Source: an uncultured Mycobacteriaceae bacterium
Lineage (GTDB): Bacteria > Actinomycetota > Actinomycetes > Mycobacteriales > Mycobacteriaceae
Assembly (NCBI GenBank): GCA_902826815.1
Contig: CADEGF010000006.1
Coordinates: 1-64,000, forward strand
Reading direction: 5' to 3'
Length of the DNA: 64,000 bases
Of this stretch, positions 1-64,000 are shown in pieces (position 1 is the first letter of the stretch; each line of letters opens with the position of its first letter). The notes below the pieces were generated by a model that saw nothing but the letters and a program-made list of their open reading frames with translations, did not search any database and was not told the DNA's origin. The position numbers were made by a program, and so were the translations under genes.

Positions 1-357
1 GTCACCGCTGTGTGCCATCACTTCAGCGAGCAATCCTGGAGCTTGCGGCGGAGGTCGCCAATACTGGTGATCGGCAAGGTCTCGCAGCCCTGCGATGATT
101 TCGGATGTCGACAGCTTCGCTTTGCGGCGTGCCAGCTCGTCGATGGCGCGATCCGGATTTCCGCGACGCGCTCCCAGCAACGTCATCTTGAGGGTTCCGT
201 CGGCCAGAAAGCTCAACAAATGGGCGCTCACTGTCTTCACGTCCCAGCCAGCGCAGAGGCCTGGGGTCGCCAGCTGAGCCTCGTCGAGGTCGTCGATCAG
301 ATCCGCGACACGACGACGTTCGCCTGCGGTCGCGGTGAGAATCTGATCACGCTCCAC
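1..357 (-). CDS. Maleylpyruvate isomerase/DinB-like (TIGR03083-type) protein, 5' part
   Basis: Only the first 119 codons are present; the gene continues beyond the left edge. The translation begins VERDQILTATAGERRRVADL, continues through a GWDVKTVSAHL stretch near residue 40 and reaches LAEVMAHSGD at the edge. This pattern (GW.V..V..HL, then AEV..H..D) is that of the mycothiol-dependent maleylpyruvate isomerase-like family of actinobacterial four-helix metal-binding proteins, where the histidines bind a divalent metal. The substrate is unknown. The GTG start was chosen because a TATTCT box ends 6 nt upstream, the usual layout for a leaderless mycobacterial mRNA. An in-frame GTG at 441 would make a longer protein starting inside the terminator hairpin and is less likely. 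Confidence 0.72.
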   Translation of the reverse strand, partial: MERDQILTATAGERRRVADLIDDLDEAQLATPGLCAGWDVKTVSAHLLSFLADGTLKMTLLGARRGNPDRAIDELARRKAKLSTSEIIAGLRDLADHQYWRPPPQAPGLLAEVMAHSGD

Positions 358-363
358 CGCAAG

Positions 364-369
364 AGAATA
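364..369 (-). promoter_or_regulatory. -10 box, leaderless start of the edge gene
   Basis: On the minus strand TATTCT is followed by exactly 6 nt and then the GTG start at 357. This TANNNT-N6-RTG layout is typical of mycobacterial leaderless transcripts. No Shine-Dalgarno sequence is seen before the GTG. Confidence 0.5.
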
Positions 370-428
370 CGGCCATCTCGTACCGAGGAGTCCGAAATAG
401 GAAGGGTCTCCCGCCTCGTGAGCGCGCC

Positions 429-490
429 CGCGAGCAGACACAAAAACCCCTAATTCCGCGAGGAATTAGGGGTTTCTGTGTCTGCTCGCG
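429..490. terminator. Very long hairpin terminator after groEL1
   Basis: A 29-bp inverted repeat with one mismatch (A443/C476) surrounds a 4-nt GCGA loop at 458-461. The inner arm is AAACCCCTAATTCC and its complement; the outer arm is CGCGAGCAGACAC and its complement. It starts 13 nt past the groEL1 stop (minus strand) and just upstream of the next minus-strand gene. A-rich/T-rich segments sit inside the stem rather than after it. It can act in both directions as a terminator or RNA 3'-end stabiliser. Confidence 0.75.
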
Positions 491-502
491 CAGAGAAATT
501 AC

Positions 503-2179
<1,677 letters not shown>

Positions 2180-2215
2180 TCATGCGGGGATCACCGGGGC
2201 GGTCAAGCTCGTCGA

Positions 2216-2518
2216 TTATTTGTTGACGATGGCCAGCACGTCGCGCGCGGACAGGATCAAGTACTCCTCGTTGTTGTACTTGATCTCGGTGCCGCCGTAC
2301 TTGCTGTAGATGACGGTGTCGCCCTCCGACACGTCCAGCGGAATCCGCTTCTCGCCGTCCTCGTCCCACCGGCCGGGACCGACTGCGACGACGGTGCCCT
2401 CCTGCGGCTTCTCCTTGGCGGTGTCGGGGATGACCAGACCGGACGCGGTGGTCGTCTCGGCCTCGTTGGCCTGTACGAGGATCTTGTCCTCGAGTGGCTT
2501 GATGTTCACGCTCGCCAC
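2216..2518 (-). CDS. groES: 10 kDa co-chaperonin GroES
   Basis: A 100-residue GroES that caps the chaperonin ring. The sequence [20 protein letters not shown] and the mobile-loop region [18 protein letters not shown] match mycobacterial GroES, as does the C-terminal [19 protein letters not shown]. The start is GTG at 2518, preceded by GGAAGGG about 7 nt upstream; the length matches the 100-residue family norm. groEL1 follows. The promoter lies between this start and the CIRCE element at 2631-2662, so HrcA-type heat-shock repression is expected. Confidence 0.97.
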
Positions 2519-2630
2519 GATGGAGCCCTTCCAGTAGTTCGGGTGTTGACAGCTCTATTAGGTATTGGCATGCGTCCCTGCCCTCGCGCCGTCGTCGCGG
2601 GTGCCGGTCAAGGGCGTGGCCGCCTGCCAC

Positions 2631-2662
2631 CTAGCACTCTATACATGAGAGTGCTAGCACTC
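2631..2662. promoter_or_regulatory. CIRCE (HrcA) operator with extra half-site
   Basis: CTAGCACTC (2631-2639), a 9-nt spacer and GAGTGCTAG (2649-2657) match the CIRCE consensus TTAGCACTC-N9-GAGTGCTAA with one changed end base per arm. The right arm overlaps a perfect 14-bp palindrome, GAGTGCTAGCACTC (2649-2662), giving a third half-site. It sits 113 nt upstream of groES. HrcA binding is the known role of such elements. Confidence 0.93.
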
Positions 2663-2741
2663 AAGGTCGCCCCATGCCTATCGCCCTTGGCGAACACGCA
2701 GATCGCCGAAATATGCGATGACCAGCGTATGAACAGGTCGC

Positions 2742-3200
2742 CTACTTCTCGAATGCCTTCGGGTCCACCATCAGGTGGGCCGATACGTCGCCGATCATCT
2801 GGATCTCGACCTTGCGCTCGGTGAAGTGCCACCCATCGTCGTCACGGCCGAACCTGTCGTAGTAGCGGCCGACGACGATCGGCTGTATCGGCACGGTCTC
2901 GGTGTCCTGAACCACGCAGAACGTCGATCGGGTGGTTGCGGTGCCGTCGTCGTTCAGCTCGACGATCGGGTTGAGCACCATATGCCGTGTGCACGGGGTG
3001 TTTCCATGGTCCGGATAACGGCGGGTGGTCATCGCGAACAGGTTGGCGATGTTCTCCTCTCCTGACACCGAACCGGACGCCGGGCCGCCGAAGGTGGATC
3101 GGGCCAGCAGCCGGCCAACGCCGTCGAAGTCACCGGCGTCGATGAGCTCGGCGTAGCGGTAAAGCAACTCGGTGATCTCGAGTTTGTCTTGTGGACTCAC
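2742..3200 (-). CDS. SnoaL-like/NTF2-fold protein
   Basis: A 152-residue protein with a SnoaL/NTF2-like (cystatin-like fold) pattern: an N-terminal helix [20 protein letters not shown] with D near a D..G.FDGV segment, then beta strands with [12 protein letters not shown] and [14 protein letters not shown]. The family includes ketosteroid-isomerase-like enzymes and non-catalytic binding proteins, so no reaction can be assigned. Start GTG at 3200 was chosen because AAAGGA lies about 6 nt upstream and the codon overlaps the tsaD stop as GTGA. It therefore ends the alr-tsaD operon by translational coupling. M. tuberculosis lacks this gene between tsaD (gcp) and groES. Confidence 0.8.
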
Positions 3201-4219
3201 AGCTGTCCTTTCACCACCGGCAGACCCGGATCGCTTGCGACGTCCAGCGGGGACGGCGGCGCACCCGCCGCGACCAGATGCGCCGCGAACGACGCGATCA
3301 TCGCGCCGTTGTCGGTGCACAGCCGCGGCCGTGGGATGCGCAGCGTCAAACCGTTTGCCGCACAGCGTTCCTCGGCCAACTCACGCAATCGGGAGTTGGC
3401 GGCGACGCCTCCGGCGATCAGCAGCGTCGACACCCCGAGGTCGGTGGCGGCCCGCACCGCCTTCATGGTCAGCACGTCGGCGACCGCCTCCTGGAACCCG
3501 GCGGCGACGTCGGCCTGCGGTGCGGAGGGATTCTTCTCGACGAAGCGTGCGACGGCCGTCTTGAGTCCGGAGAAGCTGAACGAGTACGGGTCATCGCGCG
3601 GCCCGGTCATCCCGCGGGGAAACGCGATCGCCTCACGGTCGCCATCGCGAGCGAGATCGTCGAGGACCTTGCCGCCCGGGTAGCCGAGGCCGAGCAGACG
3701 CGCGATCTTGTCGTACGCCTCCCCCGCGGCGTCGTCGACGGTGCTCCCGAGCTCTTCGATCGGCTCGGCCAGCGACCGAACGTGCAGCAGGTTGGTGTGA
3801 CCGCCCGACACCAGCAGCCCGATGCATTCCGGCAGCGGACCGTGGTCGTACACGTCGGCGGCGAGGTGCCCGCCGAGGTGGTTGACCGCGTAGAACGGCA
3901 CCTGCCAGGCGACCGCATACGCCTTGGCCGCGGCCACGCCCACCAGCAGGGCGCCTGCCAGCCCTGGGCCGATCGTGGCCGCGACGACGTCAGGCTTCGC
4001 GATGCCAGCAGCATCGAGCGCGCGCCGCATCGTCGGCCCCAACGCCTCCAGGTGCGCACGCGACGCAATCTCGGGGACGACGCCACCGAACCTCGCGTGC
4101 TCGTCGACGCTGGAGGCCACCTCATCGGCCAGCAGCGTCACCGTGCCGTCGTCGGCCAATCCGGCGATACCGATTCCCGTTTCATCGCAGGAGCTTTCGA
4201 TGGCCAGGATGGTCGTCAC
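3197..4219 (-). CDS. tsaD: tRNA threonylcarbamoyladenosine transferase TsaD
   Basis: A 340-residue Kae1/Gcp-family protein that transfers the threonylcarbamoyl group to A37 of ANN-decoding tRNAs, working with TsaB and TsaE. The ASKHA-fold start [14 protein letters not shown] is intact. The metal-binding motif NHLGGH is at residues 113-118, VSGGHT follows near 138-142, and [10 protein letters not shown] and the C-terminal CTDNGAMIA are present. Start GTG at 4219 gives the usual N-terminus and overlaps the rimI stop as GTGA. tsaE, tsaB and rimI lie immediately upstream in one operon, supplying all dedicated t6A partners except TsaC/Sua5. Confidence 0.96.
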
Positions 4220-4680
4220 TTCTGCGCTCCCTTCGCGGGTCGTTGCATGGTGTAGGCGTCGGCACCGCTGACCCGGTAGTAGCGCTTGCGCAACCCGACG
4301 TTGACGAAGCCCGCGCTCTCGTACATCGCAATCGCAGCTACATTGTCCGTCCGTACCTCGAGATAGACCGAGTCGTCCGTGGCGACGCTGAGAAGCCGGT
4401 CCAACATCTCGCGGCCGATGCCCTTCCCCTGATATGCGGAATCGACACCGATGGTGTGAATCTCGTACTCGTACGGCGGCGTTCGGCCGAGCCGAGCGAT
4501 CCCCCCGTAGCCGACGAGATTGTCGTCGGCGCGTGCCGCGACATAGTGGATGTGCGGTGCGGCCAGTTCCCGGAGGAATGCCGCCGCGGGCCACGGGTCG
4601 TCGCCGTCGAACAGCTGCGCCTCGAGTTCCGCACACCGCGCCGCATCGCTCGGCGCCAGCTCGTCGTAGGTGACCGTCAT
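4216..4680 (-). CDS. rimI: Ribosomal-protein-alanine N-acetyltransferase RimI
   Basis: A 154-residue GNAT-fold acetyltransferase. The acetyl-CoA motif A reads [11 protein letters not shown] near residues 92-102; the C-terminal [23 protein letters not shown] is the usual GNAT motif B with the RimI aromatic ending. RimI acetylates the N-terminal alanine of ribosomal protein S18 in E. coli; in actinobacteria its range may be wider. ATG at 4680 overlaps the tsaB stop as ATGA, and its own stop overlaps tsaD as GTGA. The tsaB-rimI-tsaD order is conserved in mycobacteria (Rv3421c-Rv3419c). Confidence 0.93.
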
Positions 4681-5315
4681 GACGGTGCCGCTCGAGCGAC
4701 GATCTGCGGCTTGGCGTCCGGCCTGCGCAAGTACAGAGGGACGAGCGGCGGCGGCGGCGCCGACCAGTCGACGACACGCACCAACCCCGATGCCGTCGGG
4801 TAGACGGCGGGCTGCCGCGGCAGCGCGAACATGGCGGCATGCTCGGGCGAACCGGCGACGGCGCCGACGTCGGTCGGCACGTCGGCTGGCGCACAGACCG
4901 CTGGTCCGTCCGTACGCAGCCCGTCGCGGTAGCGCGCCCAGTACACTTCGCGACGACGGGCGTCGGTGACCACGAGCACCTCGCCAGCCGTGTCGACGCC
5001 GATCGCATCGAGGCTGCACACGCCGTACACCGGTACACCGAGGGCCTGCCCGTATGCGGCGGCGGTGGCCATTCCCACCCGCAGCCCCGTGAAAGGGCCT
5101 GGGCCGCAACCCACTACGACGGTGTTCAGGTCGGTGACCGCCATTCCCGCATCGGCGAGCGCGGCCAGCACGTTGGGAGTCAGCCGTTCGGCGTGCGCAC
5201 GTGCGTCGACGGTCACCCGTTCGGCCAGCACGTCGATGCTGTCACCGTGGCGCCGGACGATTCCCGCGGTGACGGCGGGCGTTGCGGTGTCGATGGCGAG
5301 GACGACGTTCGTCAT
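4677..5315 (-). CDS. tsaB: tRNA t6A dimerisation factor TsaB
   Basis: A 212-residue ASKHA-fold protein that binds TsaD as a non-catalytic partner in t6A37 synthesis. The N-terminus [19 protein letters not shown] and the [15 protein letters not shown] segment near residues 69-83 are TsaB hallmarks. The distal part is shorter and proline-rich ([18 protein letters not shown]), as is common in TsaB. ATG at 5315 overlaps the tsaE stop as ATGA. Confidence 0.94.
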
Positions 5316-5779
5316 GACCTGCTCCACCGCCAGATAGCAGTCCGCACTTCGGTATCGACGGCGCGCTCGAGCCGAATGTCGAGATACCGGTCCGAGAGTC
5401 GTTCGACGATGCCTTCGCCCCATTCGACGACGACTACCGCATCGGCGAGGTCGGTGTCGAGGTCCAGCGAGTCGAGTTCACCGAGCAGATCGGCGCCCGC
5501 GTGGTCCAGCAGCCGGTACATGTCGACATGCACCATCGCGGGGGAACCGGATTTCCGCGGCCGGTGAACCCTGGCCAACACGTAGGTCGGCGACATCACC
5601 GGGCCGTAGACGTCCATCGCCTCAGCGATTCCCTTGGCCAGCACCGTCTTACCCGCACCCAACGGCCCGGACAGCACCACCACGTCGCCTGCTCGCAACT
5701 GCCCGCCGAGCTTCGCGCCGAGCGTCTTGGTGTCCTCGGCGGTCGACAGTTCCGCGGTGCCCGCCGACTGGTCAGCCAT
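5312..5779 (-). CDS. tsaE: tRNA t6A ATPase TsaE
   Basis: A 155-residue P-loop ATPase of the t6A machinery. Walker A GPLGAGKT is at residues 38-45, followed by SPTYVLARVH and the VHVDMYRL segment with the conserved aspartate; VVVVEWGEGI is the Walker B-like strand. Its ATP hydrolysis turns over the TsaB-TsaD complex. The start ATG at 5779 overlaps the upstream hydrolase gene by 8 nt, so translation is probably coupled. Confidence 0.95.
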   Translation of the reverse strand: MADQSAGTAELSTAEDTKTLGAKLGGQLRAGDVVVLSGPLGAGKTVLAKGIAEAMDVYGPVMSPTYVLARVHRPRKSGSPAMVHVDMYRLLDHAGADLLGELDSLDLDTDLADAVVVVEWGEGIVERLSDRYLDIRLERAVDTEVRTAIWRWSRS

Positions 5780-6863
5780 GGGGTCGTGCCCGTTCGCGGA
5801 TCCGGCGTGTCATCGCGACGAGCTTGGACGGCGTCGCGCGCTCGACCAGCCGAACCAGGGCGTCGTCGATGACCTCGGGTTGTTCCAGCTGCACCAGATG
5901 CCCTCCGCCGCCGACGATCACCAGCTCGGATTTGGGCAGCGCGGCGGCCATCGCCCGCGAGTGTTCGGCCGGGGTGATCAGGTCGCGGTCCCCGCAGGCG
6001 ATCAGCGTCGGCACCTTGGCCAGCGTGCGAAGGCCCGCGTCCTCGTCGTGCACCTCGAGGGCGTGCAGGAACTCCACAAGGGTGACGATCGACGTGCCGT
6101 GCATCATCTTCTCGGAGAAGGCGACGACGCTCGGGCTCACCTCCCGGTCGCCATAGGACGCCGCCCGCAGGATCGGCGCGATTACCGACTTGGCTGCACC
6201 CCTGGTGCGGTGCACGGTCTTCGGTGCGTAGCGCACCGCGAACCGAACGGCCTCCAGCACAGGGTTCTTCAGGATCTCCGTCAGGGGCGACCTGTCGACG
6301 CCCGCTGCCGCGGATGAGATCAGCGCCGCGCCGACGATGGGGGTGGGATAGCGCTGCGGGTACTGACGGGCGTGCGAGAGCACGGTCATTCCACCCATCG
6401 AGTGCCCGACGAGCACCACCGGACCCCTCGGCGCCGTCACGGCGAGGATGGTCTCGAGATCGCGGCCGAGCTGCTCGATCGAGTAGGTGTCCGGTGGCGC
6501 CTCGCCGGACTGGCCGTGGCCGCGCTGGTCGTAGAACACCATGCGCACCTGTGGGTTCCACTCCTGAGCGAGCCGTACCCGCTGGAAGTAGAAGGCGCCC
6601 ATGCGAAGACAGAACCCGTGTGAGAACACCACGGTCAGCGGTGCCCCCTCGGGTCCGACCTCGCGCACCGCGAGATCGACTCCGTCGGGTGTGGTCACCA
6701 CGGAGCTGCGGTCGGCGTCGAGAAGCTCGAAGTCCTCGCCCTGGTACTCGTCTTCGCTGGTGGTCCGGCGGGTCATCGACCGCGCGACGGTGACCCCGGC
6801 GATCGTGCCGACCGCGGCCAACCCCGCGACACCCGCCAACAGGCCCTTATTGCCCAATGTCAT
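5772..6863 (-). CDS. Alpha/beta hydrolase with N-terminal membrane anchor
   Basis: A 363-residue alpha/beta hydrolase. Residues about 7-27 ([20 protein letters not shown]) form one hydrophobic segment followed by RSMTRR, suggesting a signal anchor. The catalytic domain shows the oxyanion region [11 protein letters not shown], then [10 protein letters not shown], nucleophile elbow GHSMGG, an acid-region CGDRDLITP and a late [12 protein letters not shown] with the probable catalytic histidine. Substrate unknown; esterase or lipase activity is possible. It overlaps alr by 17 nt upstream and tsaE by 8 nt downstream, matching the M. tuberculosis gene between alr and tsaE (Rv3422c region). Confidence 0.88.
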
Positions 6864-8025
6864 CCGCTCCGCGGTATGACCTGACGACCCGACCTCGCGG
6901 GCTGGTGACGACCTCGTAGTGGATGGTGTCGAGCATGTCGGCCCAGTCCTGCGCTGTGGGTTCCCCGTCGGCGCCGGGCCCGAACAGAATCGCCTCGTCG
7001 CCCTCGCTGACGTCGCCGGCGTCGGGACCGAGGTCGACGACGAACTGGTCCATGCAGATTCGGCCGACGTTGGGCCGCAGTCTGCCGTTGATCATCACGC
7101 TCATCCGTCCGCTCAGGGGGCGGAAGACGCCGTCGGCGTAACCGAGCGGCACAAGTGCCAGCGTGGTTTCGTGGTCGGCGACCCAGGTGTGCCCGTAGGA
7201 CACCCCTTCGCCGGCGTGAACCGATTTGACCAGAGCCACAGGGGCTTTCAACGTCATCGCGGGTCGCAGTCCCAAATCGCCGCGCTCGGGGATCGGGCTG
7301 AGCCCGTATACCGCGATGCCGGTTCGCACCATGTCGTATGCCAGGTCGGGCCGCGTCATCGCCGCGGGCGAGTTGGAAAGATGCGCGATCTCGAAATGCA
7401 CCCCGTGATCGCGCGCCTGATTGCGCATATCGGTGAGGCGTCGCGCCTGCAGGTCGTTGACGGGGTTGTCGGGGTCGTCGCCGTGGGCGAGGTGCGACAT
7501 GATGCCCCGCAGCAGGATCGCCTCATCGGCCGCCGCGCGGCTCAGTGCCGTCAGCATCGCCGGATACTCGGCAGGGCTGACCCCGTTGCGGCTCAGCCCG
7601 GTGTCGACCTTGACGGTGATGTTCGCGGTCACTCCGGTGAGCTTCGCCGCGACCAACAGATCGTCCAGTTGCCGCGGTGAGGACAGCGCCACCTGGATGT
7701 CGGACTGCAGGGCCGGGGCGAAGTCGGTGCCTGGCCGATGCAGCCATGCCAGCACCGGGGCGGTGATGCCGTCGCGGCGCAACGCCAGCGCCTCCTCGAT
7801 GGTGGCGACGCCGATCTCGGCAGCGCCCGCGGCGAGCGCGGACCGCGCGACCTGGGTGGCTCCGTGGCCGTATCCGTCGGCCTTGACGACGGCCATCACC
7901 TGCGCCGAGCCGGCGTGTTCACGCAGCACCCGGACGTTGTGCCTGATCGCTGCGAGGTCCACCGCCGCCTCGGCGTTCGTGCCTGGCGTCAGGGAAGTCG
8001 TCGGTTCGGTCGTCGGCATGGTCAT
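6847..8025 (-). CDS. alr: Alanine racemase
   Basis: A 392-residue fold-type III PLP enzyme interconverting L- and D-alanine for peptidoglycan. The PLP lysine is K48 in [11 protein letters not shown] and the second catalytic residue is Y277 in GVSYGHTW. The segment RNGVSP near residue 146 and the C-terminal MDQFVVDLG and [13 protein letters not shown] are family hallmarks. Two ATG starts are close together (8025 and 8019); AAAGGTG upstream fits the second slightly better. It heads the alr-hydrolase-tsaEB-rimI-tsaD chain. The cytosolic enzyme is the D-cycloserine target. Confidence 0.97.
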
Positions 8026-8092
8026 GTCACCTTTGCCGATTGTCCCAGACCGGCGATATGGACCCCACCAGCGCAGCTACTGGGCGGTGCGC

Positions 8093-9592
8093 TCAGCGCT
8101 CACTGCGAACCCAGTCGCGGGGCCGCAGCCGCCACGTCGCCCTCGCATAGTCGAGTTCGGAGTGTGGCCACTGGGTGACGATGCGGCCCGTCGGCGACCG
8201 GTAATAGCTGTCGCAGCGCGTCCAGATGGTCTGCTTCAGCTCCGTGGCGATCCTGTCGTTGTATCGGCGTTCCACGTCGGGATGGACGTCGACGAAACCT
8301 CCCTTGCCTGCGATGCGATTCACCGCGCTCGCGACCAGCCGGGCGCCCGCCTCGAGGATGTAGATGATCGAGTTGGCTCCCTGGTTGGTGTTCGGACCGT
8401 AGAGCATGAAGAAGTTCGGAAACCCGCTGACGGCGGTACCGAGGTAGGCCTGCGGATCCAAACCCCAACGCTCGTGCAGGCTTTCGCCGTCGACACCGAT
8501 GACGTCCAGACCCGACAGGTAGCTGGTGGTTTCGAATCCTGTCGCCAGCACAATGACGTCGACCTCGAATGCCTTGCCGTCGGCGGTCACGAGAGCGGAT
8601 TCGGTGACATGGTCGATGCCGTCGGCTACCAGTTCGACGTGCTCGCGCTGCAGTGCGGTGTAGTACTTCTCGCCGAGCAGCACGCGCTTGCACCGGAACG
8701 GGTACCTTGGCGTCAACGCATCGCGCAACCGCTCGTCGTCGACGTGTTTGCGCAGAAATCCCTCTGACAGCTGTTGGACGACCGCCATTCGCGGGTTATC
8801 GGGGGTCAGCGCGGTGTTGTCGTGCTGCAACTTCCACAACCGCCACCGTTCCCGCACCGGCGCCCATGGCAGGCGGCGGTACCGCGACAGCTCGTCCGCG
8901 CTGTACGGCCGGTCCTCCTTCGGCACCATCCACGGCGGCGTGCGCTGGAATACGGTCAACTCCGCTGCGACATCGGCGAGTTCGGGAACCACCTGAACGC
9001 CGCTGGCGCCCGTGCCGATCACGGCCACCCGCTTACCGGTCAGGTCGACGGAGCCATCCCACTGCGCCGTGTGCATCATCGTGCCTGCGAAGTCCGTCAA
9101 GCCTGCGATATCGGGATAGCGGGTGGCGCCGAACAGCCCGACGGCGCTAACGACGACATCCGCCGTCACGGTGTCGCGGTCGGTGAGGTTCACCTCCCAG
9201 CGCGACGCTTCGGTGTTCCACCGAATGCTGCTCACTTCTGTTTCCAGCATCAGGTGTCTGCGGAGGTCGAAGTCGTCGGCGACCTTCTCCAGGTAGGCGA
9301 GAATCTCCGGTTGGTATGCGTAGGTGCGGCTCCACGCCCGGTTCGGCGCGAACGAGAACGAGTAGAGATGGCTCGCAATGTCGCAGGCCGCGCCAGGGTA
9401 GGTGTTGCGCCGCCACGTCCCACCGACGCCGTCGGCACTTTCGATGATGGTCAGGTTGTCGATTCCCTTGCGCCGCAACGCCACCGCGGCAGCGAGGCCA
9501 CCGAAGCCCGCCCCGATGATCACCACCCGGGGCGACGGCCTTCGGCGTGTCAGCGCCAGTATCCGCCCGGCCAGATAGCGACGTCTCGTCAC
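8093..9592 (-). CDS. Flavin-containing (Baeyer-Villiger type) monooxygenase
   Basis: A 499-residue class B flavoprotein monooxygenase. The FAD Rossmann motif GAGFGGLAAAVALRR is near residue 24, a second Rossmann motif (GTGASGVQVVPELA) binds NADPH, and the Baeyer-Villiger fingerprint F-x-G-x-x-x-H-x-x-x-W-D is present as FAGTMMHTAQWD. It should insert oxygen into ketones or oxidise heteroatoms; the substrate is unknown. GTG at 9592 overlaps the stop of the upstream monooxygenase as GTGA, so the two are probably co-made. A 67-nt gap separates it from alr. The arginine-rich N-terminus (RRRYLAGRILALTRRRPSP) before the FAD motif is unusual. Confidence 0.88.
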   Translation of the reverse strand: MTRRRYLAGRILALTRRRPSPRVVIIGAGFGGLAAAVALRRKGIDNLTIIESADGVGGTWRRNTYPGAACDIASHLYSFSFAPNRAWSRTYAYQPEILAYLEKVADDFDLRRHLMLETEVSSIRWNTEASRWEVNLTDRDTVTADVVVSAVGLFGATRYPDIAGLTDFAGTMMHTAQWDGSVDLTGKRVAVIGTGASGVQVVPELADVAAELTVFQRTPPWMVPKEDRPYSADELSRYRRLPWAPVRERWRLWKLQHDNTALTPDNPRMAVVQQLSEGFLRKHVDDERLRDALTPRYPFRCKRVLLGEKYYTALQREHVELVADGIDHVTESALVTADGKAFEVDVIVLATGFETTSYLSGLDVIGVDGESLHERWGLDPQAYLGTAVSGFPNFFMLYGPNTNQGANSIIYILEAGARLVASAVNRIAGKGGFVDVHPDVERRYNDRIATELKQTIWTRCDSYYRSPTGRIVTQWPHSELDYARATWRLRPRDWVRSER

Positions 9593-11367
9593 GAAACCTC
9601 GAATCCCTCCGGTGCGCCGTTGGCCCTCGATGCGGCGAGGATGTCGGCGTATTCGGTCGGGCTGCCGAAGAAGAAGCTGCCCTGCCGGGTCTTCGCGGTC
9701 GCCTGGCCCTCCCTGTTGTAGTAACCGGGCGTGCAGGACTTGGCGCGTTGGGCACTCGCTGCCGAGCGCTCCACGATGGTGTCGACCCAGCCGGCTACGG
9801 CATCCGCTGATGCCTCCAGCGTCTTGGTTTCGCTGCGCAGGGCCCATGCGATCACCCAGGCCGCGTGTGTCGCCTGGACGTCGAGCAGGTAGGGGAAGTT
9901 CACGGTGAAGCCCGACTGGGCGATGCTGAACACGAAGCAGTTCGGGAAGCCGCGGACGTTGATGCCGTGCAGGGTGCGGACGCCGTCGCGCCACGCGTCG
10001 GTCAGCGTCAGGCCGTCGCGTCCGACGAGTTCGAACCCGGTTCGCCGGGAGTAGTCGGTGCCGACCTCGAATCCGGTCGCGAAGATCAGGCAGTCGATGA
10101 GGTGTTCGGTGCCGTCGACGACGACGCCGCCTTCGGTGATCCGCTCGACGCCTAGGCCCCTGGTGTCGACGAGCGTGACGTTGTCACGGTTGAACGTCTG
10201 CAGGTAGTCGTCGTGGAAGCACGGCCGCTTGCAGAAGTAGCCGTACCACGGCTTGAGGCCTTCGGCGGTGGCGCGATCGGTCACGATGGCGTCGACGCGG
10301 GCCCGGATCTCCTCCATCTTGGCGAAGTCGGCCATTTCGACTGCGCGCAAACGATCTTCGTCCGACATTCCCGCGACGCTGCGCTGCCGCATCACGAAGA
10401 GTTTCTTCACGATGCTGGTCCATGCGTCGTTGACCAGATCCTCGTCGGCCTCGCCGCCGGTCGTCAGCAGCTGGAAGTTCTCGATGCGGTGGCGCTGCCA
10501 GCCGTCCGTCAGCTCCGTCGACCAGTCCGCGTCGGTCGGCCGATTGCCGCGCACGTCGACCGTCGACGGGGTGCGCTGGAAGACGTACAGGTGGCCCACC
10601 GACCGGCCGAGGTGCGGCACGCACTGGATCGCTGTCGCGCCGGTGCCGATGATCCCCACCCGTTTGTCGGCGAGCTTGGCCAGATCGTCGCCGGTGTAGC
10701 CATAGTCCCAGCGACTGGTGTGGAAGGCGTGCCCACCGAAGTCCATGATTCCGTCGATGCCGGGGAGTTTCGGCTTCTGCAGGTATCCGTTGGCCATGGA
10801 CACGAACCGCGCCCGGATCTCGTCGCTGTGGTTGGTAGCGATGATCCAGCGGGAAGCCGGCTCATCCCAACGTATTTCGGTGACCTCGGTCTGCAGGCAG
10901 GCATCGCGGTACAGGTCGTAGTGCTCGGCGATGCGGCGGCAGTGCGCGAGGATCTCGTCGCCCTTGGAGTACTTCTCGGTCGGGAGGTAGCCGAGTTCCT
11001 CGAGCAGCGGCATGTAGACGTAGGACTCGACGTCGCAGGCGATGCCCGGGTAGCGGTTCCAGTACCAGGTGCCGCCGACGTCGGCGGCTTTGTCGATGAG
11101 CCGGATGCTCTGCACGCCCAGCTCACGCAACCGCGCCCCGATGAGCAGTCCCCCGAACCCGGCGCCGATGATCGCGACATCGACATCGTCGGTCAGCGGC
11201 GCGCGGGTGAACCCCGGGTCACTCCAAGGGTCCTTGGCGAAGTCGGCGAACGACCCTGCGATCTCGACGTACTGGGCGATCCCGTCGGGCCGCAGTCTCT
11301 TGTCGCGCTCATCGGCGTACTTCTGCCGTAGCGCCTCTACGTCGAGTGCCACCTCAGGGTAGGCCAC
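9589..11367 (-). CDS. Baeyer-Villiger flavin monooxygenase
   Basis: A 592-residue class B flavoprotein monooxygenase, longer than its downstream neighbour because it has an N-terminal extension of about 60 residues. FAD motif GAGFGGLLIGARL is near residue 68, NADPH motif GTGATAIQCVPHLG near 240, and the fingerprint FGGHAFHTSRWD matches F-x-G-x-x-x-H-x-x-x-W-D. Expected reaction: O2- and NADPH-dependent oxidation of a ketone to an ester or lactone. The GTG start at 11367 lies 11 nt after gadB; the Shine-Dalgarno match is weak, so re-initiation is likely. It forms an operon with gadB and the second monooxygenase. Confidence 0.88.
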   Translation of the reverse strand: MAYPEVALDVEALRQKYADERDKRLRPDGIAQYVEIAGSFADFAKDPWSDPGFTRAPLTDDVDVAIIGAGFGGLLIGARLRELGVQSIRLIDKAADVGGTWYWNRYPGIACDVESYVYMPLLEELGYLPTEKYSKGDEILAHCRRIAEHYDLYRDACLQTEVTEIRWDEPASRWIIATNHSDEIRARFVSMANGYLQKPKLPGIDGIMDFGGHAFHTSRWDYGYTGDDLAKLADKRVGIIGTGATAIQCVPHLGRSVGHLYVFQRTPSTVDVRGNRPTDADWSTELTDGWQRHRIENFQLLTTGGEADEDLVNDAWTSIVKKLFVMRQRSVAGMSDEDRLRAVEMADFAKMEEIRARVDAIVTDRATAEGLKPWYGYFCKRPCFHDDYLQTFNRDNVTLVDTRGLGVERITEGGVVVDGTEHLIDCLIFATGFEVGTDYSRRTGFELVGRDGLTLTDAWRDGVRTLHGINVRGFPNCFVFSIAQSGFTVNFPYLLDVQATHAAWVIAWALRSETKTLEASADAVAGWVDTIVERSAASAQRAKSCTPGYYNREGQATAKTRQGSFFFGSPTEYADILAASRANGAPEGFEVS

Positions 11368-11378
11368 GGATCGTCTCG

Positions 11379-12761
11379 TCAGTGCGAGAAGGGCTGTTGC
11401 TCGTCGAAATGGCCGCCAGGCTTGAGCTCGTCGAGGTGGCTCAGCGCGGTGAGGGTATCGTCGCGCAACACCCGCGCCAGGTCAATGGAGAAACCTTCGC
11501 GCACGACGATCCGCAGCACGGCGATGTCGGTGGCATTGTCGGGCATTGTGTAGGCAGGCACCTGCCACCCGTAGGACCGCAGCTCGTGCGAGACGTCGAA
11601 CTCGGTATAGCCCGGGTCGCCCTTCAGCCGGAAGCTCACCACCGGGATCGCCGACCCGTCGGAAATGAGCTCGAAGTGCTCGCTGTCGCGCAGTTGGTCA
11701 CCCAGCCACCGCGCGGTCTGCGACAGACTTCCCATCACTTGTCCGTAGCCCTCCCGACCCAGCCGCAGGAAGTTGTAGTACTGGCCGACCACCTGATTGC
11801 CGGGCCGGGAAAAGTTCAGCGTGAACGTCGGCATGTCCCCGCCGAGGTAGTTGACCCGGAAGACAAGCTCTTCGGGTAGGTGCTCGGCGCTGCGCCACAC
11901 CACAAAGCCGATGCCGGGATAGGTCAGGCCGTACTTGTGGCCGCTGACGTTGATCGACACCACACGCGGCAGCCGGAAGTCCCAGATGAGGTCGGGATGA
12001 AGGAACGGGACGACGAAGCCGCCGCTTGCCGCGTCGACGTGCACGGGTATGTCGAGCCCGCCGTCTGCGGCGAGTTTGTCGAGGGCTTCGCAGATTTCGC
12101 CGATCGGTTCGAGCTCACCGGTGAACGTGGTGCCAAGGATCGCGACGACCCCGATGGTGTCCTCGTCGATGTTCTCCAGCACCTGCTCGGGGGTGATGAC
12201 GTAGCGCCCCTCCTCCATCGGCAGGTATCGCGGCTCGACGTCGAAGTAGCGGCAGAACTTCTCCCACACCACCTGCACATTGGAACCCATCACCATGTTG
12301 GGTCGACGGGAGCGCCAGTCCTTGCCGACCTTTTCGCGCCAGCGCCAGCTCATCGCCAGACCGGCCAGCATGACGGCCTCACTCGAACCGATCGTGGAAA
12401 CACCTGTGGCGCTTGACGCATCGTCATCGCGCAGCCCCTCGGCATGGAACAGATCGGCGACCATGCACACGCAGCGGGCTTCGATTGCGGCGGTGGCCGG
12501 GTATTCGTCCTTGTCGATCATGTTCTTGTCGAACGTCTCGGCCATCAGCTTCTCGGCCTGCGGGTCCATCCACGTGGTGACAAACGTCGCCAGGTTCAAC
12601 CGGGAACTGCCGTCGAGCATCAGCTCGTCATGGATGAACCGGTAGGCGGCATCGGGATTCATCGACTCGTCAGGCATCCGCAGCGACGGGACCGGCGCCA
12701 TCGACAGCCGACCGGTGTATGCCGGTGCGATCTGAGGGCCGCGGGAATGTCTGGGGGCCAT
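11379..12761 (-). CDS. gadB: Glutamate decarboxylase
   Basis: A 460-residue PLP group II decarboxylase converting glutamate to GABA and CO2. The PLP lysine is K276 within SINVSGHKYGLTYPG, the same residue number as in E. coli GadB. HVDAASGGFVVPF with the PLP-contacting aspartate precedes it, and STIGSSEAVMLAGLA lies near 122-136. ATG at 12761 is preceded by AAAGGA at about 7 nt. It sits 21 nt after nnr and 11 nt before the monooxygenase gene. It corresponds to Rv3432c and may contribute to acid resistance or a GABA shunt. Confidence 0.95.
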   Translation of the reverse strand: MAPRHSRGPQIAPAYTGRLSMAPVPSLRMPDESMNPDAAYRFIHDELMLDGSSRLNLATFVTTWMDPQAEKLMAETFDKNMIDKDEYPATAAIEARCVCMVADLFHAEGLRDDDASSATGVSTIGSSEAVMLAGLAMSWRWREKVGKDWRSRRPNMVMGSNVQVVWEKFCRYFDVEPRYLPMEEGRYVITPEQVLENIDEDTIGVVAILGTTFTGELEPIGEICEALDKLAADGGLDIPVHVDAASGGFVVPFLHPDLIWDFRLPRVVSINVSGHKYGLTYPGIGFVVWRSAEHLPEELVFRVNYLGGDMPTFTLNFSRPGNQVVGQYYNFLRLGREGYGQVMGSLSQTARWLGDQLRDSEHFELISDGSAIPVVSFRLKGDPGYTEFDVSHELRSYGWQVPAYTMPDNATDIAVLRIVVREGFSIDLARVLRDDTLTALSHLDELKPGGHFDEQQPFSH

Positions 12762-12782
12762 GAAGAGTCCTTTCGGTGACTG

Positions 12783-14204
12783 CTAGAGGCGAGCGATTGC
12801 GGTGCGGACGTGCGCAAGGATGCGCGACGCTGAGGTGGGGGCGGGCCGTGGGCCGGGGTCGGCGGCGGACAGGTTGGCGGCGCGGGCGTGCACGAACGCC
12901 GCCGATGCCGCCGCTTCACCGGCGGGCAGGCCCGCCGCGAGCAGTGCGCCGATGATGCCGGACAGCACGTCACCCGATCCTGCGGTGGCCGCCCACGACT
13001 GGCCCGCAGGGTTGACGTAAACCGACCCACTCGGGTCGGCGATGACGGTGACGTTGCCCTTCAGCAGCACGGTGGCGCCGAACTGGTCGGCGAGCCTGCG
13101 GGCGGCTGCGACACGGTCGTCGCCGGGCGGCGAGCCTGCCAGCCGGGCGAACTCGCCGGCGTGCGGGGTCAGCACCGTCGGCGCGCTGCGGTTGGCGACG
13201 AGGTCGGGGTGCGCGGCCAGAATCGTGAGCGCGTCCGCATCGACGATGACAGGCAGGTCGGTATCGAGCGCGAACCACAGCGCCGACGCGCCGACGTCGT
13301 CGGTGCCAAGCCCTGGCCCGACGACCCAGGCCTGCACCCGGCCTGCCCCCGCCGGTGTCGGTGTTGCAATGACCTCGGGCCAGTGCGAAAGCACCTGCTG
13401 TGCAGCGCTTCCCGCATAGCGGACCATGCCTGAGGTGGCGGCCACCGCGGCGCCGGTGCACAGCACGGCCGCGCCGGGATAGGTCGCCGAGCCGGCGAGG
13501 ACGCCGGTCACCCCCTGCGTGTACTTGTCGTCCTTCGGCCCTGGCATCGGCCAGCGCGCGGCGACGTCGGCCGCGTCGAGGCTCATCATCTCGGGCTCCG
13601 GAAGATCGAGGCCGATGTCGACCAGTTCGACGCGGCCGCAGTCGCCAAGCGCGTGAACGGGTTTCAGTCCGCCGAAGGTGACGGTCAGCGCGGCTTTCAC
13701 GGCAGCGCCTTCGACCGCGCCGGTGTTGACGTCGACGCCGCTGGGAATGTCGACCGCCACCACCGGGATCGCCGCGTCCTCGACGGCAGCGAAGACGTCG
13801 GCGGCGGCGGGACGAAGCGGGCCGGAGCCGGATATGCCGACCACACCGTCGATCACCAGATCGGAAGCCGCGGGCACGGTCGCAACCACACGTCCGCCCG
13901 CCTTCCGGAACTCGGCCAGCGCCTTCTGGTGGGCACGCTCGGGATTGAGTAGGACCGCGGCGGCCATCGCGCCTCGGCGACGCAGGAACGTCGCGGCCCA
14001 CAGCGCGTCACCGCCGTTGTCGCCGGAGCCGACGACCGCGCACACTGACCGGCCCGCGATTCCACCGGTGAGCGCCATCAACTCGCGGGCGATAGCGTTG
14101 GCCAGGCCGTTGGCGGCCCGCCGCATCAGGGCACCGTCTGGCAGCGACGCCAGCAGCGGTGCTTCGGCTTCGCGGATCACATCAGCGGAGAAGTAGTACC
14201 GCAT
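12783..14204 (-). CDS. nnr: Bifunctional NAD(P)H-hydrate repair enzyme
   Basis: A 473-residue fusion of the NAD(P)HX epimerase (YjeF_N, about residues 1-215) and the ADP-dependent NAD(P)HX dehydratase (YjeF_C, about 225-470). GSGDNGGDALWAA marks the epimerase; LTPHAGEFARL and ATAGSGDVLSGIIGALLA mark the ribokinase-like dehydratase. Together they restore hydrated NADH/NADPH. The start was set at ATG 14204 (RYYFSADVIREAE), where the family homology begins; an upstream in-frame start would add 12 residues without family support. Counterpart of Rv3433c, first gene of the gadB operon. Confidence 0.93.
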   Translation of the reverse strand: MRYYFSADVIREAEAPLLASLPDGALMRRAANGLANAIARELMALTGGIAGRSVCAVVGSGDNGGDALWAATFLRRRGAMAAAVLLNPERAHQKALAEFRKAGGRVVATVPAASDLVIDGVVGISGSGPLRPAAADVFAAVEDAAIPVVAVDIPSGVDVNTGAVEGAAVKAALTVTFGGLKPVHALGDCGRVELVDIGLDLPEPEMMSLDAADVAARWPMPGPKDDKYTQGVTGVLAGSATYPGAAVLCTGAAVAATSGMVRYAGSAAQQVLSHWPEVIATPTPAGAGRVQAWVVGPGLGTDDVGASALWFALDTDLPVIVDADALTILAAHPDLVANRSAPTVLTPHAGEFARLAGSPPGDDRVAAARRLADQFGATVLLKGNVTVIADPSGSVYVNPAGQSWAATAGSGDVLSGIIGALLAAGLPAGEAAASAAFVHARAANLSAADPGPRPAPTSASRILAHVRTAIARL

Positions 14205-14280
14205 CAGGAACAGGATTCCACAGGCGAGGCGGCGACCCACCCAAAGTCGGCCTGTTCAAACCATGGCGCCCGAAACGTGA

Positions 14281-14775
14281 CTAGTTGGGTTCGTACCATC
14301 CGTCGTAACTGTTAGAGGTGCACCACAGCTTGACGATGACATCTCCCGGTTCGCTGCCCCAGTTCGAGGCCGTTCCACCGGTGGTGCCGATAGCGAACTG
14401 GGCCGTGGATTCTTGCACCGCGGCGATGGCTGGGTGTTTCCCGGTCCCCCCCGGCGGGTTGTACGGAATGCGCGGCCCCATTTGTGTACCCATTGTCACG
14501 CCGATCCCGCCCATCTCGATGACCTCGAGACCGTTGGGGACGATACGGCCGGGTGAGTAGTTGTGGTTCTTCAGATACGGTGCGTTGGCCGGACATTTCT
14601 GCGCCGATAGGTTGATCTTAATCCCACCGGGGACGGCGGGATACTTCTGCTCAACCGTGGTTTCGTCGGCATATGCCGGGCCTGCGGCGCAGAGCGCAAG
14701 GCCCGAGGCGACCGAAGCTACTGCGATCGTGGCGGTCAGAAAGCGGCGAAGGCCGCCGCTGCCAATGTTGGACAT
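14281..14775 (-). CDS. Secreted small protein of unknown function
   Basis: A 164-residue protein with a clear Sec signal peptide: SNIGSGGLRRFLTATIAVAS, then a hydrophobic stretch to about residue 38 with likely cleavage after ADA-like AYA-DE. The mature part is about 125 residues with two cysteines (AQKCPANA and LWCTSN), many prolines and glycines, and no membrane segment. I do not recognise the family. ATG at 14775 has a strong AGGAGG 6 nt upstream. It is monocistronic, and GTAGTCGG repeats lie about 315-375 nt upstream, so the LuxR regulator may control it. Confidence 0.8.
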   Translation of the reverse strand: MSNIGSGGLRRFLTATIAVASVASGLALCAAGPAYADETTVEQKYPAVPGGIKINLSAQKCPANAPYLKNHNYSPGRIVPNGLEVIEMGGIGVTMGTQMGPRIPYNPPGGTGKHPAIAAVQESTAQFAIGTTGGTASNWGSEPGDVIVKLWCTSNSYDGWYEPN

Positions 14776-15129
14776 GTGAATCCTCCTATAGTGGTTTTTT
14801 TGGGTTGGCCCCATCACGGTGGCGCATGACGTCGGTGGTGTAAGTCGGGCGAATGGCCGTCTCAGGGGACCAATCTCATGTCCCCCGATCGGACGAAGCG
14901 GACGCTCATTTCGACAACATCTGCTGCGGTGCACCCGCTGTCGCCGCATCGCAGGCGGTGCGCACCGCGACAGTGAGTACCAGGTGGTGAACCGTCCCGA
15001 TCGCATTCCGCATGGCGTTGCACCCCTGTCTGACCGATATCTGGCTCGGTTGACATCCTCGGCCGATCCAGCAGGGCCGATACCCGTGCCGGACTACCTG
15101 GATTTCACCCGCGCCACCACACCGATTAC
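14776..15129. other. 354-nt gap upstream of the secreted-protein gene
   Basis: I see no convincing gene here; the small open frames lack a ribosome site and family features. It should hold the promoter of the secreted-protein gene. Its distal end holds two of the three CCGNNTAC repeats described at 15090-15149. A run of seven T on the plus strand (A on the minus transcript) lies just upstream of the secreted gene's Shine-Dalgarno sequence. Confidence 0.5.
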
Positions 15130-15149
15130 TCAGCTACCGCCCCGACTAC
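15090..15149 (-). promoter_or_regulatory. Triple GTAGTCGG-type direct repeat, cluster B
   Basis: On the minus strand: GTAGTCGG (15142-15149), GTAATCGG (15122-15129) and GTAGTCCG (15090-15097). Spacings are 20 and 32 nt, close to two and three DNA turns. The last copy with its flank, CAGGTAGTCCGGCACGGGTA, nearly matches a copy in the cluster at 18127-18196. The first copy overlaps the 3' end of the LuxR gene. Probably binding sites for one regulator. Confidence 0.5.
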
Positions 15150-17787
15150 TCGCTTCCGGCGGTTGGCGTTTGCGCCCGGAATGGCTGAGTTGTCGGATCA
15201 CCGAGGACAGGTCGGATCTCGTAGCAGTACCGGCCTTGACGCTGGCCCGGTACACATGTCCTTCGACGGTGCGGACCGAGAGCGATATCGCCTCGGCGAC
15301 CTCCCGATTCGACAGGCCCTGAGACACCAGCACCGCGACCTCACGCTCACGCTGGGTGAACGGAATGGTGAGCCTCTCCGCTGCCAGGGCGGGACTGCTT
15401 GCGCCTCCGCAATCGCTGGCGAGCTGATGTGCGCGATCGCTGGATGTCAACGCACCGCCGCGCCGACCAGCATGGCGATAGCAAGTGGCTGCCTGTGCTG
15501 CGGCGTCGGCCGCGGCCAAGACATCGCCCATACCTTCGAATTCCCGCGAGGCCTCTTCCAGGCCTGCGGCGTCGTCATTGGCCAACGCGCGGGCATACCT
15601 CGCCGACACCGACGCACGAGGGCCGTCCACCAGAGCCACCAACTCGGCCAGCCTCGCATCGACGTCGGTGTCGCCGAACTGTGCCGCGGTCTGCAGGCAC
15701 ATCACCTCGCGCGCCGGTTGTCCGTGCGCTCGGGCGAATTCTGCTGCACGGGAGGCGATCGCGCACGCCTCGGTGACCCGTCCGCGAGCCGCCGCCACCC
15801 AGGCCTCCGACAGGAGGAAGGCCGACTCGACGTACGCGTAGGCGGGATGTCGTGCTCGACGCATCGCCGCCAACGCCGTCAATGCGGCGTCGACATCTCC
15901 GGAACGGGCCAACGCCTCGGTGTGCAGGATCCTGAACCGGTAGAAGATGCCGCTGATTTCGCCGTAGCGCCCGATGTCGGTGCTGGCCGCGCTCAAACAC
16001 CGCACTGCGGTGGTGAGATCACCCTTACCGAGTGCTGTCATGCCCACGACAGCGGTCGCCATCGACCGTGCCAGTCCGGGCAACCCGGCGCATTGCGCGA
16101 GGCGGTCCTCGGCGACGGCGAATGCGTCATCGACGTACCCGCCGGCCATCAGGGCAAATGCATGGAATTCGGTCAGTCCCGTGCCCTGAAACGAGTTCTG
16201 GGGTGATTCGCCGACAACGAGGTAACCTGCGGCGGCCTTGGCGGTGGCCCGCTTCGGCTGTCCCAGGTCGGCGAGCGCGAGGGTCTCGGCACAGAGGCCA
16301 AGGATCTGGCCGAACTGGTCCAGTTGGCCGTAGTCGACCGCGGCGGCGGCCGACACGGTATCGCTGGGCCTGGCTGCCAGGGCCAGCTGGACGGTGCGGA
16401 ACGCGTGAAGATCGTCGGCAGGCGCACCGTTACGTTGGTTGAGGGCGTTTTCGACGAGATCCCAAGACGTTTCGGGGCTCCGCAACACCCACAATTGGTT
16501 GGCGGACCGCAGGATCGTCGGGTTCACGAAACCCGTTTCGGGCCTATCTTTGCCATCAAGGGTGTCGAGGAGTTCTTCTGCGTCAGTTCCCTTTTCGAGC
16601 AGAAACAGGATGTATGCGAGTAGCAGCTCGGTCGCCGCACCGGCGTTGGCCGCCACCGCTGCGCGCGCCAGCCGCTCGGCTAGCTCCAGGTCGAGCCGCG
16701 AGCGCGCGATATTGGCCGCGCGAGACAACAGTTCCGGATTGGCCGGAAGGTCCGATTCGAGCCAGAGCAGACCGAGCCGAAGAGGGTCGGCTTGCGCAGA
16801 GCGATCACCGCTTGCCATCGCGGTCGCGATGCTGCCCCGCAGCCGTCGCAGCCGCAGGGGCCCACATTGATTCAGTCGAACCTCTGCATACAGCGGATGA
16901 CCCACGTAGATCGTGTCTGTGGTCGACGAGGCGCTGATCAGCCCACGTTCTTCGGCCTCTTCGATCGGTCCTGGGGCGATCAGCGACGCCAGCGTTGACC
17001 GGTCGATGGGTTCAGCGACCGCGACCAGGTCGACGACCTCTTGCACGCGATCGGGCACCGCGCCGATCACGAGTTCAACCAACTCAGTCAGCGACGGCGA
17101 CACCGATGGCGTACCCGTCCAACACCATTCGCCGGTCTCGCTCGTCAGCCGGCCCGACGAACGTTCCTGCTCGACCAGGTGGCGAAGGAAAAGAACGTTC
17201 CCGCGGGTCAGCTTCCACATTCGGGCTGCGCAGTCAGCGCTGACGGTTGCGTCCAAAACGGACCGGAGCAGTTCATCGGACTCCGCTCTGGACAACGGCT
17301 TCAGCTCGAGGCGCGTGAGTGCCCCGCTCTTCCACAGTGACGTGACGGCGTCGGGCGCGGGTTCACCGCTGCGGATTGTTGCGACAACGGTGGCGATCTC
17401 CTGCATGACCAATTGGTGCATGACCAACGCCGACATGCCGTCGAGCAGGTGGGCATCGTCGATGAGGACGAGCAGGGGCGCATCGCCCGCGCCGGCGGTC
17501 AACCCGGTGAGTACCTGGTGAACCATCGCCAGTGGGGTCGCGTCGAAGTCGTCGGTCCACCGTGCGAATGCTCCCAGCATCACCGGCCGCCCGGTCGCTG
17601 TGCCTGCCAGCCGGCTCACCGCCCAGCCCTTGGCGGCCATCGCCGCAGCGGCTTCATGGGCCAACCTGGTCTTACCGACACCTGCCTGGCCGGCGACGAT
17701 AACGCCGTTGTGTTCGCCGCCGGTCAGGGCTTCGTCGACAACACGCAGCTCCGCTCCCCGGCCGATCAATGGCCAGCGGTTGCCCAT
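15130..17787 (-). CDS. LAL-type LuxR transcriptional regulator with ATPase domain
   Basis: An 885-residue STAND-type regulator. Walker A GQAGVGKT is at residues 33-40, Walker B LLVLIDDAHLLD near 104-115, then a long helical, TPR-like middle region, and a LuxR/GerE helix-turn-helix at about 811-864 (TQREREVAVLVSQGLSNREV, then SVRTVEGHV). Such LAL proteins bind ATP and an unknown ligand and activate transcription. A 25-residue basic/serine tail follows the HTH. It lies 10 nt after the 80-residue sigma-region-4-like gene with no good Shine-Dalgarno, so coupling is likely. GTAGTCGG repeat clusters occur both upstream of this operon and beyond its 3' end. Confidence 0.9.
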   Translation of the reverse strand: MGNRWPLIGRGAELRVVDEALTGGEHNGVIVAGQAGVGKTRLAHEAAAAMAAKGWAVSRLAGTATGRPVMLGAFARWTDDFDATPLAMVHQVLTGLTAGAGDAPLLVLIDDAHLLDGMSALVMHQLVMQEIATVVATIRSGEPAPDAVTSLWKSGALTRLELKPLSRAESDELLRSVLDATVSADCAARMWKLTRGNVLFLRHLVEQERSSGRLTSETGEWCWTGTPSVSPSLTELVELVIGAVPDRVQEVVDLVAVAEPIDRSTLASLIAPGPIEEAEERGLISASSTTDTIYVGHPLYAEVRLNQCGPLRLRRLRGSIATAMASGDRSAQADPLRLGLLWLESDLPANPELLSRAANIARSRLDLELAERLARAAVAANAGAATELLLAYILFLLEKGTDAEELLDTLDGKDRPETGFVNPTILRSANQLWVLRSPETSWDLVENALNQRNGAPADDLHAFRTVQLALAARPSDTVSAAAAVDYGQLDQFGQILGLCAETLALADLGQPKRATAKAAAGYLVVGESPQNSFQGTGLTEFHAFALMAGGYVDDAFAVAEDRLAQCAGLPGLARSMATAVVGMTALGKGDLTTAVRCLSAASTDIGRYGEISGIFYRFRILHTEALARSGDVDAALTALAAMRRARHPAYAYVESAFLLSEAWVAAARGRVTEACAIASRAAEFARAHGQPAREVMCLQTAAQFGDTDVDARLAELVALVDGPRASVSARYARALANDDAAGLEEASREFEGMGDVLAAADAAAQAATCYRHAGRRGGALTSSDRAHQLASDCGGASSPALAAERLTIPFTQREREVAVLVSQGLSNREVAEAISLSVRTVEGHVYRASVKAGTATRSDLSSVIRQLSHSGRKRQPPEASSRGGS

Positions 17788-17797
17788 GACCGCGATT

Positions 17798-18040
17798 TTA
17801 CGGCTCGTCCAACCGCGACACGTCCAAGCTCGTGAATTCTGCCTGCAACTTCAACCGAGCCAAGTCGAGTAAGCCCGGCAGACCTTCGGGTTCGATCTGC
17901 AGATACTGGCAGATCACGTCGTCGGCAACTCCGACGTGCCGGAGTCGCAGCGCGAGCGAATGTGCGTCGGGAAGCCTCCGTAGCGCGGCCTCATACCGCC
18001 CACCCGCATCGTCGAGACCGTTCTCCGATTGCGTGGCCAT
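17798..18040 (-). CDS. Small protein resembling sigma-70 region 4
   Basis: An 80-residue protein. Residues about 15-70 (YEAALRRLPDAHSLALRLRH then GVADDVICQYLQIEPEGLP) resemble sigma region 4: a 'LP..H...L.LR..G..D..I...L.I...G...L...A' helix-turn-helix pattern. No region 2 is present, so it cannot be a full sigma factor. ATG at 18040 was chosen because GGAGG lies 7 nt upstream. It precedes the LAL regulator by 10 nt. It could be a DNA-binding or RNA-polymerase-contacting partner of that regulator; this is inference. Confidence 0.7.
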   Translation of the reverse strand: MATQSENGLDDAGGRYEAALRRLPDAHSLALRLRHVGVADDVICQYLQIEPEGLPGLLDLARLKLQAEFTSLDVSRLDEP

Positions 18041-18126
18041 GGCGATTCCTCCCGTCGGCACATCCGGCACCGATCCGAATGGTCAACGCCGACACTGCAG
18101 CATTCGGCGATCTGCGCTACCCGTGC

Positions 18127-18196
18127 CCGACTACCTGAATCCGAACGGGGAGGCATCCGACTACTCGGGTCTGGTCTCGACCGTCGCCCCGACTAC
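18127..18196 (-). promoter_or_regulatory. Triple GTAGTCGG direct repeat, cluster A
   Basis: Three exact copies of GTAGTCGG on the minus strand (18189-18196, 18157-18164, 18127-18134), spaced 32 and 30 nt, about three helical turns each. They lie 87-156 nt upstream of the 80-residue gene that heads the LAL regulator operon. Same-face phasing suggests cooperative binding by a regulator, perhaps the LAL protein itself. Confidence 0.55.
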
Positions 18197-18255
18197 GCAC
18201 ACGTCTCACATTCAGCTGGTCGATTGCATGTCGTGCCGACCAGCATGCCGGAGAC

Positions 18256-18414
18256 TTATTCCTTGCCCTCGAAGTTTGTCGTGCGTCTGACATGGACGTC
18301 GTCGCCGAACTCGGCTTCCCATTCGTGGTAGCGGTCCTCGATGAAGTCCCGGAACGCATGGGGGGTGATCTGCGGCGTGCTGGGGCCGGAGGAAGTGTTG
18401 GAACCCGTGCTCAT
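18256..18414 (-). CDS. 52-residue hypothetical protein
   Basis: A short acidic protein: a Ser/Thr/Gly-rich N-terminus (STGSNTSSGPSTPQ) followed by ITPHAFRDFIEDRYHEWEAE and a charged end. I do not recognise a family. The ATG at 18414 is preceded by TACCAT ending 6 nt upstream (18421-18426), a good leaderless signal; no Shine-Dalgarno is present. The upstream hydrolase gene ends at 18431, so this gene may have its own promoter inside that gap. Confidence 0.6.
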   Translation of the reverse strand: MSTGSNTSSGPSTPQITPHAFRDFIEDRYHEWEAEFGDDVHVRRTTNFEGKE

Positions 18415-18420
18415 CGCTAC

Positions 18421-18426
18421 ATGGTA
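18421..18426 (-). promoter_or_regulatory. -10 box, leaderless start of 52-residue gene
   Basis: TACCAT on the minus strand, 6 nt, then ATG. Fits the mycobacterial TANNNT leaderless pattern and lies directly downstream of the hydrolase stop codon. Confidence 0.42.
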
Positions 18427-18430
18427 AGAC

Positions 18431-19327
18431 CTATGTCTCATCGGCCTCGTCCCAGAGTCGGCGCGCCCGCTGCGCGATCTCGTCCGGGTACTCGCCGTTG
18501 ATGGCGTGCGACGCATCGGGCCACAACTCGACGTCTCCGCGCGGCAACAGCCTGCGGGCGGTAGCCGCCGCACGGGCCGGGTCGAGCATTACGCTGCGGC
18601 CGGCGATCAGCGCCAGCACGGGTCGGTCCAGCGAGCGCAGCTGGTCATCGCTGAATACCTTGGGCATGGCCTTTCTGATGACGAAGTCTTTGGCCGCAGC
18701 CGAGATGAGCGCGGCTTCCGGCAGCGAATCGTCGACATCGGCGCCGCCCGAGATCCAGCTCAACGCCCGTCGCCGCAACGCCTCCGGCACACCGGGCGGG
18801 AACAACGCCAGCGAAGCCAGAATCGCCTTGGCGGGTATCGGCGCGAACGTCATCACCGGATCCAGCAGGGTCACCGATGCGATCCGGGCGGGACGACGGA
18901 GCACGCCGTTGGTCGCCGTCCAGCCGCCGATCGAGACGCCGAGAAGGTGCGCCCTGTCCAGCCCGAGGCCGCCCAGAGCGTCGTCGAGCCACTGCGCCTC
19001 GTCGTCGGCGCCGGTGATGGGCCTTCGCTGAACCGACCGCCCCGCCTCACCGAGCAGGTCGATCGCGATCACGGCGCGGTGCTCCAGCAGCGGGACGATG
19101 TTGGCCCGCCACATCGGCGTCGACGCGTTGCGGCCCGGCAGGAGCACGACCGGCCGATCGCCCTTGGGACCCTCGAACCGGTATGCCCGGACAGTGCCGA
19201 ACGACGTTGACACGTCGACTGATTCGCGCACCGGCGGCAGTTCGGCCATCGCGGACTCGTAGACGGCCATGAAACGCTCCTGCGCAGCATGGCTGCGGAA
19301 ATGCCCTACCTTGCGCTGCGCCCGCAT
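18431..19327 (-). CDS. Alpha/beta hydrolase
   Basis: A 298-residue alpha/beta hydrolase. Oxyanion-region LLPGRNASTPMW, IDLLGEAGRS, nucleophile elbow GVSIGG (serine in LLGVSIGGWTA), a late DASHAINGEYP with the probable catalytic histidine, and an acid candidate in the RSVMLDP region. Substrate unknown. ATG at 19327 lies 2 nt after the glmS stop, so it is translated from the glmS message. No signal peptide or membrane segment is evident, so it should be cytosolic. Confidence 0.85.
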   Translation of the reverse strand: MRAQRKVGHFRSHAAQERFMAVYESAMAELPPVRESVDVSTSFGTVRAYRFEGPKGDRPVVLLPGRNASTPMWRANIVPLLEHRAVIAIDLLGEAGRSVQRRPITGADDEAQWLDDALGGLGLDRAHLLGVSIGGWTATNGVLRRPARIASVTLLDPVMTFAPIPAKAILASLALFPPGVPEALRRRALSWISGGADVDDSLPEAALISAAAKDFVIRKAMPKVFSDDQLRSLDRPVLALIAGRSVMLDPARAAATARRLLPRGDVELWPDASHAINGEYPDEIAQRARRLWDEADET

Positions 19328-19329
19328 GC

Positions 19330-21198
19330 CTACTCGACGGTGACGGACTTGGCCAGGTTGCGCGGCTTGTCCACGTCGTAGCCGCGGGCCTGGGCGACCC
19401 CGGCGGCGAACACCTGCAGCGGAATGGTCGACAGCAGCGGCTGCAGAAGTGTTGACACCGCAGGGATTTCGATCAGGTGGTCGGCGTACGGCCGCACGGT
19501 GTCGTCGCCCTCTTCTGCGATCACGATGGTGATCGCACCACGCGCCTGGATCTCGCGGATATTGCTCAACAGTTTGGAGTGCAGCATGGCAGCGTTCTTC
19601 GGCGACGGCATGACGACGATGACCGGCAGGTCGTCCTCGATCAGCGCGATCGGCCCGTGTTTCAGCTCGCCTGCCGCAAAGCCTTCCGCGTGCATGTAGG
19701 CGAGTTCCTTGAGCTTCAGCGCGCCCTCGAGGGCGACGGGATAGCCGACGTGGCGGCCGAGGAACAGCACGGTCTGCGACTTCGCGAACCGGTGGGCCAG
19801 CGCGGAAACCGGTTCGACGGTTGCCAGCACCCGCTTCACCAATTCGGGCATCGCCTCCAGCTCACGGTATTCGCGCTCCACCTCATCGGGGTACTTGGTG
19901 CCGCGCGCCTGCGCGAGCGCAAGCCCGACAAGGTAGTTGGCGGCGATCTGCGCCAGGAACGTCTTGGTCGACGCGACGCCGATCTCCGGCCCTGCCCGGG
20001 TGTAGAGCACCGCGTCGCATTCGCGCGGGATCTGGCTGCCGTTGGTGTTACAGATCGCCAGCACCTTGGCCTTCTGATCCTTGGCATGCCGGACCGCTTC
20101 CAGGGTGTCGGCCGTCTCGCCGGACTGCGAGATGGCGATCACCAGCGTGCTGCGGTCCAGGACCGGGTCGCGGTAGCGGAACTCGCTGGCCAGTTCGACC
20201 TCGACGGGCAGCCGCGTCCAGTGCTCGATCGCATACTTGGCGAGCAGTCCCGAGTGATATGCGGTGCCGCAGGCGACGATGAAGACCTTGTCGATCTCGC
20301 GCAGCTCCTGGTCGGACAGCCGCTGCTCGTCGAGCACGATGCGGCCGTTCACGAAGTGCCCGAGCAGGGTGTCGGAGACCGCGGCAGGCTGCTCGGCGAT
20401 CTCCTTGAGCATGAAGTACTCGTAGCCGCCCTTCTCGGCGGCGGAGAGATCCCAGTCGATGTGGAACGGGCGGGCACTCGCGTCGTCGGGACGGCCGTGG
20501 AAGTCGGTGATCCGGTACCCGTCGGCGGTGACCACCACGGCCTGGTCCTGACCCAGCTCGACGGCGTCGCGGGTGTGCTCGATGAATGCCGCGACGTCGG
20601 AGCCGAGGAACATCTCGCCGTCGCCAACGCCGACCACCAGAGGGGTGGACCGGCGGGCCGCGATGATCGTGCCCGGTTCGTCGGCGTTGGCGAAGACCAG
20701 CGTGAAATGGCCCTCCAACCGCGGCAGCACCGCGAATACGGACCCGGTGAAATCGCCTGCGGCATCGCCCTTGCGGTACTCGCGGGAGACGAGATGGACG
20801 GCGACCTCGGTGTCGGTGTCGCTCGCGAATTCGACGCCGTCGGCTTCCAGTTCCCGGCGCAGCTCGGCGTAGTTCTCGATGATCCCGTTGTGGACGACGG
20901 CGATCTTGCCCGTGGAGTCGCGATGCGGATGCGCGTTGCGGTCGGTCGGCCTGCCGTGGGTGGCCCAACGGGTGTGACCGAGGCCGGTGCCACCGGTGAG
21001 GGTGGCGGCGTCCGTCTCGGCCAATGCGACCTCGAGGTTGGCCAGCCGACCGGCGCGGCGCCGGACCGTCAGGCCGCCTTCACCGTCGAGCAGGGCGACC
21101 CCGGAGGAGTCATATCCGCGGTATTCCATCCGGCGCAACGCGTCGACGACGACTCCGCGAGCGTCCCGCGTCCCGACGTAGCCGACGATTCCACACAT
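19330..21198 (-). CDS. glmS: Glucosamine-fructose-6-phosphate aminotransferase
   Basis: A 622-residue enzyme making glucosamine-6-phosphate from fructose-6-phosphate and glutamine, the first step to UDP-GlcNAc for cell wall. MCGIVGYVG gives the N-terminal Cys2 nucleophile of the class II glutaminase. Two SIS domains follow (ACGTAYHSGLLAKY, then SQSGETADTLEA and LGRHVGYPVALEGALKLKE), ending PRNLAKSVTVE. The start is fixed by Cys2. TACCCT lies 8 nt before the ATG with no Shine-Dalgarno, so a leaderless transcript is possible. I see no glmS ribozyme upstream. glmM lies about 4 kb away. Confidence 0.97.
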   Translation of the reverse strand: MCGIVGYVGTRDARGVVVDALRRMEYRGYDSSGVALLDGEGGLTVRRRAGRLANLEVALAETDAATLTGGTGLGHTRWATHGRPTDRNAHPHRDSTGKIAVVHNGIIENYAELRRELEADGVEFASDTDTEVAVHLVSREYRKGDAAGDFTGSVFAVLPRLEGHFTLVFANADEPGTIIAARRSTPLVVGVGDGEMFLGSDVAAFIEHTRDAVELGQDQAVVVTADGYRITDFHGRPDDASARPFHIDWDLSAAEKGGYEYFMLKEIAEQPAAVSDTLLGHFVNGRIVLDEQRLSDQELREIDKVFIVACGTAYHSGLLAKYAIEHWTRLPVEVELASEFRYRDPVLDRSTLVIAISQSGETADTLEAVRHAKDQKAKVLAICNTNGSQIPRECDAVLYTRAGPEIGVASTKTFLAQIAANYLVGLALAQARGTKYPDEVEREYRELEAMPELVKRVLATVEPVSALAHRFAKSQTVLFLGRHVGYPVALEGALKLKELAYMHAEGFAAGELKHGPIALIEDDLPVIVVMPSPKNAAMLHSKLLSNIREIQARGAITIVIAEEGDDTVRPYADHLIEIPAVSTLLQPLLSTIPLQVFAAGVAQARGYDVDKPRNLAKSVTVE

Positions 21199-21246
21199 AG
21201 GTATCAAGGGTAGTGCAGGAGCCAGCTAACGCCACATTTACGGCGA

Positions 21247-21297
21247 CTCTGCGCATAGGGCGGGGTTTACTCGGGCAAAGCCGCCTTGGGCGCAGAG
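21247..21297. repeat. Inverted repeat between glmS and the broken gene
   Basis: CTCTGCGC (21247-21254) and GCGCAGAG (21290-21297) enclose a second GGCGG/CCGCC pair. It overlaps the 3' end of the membrane-gene remnant and could be a terminator-like hairpin upstream of glmS. Confidence 0.4.
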
Positions 21298-21499
21298 CCA
21301 ACGGTCGCCGTGGCTATCTCGGCCAGCAGCGCGACAACCACCCCGAACGCGAAATATAGCGCGGCCCGGTGTGAACCAGCGCGGTGGTGACGTAGATGCC
21401 GATGACCGTCGCCAGGGCGACGTGGCTGTGGTCGCCGACGAGCGACGCCGCCGCTCCGATAATGAAGAGGAACACCGCATCGGGCCAGCGCAGTTTCAC
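21267..21499 (-). pseudogene. Remnant of a membrane protein gene, frameshifted and deleted
   Basis: From a GTG at 21499 the minus strand encodes KLRWPDAVFLFIIGAAASLV, then GDHSHVALATVIGIYVTTALVHT, two hydrophobic segments, before running out of frame to a stop at 21314. In another frame the following DNA encodes ALYFAFGVVVALLAEIATAT up to a TAA at 21267, again a membrane helix. The pieces look like parts of one polytopic membrane protein joined by deletions. An alternative is a real 61-residue two-helix protein from 21499 to 21314. Intact relatives would decide it. Confidence 0.5.
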
Positions 21500-21535
21500 A
21501 GCAAGGACCCTAGCGCCGCCGCCATCCGTGTGGGC

Positions 21536-21541
21536 TACGGT
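21536..21541 (+). promoter_or_regulatory. -10 box, leaderless start
   Basis: TACGGT, 6 nt, then the GTG at 21548. Matches the TANNNT-N6-RTG layout; no Shine-Dalgarno is seen. Confidence 0.5.
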
Positions 21542-21547
21542 CGTCAG

Positions 21548-22393
21548 GTGGCCGCCACGAAGAAGCTCTTCGCCGCTTTGAAGCGGCGCGGGCCGCATCG
21601 CGTGCTGCGCGGTGACCTGTCGTTCGCGGGCTTGCCTGGGGTCGTCTACACCCCCGAGTCCGGGTTCAACCTTCCGGGCGTCGCCTTCGGCCATGAATGG
21701 ATGACCGGTGCCGACCGCTACACGGGAACGCTCGAGCACCTGGCCTCGTGGGGCATCGTCGCTGCCGCCCCTGACACCGAAAAGGGCGTCGCGCCTTCGG
21801 TGTTGAACCTGGCGTTCGATCTCGGCACCACGCTCGACATCATCGCCGGGGTTCGGCTGGGCGACGGGAAGATCAGCGTGCATCCCACCAAGCTCGGCCT
21901 CGTCGGCCACGGCTTCGGCGCATCGACAGCCGTCTTCGCCGCCGCAGGGATGCCGGTCAAGCCGAAGGCCGTCGTCGCGGCGTTCCCGACCGTCACCAAG
22001 CCGCGCGCCGAGGAGGCCGCAGCGACGCTGAAGGTGCCTGGCCTGATCCTCACCGATCCCGGCGATCCGATGACGTTGCGCTCCAACGCTGTCGAGTTGG
22101 CACGGGCGTGGGATACGGCGACGCTGCGCGCTGTTCCGAAAGCGAAGGCGGGCGGACTGGTCGAAGGCCGTCGACTGGCCCGGGTGGTCGGCCTGCCCGG
22201 CGCCGATCGGAGCACTCAGAAGATGGTGCGGGCGTTGATGACCGGATTTCTGCTGCACCAGCTCACCGGCGACAAGACCTACCGCGACTTCGCCGATCCC
22301 GAGGCGGCGCTACCCAAGGCGGCGACGATCGATCCCTTCTCAGACGACCCCGTTGACCTGGAGAACAAGGTCGTCGCGCTGCTGAAGCCCTGA
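21548..22393 (+). CDS. Alpha/beta hydrolase-fold protein, nucleophile Ser replaced
   Basis: A 281-residue protein of dienelactone-hydrolase/acetylxylan-esterase-like fold, counterpart of Rv3438. Recognisable blocks: LPGVVYTPESGFNLPGVAFG, HEWMTGADRYTG, a strand-helix elbow LGLVGHGFGAS, and LILTDPGDPM. In the elbow the usual Gly-x-Ser-x-Gly reads Gly-His-Gly-Phe-Gly, so the serine nucleophile is missing and serine-hydrolase activity is doubtful. GTG at 21548 was chosen for the leaderless -10 box 6 nt upstream; homology also starts about there. Confidence 0.82.
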   Translation: MAATKKLFAALKRRGPHRVLRGDLSFAGLPGVVYTPESGFNLPGVAFGHEWMTGADRYTGTLEHLASWGIVAAAPDTEKGVAPSVLNLAFDLGTTLDIIAGVRLGDGKISVHPTKLGLVGHGFGASTAVFAAAGMPVKPKAVVAAFPTVTKPRAEEAAATLKVPGLILTDPGDPMTLRSNAVELARAWDTATLRAVPKAKAGGLVEGRRLARVVGLPGADRSTQKMVRALMTGFLLHQLTGDKTYRDFADPEAALPKAATIDPFSDDPVDLENKVVALLKP

Positions 22394-22398
22394 TTCGT

Positions 22399-22424
22399 CC
22401 CAACCAACTGGTTGGGTGTATAAC
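22399..22424 (+). promoter_or_regulatory. Operator plus -10 box for the oxidoreductase gene
   Basis: Inverted repeat CCCAACC-AACT-GGTTGGG (22399-22416) lies directly upstream of TATAAC (22419-22424), which is 6 nt from the GTG start at 22431. The palindrome occupies the space between the -35 and -10 positions, as for a TetR-type repressor. The regulator is not adjacent. Confidence 0.55.
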
Positions 22425-22430
22425 GTGTGG

Positions 22431-23507
22431 GTGGCTTCTACCTCGTCTGCCTCGGCAACCTCCACCATGCGGACCGGAATCTTTCTCAACTACGCCGGCG
22501 GTTTTCTCGAGGCCGTCGACGAGGTCGTCGAGCTGGAGAAGGTCGGCGTCGACATCGCGCTCGTGGCCGAGGCCTACTCGTTCGACGCGATCAGCCAGCT
22601 GGGATTCCTTGCGGCCAGGACATCACGGATCGAGCTGGGCTCCGGTGTCGTGCCGATCTACGTCCGCACCCCGTCGCTGCTGGCGATGACGGCCGCGGGC
22701 CTGGACTACGTCTCCGACGGCCGGTTCCGGCTGGGCATCGGCACGTCCGGCCCGCAGGTGATGGAGGGCTTCCACGGCGTCCCGTTCGATGCTCCGCTTG
22801 GCCGTACCCGTGAGGTCGTCGAGATCTGCAGGCAGGTGTGGCGTCGCGAGAACGTGGAGTTCGACGGCAAGCACTACCAGATCCCACTTCCCCACGATCA
22901 GGGCACAGGGCTGGGCAAGTCGCTGCACCTGATCAATCATCCTGTCCGCGAACGCATTCCGATCACGATCGCCGCGCTCGGCCCGAAAAACGTCGAGCTG
23001 ACAGCGGAGATCGCCGAAGGCTGGCAGCCGGTGTTCTTCTATCCGGAGAAGGCTGACGACGCGTGGGGTGACTCACTGCGCGCCGGACTGGCCAAGCGCG
23101 ACCCCGAACTCGGGCCGCTCGACGTCATGGTCAGCGCAACCCTGGCCATCGGCGACGACGTCGAGGATCGGCTGGCGTGGGCGAAACCGCAACTGGCGCT
23201 ATACATCGGCGGCATGGGTGCTCGCGGCAAGAATTTTTACCACAACCTGGCGACCCGCTACGGGTTCGGCGACGTTGCCGACCATATCCAGGATCTCTAC
23301 CTGTCAGGCAAGAAGGCCGAGGCCATCGATGCCGTGCCCGACGACTTGGTGCGCCACGTATCGCTCATCGGGCCAACGGGTTTCGTCAAGGAGCGCGTCG
23401 CGGCCTACGCCGAGGCGGGCGTCACCACACTGCTTGTGCATCCATTGACCGGCGACCGTCGCGAATCCGTCCGCTTCGTCGAGGAACTCCAGGGGCTGCT
23501 GCCCTAG
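22431..23507 (+). CDS. Luciferase-like F420-type oxidoreductase
   Basis: A 358-residue luciferase-like monooxygenase-family protein (TIM barrel). RTGIFLNYAGGFLEAVDEVV opens the barrel; VDIALVAEAYSFDAISQLGF, IELGSGVVPIYVRTPSLLAM, SDGRFRLGIGTSGPQVMEGF and PITIAALGPKNVELTAEIAE are the typical strands and loops. Mycobacterial members usually use coenzyme F420 rather than FMN; that is inferred from family, and the substrate is unknown. GTG at 22431 is fixed by TATAAC 6 nt upstream. The palindromic operator suggests repression. In M. tuberculosis the Rv3438 and Rv3439c counterparts are adjacent, so this gene is an insertion. Confidence 0.88.
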   Translation: MASTSSASATSTMRTGIFLNYAGGFLEAVDEVVELEKVGVDIALVAEAYSFDAISQLGFLAARTSRIELGSGVVPIYVRTPSLLAMTAAGLDYVSDGRFRLGIGTSGPQVMEGFHGVPFDAPLGRTREVVEICRQVWRRENVEFDGKHYQIPLPHDQGTGLGKSLHLINHPVRERIPITIAALGPKNVELTAEIAEGWQPVFFYPEKADDAWGDSLRAGLAKRDPELGPLDVMVSATLAIGDDVEDRLAWAKPQLALYIGGMGARGKNFYHNLATRYGFGDVADHIQDLYLSGKKAEAIDAVPDDLVRHVSLIGPTGFVKERVAAYAEAGVTTLLVHPLTGDRRESVRFVEELQGLLP

Positions 23508-23522
23508 TTCGGTTTCACGCGC

Positions 23523-23579
23523 CGAAATTGCGTCCACGGTCGTTACTTCGAGAGATTCACGACCCTGAGTGCAATTTCG
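23523..23579. repeat. 57-nt intergenic palindrome, copy 1
   Basis: Arms 23523-23543 and 23559-23579 pair at 17 of 21 positions (CGAAATTGC/GCAATTTCG ends) around a 15-nt loop. It fills the 77-nt gap between two convergent stops (23507 and 23585) and can terminate transcription both ways. Copy 2, also 57 nt, is at 41751-41807. Confidence 0.7.
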
Positions 23580-23584
23580 AGCTG

Positions 23585-24955
23585 CTAGGGTCCCGCCTGC
23601 GGCAGCTCGTCGGCCGCGATCTCGCACGGCGTTTCTGCGCCTAGCGGATCAGCGGTCGGCGGCGGCTCCACGACAGGTTCTGGCGGCGGCATGGGTGCCG
23701 GCGGGGGCGTCGGCGCCGGATCGGGCGGCGGCGGTTCCTCGACTGGTTCGTCTTCCGCACAGGCATCGACGGGCTCGTCGGTGGGTTCGTCCGTCTCGGC
23801 GAGATCGTCTGCCTCCTCGTCGGATTCGGCTTCTGGATCCTCTTCGTCGTCCGGCGCCTGCTCATCCGTGTCGACGGCTTCGTCGTCCAACTCCGGCGGA
23901 TCAGGCAGCGCGTCGTCAGGGCGATCGAGCAGCCCACCGATCGCGTCGGCTAATTGCGAACCGAGTCCCGCGAGTCCGCCTGCGCCGCCGGGCAATCCGC
24001 CACCCATCTCGCCGAGTGACGGCATCGAAGGCATGGATGGCATCGCAGACGTGGGCGCCGATGCAGGAGCGACGGCGCTCGGTACTGCCGGCATCGGGGT
24101 TGCGAGCGCAGGTTCCGATGTGGCAGGAAAGACCGGTGACGCCCCCATAGGGCTCGAAGGAGGCGGCGCGGACGGCGCAGGCGTCGACCAGCCGCCGGGC
24201 GCGGTGCCTGCGATGTCGGCGGCGGGAGAGCTGCTCGCAGGAGATGACTGAATCGACGATGGCCCGAGGTCTCCCGGCACGTCGAACGTTGCGGGAAGAT
24301 CGCCGGTCAGGGCGCCGGTCGCGGCATCGAATGCGGCGGAGACGGCTGCCATCGCCTTCTGCATCGCGCTCAGCCAGTCCGACCGAATGTCGTTGTCCAC
24401 GAACGGCTTCACCTGCTGGTCGATCAGCTCACTGGCCGCCGCACGGTCGCCCGCTCCCGTCGTGACCGTCTGCGTCGCGGCCTGCCATTGCGCGCGCTCG
24501 GCTTGTCGGCGATCATCGATCGCCACGGCGGAGGCGACCTTCTCGTCGACCGCGCGCCACAGATCGTCGCGGAGTGCGGAGAGGGCGTCGACGGCGTTGC
24601 GCACGGCCGACGCCGCGGCCGTCGACGCCTCCCCGTGGCGCAGCAGAAACTCCCGTGAGGCCTCGCCGCCGCGACCCCGCCATGCTTCGGACAGCGCGTC
24701 GATCTGCCGCTCCTGCAGCTGCCGGGCACCATCCGCCGCCGTCGCGACCGACTCCAACGCGGCGCGATCGGCCTCAAGCGCGCGAAGGTCCAACCCGTCT
24801 TCGCTCCCGTACCAATCCCGCACCTGCGCTGAGTGCAACGTGAGATCCGGATTCTGATAGCCCAGCAGGTGGCATGCCCACACATAGTCGCCGACGTTCT
24901 CGACGGCGGGACGCCCCTGCGCCAGTCGCGCGTCGACGTCGAGCGGTTCGGCCAT
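23585..24955 (-). CDS. Ala/Pro-rich ESX-associated-like protein (Rv3439c type)
   Basis: A 456-residue protein. Residues 1-220 are helical and Ala/Arg/Glu-rich, with a central WRGRGGEASREFLLRHGEA that resembles the WxG turn of WXG100/EspB-like helical hairpins. Residues 220-330 are Pro/Ser/Ala-rich, with MPSMPSMPSLGEMGGGLPGG. The C-terminus is very acidic (DDEEDPEAESDEEADDLAET) and then proline-rich. Counterpart of Rv3439c. It lies 3 nt after a small helical gene, a pair arrangement like T7SS substrates. Function unknown; secretion through an ESX system is inference. Confidence 0.75.
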   Translation of the reverse strand: MAEPLDVDARLAQGRPAVENVGDYVWACHLLGYQNPDLTLHSAQVRDWYGSEDGLDLRALEADRAALESVATAADGARQLQERQIDALSEAWRGRGGEASREFLLRHGEASTAAASAVRNAVDALSALRDDLWRAVDEKVASAVAIDDRRQAERAQWQAATQTVTTGAGDRAAASELIDQQVKPFVDNDIRSDWLSAMQKAMAAVSAAFDAATGALTGDLPATFDVPGDLGPSSIQSSPASSSPAADIAGTAPGGWSTPAPSAPPPSSPMGASPVFPATSEPALATPMPAVPSAVAPASAPTSAMPSMPSMPSLGEMGGGLPGGAGGLAGLGSQLADAIGGLLDRPDDALPDPPELDDEAVDTDEQAPDDEEDPEAESDEEADDLAETDEPTDEPVDACAEDEPVEEPPPPDPAPTPPPAPMPPPEPVVEPPPTADPLGAETPCEIAADELPQAGP

Positions 24956-24958
24956 CGC

Positions 24959-25264
24959 TCAGCCGATCCGTCGGGCGCCGCGGGCGTCGACGTCGACATA
25001 TCGATCAGCGCACGACCGCAGTTCGGCCGCGATCTCCGCGCCTGCGCGCGCCCACTGCTGCAGCCGGTGCGCCAGATCGTCGACCGCGCGGCGCAGGGCG
25101 TCGCCTTGAGCGGCGTGAACGCGGCCTGCGACCGCGCCGTCGAACCGCAATCCGGTCAGGTGAGTGCGAACGGCGGCGTCGACGATGTCGGAAGCCGTGT
25201 CGTACTGGCGCGCAACGTCGAGCACTGCCGCAACGTCGACACGCGCGTTGTCAGGTTCTCCCAC
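24959..25264 (-). CDS. Small helical EspC/WXG100-like protein (Rv3440c type)
   Basis: A 101-residue, largely alpha-helical protein: VDVAAVLDVARQYDTASDIV opens it, and LQQWARAGAEIAAELRSCAD lies near residues 68-88. Size and pattern fit the ESX-secreted EspC/DUF2580-like group. GTG at 25264 starts it, 43 nt after glmM, and its stop is 3 nt before the partner gene. It probably forms a heterodimer or chaperone pair with that partner (inference). Counterpart of Rv3440c. Confidence 0.7.
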   Translation of the reverse strand: MGEPDNARVDVAAVLDVARQYDTASDIVDAAVRTHLTGLRFDGAVAGRVHAAQGDALRRAVDDLAHRLQQWARAGAEIAAELRSCADRYVDVDARGARRIG

Positions 25265-25307
25265 ACTGACTACGACGAAACCGAAACCCGCCGGGTTCCA
25301 CCCAATG

Positions 25308-26645
25308 TCAGCGCTGCTCGCTGACCGACTCGGCGACGCGGATGGCCACCTGGCGGGCTGTGTCCTCGTCCGCGGCTTCCACCATCACCCGAACCAACTG
25401 CTCGGTCCCCGAGGGCCGCAACAGAATCCGCCCCGTGTCGCCCAGCTCGGCTTCGGCCTCGGCGACGGCGGATCGCACCTGGGGCGCATCGGCCACGGTG
25501 GCCTTGTCGTCGACCTCGACATTGATCAGCACCTGGGGCAGCTGATGCATGGGCGAGGCGAGTGCGGCCAGCGACGTACGCGTCTGCGCCATCCGCGACA
25601 TCAGCCGCAGCCCGGTGACGATGCCGTCGCCGGTGGTACCCATCGCGGGCATCACGATATGACCGGATTGCTCACCGCCGAGCGAGTATTCGCCTGCACG
25701 CAGTTCCTCGAGCACGTAGCGATCGCCGACGCCGGTGGTGAGGACCTCGATGCCTGCCGAGCGCATCGCCAGGTGCAGCCCGAGGTTGCTCATCACGGTG
25801 GCGACCAGGGTGTTGGACGCCAGCTCGCCTGCCTCCTTCATGGCAAGCGCCAGGATCACCATGATGGCGTCGCCGTCGATGATGTTGCCTTCGGAATCGA
25901 CAGCCAGGCAGCGGTCGGCATCGCCGTCGTGGGCCAGGCCAAGATCGGCACCGTTGGACACCACCGCCTGCTGCAGCGTCTCCATGTGCGTCGAACCGCA
26001 GCCCTCGTTGATGTTCAGCCCGTTGGGCTCGGCATTCATCGCGATGACGGTCGCGCCTGCGGCCCGGTATGCCCGTGGTGCGGCCGCCGAGGCGGCGCCG
26101 TTGGCGCAGTCGACGACGACGGTTAGCTCCTCCAGCCGGGTGGTGACGGCTTTGCTCGCGTGGCGGAGATAGCGATCGAGTGCGTCGTCGGCGTCGACGA
26201 CACGGCCGATGGCGGCGCCGACGGGCCGCTCGCCGGAACCGGCAGCGAGCAGTTCCTCGATACGGTCCTCAGTGGCGTCGTCGAGTTTGTGCCCGCCCGC
26301 GCCGAAGATCTTGATGCCGTTGTCTGGCATGGGGTTGTGTGACGCCGAGATCATCACGCCGAACTCGGCGTCGTAGGCATTGGTCAGATAGGCGACCGCG
26401 GGCGTCGGCAACACTCCGACCCGCAGCGCGTCGACGCCCTCGCTCGTCAGTCCGGCGATGACCGCGGCCTCGAGCATCTCGCCGCTGGCGCGCGGGTCGC
26501 GGCCGACCACGGCGACCCGGCGGCGGGCCCGCGAGGAGTTTCCGAGTCGACGGGCAGCCGCCGAGCCAAGGCCAAGTGCCAGCTCAGCGGTCAGATTGCG
26601 ATTGGCGACCCCGCGAACTCCGTCGGTGCCAAACAGTCGACCCAT
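25308..26645 (-). CDS. glmM: Phosphoglucosamine mutase
   Basis: A 445-residue alpha-D-phosphohexomutase converting glucosamine-6-phosphate to glucosamine-1-phosphate. [13 protein letters not shown] opens it; the phosphoserine is S102 in ISASHNP (same position as E. coli GlmM); the Mg-binding loop DGDADR is near residue 243; the sugar loop GEQSGHI and phosphate loop RPSGTE are present. Counterpart of mrsA/glmM Rv3441c. It is transcribed away from the AIM24 gene, with a shared 122-nt upstream region. Confidence 0.97.
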
Positions 26646-26693
26646 CGGACAAATTTCTCATAGATGACCCCCGATAACACAACCGCCGCCCCG

Positions 26694-26721
26694 CTATCGA
26701 TAGGGAAACACCCTATTTTTC
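26694..26721. repeat. Palindrome and hairpin in the glmM/AIM24 divergent region
   Basis: A 10-bp palindrome CTATCGATAG (26694-26703) overlaps a hairpin ATAGGG-aaaca-CCCTAT (26700-26716) followed by five T on the plus strand. It lies between two divergent genes, so a regulatory role, or attenuation of leftward-initiated read-through, is possible. Confidence 0.35.
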
Positions 26722-26767
26722 TGCCGCTGGCCGGTCGATAACGTCACCACCGGCGAAAGGAATCCCC

Positions 26768-27526
26768 ATGCGCAGCGACCTGTTCTCCCCGCAAAATGCC
26801 GAGGCCCAGACGCAGCAGCCCGGTATGAAGTTGCAGAACGGCAAGATGCTCAAAGTCGCCCTCAACGGGGAGATGAACGTGCGGCAAGGCGCCATGGTGG
26901 CCTACCAGGGCAACATCCAGTTCCAGGGGCTGGGCGCCAGCGGAGTCGGCCAATTCGTCAAGCAGGCGCTGACCGGCGAAGGCATCCCCTTGATGAGGTG
27001 CACAGGCAGCGGCGACATGTTCCTCGCCGACCTGGCCTCCGACATCCATCTCATCGACCTCGAGGGGCAACACGACGGCCTGACGATCAACGGAAAAAAC
27101 GTGCTGGCCTTCGAGCCGAGCCTCGGCTACGACATCCGCCGCGTGCAGGGTGCCGGGATGCTGTCGAACGCGGGCCTGTTCAACTGCGTGTTCTCCGGCC
27201 AGGGCCGCATCGCCGTCACCACCAAGGGCACCCCTGTGGTGCTGCAGGTCGACCAGCCGACCTACGCCGACCCGCAGGCCGCTGTGTGCTGGTCGGCGTC
27301 CCTGCAGACCGGCTTCCACCGCGCCGACCAGTTCGGGCTCGGCACCTTGATCGGGCGCAGCACCGGCGAGGCGTTCACGATGTCGTTCAACGGCCAGGGC
27401 TTCGTCGTCGTGCAGCCATCGGAGGAAGCGCCAGGCGGTTTCGTGGGTGGCACCGGCGGCGGCCACCAGGCCGGCCAGCAGGGCTCCACCGCGGGGGCGA
27501 TCCTCGGCAACTTCCTCGGCCGCTGA
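26768..27526 (+). CDS. AIM24 family protein
   Basis: A 252-residue protein of the AIM24/DUF124 family (beta-helical TRAP-like fold). Typical segments: VALNGEMNVRQGAMVAYQGN, GSGDMFLADLASDIHLIDLE, LTINGKNVLAFEPSLGYDI, SGQGRIAVTTKGTPVVLQVD and FGLGTLIGRSTGEAFTMSFN. The end is a Gly/Gln-rich tail. Function in bacteria is unknown; yeast Aim24 is mitochondrial. ATG at 26768 has AAAGGA 7 nt upstream. No signal peptide is visible. Confidence 0.88.
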   Translation: MRSDLFSPQNAEAQTQQPGMKLQNGKMLKVALNGEMNVRQGAMVAYQGNIQFQGLGASGVGQFVKQALTGEGIPLMRCTGSGDMFLADLASDIHLIDLEGQHDGLTINGKNVLAFEPSLGYDIRRVQGAGMLSNAGLFNCVFSGQGRIAVTTKGTPVVLQVDQPTYADPQAAVCWSASLQTGFHRADQFGLGTLIGRSTGEAFTMSFNGQGFVVVQPSEEAPGGFVGGTGGGHQAGQQGSTAGAILGNFLGR

Positions 27527-27577
27527 CGCACACCGCCCGGCATGCACGTGGCATACCGGGCGGTGAGGTAAAGCAGA

Positions 27578-28135
27578 TCAGCGCTTGGAGTACTGAGGCG
27601 CCTTGCGGGCCTTCTTGAGTCCGTACTTCTTGCGCTCGATGGCGCGCGGGTCGCGCGTCAGGAAGCCCGCCTTCTTCAGCGCAGGCCGGTCCTCGGGCTG
27701 CACCACGATCAGTGCACGGGCGATCGCCAGGCGCAGCGCGCCTGCCTGCCCGGACGGGCCGCCGCCATCGAGGTGGGCGTGGATGTCGAACGCGTCGACC
27801 CGGTCCACGGTCACCAGCGGAGCCTTGATCAGCTGCTGGTGGACCTTGTTCGGGAAGTAGGCCTCCAGCGTCCGTCCGTCCAGGTGGAACTGGCCGGTGC
27901 CGGGCACCAGACGCACCCGCACCACGGCCTCCTTGCGGCGGCCGACGGTCTGGATCGGGCGGTCGAGGATGACCGGTTCGCGCGGCTCACGTACCTCGGG
28001 GGCCGCGGTCTCGGCAGGGGTCTCGACGGCCGCGGTGGCCTCCACCGCAGGGGCTTGCGCAGCTTCCTGGGACTCGGCGGCTTCCGTGGTTTCCGGGGCC
28101 TCCGTGGTTTCCGTCGTATCGGTTGACTCGGTCAC
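27578..28135 (-). CDS. rpsI: 30S ribosomal protein S9, extended N-terminus
   Basis: S9 core begins near residue 62 ([20 protein letters not shown]) and ends [11 protein letters not shown], whose last residues reach the P-site tRNA. The core is about 125 residues. Ahead of it is a Thr/Glu/Ala-rich acidic extension of about 60 residues ([20 protein letters not shown]...), longer than in many mycobacteria. GTG at 28135 overlaps the rplM stop as GTGA, supporting the long form. It forms the rplM-rpsI operon. Confidence 0.95.
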
Positions 28136-28575
28136 TGGCTCACCTGCTTGATCTCGTACGGGACCGGCTTCTGCGCGGTGTGCGGATGCTCCGACCCGGC
28201 GTAGACCTTCAGCTTCTTCTGGATCTGACGGCTGAGTTTGTTGTGCGGGAGCATGCCGACGATCGCCTTCTCGACCACGCGGTCGGGATGGCGCTGCATC
28301 TCGACGCCGAGCGAGCGCTTGTGCAGACCACCGGGGAAACCCGAGTGACGGTACAACTGCTTGCTCCGCAATTTGTCGCCGCTGATCGCGACCTTGTCGG
28401 CGTTGATGACGATGACGAAGTCGCCACCGTCGACATTCGGCGTGAATGTCGGCTTGTGCTTGCCACGCAGCAGATTGGCTGCCGCGACAGCGAGCCGGCC
28501 GAGCACCACGTCGGTGGCGTCGATGACGTACCACTCGCGAGTGGTGTCACCCGCCTTCGGCGTGTACGTAGGCAC
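28132..28575 (-). CDS. rplM: 50S ribosomal protein L13
   Basis: A 147-residue L13, an early-assembly 50S protein. [59 protein letters not shown] and [15 protein letters not shown] are family segments. First gene of the rplM-rpsI operon. In M. tuberculosis esxT follows upstream directly; here an aldehyde dehydrogenase module intervenes. Confidence 0.97.
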
Positions 28576-28759
28576 AGCGCGTTCCTATCTATCTCGGGTT
28601 GGATCCCGGTATGACCCGGGGTGTCGGTCAGGGCGTCTGCGGTGAACGCGCCCCGGCGACCGACATCGACCCGAGACCCGCGTGCCCGAAGGCTCACCGC
28701 ACGCCAACCGAGCAGCATACCGGCGGCCGTCCTCGCAGGTCAAAACGCATGCCTTCTGT

Positions 28760-28808
28760 GAATCGGGCGCGTTTTGCGACGCTGGCGGTGGGTTTGCGCG
28801 CCCGATTC
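28760..28808. terminator. Hairpin downstream of the aldehyde dehydrogenase gene
   Basis: GAATCGGGCGCG (28760-28771) pairs perfectly with CGCGCCCGATTC (28797-28808) around a 25-nt loop. It begins 8 nt past the end of the aldehyde dehydrogenase gene (minus strand). It separates that gene from the rplM promoter, which should lie between here and 28576; no other feature is evident in 28576-28816. Confidence 0.6.
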
Positions 28809-28816
28809 GCTTCAGA

Positions 28817-30340
<1,524 letters not shown>

Positions 30341-30402
30341 GAAGTTTCTCCTGCTTTCGCGACGTAAATGTGTCGGACGTCACTCACGCTAGGCATCGGA
30401 CC

Positions 30403-30429
30403 GTTGCAGCACGGTTGCACACCGTTGCA
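30403..30429 (-). promoter_or_regulatory. Three phased TGCAAC repeats (activator sites)
   Basis: On the plus strand GTTGCA occurs at 30403-30408, 30414-30419 and 30424-30429, spaced 11 and 10 nt, about one DNA turn each. On the minus strand they read TGCAAC upstream of the aldehyde dehydrogenase start (30340) and just downstream of the GAF regulator stop. Probably activator-binding sites. Confidence 0.55.
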
Positions 30430-30444
30430 ACCCGTCGGCGGGCC

Positions 30445-31728
30445 TCAGGCCAGGTCGAAGTCCAGGCCGGCCAGATGGCCGGTGGCCTGCGCACGCATCA
30501 CCGATCCGGGAGGCGTGCTGTCGTGCAGGGTCCGCCAGCCGTGCCGGTCGTCGCGGCCCTCCGGGGAGTCCAGCCAGCGGCGGAGAAGTCGCAGGTCTGC
30601 CGATGCGATGACGGCTTCGCGGACGCTCGCCGACAGTTCGGTGCGCAGCCGCGCGACCCCCGGCGAGACCGACTGCGGAAGCAACGCACCGCTGTAGGTG
30701 CTGACCGCGGCGTCGACGTCGCCGGCTCGCAGCGCATCGACGACGTCGGCCATGTCGGTGCGGATCGGGGTGAGAAGGCGGTAGGGGCGGGATGCGACGA
30801 ACTCCGCTCCGATGACACGGCGCAGACGCGATACCTCGGCGCGAACGGTCACGGCATCGAGGTCGTTGTCGTCGAGCAGCATCGCCAGGTGGTCGGCGGA
30901 CAGCCCTTCGGGGTGGCGGCTCAGCAGTACGAGGATGTCGGCGTGCCTGCCGGTCAGCCTGGTGGTGTGGGTGTGGCCGTCCGCGTCGGTCACCTGCCAC
31001 TGCGGCCGGTCGGCGCCGAGGACGCTGAGCTGTGCGCCGGGAACCGGTGCGGCAGAAGGAGGTTGGCGCAGCTGCAGAAGCGCGAGGTGGTTCTCCACGG
31101 CGACGGCGGTGGCGCGGATGAGTGCGAGTGTCTGGGGTGTGGCGACGTCGGTGCCGCCGGTCAGATCGATCGCGCCGATGAGGGTGCCGGAGATGGGGTC
31201 GTGCACGGGCGCCGCGGTGCAGCTCCACGGCTGCACGATGCGGGAGAAGTGCTCGGAGCCATGGATCTGCAATTCGCGGTCGAGAGCCAACGCCGTGCCG
31301 GGGGCGTTGGTGCCCGCGCCGCTCTCGCTCCAGTCGGCGCCGGGTACGAAGTTCATCGCCTCGGCCTTGCGGATGGCGTCGCGGTCGCCTTCGACCCACA
31401 GCAGCGTGCCGTCGGCCGCGGTGACGGCGACGACCACACCTGATTCCGTCGCGTCCTCGATCAGCAGTCGGCGGATGACGGGCAGCGCCGACGCCAGCGG
31501 GTGGGCGGCGCGCATCTCGTCGAGGGCGACGGCGGCGGCTGCGCCCTGCGCCGCGCCGATGTCGGGGTCGACGCCGGTGGCCAGGCTGCGACGCCAGCTG
31601 TCGGCGACGACGGGGCGCAGCGGGGTGGCGTCGAGATCGACCTGACCTGCGACGAAGAGCTCGTGGACGGCGCGCAGGTTCGACAGCCGAGCCTTGGCCC
31701 GGCCGCTTGACGACCTCGAAATTGCCAC
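30445..31728 (-). CDS. GAF-domain transcriptional regulator
   Basis: A 427-residue regulator. Residues about 20-70 resemble the N-terminal part of acetoin-catabolism activators (RPVVADSWRRSLATGVDPD); a GAF domain follows at about 90-230 (GTNAPGTALALDRELQIHGS, HFSRIVQPWSCTAAPVHDP). The C-terminal part has a winged-helix pattern (LSADHLAMLLDDNDLDAVTV, RAEVSRLRRVIG). No AAA+ sigma54-activator domain is present, consistent with mycobacteria lacking sigma54. GTG at 31728 was chosen where homology begins. It probably controls the adjacent aldehyde dehydrogenase; this rests on gene order and the repeats. Confidence 0.82.
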   Translation of the reverse strand: MAISRSSSGRAKARLSNLRAVHELFVAGQVDLDATPLRPVVADSWRRSLATGVDPDIGAAQGAAAAVALDEMRAAHPLASALPVIRRLLIEDATESGVVVAVTAADGTLLWVEGDRDAIRKAEAMNFVPGADWSESGAGTNAPGTALALDRELQIHGSEHFSRIVQPWSCTAAPVHDPISGTLIGAIDLTGGTDVATPQTLALIRATAVAVENHLALLQLRQPPSAAPVPGAQLSVLGADRPQWQVTDADGHTHTTRLTGRHADILVLLSRHPEGLSADHLAMLLDDNDLDAVTVRAEVSRLRRVIGAEFVASRPYRLLTPIRTDMADVVDALRAGDVDAAVSTYSGALLPQSVSPGVARLRTELSASVREAVIASADLRLLRRWLDSPEGRDDRHGWRTLHDSTPPGSVMRAQATGHLAGLDFDLA

Positions 31729-31862
31729 CGGCGAATACGATCCTCGCTTCTGACCCCTGTGCGCAAGCTCACGCGCTGGGCCTTTGGTCCGTCGCCGCTG
31801 GTAACAGAACTGTGCGGTCCCACGGGCTCCCCTCCCACAGGACCGCACAGTGGTCTGTCGGG

Positions 31863-32159
31863 CTAGCCGCCCCACGCGCCCGCGGCGCTGCGGTCGGTCG
31901 TCGCGACGTCGTCTGCGCCGTCTCGCACCGCATTTCCGAGGTTGAACAAGATGTCGTTCAGTGCGGCCGACGCCTGATCCCATTTGGCCTGTTCGATCCT
32001 GTACGCCTCGGCGGCCTCACGGGTCCAGATTTCCTGCAGCGGCATGATCTGCGACCGCAGATCGTCGCACGCTGCGTTGAGTCGCGCGGAGGTGTTGTGA
32101 ATCTCCTGCCGGACGGTGTACTCGATCTCGTCGAAGTTGTAGGAAAGAACCGGTTCCAT
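31863..32159 (-). CDS. esxT: ESX-4 WXG100-family protein EsxT
   Basis: A 98-residue helical-hairpin T7SS substrate, expected to pair with EsxU. EIEYTVRQEIHNTSARLNAA forms helix 1; the turn reads IWTREAAEAY with W45-T-R47 instead of the usual W-x-G. ATG at 32159 was chosen for GGAG about 8 nt upstream. The gene is 10 nt after esxU and last in the eccC4 operon. Counterpart of Rv3444c. Confidence 0.9.
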   Translation of the reverse strand: MEPVLSYNFDEIEYTVRQEIHNTSARLNAACDDLRSQIMPLQEIWTREAAEAYRIEQAKWDQASAALNDILFNLGNAVRDGADDVATTDRSAAGAWGG

Positions 32160-32169
32160 TTCAGACTCC

Positions 32170-32493
32170 TCAGATGTTGGTTCCGACAGCACCGATTTGG
32201 TGTGAGTGACTCTCGGCCGCCTCGCGCAGCGAACGCTCGTTGACGCGCATGGTCTCGGCGATTCTCTGCAGGGCGACGTGAAGTTTCGTCGACTCGGCGT
32301 TCCAGCGGTCCACGACGTCCCTGAATCGCGTCGCCGCCACGCCGCCCCAGACCGACGGTGGCACGCTGACCATCCGGCCGATGAACAACTGCAGCATGGC
32401 CCGGATTTCGTCGTTGCGGGTGTCGATCTTGCCGGCGACGGCCGTCATGAGATCGAGGTCGGTGGTGAGCGATCCACCAGCGGGTGTTGTCAT
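32170..32493 (-). CDS. esxU: ESX-4 WXG100-family protein EsxU
   Basis: A 107-residue helical-hairpin protein with the canonical turn motif W49-G-G51 in [13 protein letters not shown]. Helix 1 is [20 protein letters not shown] and helix 2 follows through [20 protein letters not shown]. It should form a heterodimer with EsxT, the presumed ESX-4 substrate pair. Counterpart of Rv3445c; 69 nt after the upstream T7SS-associated gene. Confidence 0.92.
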
Positions 32494-32562
32494 CGGGCCC
32501 CTTTCGCGTTCTTGATCGAGTTGTGTTTACGACGGAGCGCGGACGCGTTTGGTTCCCGCGAA

Positions 32563-33720
32563 TCAGATAACGGCGCGCGCAGACCTGATGGCTGCCTCGC
32601 AGACAGAGCGAACAGTGTCCTCCGCGCCGGGCGCACTCTGGCATCCGACGGCGATTCGCAGGCTGTCGTCGACGAACACCGCCCAGTCGATCTGGCGCCC
32701 GTCGCGAAGCTCCCGATAGGTAGCGGCTTGTCGATCCCCACGACGATCTTCGGGATTGAATCGGCTGAAGACGCCCTCCTGCTGGTCGTCCAGCGCGTTG
32801 CTCAACATCGCCGCGGTGGTCGACAGCGTCTCGCCGTCGCGCACCTGCGACTGGGTCACCAGCAAGGCGGTCGAGCCGTCCGGTGCCATCACCTGCACCC
32901 GCGCTGACCCCTGTCCGGAGGTGATGCGCCGCACCGCCCAGAACGCCGGCACTTTCAGCGCAACTCGGCCCTCGACGAGAAGCGTCGTCGGAATCGCGGT
33001 CGGGTCGGGTTCGTCCGCGCCGAACGCGAGACCGAGGGATACGAGTGCCACCGAAACGACCAGCGCGGCAAGTAATGCCGGCCGCTCGCCCCTGAACTGC
33101 GGCGGCGCCACCACATGCGGACGCTTCCTCGACTCCTTGTCGGCGCGCAATACCTGGCCTTGGTGAACCGTCGTCACAGCGGCGCCGTCGGCTCGAAGTC
33201 GTTCGGAGATAGCCGCGGCGAGCTCGACCGCGCCTGTGACACCCACCGGTGCGTCCACCATGACCGTGGTCGACGGGCCGATGTGATCGGCGACCGAGCG
33301 TGCGATGTCCGCCGTTTCGCCGATTCGGGGATCGGCTGCGACGACGCCGCCTGCCAGCGCGGTCACCACGAATTCGGGCGCAATCTCGACGACGGTCGGA
33401 TTGCCGGACAGGCCACCGCTGAGCACCTCGGCACGTTGGCGCACAGAGACTTTCGCGGCTCCTGCCGCTGCCGCTTGTCGCACGCGTTCGATGCGCGCCT
33501 GGGGCCACCATGTCGGACAGACCAGCACAGCTGCCTCGAGCCCTTCGGGCAGTGCCGTGCGGAACACCTCGCGCCAGACAGCTTCCACTGCGACGGGCGC
33601 GTCGTCGAGGACTGCGACCTCATCGTCGATGCACGCCAGTGCGGTCGCCACCACATCCTGCGCCACCGGGCACGGCCCGCGGACAGTCGCGGGCCCCACC
33701 TCCACGACGCATTCGTTCAC
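32563..33720 (-). CDS. Type VII secretion-associated protein (Rv3446c type)
   Basis: A 385-residue protein specific to ESX-4 loci. The N-terminal half (CVVEVGPATVRGP, later VVEIAPEFVVTALAGGVVAA) has an actin/Hsp70-like (ASKHA) flavour. A single membrane segment (RPALLAALVVSVALVSLGLAF) lies near residues 210-230, followed by a beta-rich, probably extracytoplasmic part. Function unknown in detail. GTG at 33720 overlaps the eccC4 stop as GTGA; an ATG at 33735 would add 5 residues and is an alternative. Situated between eccC4 and esxU, as in M. tuberculosis. Confidence 0.85.
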   Translation of the reverse strand: MNECVVEVGPATVRGPCPVAQDVVATALACIDDEVAVLDDAPVAVEAVWREVFRTALPEGLEAAVLVCPTWWPQARIERVRQAAAAGAAKVSVRQRAEVLSGGLSGNPTVVEIAPEFVVTALAGGVVAADPRIGETADIARSVADHIGPSTTVMVDAPVGVTGAVELAAAISERLRADGAAVTTVHQGQVLRADKESRKRPHVVAPPQFRGERPALLAALVVSVALVSLGLAFGADEPDPTAIPTTLLVEGRVALKVPAFWAVRRITSGQGSARVQVMAPDGSTALLVTQSQVRDGETLSTTAAMLSNALDDQQEGVFSRFNPEDRRGDRQAATYRELRDGRQIDWAVFVDDSLRIAVGCQSAPGAEDTVRSVCEAAIRSARAVI

Positions 33721-36700
33721 GCCGGCTCGGCCCATGCCACCTGAATGAGCTGTTGCGGTTGCGCGCGAGTCACCAACGTGCCCCGACCTGGCGGCAATTG
33801 CGACGGTCGGACCGCGCCGAGCAGAACGCCTTCATCCGGGCTTGCGCTCATCACCAGGCCCATGCATCCGAGGTCGCGCAGCCGGCCCAGCACCGGATCG
33901 AACATGGCGCGTGCGGCGCCCCCTGAGCGCCGCGCCACCACAACGTGCAGTCCGAGATCCTTTGCGTACGGCAGGAAGTCCAGAAGCGATGCGAGTGGAT
34001 TCGCGCCGTCGGGCGGGGCGACCAGGTCGTAGTCGTCGATGACGACATAGAGCTCGGGACCCGACCACCATGAGCGCGTTCGCAGCTGCTGCTGACTGAC
34101 GTCCGCACCGGGTGTCCGCGCCTTCAGCCGTTCCACAAGCACCCCCAGCTGTGGGGTCAGTGCGGCTGCGGACGGTATGTATCCGACGAGGTGGTCGGAC
34201 TCGATGACACCGAGAAGCGTGCGGCGTAAATCGACGACGAACAATTGAGCGGTATCGGCTGTATTCGTACGAACGATCTCACTGCAGAGCGTCCGGAGCG
34301 CGCCCGTCTTTCCGCACTCCCCCTGTCCGAGGATGACGAGATGCGCCTCTGCTGCGAAATCGACTGCAACCGGGCTCAACTCGGTCTCACCGATTCCAAG
34401 CAGGACCCGGGTGCCGGGTCGGTGCTCCGGCGACTGAGTGATCAATGCGCCGTATTCGACGCGCGCAGGGAGGACGTCAATTCGCGGCGCGGCACGGTCG
34501 CCGTAGCGTCGCCGCAATCGATCCGCGGTCGGGGCATCGAAGCGCGATACCGCGATGACGAGCTCGCGCCCATCGCGGGTGATGCCGCGACCGGGTGGGC
34601 TCTGGATCAGCTGTCGGGCACGCTTGCGGTCCATCTCCGATTCGGCCGGGTCACCCAGCCGCAGCTCGATACGAGTGCCGATCTGGTCTTTCAGCGCTGG
34701 GCGGATCTCGGCCCACCGGGTGGCCGATACGACCACATGGATGCTGTACGAAAGACCCTGGGCGGCAAGCGCGGTGATGGAGGCCTCAACGGTGTCGAAC
34801 TCTTGACGAATGGTCGGCCAGCCGTCGACGACCAGGAACACGTCGCTATCGGGTGACCGTCGCTGCGCCTCCCTCGCGCGCAGAAGCGATTCCAGCTGCA
34901 CGACTGTCCGGCGGATCAGCTCGACATCGCGCCTGCCCGCCACGGACCCGACGTGCGGCAGCGTCGACAGCGACGACAACTCCCCACCGCCGAAGTCGAG
35001 GCAGTAGAACTGAACATCGCGAGGATCGTGTGTCTCGGCCAGCCCCAGGATCAGTGTCTGCAGCGTCGTCGACTTTCCCGACCGCGGGCCACCGACGACG
35101 GCGATATTCCCTGTGGCGCCGGCGAGCTGAGCCACCAACAACTCACGGCGCTGTTCGAACGGACAATCCACCAGCCCGATCGGCACAGTCAGCGGGGCGC
35201 ACGCACCAACGTGCTGCAACAAGGCTTCGAGCCTCGGCGATTCCGTGATCGGCGGCAGCCACACTTGGTGTGCGGGCGCCCCCCGGCCTTCCAGCCGATC
35301 GAGAACCGCGTCGAGAACGGATTGAGACGAGGCGGATGACGTTGGACTCGTCTGCTCGGTCTCCGACACGATGCGGCCCATCGGCGCCGCGGTGTACACG
35401 CGCGGGATCCGCGCCGTGGTGGGATTGGCGGGGCGGGCCTTGGGTCTCACGTAAGAGCCTGACACAAAAGCCGTTTGGAACCGCATCGGGTCACCGGCGC
35501 CGGTCTTCAGGTACGCCGCCCCCGGTGTGCCCGGCAGGTGATACGCGTCGGGAACACCCAACACCGCCCGAGACTCGGCAGCGGAGAAGGTCTTCAGGCA
35601 CACCCGATACGAGAGGTGTGATTCCAGCCCGCGAAGCCTGCCCTCGTCGACGCGTTGGCTCGCGAGCAGGAGATGAATGCCGAGCGAGCGGCCGAGCCGG
35701 CCTATTGCGATGAACAGGTCAATGAAGTCCGGATGCTGGCTCAGCAGTTCCGAGAACTCGTCGACGACCACAAACAGTGCAGGCAGAGGAGCTCCCCCGG
35801 CGCCCGTGGCGCGCGCTGCGTTGAAGTCCGCGATGTTGGCGAAGTTGCCCGCCGCCCTCAGCAGCTCCTGGCGTCTGTTCACTTCGCCGGCAAGCGCATC
35901 CCGCATTCGCGCGACGAGGTGGGCTTCGTCGGCGAGGTTCGTGATCACCGCGGCAACGTGTGGTGCCCGCTCGAATCCGAGGAAGGTTGCGCCTCCCTTG
36001 AAGTCGATGAGGACCAGGTTCAGCAGCTCGGACGGGTGCGCGGTGATCATGCCGAGTGTCAACGTGCGGAGGAACTCCGACTTGCCGGAACCCGTTGCGC
36101 CGATGCACAAGCCGTGTGGGCCCATGCCGCCGGCGGCAGCCTCCTTGATGTCGAGTTCGATTCGCGCACCGTCTTCGGAGACGCCGATCGGCGCACACAA
36201 CGCACTTTGGCCGCCACTCGGAGTGCGCCGGAACTCAGTCGAGTCGAATCCGTCGACATCGTCGATCCCGATCAGCTCTGACCAGGCGATCGACGGCGAG
36301 ATACGTCGCGCCGCAGCGGTTGCGAATGCGGGCCGATAGCAGGAGAGCCGCCTGGCGACCGTGAGTGCCTGTCCCATGGTCAGCGCATCGGGGCGCGCGA
36401 GTGATGTGTCGCCGCCGTCGCTTCGTGCGAGCAGCTGATCCTCACGGATGACGAGGCGCAGATCGGCGAACCGTTCCGATGTCACGCCGAGCTCGATCGC
36501 GGTGACACCGTCGAGTTTGCAAGGAGCCGAACGGCCGTCGACGATCATCTCCCCCTCGATCAGCAGCACCGCATGAGCCGCATCGCAGCGCGCAAGTGCC
36601 TTCTCCGCGGCGGAAAGGCTGTTGTACGTCAGGCGCGCCGGACCGCCATCGTCAGCTGTGTACGGATGCTCATGGTGCGGTAGCCATTTCAACCAATCCC

Positions 36701-37466
36701 ACTCCTGCGCGGCGAGCGGGTCGATGACAGCGGCTATCCGTAGATCCTGCGGGCCGTGAATCACCGCCAGTTGACATATCAGCGCACGGAGCAGGCTCCG
36801 ACCCGCAGCTGTGTCACCCTCGATGGTGATCGCGGCAAGCTCCGTCATGGCGATCGAAACCGGCAAGTCAGGAACCGAAGATCGGTGTCGAATCAACCGC
36901 CGCAACTCCATCGACGTGACGGGGTCACAATTCTCCGGCGGCCCGAGATCAGGTGTGACGAGCGGCGTCGACAGGCACTGCGGGCCCAGCCCGATCCGCA
37001 CGCGCCCGAAGTCGGCGTCATCGAGCCTGCGCTCCCACATTCGCCCGGTACCGATCATCGTCCACAGAAGGCTCGGTTCCGGGCCACCCCACAACAGCGA
37101 AAGTCGTTGCTGCTGCGCCGTCGCCGCGACCTGCGAACCCAGCTCCGCGAGGTAGCGCAGATACTCGCGGCGGGCCTGATCGACCTCGGCGCCCCAATTT
37201 CCGCCACGTCCCATCGCGACCGTGCCGAGCAGCGAGAAGATCATCATCACAGGGAAGAACATGAACATCGGGTTCCTCGTCGCCGACGCACCCGAGGTGA
37301 GGTAGAGAACCATCATGCCGGCGGTGGCGACGATCATCGCCGCGGGAAGCAACCGTGACAGCGGATTGTTTGTGGTATCTCGCGGCAAGTCAGGCGGTGG
37401 CTGCACGACGATCTCGCCCTGTGCCGACTGCGGCGCCGACATACGCGGCTCGATAAAGAACTCCAT
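33717..37466 (-). CDS. eccC4: ESX-4 FtsK/SpoIIIE-type ATPase EccC4
   Basis: A 1249-residue type VII secretion motor. The N-terminus (PRMSAPQSAQGEIVVQPPPD) precedes two membrane segments (about residues 40-90). Three ATPase domains follow: GATGSGKS near 455 (with DFKGGATF and FVVVDEFSELL), GGPRSGKS near 790, and GQGECGKT near 1045. All three Walker lysines are kept. It recognises the C-terminal signal of Esx substrates and drives export. ATG at 37466 was chosen because EPRMSAP aligns with the start region of other EccC proteins; ATG at 37430 (1237 residues) is possible. Divergent from eccD4. Confidence 0.95.
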   Translation of the reverse strand: MEFFIEPRMSAPQSAQGEIVVQPPPDLPRDTTNNPLSRLLPAAMIVATAGMMVLYLTSGASATRNPMFMFFPVMMIFSLLGTVAMGRGGNWGAEVDQARREYLRYLAELGSQVAATAQQQRLSLLWGGPEPSLLWTMIGTGRMWERRLDDADFGRVRIGLGPQCLSTPLVTPDLGPPENCDPVTSMELRRLIRHRSSVPDLPVSIAMTELAAITIEGDTAAGRSLLRALICQLAVIHGPQDLRIAAVIDPLAAQEWDWLKWLPHHEHPYTADDGGPARLTYNSLSAAEKALARCDAAHAVLLIEGEMIVDGRSAPCKLDGVTAIELGVTSERFADLRLVIREDQLLARSDGGDTSLARPDALTMGQALTVARRLSCYRPAFATAAARRISPSIAWSELIGIDDVDGFDSTEFRRTPSGGQSALCAPIGVSEDGARIELDIKEAAAGGMGPHGLCIGATGSGKSEFLRTLTLGMITAHPSELLNLVLIDFKGGATFLGFERAPHVAAVITNLADEAHLVARMRDALAGEVNRRQELLRAAGNFANIADFNAARATGAGGAPLPALFVVVDEFSELLSQHPDFIDLFIAIGRLGRSLGIHLLLASQRVDEGRLRGLESHLSYRVCLKTFSAAESRAVLGVPDAYHLPGTPGAAYLKTGAGDPMRFQTAFVSGSYVRPKARPANPTTARIPRVYTAAPMGRIVSETEQTSPTSSASSQSVLDAVLDRLEGRGAPAHQVWLPPITESPRLEALLQHVGACAPLTVPIGLVDCPFEQRRELLVAQLAGATGNIAVVGGPRSGKSTTLQTLILGLAETHDPRDVQFYCLDFGGGELSSLSTLPHVGSVAGRRDVELIRRTVVQLESLLRAREAQRRSPDSDVFLVVDGWPTIRQEFDTVEASITALAAQGLSYSIHVVVSATRWAEIRPALKDQIGTRIELRLGDPAESEMDRKRARQLIQSPPGRGITRDGRELVIAVSRFDAPTADRLRRRYGDRAAPRIDVLPARVEYGALITQSPEHRPGTRVLLGIGETELSPVAVDFAAEAHLVILGQGECGKTGALRTLCSEIVRTNTADTAQLFVVDLRRTLLGVIESDHLVGYIPSAAALTPQLGVLVERLKARTPGADVSQQQLRTRSWWSGPELYVVIDDYDLVAPPDGANPLASLLDFLPYAKDLGLHVVVARRSGGAARAMFDPVLGRLRDLGCMGLVMSASPDEGVLLGAVRPSQLPPGRGTLVTRAQPQQLIQVAWAEPA

Positions 37467-37576
37467 CGGGTAGTAGACGCAGATCCATCTGATCTCGTTC
37501 CCTGTCCACAGGCGGAACTTTCCCGCGGATCGCCCCGTGCGCGCGTGGTTACGGTGATCCGCGGGGGTGATCGGAC

Positions 37577-38953
37577 GTGGTGGATCTGTGTCGAGTGACA
37601 GTGCTAACGGATCGGTTGGATACGTCAGCGGCGGTGGATCTCGCACTGCCCGCGCGGATGGAGCTCGGCGAGATGATGCCGTCCGTTGTCGATCTGGTCG
37701 GCGGGCAACCCAATGCGGGACCGACAGGTCTCGCCGAGTGCTGGACGCTGTCTCGGCTGGGTGGTTCGGTGCTGGATGAGTCGATGACGCTGGACGAGAA
37801 CGGTGTTCGTGACGGAGACCACCTGCTGCTATCGGCCGAGGTTCCGGCTCCAGCGCCGGATTTCAACGATCTGAGCGGCTACGTGGTCGATGCATCGGCC
37901 TGGGCTGGTCGTTACGCCGGTTGGTCGCAGCGGCTGGGCCTTTTTGCGTGGGTGTGGTCGGCGGGACTCGGCGCTGCGACTCTCGTCTGGCCGAACCAGG
38001 ACGCCCAGAGCAATCGCGCTGTCACCGCCGCGATCGTCGCCGTCGCGGCGATGGTCGCGACCGTCGTCGCGAACCATATCGACTCCGAACCGCTCGTCAC
38101 TGTGTCCCTGGGCGCGACGGCTGTCGTGTTCGGTGCGTTGGCCGGATACCTGATGGTGCCCGGCGGTCCGACGCCGCCGAACCTCTTTCTCGCTGCGGCC
38201 ATCTGCTCGGCGGTCGCGACGGTGTTGATTCACGCCGCGTATCGCGGTTCGGCGCTGTTCATCGCGATCACGACGCTGTCGATGATGGTGGCGGTTGTCG
38301 CCGCCTCCGCGACGATCTGGCCGATCCCGACGGCGACTATCGGAGCCGCGCTCGCCAGCGTCTCTCTGGCCATGCTGGGCGTGGCGGCCAAGCTGTCCGT
38401 CTTCGTGACCGGGTTGTCTCCGCGGATTCCAACTGCAGCCGATGAACCTGACGACGATGAGCCCGTTCCCGCGACCGTGGGTCCCGTGCGAGCGCAACGC
38501 GGCCACCAGGTGTTGACGGGTCTGCTGACCGGATTCTCGCTCTCTGCGGCACTGGGCACCGTCTTGGTGATCACCGACCTGCCCGGTGAGAGCACATGGA
38601 ATCGCATCGCCTTCGCGGGTGTCGTATCGATCGCGTTGATCATCCGGGTGGGTCAGCAACGCGGGGCCACCCGATCGACCGCCCTGCTTCTTGCTGGATT
38701 GATCAGTGCAAGTGCAGCTTTCACGTCGGCAGTCATTTCGGCGCCGCAGCACGCCATCTGGTTCTGCATGGTCGCCGTCGCTGCCGGTTCGGTCGCGCTG
38801 TGCCTGACGCGCGCGCACCTCGGATCACGGTTGAGTCCATTCACACGGCGCGGATTCGAAGCGACGGAGTATCTCGTGCTTGCGGCCGTAGTGCCGATGG
38901 CGTGCTGGGTCAGCGGCGTATTCGGTCTGGTTCGCGGGCTGAGCCTGACGTGA
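37577..38953 (+). CDS. eccD4: ESX-4 membrane channel protein EccD4
   Basis: A 458-residue integral membrane component. Residues 1-90 form a ubiquitin-like domain (CRVTVLTDRLDTSAAVDLAL, then ENGVRDGDHLLLSAE), followed by about 11 hydrophobic segments from residue 120 on. EccD dimers form the bulk of the T7SS membrane ring. GTG at 37577 starts it; a second GTG directly follows. A 110-nt region separates it from divergent eccC4 and should hold both promoters. Its stop overlaps mycP4 as GTGA. Confidence 0.94.
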   Translation: MVDLCRVTVLTDRLDTSAAVDLALPARMELGEMMPSVVDLVGGQPNAGPTGLAECWTLSRLGGSVLDESMTLDENGVRDGDHLLLSAEVPAPAPDFNDLSGYVVDASAWAGRYAGWSQRLGLFAWVWSAGLGAATLVWPNQDAQSNRAVTAAIVAVAAMVATVVANHIDSEPLVTVSLGATAVVFGALAGYLMVPGGPTPPNLFLAAAICSAVATVLIHAAYRGSALFIAITTLSMMVAVVAASATIWPIPTATIGAALASVSLAMLGVAAKLSVFVTGLSPRIPTAADEPDDDEPVPATVGPVRAQRGHQVLTGLLTGFSLSAALGTVLVITDLPGESTWNRIAFAGVVSIALIIRVGQQRGATRSTALLLAGLISASAAFTSAVISAPQHAIWFCMVAVAAGSVALCLTRAHLGSRLSPFTRRGFEATEYLVLAAVVPMACWVSGVFGLVRGLSLT

Positions 38954-40341
38954 CTTCTCGATCGGCGCGTGTCGCAGGCGCAATCATGCTGGCGTCCGCC
39001 TCAGTGTGGATGTCACCACTTGCGGCGGCTGTCACCCCGCCCTTGGTCGACGATTCGCGTCTACCTGATCCGCGGCCACCCGCTCCACCAGAGAAAACCG
39101 AGCAACGGCAGGCTTGCCTGGTCTCTGCCCCGGCACACGACGGACGCGCTGCCGGCGACCAGCTCGATGTTCTCGACCTGCCGCAGGTCTGGCCGCTCAG
39201 TCGGGGCGCAGGCCAGACCGTCGCCGTCATCGACACCGGAGTGGCGCGCCACCGCCTGCTGCCTCATCTGATACCTGGAGGTGATTACGTCTACACCGGC
39301 GACGGTACCGACGACTGCGATGGGCACGGAACGATCGTCGCCGGCATCATCGGTGCCGCCGAGGACCCAACGGGCGGTACGGGATTCAGCGGCATCGCGC
39401 CCGACGCAACCATCATCGGCATCCGGCAGTCGAGTGTGAAGTTCGCGCCCGCAGGCCAGTCGACTCCCGGCTTCGGCGATGTCGACACGCTGGCGGAAGC
39501 GGTGCGGACCGCCGCCGACATGGGCGCCTCGGTCATCAACGTGTCGTCCATCGCCTGCGTTTCGGCGGCCGCCGATCTCGACGATCGAGCCCTCGGTGCA
39601 GCGCTTGCGTATGCGGTGGACGTCAAGAATGTCGTAGTGGTCGCGGCAGCCGGAAACGTCGGCGGACTGGGCCAGTGCCCTGATCAGAATCCGCCCGCGG
39701 ACCCCGCGCGTCCCGGCCAACCCGACTGGGGTTCGGTGAAAGTCGTCGTGACCCCGGCCTGGTACGACGACTACGTACTGACAGTCGGCTCGGTCGATGC
39801 GCGGGGTGCGCCATCTCAGTTCACGCTCGGCGGGCCGTGGGTGGATGTGGCGGCTCCGGGTGAGGGCGTCGTATCGCTCGACGCCGACGGCGAAGGGCTG
39901 ACCGATTCGCTTCCGGTCCTTGAGAATCCCATGCCGATCGTGGGGACGAGCTACGCAGCGCCCGTGGTGAGTGGAATCGCGGCGCTCGTGCGAGCACGAT
40001 CACCGCATCTGACCGCGCGGCAGGTGATGCAACGCATCAAGGAGACCGCGCACCGTCCCCCGTCGGGCTGGGATCCGTTCGTCGGAAACGGCGTGGTCGA
40101 CGCCCTTGCCGCGGTCAGCGGTGGCACCGCAACCACGAACATGATCGTGCCGACCAACAAGTCGGCGGCCGGCGTCGATGGTCCAGCCTCGCCTGCTGCC
40201 AAACCAGCGCCGGACCAGAGCGGGCGGCGCATCGCATTCGGCGGTGCAGGCGTGTGCGTCGCGGTGGTGGCCGCCGTCGTCGCAATGACAGCTTCCCTCG
40301 GTCGGTTACGGCGGCAGGGCGACACTGTCTCGCACGATTAG
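38950..40341 (+). CDS. mycP4: ESX-4 mycosin protease MycP4
   Basis: A 463-residue subtilisin-like membrane-anchored serine protease. Signal peptide residues about 1-30 (VAGAIMLASASVWMSPLAAA); catalytic D near 94 in VAVIDTGV, H near 124 in DGHGT, S near 333 in GTSYAAP; the C-terminus holds a membrane anchor (GVCVAVVAAVVAMTASLG) and a short cytosolic tail. Mycosins stabilise the ESX complex in the periplasm. GTG at 38950 overlaps the eccD4 stop. Its last 36 nt overlap the convergent eccB4 gene. Confidence 0.95.
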   Translation: MTSRSARVAGAIMLASASVWMSPLAAAVTPPLVDDSRLPDPRPPAPPEKTEQRQACLVSAPAHDGRAAGDQLDVLDLPQVWPLSRGAGQTVAVIDTGVARHRLLPHLIPGGDYVYTGDGTDDCDGHGTIVAGIIGAAEDPTGGTGFSGIAPDATIIGIRQSSVKFAPAGQSTPGFGDVDTLAEAVRTAADMGASVINVSSIACVSAAADLDDRALGAALAYAVDVKNVVVVAAAGNVGGLGQCPDQNPPADPARPGQPDWGSVKVVVTPAWYDDYVLTVGSVDARGAPSQFTLGGPWVDVAAPGEGVVSLDADGEGLTDSLPVLENPMPIVGTSYAAPVVSGIAALVRARSPHLTARQVMQRIKETAHRPPSGWDPFVGNGVVDALAAVSGGTATTNMIVPTNKSAAGVDGPASPAAKPAPDQSGRRIAFGGAGVCVAVVAAVVAMTASLGRLRRQGDTVSHD

Positions 40342-41688
40342 CGCACTGTCCCTGTTCAGTTCGGGACCGCGAGGTAACCGGGACAGAAGCGGCCATGGGG
40401 CCGCAACCGGATCACCCTGTAAGCCGAGAACCTTCGCCGTGTCCTCGTCCCGGATGCCGAAAAGCACTCCGCCATCGGTGACGAGATAGAGCGGACCGGA
40501 GCCGTCACTCTCGCGGGCCAACGACGCCGCCCGCACGTAAGCGCTTCGCCCTGACGGCATCACGACGCTGTCGATTGCGGGGCCCTCGCCATCGCCCTGC
40601 GCCAGCGCTGTCGGGCTTGCGTCGGTCGGCAGCGAATCACCCAACCACAGAACGGTTCTTGGCCCATCCGGCAGCCACCCCGCGCACAGCGCGCCGCCGT
40701 CGCGAGCGCCCAGGATCCTGCCTGCGCGCCGGGGATACGTCGACACTGGAAGCGATTCGACGCTCGCGGATCCACTTATGGCGCCGGGTGAGACGGCCGG
40801 GATGTCGCGACCGCCCTGCGCGTCGAGCGAACGAATGAGGTTCGCCGCGACTTCGCCGATGCGCTGAACGCCGTCGGCCAGCACGACGAAGTAGTCGTCG
40901 GAATCCAGTCCCGTCACTCGAAGCACCGTCCCGACCTGCACGCCGCCGATGGCGCTGGGCAGGCCCGCGCCGGGTATGTGAGGCGCGGCGATGGGCGGCG
41001 CTTCGGGAATGGCGTCAAGAAGCGACCTCGAGACGGGGTGCGGCTCGACACCGTCCAGCCGCAGGGCCCACACGACGCCGGGGTTGCGCAGATCGACCTC
41101 TGCCCGCCGGCCGTCGTACAGCAGGTACGTCGTCGCAGCGCCCTCCGAGCGGGCAGAAACCAGAACGCTCGGTTGGCGGTCGTCGCGCACGAGTTCGTCT
41201 GACCGACCCGCGATCACCGTGGTGGTCGTGTCGTCGCAGATCGTCCAGGCGGATTCCTCGACGGACAGCGGCTTGGCGATGACGGCGGGCGCGCCCGGGA
41301 TACCCAACAGCGGGCCGCGCTTTTCACTGTCGATGCGGGCCGCGTTGACCGTCTGCGGATTCGTGGGGCTGCCTGCGACCAAATGCGCCGACGCCAGGTT
41401 CAGGACTGGATGCAATGTATCGCCGACGCGGACGTAGAGTGCTCCGGATTCGCGGGCCATCACGATGGCGGCATCGCCCACTGCGGCATCGGGCCGCAGG
41501 AAAGCCAGGATCGCGCATATTGCGACCGCGACGACCGCAAGAACGCAGCCGGCGATGAACGAAAGCGACTGCGCCCGCATCGGATCGTTGCGCATGCTGA
41601 TGTCGCCGCGCAGCAGCGCGTGTTCCATCCTGCGCACCAGAAATCTGTACCCGCTGACTTGCAGCCGGGTAGTCGGTTGACGAGCCAT
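40306..41688 (-). CDS. eccB4: ESX-4 core component EccB4
   Basis: A 460-residue T7SS core protein. ARQPTTRLQVSGYRFLVRRM then EHALLRGDISM is the typical EccB N-terminus; one membrane segment lies near residues 42-65 (SFIAGCVLAVVAVAICAILA). The periplasmic part carries the EccB repeats (LYVRVGDTLHPVLNLASAHL, LGIPGAPAVI, YFVVLADGVQRIGEVAANLI). ATG at 41688 has GGGGGAG immediately upstream. Its 3' end overlaps mycP4 by 36 nt in convergent orientation. Confidence 0.94.
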   Translation of the reverse strand: MARQPTTRLQVSGYRFLVRRMEHALLRGDISMRNDPMRAQSLSFIAGCVLAVVAVAICAILAFLRPDAAVGDAAIVMARESGALYVRVGDTLHPVLNLASAHLVAGSPTNPQTVNAARIDSEKRGPLLGIPGAPAVIAKPLSVEESAWTICDDTTTTVIAGRSDELVRDDRQPSVLVSARSEGAATTYLLYDGRRAEVDLRNPGVVWALRLDGVEPHPVSRSLLDAIPEAPPIAAPHIPGAGLPSAIGGVQVGTVLRVTGLDSDDYFVVLADGVQRIGEVAANLIRSLDAQGGRDIPAVSPGAISGSASVESLPVSTYPRRAGRILGARDGGALCAGWLPDGPRTVLWLGDSLPTDASPTALAQGDGEGPAIDSVVMPSGRSAYVRAASLARESDGSGPLYLVTDGGVLFGIRDEDTAKVLGLQGDPVAAPWPLLSRLPRGPELNRDSALIVRDSVALPP

Positions 41689-41750
41689 ACTCCCCCGGCG
41701 CCAAGCCTAATGTCGCTCAGGGGGTAGGGCTTTCACCAGTTTCGGGCGAT

Positions 41751-41807
41751 CGAGACTGCACTCAGGCCGGACGCTTCTCGAACTTTCGCGCCAGGAGTGC
41801 AGTCTCG
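41751..41807. repeat. 57-nt intergenic palindrome, copy 2
   Basis: CGAGACTGCACTC (41751-41763) pairs perfectly with GAGTGCAGTCTCG (41795-41807) around a 31-nt spacer that can pair further. It lies just past the stop of the PE-PPE gene and upstream of eccB4 (both minus). Same length and arm pattern as 23523-23579: CGARAYTGCACTCAGG at one end, TCTCGAA in the loop. Confidence 0.7.
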
Positions 41808-41819
41808 ATGCGTTAGGTC

Positions 41820-43304
41820 CTACTCGGTGTCGTCGCCAGCAGCGGAATTGTTGTCGTCCTTGCCGCCGAGGGCCTTCTTCACCGTGCCCGAGACGGCCTT
41901 GACGACGTCTCGCACCGGATGGAAGTCCTTCAACGCCTTCTGCAGCGGACGGTTCGAGTTCGATCCAACCGCAGCACTGTTCTCGCCTGGCTTGGCGAAG
42001 AGGCCCAGTCGCAGGTCAGGTGTGCCCAGCTTCGTCGTCGTCGCAGTCTGAAGGACGGACTGGTTCGTGCCGCCCGTGTCCGACAGGGTGGTCAGCGTTT
42101 GCGGCCCCTGTCCTGCCGGCGGCGGCAGCGGTGTGCGGCCCGGTGTCAACGCCATGTTGATGCCCTCGGGAATGTCGTTGACCAGATCCACCGCGGTCTT
42201 GATGGGGTTGAAGGTTTTCGGCGGAAGGATCGTTCCCGGCTGCGGATTCGCGTAATTCGAACGGTCGTAACCGGTTTCGATAAGCGTTTGCGTTGCGGGA
42301 GATAGCAGGTCGGTGATCGGCACGATCAGCGCTGATGTGCCCGTCGCATCACCAAGGTCGACGAACGGCTGGAATATCGGCAGGTACTTGGCCGGAAGCG
42401 TGACATAGATCGTGTCACTACCATCCACATGCTGGCAGTACGTCTCCGCACTGCAGTCAGCCTGCGCTGCCGTGACCGCATCCTGGATCTCCTGCGGGGT
42501 GTAGCCATACGGCGTCTCCGTGCTCGGGTCGTCGCCGTCAGGCGTGAGGTAGGTGCCGTGCACGTATTGGAAGCCGGCAACCGCATTGGCGAGTGCCAAT
42601 GGATTGGCCAACCATTGCGGGAAGTCGACGACGCCGTCGTACATCAACGCGAAGTCGGTGGCGCAGATTCGATCGCCGTCATCACACGTATCAGTCAGTG
42701 TTGGATCGCCGAACTGCGCGTCAAGGATGGGGACATTGCCGAGGAAAGCCAGCCGCTCGAAGAGCCCACCGCTCGGACGCTGGGGGTTGCCGATGAAGAA
42801 GTAGTCGGTCAGCGGTTCGCCGGCTGCGTCGGGGTGAGTGTTCTTGAAATTGCTGGCGACCGTGGCGCCCTGCGAGTATCCGAAGATCGTCACGTGATCA
42901 GTTGCCGGGACCAGGTCGTAAGCGTCGGTCAGATGCTCGAGGCCCTGACCCACCGACACGTTCCACTTCTGACCCTCGAGTCCGCCCCAGCCCGGCAGTG
43001 GGATCGGCCAGAAGGTGGCGTAGTACTTGACGCCGGTATGAGCGGGACAGTCCGCCACAGGTGTCTCGGCGCAGCCGCCACCTGGGTTGACGTAATAGTC
43101 CATCGCGTTGTTGAGGTAGTTGTTCGGCACATAGGGGTCGGGCGTACCCGTGCCGGGCACGATGATCGCCTGAAACGCGGACAGCCCGAGGGATGCGGTG
43201 ACGGCCGTCGTCAGCGACTGCATCACGCCGATGACCAGTGCGGCCAAGGCCGTCAGGATCGCAAGAATCATTGACCTTGCTAACGATCGGGTCTTGTTCC
43301 GCAT
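41820..43304 (-). CDS. PE-PPE-domain serine hydrolase, secreted
   Basis: A 494-residue protein with an N-terminal signal or anchor (SMILAILTALAALVIGVMQS) and then an alpha/beta hydrolase of the PE-PPE domain type (PF08237-like). AIIVPGTGTPDPYVPNNYL, the nucleophile elbow FGYSQGATVAS, and DFFIGNPQRPSGG-like segments are typical. No PE or PPE N-terminus is present. The C-terminal 130 residues are Pro/Thr/Ser-rich and low complexity. Likely cell-envelope lipase, esterase or acyltransferase. ATG at 43304 has GAGGAG about 7 nt upstream. It begins the block absent from the M. tuberculosis ESX-4 surroundings. Confidence 0.85.
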   Translation of the reverse strand: MRNKTRSLARSMILAILTALAALVIGVMQSLTTAVTASLGLSAFQAIIVPGTGTPDPYVPNNYLNNAMDYYVNPGGGCAETPVADCPAHTGVKYYATFWPIPLPGWGGLEGQKWNVSVGQGLEHLTDAYDLVPATDHVTIFGYSQGATVASNFKNTHPDAAGEPLTDYFFIGNPQRPSGGLFERLAFLGNVPILDAQFGDPTLTDTCDDGDRICATDFALMYDGVVDFPQWLANPLALANAVAGFQYVHGTYLTPDGDDPSTETPYGYTPQEIQDAVTAAQADCSAETYCQHVDGSDTIYVTLPAKYLPIFQPFVDLGDATGTSALIVPITDLLSPATQTLIETGYDRSNYANPQPGTILPPKTFNPIKTAVDLVNDIPEGINMALTPGRTPLPPPAGQGPQTLTTLSDTGGTNQSVLQTATTTKLGTPDLRLGLFAKPGENSAAVGSNSNRPLQKALKDFHPVRDVVKAVSGTVKKALGGKDDNNSAAGDDTE

Positions 43305-43408
43305 CAGCGCTCCTCGCCTCGGTTCCCCGAGGAATCCTGCCACTGGGACGCCTTGCGTATGGGCAGAACCGAGCAAACTATCAAGCGTGACAAATTATCG
43401 GGAGATGC

Positions 43409-44461
43409 CTAGCGCCACCTTGACCATACGTACGGCACCAGCGACCGAAGAAAGTCGAGGTCGGATCCGGGCTCGGCGTCGGCGAACGCCTCCTCGAAGT
43501 ACTCCTCGGCCACTAACAGGATTCCCTCGGCATATTCACCGGCGAAGGTGATGCTGCCGTAGTCATCCATCAGTACCCGAATCTTGGTGACGAGTTCCGG
43601 CGTCCGCTCACCGCGCGTCAGACCGAGATACTCGCGTACTAGAGCAAAGTCATCGCCAGTTGCATTCGACATTAAATGCATCAGCGGCAGCGTGCGCTTG
43701 CCCTCGTAGATGTCGCCAAGGATCTCTTTGCCGTACGTCCGCTCGTTCCCGACCAGATTGAGCAAGTCGTCGCGGATCTGGAAGGCGGCACCGAAGTGAA
43801 AGCCGAAACGCACCAACGGGCCCGGATCTGCCGTGCCCTTCGATCCGACGATCGCGCCGACTCGAAGCGGATGAATCGTGGTGTACCAACACGTTTTGTG
43901 CATGATGAGCTCGAGGTAGTTCGACGGCCCAAGGCCCTCCACGTCGTCTAACTGCCAACCAGCCTCTGTCGCTTGCCCTTCCAGAGTCCGCAGCGCCATC
44001 ATGTCGAACTCGGCCCACACCTGGTCTGCTATTTCCTGATCGAACCGACGGGTCGCACGCCGCAGAACCTGGCCGGCGATGACGGCGAGGCCGTCTCCCG
44101 CGTTCAGCGCCGCCGCCGTTCCGTGGGTTGCGGACAAAGTCGGCCTGCCCCTGCGCATCTCGCTTCCATCGGCGACGTCATCGTGCACGAGAAACGCGTT
44201 GTGCATCATCTCGATCGCCACGGCGACGCCGAGAAGATCCTCGGTGTCGCCGCCGAACGCGCGACCAGTCGACAGGCAGAGTGCCGGCCGCAACGCCTTG
44301 CCCGGCCGTGACGGATACTCCCGCATCGGCGCATACAGCCAACGCACCGGTTCCCCGTCGGGTATCGCGTCCAGCATCGCTCGACGGACGACCTTGCCCA
44401 CCTCGCGCAGGCGGTCCTCGACACCGGCAATCGGGTCGGCCCGATCCGCGGTATCGGTCAT
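43409..44461 (-). CDS. Polyprenyl diphosphate synthase family protein
   Basis: A 350-residue trans-isoprenyl diphosphate synthase. First aspartate-rich motif DDVAD at residues 94-98 followed by GSEMRRGRPT; second motif region QIRDDLLN at about 228-235, where the last Asp of DDxxD is Asn. GKALRPALCL near 55 is the IPP-binding lysine/arginine region. It should condense IPP with an allylic diphosphate; chain length cannot be read. ATG at 44461 overlaps the upstream gene's stop as ATGA. It is one of several likely prenyl synthases in such a genome, and its coupling to an unknown protein suggests a dedicated pathway. Confidence 0.88.
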   Translation of the reverse strand: MTDTADRADPIAGVEDRLREVGKVVRRAMLDAIPDGEPVRWLYAPMREYPSRPGKALRPALCLSTGRAFGGDTEDLLGVAVAIEMMHNAFLVHDDVADGSEMRRGRPTLSATHGTAAALNAGDGLAVIAGQVLRRATRRFDQEIADQVWAEFDMMALRTLEGQATEAGWQLDDVEGLGPSNYLELIMHKTCWYTTIHPLRVGAIVGSKGTADPGPLVRFGFHFGAAFQIRDDLLNLVGNERTYGKEILGDIYEGKRTLPLMHLMSNATGDDFALVREYLGLTRGERTPELVTKIRVLMDDYGSITFAGEYAEGILLVAEEYFEEAFADAEPGSDLDFLRSLVPYVWSRWR

Positions 44462-45153
44462 CAGTCCGGAGGCCGAATGGTGACGGTCACTGGAATCGCG
44501 AGGTCGGGGAAGCCTTCGGCCATCAGGGTTCCGCAGTAACGCGCGGGCGGAACCTCCTGGTCGACAAGGACCTTGATCGAAACTCCACGGCTGGAACGTC
44601 CTGGCATTGGCACCGTTTCGGGATCGAATTGGATTGCCGCTGAACTGATCACGTGTCCGTCGTGAGCGAGGAGTTCGCTGCACCGCAGCCGGACGTCGCC
44701 CATGTTTCCCAAGCCTCTGTTGTGCAGCCAGACCTCTCCCCTTGCACAGCCAGGGGAGCCGGATTCCAAGTCGAGCGCCCCTTGAGCCTCGGCTTTCTCC
44801 AGATCGAGCCGGGCCGGGCCTTCGCGGGTCTCATCCACCAGCTGCGTCGAACCCCGAATGAATTGATCCGTCATGGACAACCACGACCGCAGAATCGGTT
44901 CGATAACCGCACCATCGGCTTTGTCGCCATTACTGTCCGCTGACGACGATTCAACCGGAGGAGCCTTCGAATGTTTCGCACCGTTACCGTTCGGGCTCGC
45001 CATCCGGACGAATCGATCGACCAATTCGCTTGCCGCGCGGAAACCTTCGGCTTGGATAGCCGTCAGCCGACGAGCGTTCGCCTCTGGATCCAGGATCGAC
45101 GCGAAGAACAGGTCTGCGAAGTTGCCATTATCACCAATTTCGCGTTCTGACAC
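44461..45153 (-). CDS. Unknown protein, helical N-terminus and beta-sandwich-like C-terminus
   Basis: A 230-residue protein I do not recognise. Residues 1-50 are helical (NFADLFFASILDPEANARRL then TAIQAEGFRAASELVDRF), 50-80 form a polar linker, and about 115-230 look beta-rich and Ig-like (EVWLHNRGLGNMGDVRLRCS, then RYCGTLMAEGFPDLAIPVTV). Two or three cysteines lie in the C-terminal part. GTG at 45153 has GGAGG about 8 nt upstream. It shares its 82-nt upstream region with the divergent plus-strand operon and overlaps the prenyl synthase by ATGA, so the two are made together. Confidence 0.68.
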   Translation of the reverse strand: MSEREIGDNGNFADLFFASILDPEANARRLTAIQAEGFRAASELVDRFVRMASPNGNGAKHSKAPPVESSSADSNGDKADGAVIEPILRSWLSMTDQFIRGSTQLVDETREGPARLDLEKAEAQGALDLESGSPGCARGEVWLHNRGLGNMGDVRLRCSELLAHDGHVISSAAIQFDPETVPMPGRSSRGVSIKVLVDQEVPPARYCGTLMAEGFPDLAIPVTVTIRPPD

Positions 45154-45235
45154 GGCATCCGCCTCCCCCGAATAAAGCCCTGCTGACGTCAATTTATGAA
45201 GGTATGCTAGGCGCATTCTCGGGGCAGGAGGGGAA
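45154..45235. promoter_or_regulatory. Divergent promoter region of the isoprenoid-linked gene set
   Basis: An 82-nt gap between two divergent starts. On the plus side GGAGGGGAA precedes ATG 45236 and TATGCT (45203-45208) is a candidate -10 box; no convincing -35 is seen. On the minus side GGAGG lies before GTG 45153. AT-rich AATTTATGAA at 45191-45200 is the only AT-rich spot. Bidirectional control of both operons is likely. Confidence 0.45.
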
Positions 45236-46678
45236 ATGAGTGCACTGGGTTCGCTCTTGACGCTCTATGGGGCACTCGACACGGCCGTCCAGGAAGCCGA
45301 CGATCCCCTGGTCCTCCAGACTGTGGACCGTTTCCTCCCAGGCGCCAGCACCCATGCGGGGTGGTCGGAGGAGATTCGCAGGTTCCTCTCGACCGAAGAA
45401 AACCAATTCCAGACCACGGGCGATATCGGAGAAGACGTCAGCCTGGCGCTGAACGGAATCACGACGCCGCTCGCCGGGGAACCGCCGCTGTCCATACCCA
45501 TGAAGTCGAGGATGGTCTACATCCTCGGTGCGCTCACCCATATCGAGGCCGCCAAGTCGGATACCAGGAACCGGCCGGGGTTCATCGACGCACTAACCAT
45601 CGCGCAGCCGCCCGACACTTCGGTGCGTGAACAGCGCCAACTCGCCGAAGAACTTCTGACCGCACTGACGTTGAACTTCACCGGCTGGCAGGACTGGGAC
45701 GAGATCACCGCACTTTCCGACCTGCTCGATCCACTGATTGCCGATGTGCCACTGTGTATCCCGGCAGTCGTCAAGGTCGAAGGGTACGACTGCGTCGTGA
45801 TCGACGCGATCCTGACATCGTCCACGGTCAAGTTCAAGAATTTGAAGGACGTGGTCGACGCACTCAACTGGCCGAAGGCCTACCCGAGCTTCTTCTGCTC
45901 CGTGACAGACCTCGGGCTGCGCACGGATAAGTGGCGCGGGATCCTCGAACGCGCGGGACTCTGCCACGACAACTCCTACATCCTCAAGACGCCGCTGAAG
46001 TACATCAAGAGCGCGCCGAGCAATATCACCGCGACCCTCGACTATGACCTCATCGAAAAGAACCCGGTCAATGCCATGGCGCTGGGTGGCGACGGCAAAG
46101 TGCTCGTCGACAAGGGCTACATCAATATGCGGTGTACCTCCGACGGCCTCGATCCGGACAAGCCCGGCGTGTGGGTGCGGACCAGAAAGGTCGCGCACGT
46201 CACGGGACTCTCGCCCTACGCCCAAGCCAAGTTCCTGTGCATCTGCGGATACGGCTACGCCGCCGCCGAGATGATCTTCGGCGCAGCAGAGGACGTGGAG
46301 GACCACCCCGGCGACTACCGTCCGTGGTCCGATGACCCGCTGAAGGACGCCGACGAATTGGAGAGCGACATGGAAGATGCCAAAGCCGGCGCACCTGCGC
46401 CCGTCGGTCCGGGCGAACCGCCTCCTCCTCCGAACATGGACGCCGTCACGAAGATCGTCAAGAAGTGGAAGGACTGTGTCGACCTCCTGACGACGACGCA
46501 TCTTGACCTGACCGGCAAGTGGTTGGCCGGACAACTGAGCTACGGCGAGTTGGCGAAGACCGGCGCCCAAGTCGGCGCAAAAATCGGCAGCGATCCGTGG
46601 CTGCTGCTCCACGAGTTGACCCAGGCACCGAAGCCGGGTCCGACACCGCCGGGCCCCGTAGAGGGAGGTGGCCCATGA
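45236..46678 (+). CDS. Unknown 480-residue protein
   Basis: I do not recognise the family. No signal peptide or membrane segment. Residues 1-170 are helical. Residues 180-345 are richer in strands and cysteine (YPSFFCSVTDLG, ERAGLCHDNSYILKTPLKYI, KVLVDKGYINMRCTSDG, VWVRTRKVAHVTGLSPYAQA, KFLCICGYGYAAAEMIFGAA), which could be a lipid- or ligand-binding domain; that is a guess. An acidic/proline linker (GPGEPPPPPN) precedes a helical C-terminus ending in PGPTPPGP. ATG at 45236 has a strong GGAGG. First gene of a four-gene operon with 4-nt overlaps. Confidence 0.7.
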   Translation: MSALGSLLTLYGALDTAVQEADDPLVLQTVDRFLPGASTHAGWSEEIRRFLSTEENQFQTTGDIGEDVSLALNGITTPLAGEPPLSIPMKSRMVYILGALTHIEAAKSDTRNRPGFIDALTIAQPPDTSVREQRQLAEELLTALTLNFTGWQDWDEITALSDLLDPLIADVPLCIPAVVKVEGYDCVVIDAILTSSTVKFKNLKDVVDALNWPKAYPSFFCSVTDLGLRTDKWRGILERAGLCHDNSYILKTPLKYIKSAPSNITATLDYDLIEKNPVNAMALGGDGKVLVDKGYINMRCTSDGLDPDKPGVWVRTRKVAHVTGLSPYAQAKFLCICGYGYAAAEMIFGAAEDVEDHPGDYRPWSDDPLKDADELESDMEDAKAGAPAPVGPGEPPPPPNMDAVTKIVKKWKDCVDLLTTTHLDLTGKWLAGQLSYGELAKTGAQVGAKIGSDPWLLLHELTQAPKPGPTPPGPVEGGGP

Positions 46679-47190
46679 GCCAGCCCTACGACCAGTTCGC
46701 CGAATACTCCGCGGCCCTCAAGGATGTGATCAAAAAGGGCACCGAGATGACGGTGGAAGCCGCAAAGCGTGCCGATGCGGACGATTTCGGCATCGACGCC
46801 AGGATCAGCACGGCACATGAGTTCGTCGATACGGAGATCAAGGGGCACGCAAAGCTTCTCGAGACCTTGATCAAGGGACCACTGGTCCCGATCGTTTCCA
46901 ACATCCCGCTTGATTCGGATCCGATATACATCACGCCGGTGCCGTATGACCGCACGGTCGAGGCAAAGGCACCATGGGTGCGAATCGGCCTCAACACCGA
47001 AATTCTTCCAGTCAACGTGATCAAGGTTCCAGCAGTGGTGCCCGCCAATTCCGGCTCGTTCAAAATCGGCCTGAAGGACTACAACTACATCGGGGCGAAC
47101 TACCGGGGCGACCTGGTTCTCAAGAAAGCAGCGACAGGGACGAACGCACTCGCCGACGACGGTGAGATCACTGTCACTGCGGGGCTGTGA
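46675..47190 (+). CDS. Unknown 171-residue protein
   Basis: A helical N-terminal half (QFAEYSAALKDVIKKGTEMT, then EFVDTEIKGHAKLLETLIKG) is followed by a beta-rich C-terminal half (WVRIGLNTEILPVNVIKVPA, SFKIGLKDYNYIGANYRGDL). This helix-plus-beta layout resembles the 230-residue protein on the opposite strand. No membrane segment or known motif. ATG at 46675 overlaps the previous stop as ATGA, and its stop overlaps the next start as GTGA. Confidence 0.68.
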   Translation: MSQPYDQFAEYSAALKDVIKKGTEMTVEAAKRADADDFGIDARISTAHEFVDTEIKGHAKLLETLIKGPLVPIVSNIPLDSDPIYITPVPYDRTVEAKAPWVRIGLNTEILPVNVIKVPAVVPANSGSFKIGLKDYNYIGANYRGDLVLKKAATGTNALADDGEITVTAGL

Positions 47191-50100
47191 ACGACTCTGG
47201 CCACCCGGCGTCTGTCGACGAACTGCTCGATCGCGCCGTTCAAGCGATCAACCGTGGCGACCGCGCAACTGCCGATGCGCTCGCCGAGCAGGTGCTGGCC
47301 GTCGACAGTGACAACGCCGAAGCCGAGGAGCTGCTCGCCGCACCCGACGACAGCGGCGAGATCCGCCGACTGACAATACTTTTCGCCGACCTTGTCGACT
47401 CCACGGCGTTGTCGACCCGGGTCGAACCAGAGGTCTACCACCTGGTGGTCGGAAGCTACAAGAAGCTGGTGCGCAACGCCGTTGAGCGCTACGAGGGCCA
47501 CATCGGGTCCACGAAAGGCGACGGTTTGCTTGCGGTGTTCGGCCACCCCCTCGCCCATGAGAACGACGGGCAGCGCGCCGTGCTGAGCGGCCTCGACATC
47601 ACCCGCGAGGTGTTGGTACTCAGCGACACTGTGCGCCAGCGCTTCGGCTTCGACATCGACGTCCGGGTCGGCGTGCACCGAGGTGTCGTCTACCTGGATA
47701 TCGAACAGGACGACGTCTACGGACTCGGAGCGAACCTCGCTGCCCGCATGTGCAGTCTGGCCGCTCCAGGCAGTGTCGCGGTATCGGCCACCATCGCGCA
47801 CATCGTCCGCGATAATTTCGAGCTCGACAGCCTGCCCGCCAAACCCGTGAAGGGTGTCGAAGGCGATATCGACCACTACCGCGTCGTCGCCGAACGCGAC
47901 AGCGGGGACATCTCCCGCGGACCGCTTGTCGGACGGGAGGAGGAAATCCACTACCTCGAGGAGGTCTGGGCGCAGGCCGAACGCGGCTCGCTGACAAGGC
48001 CCGGCGTCGTCTTCCGGGGCGAGTCCGGCATCGGCAAGACCCGACTGGCGGGTGCGGCCATCGAGATGGCAGAACGGTCGCACGCGATCATCCTCGGACT
48101 GTTCGGATCACCGTTCCACGCCGATGTCGGACTTCGGCCCGTCCGCAGGATGATCGAGCGGCACTGCGGCATCGACCGTGACACCGAGCCCGCAGAACGG
48201 CTGCGCCGCCTCGAGAACGAGGTGGCGGCGCGCGGTATGAACCCGGCCGACGCGGTGCCGCTGCTGGCGCCCGTGCTCGGCATTTCACAGCGGGTCGGAT
48301 ACCAACCCGCCAAGGCCGAGGGCGCCAAGCTCTTCGACCAGATCGGCGGCGCTGTTCGGGACTACCTGGCGGCTTGCTTCGACGACAGGCCCGGCCTCCT
48401 GCTGGCCGACGACATGCACTGGTTCGACGAGGACACCATTGATCTCGTCGCCTCCCTCATCGACACGAATCCGGGCCGACTGCTCATCGTCATCACGGCG
48501 CGAGAGCTGGACCCCGTCCCCGACGGCGCCCGGGTCTTCGACCTCAAGGCGCTCACCGACAAGGAATCCGATCAGCTCATCGCTGCGCTCGGCCCCGGGC
48601 TGCACTCCGAGGCCCGCAGCGCTGTGCGTTCGCGTTGCGACGGCATACCGCTCTACATCGAAGAAGTCGTCACGAAACTCAAGGAGCAGCCGTCCGACGC
48701 CGCGGAGGGAACCAGGGTTCCCGACAGCATTTACGAGGCACTCTTCGCACGGCTCCGGTCGAGCGAGAACGCCGTGCGCGTCGTCGAGGCCGCCGCCATC
48801 TGCGGCGGACGATTCGACCGAAATCTGTTGGTATCGGCCTCCGAGATCGACGAGGAGAGCGTCGACCAGGTGATCGGTGAGCTCGTCAAAGGCCGAGTGT
48901 TCATCCCGCTGGACGAGAAGAGTTTTCGGTTCCGCCACGAGCTCTTACGCGAGCTGGCCGCGGAGCTGCCGCCGCCTACACTTCAGCTCCGCTTACACAG
49001 TCGAATCGCTGATGCGCTGGCCTCCCCCAATGCGCCAACCAATCCCGACTGGCCACTGATTGCGACCCACTACCACCAGGCCGAGCGGTACGACGACGCC
49101 GTCTCCGCCTATCAGAAAGCGTCAGCGGACGCTCGCCGCCGCGGGGCTCTTGGCGAAGCGCGTGCCCATCTCGACCGCGCGATCGAACACGTCGAGCGCA
49201 TACCTGCAGGCCGACCGCGCGACAAACGTGAGATCGCCGTGCGACTGGAACGCGGATTCCTCGCCTCCGCTGCGCAGGGCCACACCAGCCCCGAAGCACT
49301 CGCTGAATTCGAACGGTGTCTCCAGCTGATCAACGGCGAACCCGGCCCTGCCCTGTACGCGACCTTCAACGCGCTCTGGTTCCACTACTCGTCGCGCGGC
49401 GATCTGCGTCGGGGACGGCAGCTCGTGGAGTCGATGAGGAACCGCCCCGTCGCGACACTCGATGCGACGGCGGCCGTCAGCGATGCAGCTCTCGGTGTGC
49501 TCGCGGCGTTCCGTGGCGAGCTCAGTCTGGCTCGGGAGACGTTGGAGCACTCGGCGGCCGCGATGGAGGCTGACGGCGCACCCGAAGTGCAGACTTGGTA
49601 CTCGCCCAACGACCCGATTGCCGGCATGTACTCATTCCTTGCGCTCGCCAGATTTCTACAGGGCGACTTGGCGGAAGCCGAGGCTGCTCTATCCGCAATG
49701 GAAACGCGTTGCGAGACACTTGAATTCCCTCGTGGTCCATCAAGCCTGTGCTACGGACGCGCACTCGACTCGTGGATCCACATCGAAGCGGGTCAGCTCG
49801 ACCGCGCCACCGAACTGGTCAAGGACCTGAAGAGGCGCAGCAAGCAGGACGGCTTCGACGAATGGGTGATGATCGCCGACAGCAACCGGGCCGTAATCGA
49901 AAGCAAGAGAGCACTGTTCGCGGGTGAGCGGGAAGCGCTGGACATACATGTTCAGGCGCTGACGGCCGTCACCCAGGGCTGGCGCGCCCTCGAGCTCCGC
50001 ACCTGGCTCGCGTTCTACGACGCAGCCCTTGTCCGCGCGCTCATAGGTGTACGTGATCTCGCTGCCGCACGCGCACACGTCAAGCTCTCGCTGCAAATGG

Positions 50101-50372
50101 CCGACGAAACCGACATCCATTTCTACGATGCCGAACTGTTGCGACTGCGCGCACAAACATCCGACGACCCAGCCGAGCAGAAGGCAGACCTCCTGACGGC
50201 CATCACACTTGCCCGCCGCCAGGGCGCGGGGCTGTTCGAATTGCGGGCAGCCACAGACTACTTCGAGAAATTCGGCGAACCCGGCCGGGAGGCGCTGGCT
50301 GAGGTGACGAACCGGTTGCCGGAAGCGACCGCCTGGCCTGAACTGGCGTACGCGCGAGCGCTGCTCGGGTGA
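47187..50372 (+). CDS. Class III nucleotidyl cyclase - STAND ATPase - TPR protein
   Basis: A 1061-residue multidomain protein. A class III cyclase domain spans about 58-235: metal-binding D68 (LFADLVDST), K110 and D112 (STKGDGLLAVFG), and N183/R187 (GLGANLAARM), so catalytic residues appear intact. A STAND/AAA ATPase follows with Walker A GESGIGKT at 278-285 and a Walker B-like LLLADDMHWFDED near 395. The C-terminal 450 residues are TPR-like helices. No DNA-binding domain is found, unlike the LuxR-containing mycobacterial cyclase regulators. It could sense a ligand and produce cAMP or another cyclic nucleotide. GTG at 47187 overlaps the preceding stop. Confidence 0.9.
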   Translation: MNDSGHPASVDELLDRAVQAINRGDRATADALAEQVLAVDSDNAEAEELLAAPDDSGEIRRLTILFADLVDSTALSTRVEPEVYHLVVGSYKKLVRNAVERYEGHIGSTKGDGLLAVFGHPLAHENDGQRAVLSGLDITREVLVLSDTVRQRFGFDIDVRVGVHRGVVYLDIEQDDVYGLGANLAARMCSLAAPGSVAVSATIAHIVRDNFELDSLPAKPVKGVEGDIDHYRVVAERDSGDISRGPLVGREEEIHYLEEVWAQAERGSLTRPGVVFRGESGIGKTRLAGAAIEMAERSHAIILGLFGSPFHADVGLRPVRRMIERHCGIDRDTEPAERLRRLENEVAARGMNPADAVPLLAPVLGISQRVGYQPAKAEGAKLFDQIGGAVRDYLAACFDDRPGLLLADDMHWFDEDTIDLVASLIDTNPGRLLIVITARELDPVPDGARVFDLKALTDKESDQLIAALGPGLHSEARSAVRSRCDGIPLYIEEVVTKLKEQPSDAAEGTRVPDSIYEALFARLRSSENAVRVVEAAAICGGRFDRNLLVSASEIDEESVDQVIGELVKGRVFIPLDEKSFRFRHELLRELAAELPPPTLQLRLHSRIADALASPNAPTNPDWPLIATHYHQAERYDDAVSAYQKASADARRRGALGEARAHLDRAIEHVERIPAGRPRDKREIAVRLERGFLASAAQGHTSPEALAEFERCLQLINGEPGPALYATFNALWFHYSSRGDLRRGRQLVESMRNRPVATLDATAAVSDAALGVLAAFRGELSLARETLEHSAAAMEADGAPEVQTWYSPNDPIAGMYSFLALARFLQGDLAEAEAALSAMETRCETLEFPRGPSSLCYGRALDSWIHIEAGQLDRATELVKDLKRRSKQDGFDEWVMIADSNRAVIESKRALFAGEREALDIHVQALTAVTQGWRALELRTWLAFYDAALVRALIGVRDLAAARAHVKLSLQMADETDIHFYDAELLRLRAQTSDDPAEQKADLLTAITLARRQGAGLFELRAATDYFEKFGEPGREALAEVTNRLPEATAWPELAYARALLG

Positions 50373-52420
50373 GCCGTTCGAAACCCCGCATCGCCATCCT
50401 CGGCGGCGGCATGGCGGGACTGGCCGCCGCGTGGCGCCTCAGTGAACCCGGTTGGCGAGACCGGCTCGAGTCGGTCACCGTCTACCAACGCGGGTGGCGG
50501 CTCGGCGGAAAAGGGGCGTCCAGCCGCGGCGAGAACGGCCGGATCGAGGAACACGGCCTACACGTGTGGCTCGGCTCATACGAGAACGCATTCGCGCTGC
50601 TGCGGGAGTGCTACAGCCAACTCGACCGTGCGACAATCGATCCCGACGCGCCGATTCGCGATTGGCACGAAGCGTTGGTCCCGTCCGAGAACCTCGGGCT
50701 GGCAGACCGATGGGGCACCGACTGGTTGGTATGGCCGGGCCACCTCTCCCAAACAGAAGGTCTGCCCGGCGACCCGGACACCGTCGGCCGAGAGATGACG
50801 GCGGTGGACTTTCTCCGTCGCGCCATGCAACTCCTTCTCGACTTCGCGGACTCCGTCGACTTCGGGACCGAACTCGGTCTCGTGCTCACAACGTCTCCCG
50901 ATCCACCGCGAGCCTCCGTCGCAGCGGTTCAGTCGGCCGCTCTCGCGGCATTCGCCGCACTGGCTTCCCAAGCGCCAAGCGACGACATCATCGGCCACAT
51001 CGACCATGTCCTCGACGTGATCAGCGATGTGCTCGACGGAGAGCAGGAGCCAGAGCAACGGCGGTCGTGGCTGCTCTTGTCGATGGTGACCGCGACCGCG
51101 CGCGGGCTGATCGCCGACGAGGTGGTGACCGATCCGCGCGGCTTTCGCGCGCTCAACGACGAGGACTTCGGCGACTGGATCATCCGGCATCGCGCACATC
51201 CGGGAGTCATCGAGTTCCCGATGGTGCGCGCGATGTACGACATGGTGTTCGGATACGCCGACGGTGATCCGAACCGTCCGGCTTTCGGTGCGGGGGTCGC
51301 CGTATTCCTCACCGGTCTCGCCTTGTTCGGTTACAAGGGCGCATTCTTCTGGAAGATGACGGCAGGGATGGGCGATGTGGTGATCGCTCCCCTGTACCAA
51401 GCGCTCCGCGCTCGCGGAGTCGAGTTCGAGTTCTTCCATCGAGTCGACGGGATTCATCTCGACGCCGATCGACTGGCAGTCGATTCGATCACGATGGGCA
51501 GACAGGTGCGCCTCGCCGACGGCGTCGACCACTATGAACCGCTGACTCGGGTGCACGGCCTTCCCGTCTTCCCATCCAGTCCTCTCGCCGATCAGATCCA
51601 ATCCGGCGAAGTCGACTCGCTCGAAACATATTTCGGGCCACACCACGACGTCGAGACGCGGGTACTTCGTCGAGGTGTCGACTTCGACCACGCCGTGCTG
51701 GCGGTCTCGCTCGGGATGATCCCACTCATCGCGAGCGAACTCATCGAGGACCGCCCCGACTGGCGCGACATGACCGCACACATCGACACCGTGGCCACCC
51801 AGGCATTCCAGATTTGGTGGCGGCCCGACGATCAAGCGCTCGGCTGGCACAGGCCCGGCGTCACCACGAGCGCGTATGTCCCACCATTCGACACCTGGGC
51901 TTCGATGCCGCAGACGCTGTGGGCCGAGGACTGGCCCGAGCACGACCGACCGGCCGCGGTCGGTTACTTCTGCGGCAGCCTGGAAACCGCGTGGCCGACC
52001 GCGATGGAGCACGCCGACTACGCGCGGGACTGCGAGACGCGAGTGCGCGCCGATGCGCTTCGGTACCTGGACCGCGACGTCGGACTGTTTCTGCCGAACG
52101 CGGTCACCGATGACGGTTTCGCGTGGCACCTCGTGAGCGGAGTGAACGGCGAACGCGGCGCGTCAGCGCTCGCTACCCAACACGTGAGCGTCAACATCGA
52201 CCCCTCGGATCGCTATGTCCAGTCGGTACCGGGGTCGGACCGATATCGCCTGCGGGGCGACGAAAGCGGTTACGACAACCTGGTTCTTGCGGGTGACTGG
52301 ACAGACTGCGGGCTGAACGCCGGCTGTATCGAGGCGGCGGTGATGTCAGGCCTGCAGGCGGCGAATGCGCTGCTCGGCCGAAGCCGCTTTCACCGGATCC
52401 GCGGCTACTACCTACCCTGA
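50369..52420 (+). CDS. FAD-dependent phytoene-desaturase/amine-oxidase-like protein
   Basis: A 683-residue flavoprotein. FAD motif GGGMAG at 12-17 in IAILGGGMAGLAAAWRLSE; RGWRLGGKGASSR is the second FAD contact region; EEHGLHVWLGSYENAFALLR follows as in hydroxysqualene dehydroxylase/phytoene-desaturase relatives. The C-terminus has the closing motif LVLAGDWTDCGLNAGCIEAA. The middle (150-330) contains a large helical insertion. Expected role: oxidation or desaturation of an isoprenoid or other hydrophobic substrate, fitting the divergent prenyl synthase. GTG at 50369 overlaps the cyclase stop. Its TGA abuts the TGA of the convergent CGNR gene (TGATCA). Confidence 0.85.
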   Translation: MSRSKPRIAILGGGMAGLAAAWRLSEPGWRDRLESVTVYQRGWRLGGKGASSRGENGRIEEHGLHVWLGSYENAFALLRECYSQLDRATIDPDAPIRDWHEALVPSENLGLADRWGTDWLVWPGHLSQTEGLPGDPDTVGREMTAVDFLRRAMQLLLDFADSVDFGTELGLVLTTSPDPPRASVAAVQSAALAAFAALASQAPSDDIIGHIDHVLDVISDVLDGEQEPEQRRSWLLLSMVTATARGLIADEVVTDPRGFRALNDEDFGDWIIRHRAHPGVIEFPMVRAMYDMVFGYADGDPNRPAFGAGVAVFLTGLALFGYKGAFFWKMTAGMGDVVIAPLYQALRARGVEFEFFHRVDGIHLDADRLAVDSITMGRQVRLADGVDHYEPLTRVHGLPVFPSSPLADQIQSGEVDSLETYFGPHHDVETRVLRRGVDFDHAVLAVSLGMIPLIASELIEDRPDWRDMTAHIDTVATQAFQIWWRPDDQALGWHRPGVTTSAYVPPFDTWASMPQTLWAEDWPEHDRPAAVGYFCGSLETAWPTAMEHADYARDCETRVRADALRYLDRDVGLFLPNAVTDDGFAWHLVSGVNGERGASALATQHVSVNIDPSDRYVQSVPGSDRYRLRGDESGYDNLVLAGDWTDCGLNAGCIEAAVMSGLQAANALLGRSRFHRIRGYYLP

Positions 52421-52975
52421 TCAGCCTTCCTGGGCGCGGCGTTCGCGGTAGGCCGCGACGTGCTGACGGTTGCCGCAGTTGCCGGTGTCGCAGAACTTGC
52501 CGGACCGGTTGCGGGACAAATCGACCAGGACCGCTTCGCAGTCGGATGCCGCGCAGATCTTGAGCCGACGCAGTTCTCCCGCGCGGATGATGTCGGCCAG
52601 CGCCATCGCCAGTTCGGCGCCCATGCGCTGCCACAGCGGGTCGTGGACCGATGCGAGATGCAGATGCCATTCGGGCATCTCCGGGTGCCGGGTCAGCCAG
52701 GGCTGCGCCTTTGTGTCGCTCAGCAGCGCGTTGACCTGTCCGACGGCGGCTTCCTCATCGCCTGCGGCGGCCCAGATGCCGCCGACCCGTTCGCGCAGCC
52801 GGATCACCGACCTCAACTCGGTGTCGTCGTGATCGCGCCTGCCGGTCCAGCCGAAGCTGTCCAGGTAGGCGTCAAGCGCCGCCTCGTCGACCAGTCGTTC
52901 GCCGTCCACCCGATCGGTGTTGACCAGCACACACGCCGCCCGAAGAGTGATCTCCGTGTCATGACTGAAAATCAT
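52421..52975 (-). CDS. CGNR zinc-finger protein
   Basis: A 184-residue protein of the ABATE/CGNR family. The N-terminal stress-associated region (LRAACVLVNTDRVDGERLVD) precedes a C-terminal zinc ribbon: LKICAASDCEAVLVDLSRNR then FCDTGNCGNRQHVAAYRERR, containing the CGNR signature and four cysteines. Members are thought to be DNA-binding regulators. ATG at 52975 was chosen because AGGAGGT lies about 10 nt upstream. It is divergent from the EamA transporter gene (74-nt gap) and may regulate it. Confidence 0.9.
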   Translation of the reverse strand: MIFSHDTEITLRAACVLVNTDRVDGERLVDEAALDAYLDSFGWTGRRDHDDTELRSVIRLRERVGGIWAAAGDEEAAVGQVNALLSDTKAQPWLTRHPEMPEWHLHLASVHDPLWQRMGAELAMALADIIRAGELRRLKICAASDCEAVLVDLSRNRSGKFCDTGNCGNRQHVAAYRERRAQEG

Positions 52976-53049
52976 TTGACTCGTGACCTCCTGTCCGGCT
53001 AGCGTCATGACCAATATCGATTTTACTCATTACATGGCGGAGGTGCCAG

Positions 53050-54072
53050 ATGACAGCGACCCAGCTCAACCGGGGCGTTGACCACTTCCGGCTCGGGATG
53101 GCGTTCGCCCTCGCCTCCGCACTGAGCTTCTCCCTGTCCGGGCCGCTGGCCAAGGCGCTGATGGACAGCGGCTGGAGCCCAACCAGCGCCGTCACCGCAC
53201 GCATGGCCGTCGGCGCGGTGGCGATGGCCATCTTCGCCGCCTTCGCCAGGCCGGGCTGGATCCGAGAGGCCTTCGCGCATCGCAAAATGGTGATCGCCTA
53301 CGGCATATTCCCGATCGCAGGCGCCCAGCTCTGCTACTACAACGCCGTCGCGCACCTGTCCGTCGGCGTCGCGCTTCTTCTCGAGTACACCGCCCCCGTC
53401 CTGGTGGTGGCATATCTGTGGATCACCACGCGGCGCAGGCCGACGAACCTGACGCTGGCCGGTGTTGCCCTCGCGATCGCCGGAATCATCCTCGTGCTGG
53501 ACGTTTTCGCCGGTGCACACATCAACGCGACGGGCGTGGCCTGGGCGATCGGCGCAGCCGTCTGTGCCGCGAGCTACTACATGTTGTCCGACGAAGTGGC
53601 CGCAGACGGCGGCGAAGAAGGAAGCCTGAATTCGATCACGCTTGCCGCGGGCGGCCTGATCATCGGCTCCCTGACGACCGCCACGCTCGGCGTCACCGGC
53701 GTGATGCCGCTGACCTTCACGACCACCGACACCGCCGTCGCGGGGTTGACGATGTCACCGATCGTGCCCGTCATTGCCCTCGGTGTGCTCACCACGGCGA
53801 TCGCGTACACGCTGGGCATCATGGGCATTTCCCGGCTGCGGCCGCGCTTCGCATCGCTGGTCGGGCTGTCCGAGGTGATGTTTGCCGTAGTGGCGGCATG
53901 GTTGCTGCTCGGCCAGGCGATCACCGTGACTCAGGCCGTCGGCGGAGCCGTCGTTCTGGTGGGCTTGGCCCTGGCGCGGCAGGGCGACCGCAGTGAGAAG
54001 GTCGACGCCGCGACCTGGCCCGATGCCGGCGCCGTCCAGCAGTTGACACCGTGCAACAGGACAAACGGTTAG
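53050..54072 (+). CDS. EamA-family transporter
   Basis: A 340-residue drug/metabolite transporter with about 10 membrane helices in two EamA repeats: residues about 14-140 (MAFALASALSFSLSGPLAKA) and about 155-310 (GVAWAIGAAVCAASYYMLSD through VMFAVVAAWLLLGQAITVTQ). Likely exporter of a small metabolite; substrate unknown. ATG at 53050 has GGAGG about 7 nt upstream. The polar C-terminal 30 residues are cytosolic. Divergent from the CGNR regulator. Confidence 0.9.
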   Translation: MTATQLNRGVDHFRLGMAFALASALSFSLSGPLAKALMDSGWSPTSAVTARMAVGAVAMAIFAAFARPGWIREAFAHRKMVIAYGIFPIAGAQLCYYNAVAHLSVGVALLLEYTAPVLVVAYLWITTRRRPTNLTLAGVALAIAGIILVLDVFAGAHINATGVAWAIGAAVCAASYYMLSDEVAADGGEEGSLNSITLAAGGLIIGSLTTATLGVTGVMPLTFTTTDTAVAGLTMSPIVPVIALGVLTTAIAYTLGIMGISRLRPRFASLVGLSEVMFAVVAAWLLLGQAITVTQAVGGAVVLVGLALARQGDRSEKVDAATWPDAGAVQQLTPCNRTNG

Positions 54073-54104
54073 CCGCTCTTAGAACTGTATGAAAACATGG
54101 CGGC

Positions 54105-54767
54105 GTGACTTTGGCGCATAGCTCGGCCCGGGGGGCCGCCTTCATGGCAATCGTCGGATCCGCGGCCGCAGGCCTGATGGCAACCGCGCCGGGCGCTGCG
54201 GCCGTGCCGTGCCCGGACATCGAGGTCGTCTTCGCACGCGGCACCTCGGAACCCGCAGGCATCGGCCGGGTGGGCCAGGCCTTCACCGACGCGCTCAGTT
54301 CGCAGGTCGGCGGCCGCACGGTCGGGTCATACGCGGTGAACTATCCGGCCAGCTACGACTTCCTCACCACCGCCGACGGCGCGACCGACGCGAACAACCA
54401 CATCAGTTCCATGGCGTTGTCGTGCCCGTCGACGAAGATCGTGCTCGGCGGTTACTCGCAGGGCGCTGCCGTGATGGACATGCTGGCTGGCGTGCCGCCC
54501 CTCGGAAACAAGATCGGCGAGATCGGCTCGGCGCCGCCTCTGTCGCCGACGGCCGCGGTCACCGTGGCAGCCGTCGCGGCGTTCGGGAATCCTGCGACGA
54601 AGTTCGGACAACCGCTGTCGTCGGTGGGACAATTCGCCGGTCGGGCAATCGACCTGTGCAAGGACGGCGACCCAATTTGTTCTGATGGGCGAAATCCGCT
54701 CGCCCACAGGGGTTACGAGGATGCGATGGCTCAACAGGCAGCCAACTTCGCAGCCGGAAGGATATAG
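54105..54767 (+). CDS. Cutinase-family serine hydrolase 1
   Basis: A 220-residue secreted esterase. Signal peptide to about residue 33 (FMAIVGSAAAGLMATAPGAA); mature start VPCPDIEVVFARGTSEPAG; nucleophile S118 in GGYSQGAAVM; catalytic Asp and His in CKDGDPIC and LAHRGY. Four cysteines give the two family disulfides. Mycobacterial cutinase-like proteins (CULPs) are esterases or phospholipases. GTG at 54105 starts it; a later ATG (residue 14) would shorten the signal peptide. Position matches cut3/cut4 (Rv3451/Rv3452). Confidence 0.92.
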   Translation: MTLAHSSARGAAFMAIVGSAAAGLMATAPGAAAVPCPDIEVVFARGTSEPAGIGRVGQAFTDALSSQVGGRTVGSYAVNYPASYDFLTTADGATDANNHISSMALSCPSTKIVLGGYSQGAAVMDMLAGVPPLGNKIGEIGSAPPLSPTAAVTVAAVAAFGNPATKFGQPLSSVGQFAGRAIDLCKDGDPICSDGRNPLAHRGYEDAMAQQAANFAAGRI

Positions 54768-54773
54768 AGAGAT

Positions 54774-55418
54774 ATGCGCGTAGTTGAGACAGCAGCTGCA
54801 TTACTCGTCGGCGCCGCCGCGGCCATCACGCCGTCGATCGCGTTCGCGCCGGTCGCCTCGGCGGACTGCCCCGACATCGAGGTGATCTTCGCCCGCGGCA
54901 CCGATGACACGCCAGGACTCGGCGCCGTCGGCGGCGCCTTCGTCAACGCGCTCCAGAGCAAGGTCGGCGGCCGCTCGGTCGGCTCCTACGCGGTGAACTA
55001 CCCGGCAAGCTTCGATTTTCTCGCCGCTGCGGGCGGCGCCAATGACGCCAGCGCCCACGTTCAGTACATGATGGGCGCCTGTCCCAACACCCGACTGGTG
55101 CTCGGTGGGTATTCGCAGGGCGCGGCAGTGATGGACGTCATTGCCGCAGTGCCCATTCCGGCCATCGGGTTCGACAACCCGTTGCCGCCCAACGCACCCG
55201 ACTTCGTCGCCGCGATCGCGGTCTTCGGCAACCCGTCGGCCAAGCTCGGTCTTCCGTTGACGATGAGTCCGGTGTGGGGCGGACGGGCCATCGACCTGTG
55301 CAACGGCGGCGACCCGATCTGCCAGACCGACGGCGAAAGCGTGGCCGCGCACAGGGCGCCCAGCTACACGGGCGGATTCGTCAACACCGCCGCCGACTTC
55401 GTGGCGGGCCGGGTATAG
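54774..55418 (+). CDS. Cutinase-family serine hydrolase 2
   Basis: A 214-residue secreted esterase, close paralogue of gene 1. Signal peptide to about residue 30 (TAAALLVGAAAAITPSIAFA); DCPDIEVIFARGTDDTPGLG; S114 in GGYSQGAAVM; DPIC and AHRAPSY near the end carry Asp and His. It starts 6 nt after cutinase 1, so the pair is one operon. Confidence 0.93.
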   Translation: MRVVETAAALLVGAAAAITPSIAFAPVASADCPDIEVIFARGTDDTPGLGAVGGAFVNALQSKVGGRSVGSYAVNYPASFDFLAAAGGANDASAHVQYMMGACPNTRLVLGGYSQGAAVMDVIAAVPIPAIGFDNPLPPNAPDFVAAIAVFGNPSAKLGLPLTMSPVWGGRAIDLCNGGDPICQTDGESVAAHRAPSYTGGFVNTAADFVAGRV

Positions 55419-55458
55419 CCAACGCGCTGCGGTGGAACGGGCGCGTCAATTCGTCGGC

Positions 55459-55464
55459 TAACAT
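55459..55464 (+). promoter_or_regulatory. -10 box, leaderless start of cutinase 3
   Basis: TAACAT ends 7 nt before GTG 55472. Suggests that cutinase 3 has its own leaderless transcript although it follows cutinase 2 by only 53 nt. Confidence 0.42.
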
Positions 55465-55471
55465 CGGCGTG

Positions 55472-56134
55472 GTGATCCTTCGCGCCGCGCTCACAGCGAT
55501 CCTATTGGCAGCGGGCCTGCTCGTCGGCCCGTCAATCGTGCCCGCCAACAACCTCATTCCCTCGGCGTCGGCCGCATGCCCGCAGGTCGAGGTGATCTTC
55601 GCCCGCGGCCGTCTTGAGTCGCCCGGCGTCGGGGCGATCGGCAACGCGTTCGTCAGCGCGTTGCGGAACAAGACGAAAAAGAACATCGGTGTTTATGCGG
55701 TGCGCTACCCCGCCGACAACGAGATCGACGTCGGCGCCAACGATATGAGTGCGCACATTCAGAGCATGGCCAACACCTGCCCCGACACCCGCCTCGTGCT
55801 GGGCGGCTATTCGTTGGGCGCAGCGGTCACCGATGTGGTGCTGGCCGTGCCATTCAGCTTTTTCGGCTGGGACAACCCGCTTCCTGATGGCATGGACCAG
55901 AAGATCGCCGCCGTCGCACTGTTCGGTAACGGCGCGGCATGGGCCGGGCCGATCACGAACTTCAGCCCGCTCTACTCCGAGCGCACCATCGAGATGTGCC
56001 ACGGCGCCGACCCGATCTGCAATCCCGCCGACCCGAATACGTGGGAGGAGAACTGGGTCGATCACGCCGCCAAGGCTTACATCGACGCGGGCATGGTGAA
56101 TCAGGCCGCCGACTTCGTCGCCGCCCGGGTCTAG
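55472..56134 (+). CDS. Cutinase-family serine hydrolase 3, divergent
   Basis: A 220-residue secreted esterase. Signal peptide to about residue 34 ([20 protein letters not shown]); [21 protein letters not shown]114 in [10 protein letters not shown] (Leu instead of Gln after Ser); DPIC and a late [18 protein letters not shown] replaces the RGT motif that supplies an oxyanion-hole residue in the other two copies. Start GTG 55472 or the adjacent GTG 55469. Its TAG shares the CTAG palindrome with the truA stop. Confidence 0.87.
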
Positions 56135-57003
56135 TCGATTCGACGGATGTCGCGGGTGACGTTGATACGAGCCTCGAGCTGGTCGTCGGGCGGATAGTCC
56201 ACCCGGACGAGCGTCAGCCCCTGCGGCGGCGCCGCCGCGAACTCGCTGGACCGACGCGACGCGGTCAAAAAGCTTGCGCACCATGCCGGTTCGCGACGCC
56301 CCTCCCCCACCGCAAGGAGCGCGCCGACGAGCGAGCGCACCATCGACCAGCAGAAAGCGTCGGCGGTGACGAAGGCCGTGATGATGTCGCCGGACCGCGA
56401 CCAGTCCAGCCGTTGCAGGTCCCGGATCGTGGTGGCGCCCTCACGGTGGCGGCAGAACGCCGCGAAGTCGTTCAGCCCGACGAGCTGACGCGACGCGGCA
56501 GCCATCGCGTCGACGTCCAGCGGCCGCGTCCACGGCGTCACGTAGCGCGCCTGCTGGGGATCGACACCGTACGGCGCGGTGGACAGCCGGTAGGTGTAGT
56601 GGCGCCGCAGCGCCGAGAACCGCGCATCGAAACCCGCTGGCGCACGGACGATATCGGTCACCCTGACATCGGTGGGCAACAGCCGCGACAGCCGTCGCAC
56701 CAACGGCAGGAACTCGCTGTCACCGGCGCGCGCGGTGCGCGGATACGCGTGCGGGATCGCATCGGCGGGCACATCGACGTGTGCAACCTGGCCCGTGGCG
56801 TGCACGCCGGTGTCGGTGCGCCCGGCCGCACGCAGCTGCACCGGGGTGCGGAACACCGTCGTCAGCGCCTCATCGATCACACCGGCGACGGTGCGTTGTC
56901 CTGCCTGCACCGCCCAGCCCGCGAATGCCGTTCCGTCGTAGGCGATGTCGAGGCGCAGACGAACAAGCCCGCCACCGGAATCGATGGCGGGCTCGTTCGT
57001 CAT
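56131..57003 (-). CDS. truA: tRNA pseudouridine(38-40) synthase TruA
   Basis: A 290-residue pseudouridine synthase modifying positions 38-40 in the tRNA anticodon arm. Catalytic D64 in [35 protein letters not shown] opens the domain; [16 protein letters not shown] and [16 protein letters not shown] are family segments. ATG at 57003 follows the rplQ stop by 4 nt, closing the infA-rplQ operon. Convergent with cutinase 3 through a shared CTAG. Counterpart of Rv3455c. Confidence 0.95.
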
Positions 57004-57007
57004 GTCG

Positions 57008-57613
57008 TCAGGACTTGTCGGCATCCTCATCAGCGCCGGCGTCGTCGGAAGCCTCGGCGGCGTCAGCCTCTTCGATCTCCGCTTCGGCCTCAGCGGTCTG
57101 GGCGTCGGCGATTGCCTCGTCCTCGGCCTTGACCTCCTCGACCGACTCGTCAGCCGGAGCCTCGTCCGCCACCTCGGCAACCGGAGCCGCCTTGGCCGGA
57201 GCCGCCTTCTTCGCCGCACCTGCCTTCCGCGCACGGTTGGCCTCAGAAGTCACCGTCTTCTCCCGCACCAGTTCGATGACGGCCATCGGCGCGTTGTCGC
57301 CCTTTCGCGCCTCGACCTTGATGATGCGGGTGTAGCCGCCGGCGCGGTCCGCGTAGAACGGGCCGATCTCGGCGAACAAGGTGTGCACGACGTCCTTGTC
57401 GCGGATCTTCTTGAGCACCTCACGCCGGTTGTGCAGCGTGCCCTTCTTGGCGTGGGTGATCAGCTTCTCCGCGTACGGTCGCAGTGCTCGCGCCTTGGGC
57501 TCGGTGGTCTTGATCCGACCGTGCTCGAAGAGGGACGTGGCCAGGTTGGCCAACAGCGCCTTCTGGTGCGAGGACGATCCGCCGAGGCGGGGACCCTTGG
57601 TGGGCTTGGGCAT
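57008..57613 (-). CDS. rplQ: 50S ribosomal protein L17, acidic C-terminal extension
   Basis: The L17 core is residues 1-118 ([20 protein letters not shown], then [20 protein letters not shown]). After it comes an Ala/Lys-rich segment ([16 protein letters not shown]) and a strongly acidic tail of about 60 residues ([20 protein letters not shown]...). Such tails are known in mycobacterial L17 and their role is unknown. It lies 60 nt after rpoA. Confidence 0.96.
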
Positions 57614-57673
57614 TGCGACTGTCTCCTAAATGGGGCCGGTCCCCGTATCAGGTAGGACCGGGACGGTTTCTTC

Positions 57674-58753
<1,080 letters not shown>

Positions 58754-58802
58754 CTATTTGATGTCGCGATTCCCAGCCGCCATCCGGACGGCCGGAAAGT
58801 CT

Positions 58803-59408
58803 TTACTTCGAGTAGAGCTCGACGATCAGCTGCTCGGTGAGCGGCACATCGATCTGAGCGCGCTCGGGCAGCTGGTGCACCAGGATGCGCTGACGCTCGC
58901 CGACCACCTGCAGCCAGGCCGGAATCGGGCGCTCGCCCGCGGTCTGACGGGCGATCTCGAACGGCAGCGTGTTGATCGACTTGTCCTTCACATCGACGAT
59001 GTCGTACTGCGACACCCGGAAGCTCGGGATGTCGACCTTGACACCGTTGACGGTGAAGTGACCGTGGCTGACCAGCTGGCGGGCCATCCGGCGGGTGCGG
59101 GCAAGTCCGGCGCGGTACACGACGTTGTCCAGCCGGCTTTCCAGGATGCGGAGCAGGTTGTCACCAGTCTTGCCGGGAAGGCGGTTGGCCTCTTCGTAGT
59201 AGAGGCGGAACTGCTTCTCCATCACGCCGTAGGTGAAGCGGGCTTTCTGCTTCTCCTGCAGCTGCAGGCGGTATTCGCTTTCCTTGATCCGCGCGCGGCC
59301 GTGCTGGCCGGGCGGGTAGGGGCGCTTCTCGAAGGCCTGGTCGCCGCCGACGAGGTCGACGCCGAGTCGGCGCGACTTGCGGGTTGCGGGTCCGGTGTAA
59401 CGAGCCAT
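58803..59408 (-). CDS. rpsD: 30S ribosomal protein S4
   Basis: A 201-residue S4, primary 16S rRNA-binding protein. ARYTGPATRKSRRLGVDLVG starts it; no CxxC zinc motif is present, so this is the zinc-free form. The S4 RNA-binding domain is at about 90-155 (RLDNVVYRAGLARTRRMARQ, LVSHGHFTVNG). Member of the infA-rplQ operon, 14 nt after rpsK. Confidence 0.98.
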   Translation of the reverse strand: MARYTGPATRKSRRLGVDLVGGDQAFEKRPYPPGQHGRARIKESEYRLQLQEKQKARFTYGVMEKQFRLYYEEANRLPGKTGDNLLRILESRLDNVVYRAGLARTRRMARQLVSHGHFTVNGVKVDIPSFRVSQYDIVDVKDKSINTLPFEIARQTAGERPIPAWLQVVGERQRILVHQLPERAQIDVPLTEQLIVELYSK

Positions 59409-59422
59409 GGTTCAGTCTCCTC

Positions 59423-59836
59423 CTAGACCCGGCGCCGCTTGGGCGGACGGCAGCCGTTGTGCGGCTGCGGTGTGACGTCGGAAATTGCGCCGACCTCGAG
59501 GCCCGCCGCCTGAAGCGAGCGGATCGCGGTCTCACGGCCCGAACCCGGGCCCTTGACGAATACGTCGACCTTTTTCACGCCGTGCTCCTGCGCCTTGCGG
59601 GCGGCGTTCTCGGCGGCCAGCTGAGCGGCGAACGGGGTCGACTTACGTGAGCCCTTGAAGCCGACATGGCCCGACGACGCCCAGGCGATGACATTGCCCT
59701 GCGGGTCGGTGATCGTCACGATCGTGTTGTTGAACGTGCTCTTGATGTGCGCGGCGCCGTGCGGGACGTTCTTCTTTTCCCTGCGACGGGTCTTCTGCCC
59801 CTTCTTGGGGGCGGCACTCTTCTTTGCGGGAGGCAT
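59423..59836 (-). CDS. rpsK: 30S ribosomal protein S11
   Basis: A 137-residue S11 of the 30S platform. A basic N-terminus ([20 protein letters not shown]) precedes the core [20 protein letters not shown]; the C-terminus is [18 protein letters not shown]. It lies 3 nt after rpsM. Confidence 0.98.
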
Positions 59837-59839
59837 CGG

Positions 59840-60214
59840 TTACCTGGCCTTCTTCTTGCCGGCGATGGTGCGCTTCGGGCCCTTGCGGGTGCGCGCGTTG
59901 GTCTTGGTCCGCTGACCGCGCACCGGCAGGCCGCGGCGATGCCGAATGCCCTGGTAGCAGCCGATCTCGATCTTGCGGCGGATATCGGCCTGCACCTCGC
60001 GGCGCAGATCGCCCTCCACCTTGAGGTTGCCCTCGATGTAGTCGCGCAGCTGGGTCACCTGATCGTCGGACAGGTCCTTGGTGCGCAGATCCCGGCTGAT
60101 GCCGGTGGCTTCCAGGATCTCCTGGGAGCGGGTACGGCCGATGCCGTAGATATAGGTCAGCGCGATCTCCATGCGCTTATCGCGCGGGAGGTCGACGCCC
60201 ACTAGACGTGCCAT
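59840..60214 (-). CDS. rpsM: 30S ribosomal protein S13
   Basis: A 124-residue S13 contacting the 50S subunit and P-site t[23 protein letters not shown] and [18 protein letters not shown] start it; [20 protein letters not shown] and the basic tail [14 protein letters not shown] end it. It follows rpmJ after a 180-nt gap. Confidence 0.98.
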
Positions 60215-60394
60215 CAGGCAGTGTTCCTTCTGTCGTTGCGGAGGTCTGTTCCCAGCCCGTTCCCTCGTCGTGTGGGGTCCGGCCTCCGTGCCGGACGTAG
60301 ATGAGCGGCTTATCCGCTCAGTGGTGCTGGGGATTCATCATTCAGTTGTGTTAAGCGGAAGAGTCAGCTGTGTTGTCTGTCTTCGCGCAAGCGC

Positions 60395-60508
60395 TCATCC
60401 CTGCCGCTGCTTGTGACGCGGATCGGAGCAGATCACCATGACCCGCCCATGCCGACGGATCACCCTGCACTTATCGCAAATGGGCTTGACGCTCGGGTTC
60501 ACCTTCAC
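60395..60508 (-). CDS. rpmJ: 50S ribosomal protein L36
   Basis: A 37-residue L36 reading [20 protein letters not shown] then [17 protein letters not shown]11, C14, C27 and H32 give the zinc-ribbon (zinc-binding form). Start is GTG at 60508. It lies 44 nt after infA. Too short to be found by length-limited gene calling. Confidence 0.97.
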
Positions 60509-60552
60509 GGCTCGTCGATCCTGTTCTGTGTCTGAAGTGCTGTTGAGCGGGA

Positions 60553-60774
60553 TTACTTGTACCGATAAACGATGCGGCCCCGGGACAGGTCGTAGGGAGA
60601 CAACTCCACCACGACGCGGTCCTCGGGCAGGATGCGGATGTAGTGCTGTCGCATCTTGCCGCTGATGTGGGCGAGTACCTTGTGTCCGTTCTCCAGCTCA
60701 ATGCGGAACATCGCATTGGGCAGGGGCTCGACCACCCGGCCTTCGACCTCGATGGCACCGTCTTTCTTGGCCAT
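60553..60774 (-). CDS. infA: Translation initiation factor IF-1
   Basis: A 73-residue S1/OB-fold IF-1: [40 protein letters not shown] and [20 protein letters not shown]. It binds the 30S A site during initiation. ATG at 60774 has GGAGG about 13 nt upstream. First gene of the ribosomal/rpoA operon; the promoter must lie in 60775-61046. Confidence 0.98.
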
Positions 60775-60901
60775 TGTTGTTCGGAGATCCTCCGTGTCCG
60801 TCTAGATCATTGGCGCCAGCCACCGCGAGCGGCGACAATATTTCCAGCGCAGTATCAACTCCGACTACAAAACGTGAGCCGGTAGCTAGAAATTCCAGAA
60901 C

Positions 60902-60970
60902 TGGGGCACGCAAGAGCCGGCGCGAAAGCCGCACCGTCGATCCATACTACCTGCTCGGCGGCGTGCCCCA
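60902..60970. repeat. Perfect 10-bp inverted repeat in the infA upstream region
   Basis: TGGGGCACGC (60902-60911) and GCGTGCCCCA (60961-60970) are separated by 49 nt. They lie in the 272-nt region between infA (minus) and the REC-flavoprotein gene (plus). They could be paired binding sites looping over a promoter, or a large hairpin in a long infA leader. Confidence 0.45.
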
Positions 60971-61032
60971 AAATCGCTGAACGACCACCTCCGAGTGATC
61001 GATCTGACCCCATAACCGCTGGACAACGAGCG

Positions 61033-61038
61033 CATACT
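61033..61038 (+). promoter_or_regulatory. -10 box for the REC-flavoprotein gene
   Basis: CATACT ends 8 nt before ATG 61047 with no Shine-Dalgarno between, consistent with a leaderless start at that ATG rather than at the nearer ATG 61041 or TTG 61038. Confidence 0.4.
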
Positions 61039-61046
61039 TGATGGCG

Positions 61047-62744
61047 ATGACTGGACCTGATTCCCAGCCCCGCAAGCCTGTAATCCTGACGGTCGACGAC
61101 GACCCCGCGGTCTCCCGCGCGGTCGCTCGCGATCTACGCCGCCACTACGGCGAGCGTCACCGCATCGTTCGGGCCGAATCCGGGCAGGATGCCCTCGAGA
61201 CACTCAACGAGCTCAAGCTGCGCGGCGACACCGTTGCGGTGTTCGTCGCCGACTACCGGATGCCGGGCATGAGCGGTATCGAGTTCCTCGAAGAGGCGAT
61301 GGACATCTACCCGCTGGCCCGCCGCGTACTGCTGACCGCCTACGCCGATACCCACGCCGCCATCGACGCCATCAACGTCGTCGACCTCGATCACTACCTG
61401 CTCAAGCCGTGGGATCCGCCCGAGGAGAAGCTCTACCCGGTGATCGACGCCCTGCTCGAGGCGTGGCAGGCCCAGGGCGATCGCGCGGTCCCCGTCACCA
61501 AAGTCATCGGACACCGGTGGAACCCCAGGTCCTGGGAGGTGCGGCAGTTCCTGGCGCGCAACCAGCACTCGTTCCGCTCCTATATGGCTGACGAATCCAA
61601 GGGCAAGCAGCTGCTGGACGCGGCAGGTCTCGACGGCCTGGCGCTGCCCGTCGTCATCACCGAAGGCGGCGAAACGCTCGTCGAACCGACCAACACCGAG
61701 CTGGCCGACATGCTCGGGCTGTCCACCTCCCCTGCGCTGGAGATGTACGAACTCGCCGTCATCGGCGGCGGCCCTGCCGGCCTTGCCGCCGCGGTGTACG
61801 GCGCCTCCGAGGGACTCAAGACCGTGCTCATCGAGAGCACGACGACGGGCGGTCAGGCGGGCCGAAGCTCACGGATCGAGAACTATCTGGGCTTCCCGTT
61901 GGGCATCTCCGGAGCCGACCTGACCACCGCGGCCCGCAGGCAGGCCGAGCGCTTCGGCGCAGAGGTCATCACCACCCGCAAAGCCATCGGGCTCGACGTC
62001 AGCGGCCAGGCCCGCACGATCGCGTTCGAAGACGGCACCACCATCGGCGCGCAGGCCGTCATCCTTGCCACCGGCGTCGATTACCGACACCTCGAGGCAC
62101 CCGGCTGCTGGGAGAACCCCGACGACAAGGACGCTTGCAACTACATCGGCCGCGGCGTCTACTACGGCGCATCGGTATCCGACGCCTCCGATTGCGAAGG
62201 TGAGGACGTCTACATCGTCGGCGGCGCCAATTCGGCTGGCCAGGCCGCGATGTTCATGTCCAAGACCGCGAAGTCGGTCACGCTGCTGGTGCGCGGGCCG
62301 TCCCTGGTGGCATCGATGTCCTACTACTTGATCCAGCAGCTCGAGAGCAAAGACAACATCCACGTCCGCACCTGCACCGAGGTGGTCGAGGCTATCGGCG
62401 AGGACGACCATCTGACCGGCCTCGTTCTACAGAACAGGCAGACCGGCGAGAGCGAAACCGTCCACGCGTCGCGCATGTGCTGCTTCATCGGCGCCACTCC
62501 GCGCACCAAATGGCTCGACGGCATCGTCGCTCGCGACGACCGCGGGTTCATCCTCACCGGCCCGGACATGAAGGACGTCTGCGGCTGGACGCTGGATAGA
62601 CCGCCTCATCATTTGGAAACAAGTGTGCCGGGTGTGTTTGTTGCAGGAGATGTGCGTGCCGACTCGGCGAAACGAGTGGCCGCCGCAGTCGGCGAAGGGT
62701 CGATGGCGGTGATGTTGGTGCACCGGTACTTGGCCGAGGCCTAG
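61047..62744 (+). CDS. Response-regulator receiver / thioredoxin-reductase-like flavoprotein fusion
   Basis: A 565-residue fusion. Residues about 10-135 form a receiver domain: acidic DDDP near 17-20, phosphoacceptor D69 in VADYRMPG, and the conserved lysine in YLLKPWDP. From about 235 on it is thioredoxin-reductase-like: FAD motif AVIGGGPAGLAAAVYGAS, SRIENYLGFPLGI, NADPH motif YIVGGANSAGQAAMF and the closing FVAGDVRADSAKRVAAAVGE. The redox CxxC of thioredoxin reductase is replaced by GASVSDASDC with one Cys. So phosphorylation may control a flavin oxidoreductase, or a flavin-sensing output. The next gene encodes a histidine kinase 11 nt downstream, a likely partner. Confidence 0.9.
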   Translation: MTGPDSQPRKPVILTVDDDPAVSRAVARDLRRHYGERHRIVRAESGQDALETLNELKLRGDTVAVFVADYRMPGMSGIEFLEEAMDIYPLARRVLLTAYADTHAAIDAINVVDLDHYLLKPWDPPEEKLYPVIDALLEAWQAQGDRAVPVTKVIGHRWNPRSWEVRQFLARNQHSFRSYMADESKGKQLLDAAGLDGLALPVVITEGGETLVEPTNTELADMLGLSTSPALEMYELAVIGGGPAGLAAAVYGASEGLKTVLIESTTTGGQAGRSSRIENYLGFPLGISGADLTTAARRQAERFGAEVITTRKAIGLDVSGQARTIAFEDGTTIGAQAVILATGVDYRHLEAPGCWENPDDKDACNYIGRGVYYGASVSDASDCEGEDVYIVGGANSAGQAAMFMSKTAKSVTLLVRGPSLVASMSYYLIQQLESKDNIHVRTCTEVVEAIGEDDHLTGLVLQNRQTGESETVHASRMCCFIGATPRTKWLDGIVARDDRGFILTGPDMKDVCGWTLDRPPHHLETSVPGVFVAGDVRADSAKRVAAAVGEGSMAVMLVHRYLAEA

Positions 62745-62755
62745 GGAGAGCGAAC

Positions 62756-64000
62756 ATGGGCGAGAAATGCCTGCCTACCGAGTTGCGATCGCTGTTTCTC
62801 TTCGAGAAGCTCAGCGACTCGCAACTACAGACGCTGTGCGACAACGGGCACATCGCGGTGTTCGAGCCAGGCCCGGTGTGCATCGAGGGTGACCCGGCGT
62901 CGTGCTTCTACGTGATGCTCGACGGCGAATTGGTGATGTCGAAGTACTCCGGCGGGTTGGACGTCGAGACCGGGCGCACCTCTCAGCGGGGCGTTTACTG
63001 CGGCGCCTGGTCGGCATATATCCCTGGCGAGGAGCACGTCTACGAGGCATCGGTTCGGGTGACCAAGCCGTCGCGGTTCTTCGTCCTCGACGCGGGGGCG
63101 TTCGCCAAGTTCATGCAGTCCGAATTCCCGATGGCCGTGCACCTGCTCGAAGGCCACAAGGTCGGCGGAAGGCGCCAGAGCCAGGCCCTGGGCCAGCGCC
63201 AGAAACTGCTCGCTCTCGGCACGATCACCGCGGGCCTGACCCACCAGCTCAACAACCCGGCGGCGGCCACCGCCCGTGCGGTGGCCGACCTGCGCGAAGG
63301 TGTCGGCAAGATGCGACACAAGCTCGCGATGGTGGCCGACGGCAAGTTCACCCCCGAGGCGCTGCGAACCCTGGTCAGCATCCAGGAAGAGGTGGCCGAA
63401 CAGGTCGCCAAATCCAAGGCCCAGAACCTGACGCCGCTGGAGACTTCCGATCGCGAAGACCAGATCGGCGACTGGCTCGAAGACCACGACATCATCAGCG
63501 CCTGGGAGTACGCACCGACGTTCGTCGAGGCGGGCCTTGATATCGACTGGCTCGAACGGGTGTCGGCGTCGGTCGACGCGGTCGATGCGACGGCGTCGCT
63601 GCGGAGCGCCATCGGCTGGCTGAAGTACACCATCGACACCGAGTTGCGGATGAACGAGATCGCCGATGCCAGCGAGCGCATCTCGGGCCTGCTCGCGGGG
63701 GCCAAGAAGTACTCGCAGATGGATCGGGCCGAGTACCAGGTGTGCAACGTCCACGAACTGCTGCACAGCACGCTGAAAACACTGTTCGGCGACAAGGTCG
63801 GCAACGACAAGTCGATCAAGCTGGCCAAGGAATGGGACAAGTCCCTCCCTGAAATCGCTTGCTACCCAGGCGGTCTCAATGAGGTATGGGACGTCATCAT
63901 CAACAACGCCATCCAGGCGATGAAGGGTCGCGGCACGCTGTCGATCCGAACCGCACGCGAGGGCAACGACATGATCCGGGTCGAGATCGGCGACGACGGT
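62756..64000 (+). CDS. Cyclic-nucleotide-binding-domain histidine kinase, 5' part
   Basis: The first 415 codons are present; the gene runs off the right edge. Residues 1-135 form a cNMP-binding-like domain (LFEKLSDSQLQTLCDNGHIA, FEPGPVCIEGDPASCFYVML). H163 lies in the H-box LALGTITAGLTHQLNNPAAA. The N-box begins LNEVWDVIINNAIQAMKGRG and the G1 box IGDDG reaches the edge. ATG at 62756 has AGGGAGAG about 5 nt upstream. It is co-transcribed with the REC-flavoprotein, so the pair forms an unusual two-component system. Confidence 0.9.
   Translation, partial: MGEKCLPTELRSLFLFEKLSDSQLQTLCDNGHIAVFEPGPVCIEGDPASCFYVMLDGELVMSKYSGGLDVETGRTSQRGVYCGAWSAYIPGEEHVYEASVRVTKPSRFFVLDAGAFAKFMQSEFPMAVHLLEGHKVGGRRQSQALGQRQKLLALGTITAGLTHQLNNPAAATARAVADLREGVGKMRHKLAMVADGKFTPEALRTLVSIQEEVAEQVAKSKAQNLTPLETSDREDQIGDWLEDHDIISAWEYAPTFVEAGLDIDWLERVSASVDAVDATASLRSAIGWLKYTIDTELRMNEIADASERISGLLAGAKKYSQMDRAEYQVCNVHELLHSTLKTLFGDKVGNDKSIKLAKEWDKSLPEIACYPGGLNEVWDVIINNAIQAMKGRGTLSIRTAREGNDMIRVEIGDDG

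Follow-up and report, generated by a model that had tools for sequence, protein, structure and literature searches.

Several described systems share parts with a six-gene cassette in the window, a 64,000-nucleotide stretch of DNA from an uncultured Mycobacteriaceae bacterium. HpnE and the carotenoid desaturases (TIGR03467, TIGR02731, TIGR02732) are of the same flavoenzyme superfamily as the cassette's FAD protein (FAD), but FAD is 683 residues long, scores below their cut-offs and is encoded in a cassette that lacks a phytoene or squalene synthase. Short-chain synthases of the GGPP-synthase type (1wmw, NF041003, NF040698) share the fold family and both Asp-rich motifs of the prenyl synthase (PPS). 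However, PPS reaches no NCBIfam equivalog cut-off, those of the GGPP-synthase models included, and is co-translated with a protein of 230 residues (U230). ZhuI, MSMEG_0129, the CERT START domain and the silkworm carotenoid-binding protein have the same helix-grip fold as the 480-residue protein U480, which differs from them in its flanking helical domains of no known family and in being paired with a 171-residue protein (U171). TOMM kinase/cyclase fusions (TIGR03903) show the cyclase-ATPase-TPR architecture of the sixth protein (CYC), but their kinase part is absent here, as matches begin at model position 278-280. CYC scores 261.2 bits and its counterpart at locus L119 531 bits against a TIGR03903 cut-off of 705.75, and the window's genome has no match to YcaO (PF02624), so the locus is not classed as a TOMM system. 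Finally, there are family 2 encapsulin systems in which, as in the cassette, a prenyl synthase is tied to cyclic-nucleotide handling (PMC8346489). Of all NCBIfam models, the one for such systems with a polyprenyl transferase as cargo (NF041169) scores best against the window's PPS, at 170.5 bits. This is below its cut-off of 450, no shell protein is matched among the six proteins, and the cyclic nucleotide would here be made rather than bound. No description of the cassette was found in the open-access literature, and it is best read as an undescribed module that makes and binds an isoprenoid and has cyclase signalling built in.

The six open reading frames lie at 43409..52420 and, as the earlier note had described, diverge from an 82-nt region:

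43409..44461, minus strand: PPS, trans-polyprenyl diphosphate synthase, 350 aa (PF00348, E 2.6e-54; Asp-rich motifs; 1wmw, 158 bits)
44461..45153, minus strand: U230, 230 aa, without a Pfam, NCBIfam or PADLOC family
45154..45235, no strand: divergent intergenic region, 82 nt, with TATGCTA at 45203-45209
45236..46678, plus strand: U480, 480 aa, with a helical N-terminal domain, a START/SRPBCC domain at about residues 170-360 and a helical C-terminal part (predicted fold)
46675..47190, plus strand: U171, 171 aa, a helical hairpin and a C-terminal beta sandwich (AlphaFold2 model)
47187..50372, plus strand: CYC, class III nucleotidyl cyclase with an AAA/STAND-type ATPase and a TPR-like region, 1061 aa (PF00211, PF13191, TIGR03903)
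50369..52420, plus strand: FAD, HpnE/desaturase-type flavoprotein, 683 aa (PF01593, E 2e-18; TIGR03467, 89.6 bits)

On the plus strand, neighbouring genes overlap by 4 nt at all three junctions (ATGA, GTGA and GTGA), in line with the earlier description. The ATGA overlap claimed for the minus strand is instead TGATG, a 1-nt overlap if PPS starts at its ATG; with script-chosen start codons, the same junction was scored as -4 in 48 of 50 six-gene loci of relatives. Of 50 divergent gaps (the window's and those of 49 loci), 42 contain the motif TATGCTA, whereas mononucleotide shuffles predict it in 0.12 of 50. Its median position is 28 nt upstream of the chosen start codon (50 intergenic regions), and the copy at 45203-45209 may be the -10 box of the plus operon. 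The layout is beyond chance, because 50 of the 55 named mycobacterial loci have the same divergent six-gene order and most of the gaps contain TATGCTA.

Among the remaining five named loci, four lie on cut contigs and one (L091) has every gene except the cyclase, which may therefore be dispensable. U480 and FAD occur in an identical set of 23 of 98 genomes of the genus; U230 is found in 22, all of them carriers, and in none of the 75 non-carriers, the single miss falling at a contig edge. About a quarter of the sampled mycobacterial species have the nine-kilobase cassette, nearly always whole or absent; Mycolicibacterium neoaurum ATCC 25795 (L082) is an environmental example. The cassette is mobile. 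Flanks were compared for 22 of the 24 loci that lack the flanking genes of the window (L054 and L072 were excluded as short), and the cassette occupies several different positions on the chromosome. Empty sites are seen in 5 of 13 genomes without the cassette, where the genes that flank it in the window are 47-105 bp apart; 13 of 16 cassette-free genomes entered this comparison, after exclusion of those with the weakest EccB matches (G004, G016 and G076). A single-sequence search with U171 matched only the window's genome among 296 genomes of the phylum, yet one of these (G011) has the cassette; the search is therefore too weak for U171, and its zero count is not evidence that the gene is absent. 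The scan of relatives' contigs kept 80 of 168 relatives.

FAD and PPS co-vary in loci from Actinobacteria and Proteobacteria alike; a small helical/beta protein is encoded between the two or next to them, and a cyclase is often close by. The pairwise identities of FAD and PPS are correlated over 25 chosen loci (Spearman rho 0.81) and over the 18 non-mycobacterial loci (rho 0.77), the pairs being non-independent in both sets. Genes for U480 and U171 are often undetected outside mycobacteria. Rhodopila globiformis DSM 161 (L123) is a non-pathogenic laboratory strain with the core. The Gram-negative core is accompanied by ADC-like and NAD(P)-binding genes, and FadL-type genes lie beside it in two Gram-negative loci examined by Pfam. 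At one locus (L130) a stretch of 195 residues precedes PPS within the same open frame. Plasmids of Azospirillum, Qingshengfaniella, Rufibacter and Catenovulum also encode FAD homologues, and no prenyl synthase is annotated in the plasmid stretches concerned. That the six genes form one unit is well supported, because their presence is concordant in 98 genomes, they recur at different sites with empty counterparts, and FAD and PPS co-vary across phyla. The single system proposed from the window's sequence is well supported on these grounds. Independent occurrence of the genes, which had been named as the observation that would speak against it, is not seen within the genus for the three genes searched across whole genomes (U480, FAD and U230), and is seen in part outside mycobacteria.

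PPS is assigned to the trans-prenyl diphosphate synthases by PF00348 (184.5 bits, cut-off 27) and by both Asp-rich motifs. Among cassette synthases of at least 300 aa, the first motif (HDDxxD) is kept in 67/67 and the second, DDxx(D/N), in 66/67. The closest solved relative is the Thermus thermophilus GGPP synthase. Relative to the first motif, the residue at -5 is small and that at -4 is F, a combination that suggests a C20 product under the chain-length rule, and PPS is probably a short-chain, C20-like synthase. U230, judged from its sequence, has a helical N-terminal half and a beta-rich C-terminal half; it has no match in Pfam, NCBIfam or PADLOC and is a possible adaptor of PPS.

For FAD, HpnE is the top NCBIfam match in all three proteins scanned (window, L119 and L133). 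One alternative is an accessory branch of an ordinary carotenoid or squalene/hopanoid path, in which a phytoene or squalene synthase from another locus would use the product of PPS, and FAD would desaturate or dehydroxylate the resulting C30/C40 hydrocarbon. HpnE is the nearest named family, with desaturases next, and a PF00494 phytoene/squalene synthase is present in 17 of 23 carrier genomes, the window's included. However, the TIGR03467 score is far from its cut-off of 283.05 bits, and FAD is likewise far below the phytoene-desaturase and zeta-carotene-desaturase cut-offs. A PF00494 enzyme is not matched in the other 6 of 23 carriers, of which five are listed as 99-100% complete and one as 96%, so such a synthase is not a constant companion of the cassette. 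Its frequency among carriers is also not clearly different from the 55 of 75 in non-carriers. The six carriers without the enzyme make an ordinary carotenoid path unlikely, and we regard the accessory branch as improbable too.

U230, U480 and U171 have no Pfam family at E up to 1, and at the same limit U480 matches no solved structure by sequence. Structure prediction nevertheless gives U480, at about residues 170-360, a helix-grip fold of the START/SRPBCC superfamily, of the type that holds hydrophobic ligands; the START domains of CERT and of the silkworm carotenoid-binding protein are among its Foldseek matches. Because this fold is also used by enzymes such as aromatase/cyclases, U480 might be an enzyme instead of a carrier. 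The AlphaFold2 model of U171 (mean pLDDT 80.8) is mostly above 90 in its beta part and about 60-75 in its helices, with no clear match in the structure search. The genes for U480 and U171 are duplicated or fused together at some loci: both have second copies at L065 and L095, and they form one open frame at L032; L090 has a second U480. U480 and U171 evolve fast, with median pairwise identities of 29.2% and 23.0%, against 77.7% for PPS and 65.7% for FAD (39 of the 50 six-gene loci; 11 were excluded for a duplicated U480, for U480 or PPS split over frames, or as members of the same clade as such loci).

A lipid-body or scaffold system, in which U230 and U171 would coat or organise an isoprenoid deposit like phasins and U480 would be the loading protein, draws on the amphipathic character of their N-terminal helices (hydrophobic moments reach 0.73 in U230 and 0.54 in U171), on the C-terminal beta domain of both proteins and on their faster evolution relative to the enzymes. 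Amphipathic helices are common, though, those of U171 are modelled at low confidence, and no phasin family is matched at E up to 1, so that we consider this arrangement unlikely.

CYC matches PF00211 (E 1.3e-15) and PF13191 (E 9.1e-15; 56 bits, cut-off 32.6). The mycobacterial cyclases carry the class III residues, D68, D112, N183 and R187 in 54/54 and K110 and D176 in 53/54. In 15 non-mycobacterial cyclases D68 is kept in 12, D112 in 13, N183 in 14 and R187 in 12; only 2 of the 15 retain K110 and only 2 retain D176, so that specificity or activity may differ in these proteins. The PF13191 score and the kept Walker A and B residues identify a STAND ATPase, with TPR matches below cut-off. The PADLOC PycC model matches the cyclase domain (best E 3.7e-13), but no Pyc effector was found by PADLOC among the other five proteins, and the locus is not assigned to Pycsar. 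A defence system, with the cyclase-STAND sensor triggering a lipid-acting effector and the fast-evolving U480 and U171 as its recognition part, would account for the STAND ATPase, the PycC match, the patchy distribution and the shared insertion site with empty counterparts. Against it, the other five proteins have no PADLOC match except a weak one of PPS (E 0.057), no effector is seen, and the best conserved proteins are the biosynthetic enzymes; we hold it to be highly unlikely. Members of the wider FAD family are found in other contexts as well, but a chance neighbourhood of unconnected genes is largely refuted by co-occurrence within the genus, as well as by the recurrence of the set at different sites and the short overlaps at most junctions, and has a negligible probability.

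We therefore favour, with some reserve, the reading of the cassette as one accessory module that makes and reads an isoprenoid. The enzyme families, the conserved motifs and the START fold of U480 agree with the earlier proposal that the system makes or modifies an isoprenoid and has cyclic-nucleotide or ligand sensing built in; the substrate, product and cAMP output are what we infer. PPS would build a short-chain, probably C20, all-trans prenyl diphosphate, and U230, co-translated with it, would assist the synthase. The HpnE-like FAD would then desaturate, saturate or dehydroxylate the prenyl product without phytoene or squalene, as its family and the carriers lacking PF00494 suggest. The hydrophobic product would be held in the START cavity of U480, which would work with U171, and the cyclase-STAND protein, whose active sites are intact, would sense loaded versus empty carrier and respond with cAMP. 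A more specific form, a novel type of bacterial lipid-signal circuit, is doubtful though conceivable: PPS, U230 and FAD would make the cassette's own isoprenoid messenger, U480 with U171 would be its fast-diversifying START receptor, and occupancy would be turned into cAMP by the cyclase-STAND protein. The enzyme/cyclase core would have spread over Actinobacteria and Proteobacteria, the receptor pair diversifying so that each lineage reads its own ligand variant.

If the accessory-module reading is true, roughly one in four of the species sampled in this much-studied genus would carry a complete and compact module that makes and binds an isoprenoid and has a nucleotide cyclase of its own as regulator. 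Three unannotated protein families, one of them a START-fold ligand protein, would gain a testable role, and the cassette would offer a small gene set for working out a new prenyl lipid, a flavoenzyme reaction and the input of a cyclase.

The cassette (43409..52420 of the window) consists of two divergent operons with six genes, positioned as the earlier note had described them:

PPS, minus strand, prenyl synthase (PF00348)
U230, minus strand, 230-aa protein, possible adaptor of PPS
U480, plus strand, 480-aa protein with a predicted START/SRPBCC domain
U171, plus strand, 171-aa protein
CYC, plus strand, cyclase-AAA/STAND-TPR protein (PF00211 cyclase and PF13191 ATPase)
FAD, plus strand, desaturase-type flavoprotein (PF01593; nearest NCBIfam family HpnE, score far under the cut-off)

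Family search named PPS, CYC and FAD; for U230, U480 and U171, Pfam, NCBIfam and PADLOC gave no match with an E of 1 or below. The 82-nt gap between the operons and the 4-nt overlaps at the plus-strand joints are likewise as described; the U230/PPS joint, given as ATGA, instead reads TGATG, a 1-nt overlap.

The six genes almost certainly form one unit. U480 and FAD are present in the same 23 of 98 genus genomes and U230 in 22 of these, the exception (G069) being a 73% complete assembly whose contig starts inside U480; none of the three was found in the other 75. In 22 relatives' loci the remaining genes keep the same layout where the contig permits. Using the FAD profile as a second bait against named genomes, 80 of 168 relatives were kept. 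Among these, 55 are mycobacterial and 50 carry all six genes; in four (loci L053, L054, L072 and L095) the set is incomplete and contig ends cut the locus, and CYC is truly absent from L091 (Mycolicibacterium sp. CH28). There the cassette lies at the window's site without the cyclase gene, and a saccharopine-dehydrogenase-like gene follows FAD (L091:10001-17200). CYC precedes FAD in 47 of the 50 six-gene loci and follows it in three. With script-chosen start codons, joints of -4 nt were scored for U230/PPS (48/50), CYC/FAD (44/47), U171/CYC (34/47) and U480/U171 (29/50). Of 50 divergent gaps (the window's and those of 49 loci), 42 contain a TATGCTA box, at a median of 28 nt upstream of the U480 start, versus 0.12 expected from shuffles; the other eight keep a related TA-rich box, as judged by eye. 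Variants of the layout include a single 676-codon open reading frame spanning U480 and U171 (L032:9435-11462, genome G012), second U480 copies (L065, L090, L095; with a second U171 in L065 and L095), and a PPS gene split over two frames by frameshift or sequencing error (L055:3078-4219; also L026 and L083).

The cassette moves as a unit. Both window flanks (EccB4/MycP4-type genes to the left, ABATE/CGNR and EamA genes to the right) are found at 27 of the 55 mycobacterial loci, the right flank only at four and neither at 24. Among 22 of these 24 whose flanks were compared, nine share a second site (L058, L061, L063, L066, L067, L073, L093, L097, L104), with neighbours on either side that we take, by eye, to be thyX, dapA, dfrA and thyA; the rest fall into smaller groups at other sites. 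Judged by gene content, the cassette is an accessory insertion at the window's site, because none of 13 fetched cassette-free genomes has a cassette gene in the 13 kb adjoining eccB4. In five of them (L140, L144, L145, L147, L148) a distance of 47-105 bp separates the ends of the EccB4 and CGNR matches, and in two it is ~1.9 kb; in the other six, EccB4 is followed by cutinase genes, and CGNR and EamA are absent. In the window, a PE-PPE-domain gene (41823-43376) lies between eccB4 and the cassette; among compared loci it was matched only in L050, L051 and L084.

Beyond mycobacteria, PPS was found in 19 and a CYC match in 18 of 25 fetched loci, that in L121 reaching only 34 bits. PPS was not found in six loci: four of these are short or truncated at one end (L101, L102, L105, L107), and the other two, L117 and L122, are neither. 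All six genes occur in L100 (Propionibacteriales) and L109 (Acidimicrobiia), and five in each of L098 and L111. In all 14 loci where a gap separates tandem FAD and PPS genes, that gap holds an open frame of 194-296 codons, and the Gram-negative frames show a weak C-terminal match to U230; in L130 the synthase and a preceding 195-residue stretch form one 548-codon frame. PPS and FAD identities co-vary (rho 0.81 over 25 loci, 0.77 over 18 non-mycobacterial ones; pairs not independent), and both trees split Actinobacteria from Gram-negatives. In Proteobacteria and Myxococcales the core is adjoined by ADC-like and NAD(P)-binding proteins, and in L125 and Azospirillum, by Pfam, also by a FadL-type outer-membrane channel. 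Proteins of 815-1130 aa follow PPS in L119:13080-16469 and L125:14118-16562, where the only family found was acetoacetate decarboxylase, weakly and below the Pfam cut-off. A further small protein without a Pfam match (L123:19296-19919), ~5 kb away on the opposite strand, has an ending resembling the PPS-adjoining adaptor. The FAD family is rare across the phylum (4/296 genomes at E 1e-30). Plasmid homologues in Azospirillum, Qingshengfaniella, Rufibacter and Catenovulum have genes of the cyclase, ADC, FadL or kinase-STAND type as neighbours, and no prenyl synthase is annotated nearby, which limits the claim that the family always belongs to PPS. Azospirillum brasilense plasmid p3 (L133:11902-24617) encodes two FAD homologues, a FadL-type channel, an ADC-family protein and a 1919-aa kinase-ATPase-GAF-PAS-histidine-kinase protein, and appears to carry a distinct though related module. 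In a Rufibacter tibetensis plasmid (L134:4181-17093) the homologue's neighbour is a cyclase-domain protein of very large size, and a patatin-like phospholipase is encoded a few genes further along.

From their motifs, PPS and CYC look active. Among 67 cassette synthases of at least 300 aa, all have HDDxxD and 66 the second motif, DDxx(D/N). At positions -5/-4 of the first motif, most mycobacterial synthases have A and F, and many others A with L or M; by the published chain-length rule this suggests a C20 product. Mycobacterial CYC keeps D68, D112, N183 and R187 in 54/54, K110 and D176 in 53/54, and also Walker A and B. Of 15 non-mycobacterial cyclases, 12-14 retain each of the metal and Asn/Arg positions, and two each retain K110 and D176; with these two residues mostly lost, the proteins may have a different specificity or lower activity. 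A Pfam search found no DNA-binding domain in CYC, which would leave cAMP or a protein contact as its output. Across 39 six-gene mycobacterial loci, median pairwise identity is 77.7% for PPS, 65.7% for FAD, 51.4% for CYC, 46.1% for U230, 29.2% for U480 and 23.0% for U171. By this measure the biosynthetic enzymes are the constant part and the carrier pair, U480 and U171, the variable part. U480 identity is nearly unrelated to that of PPS (rho 0.14) and tracks U230, U171, FAD and CYC (rho 0.51-0.63). U480 would bind a ligand and, with U171, would be linked to the cyclase.

An ordinary carotenoid path would call on phytoene/squalene synthase (PF00494), which is present in 72 of 98 genomes (17/23 carriers of the cassette, 55/75 non-carriers); such a path is counted against by six carriers, 96-100% complete, in which PF00494 was not found (G012, G013, G020, G022, G068, G086). 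Phytoene or squalene is therefore not a necessary substrate of the flavoenzyme, and the simplest candidate would be the PPS product or a derivative of it. The cassette parts are members of known superfamilies; searches of an open-access library did not find their combination. The systems that come closest are the family 2 encapsulins, whose shells may bear a cyclic-nucleotide-binding domain and have polyprenyl transferases associated with them (PMC8346489); by profile search of its six proteins, the cassette was not found to belong to these systems. We file it among isoprenoid biosynthetic operons: its product is probably an isoprenoid, and the chances are about even that the cyclase responds to that product.
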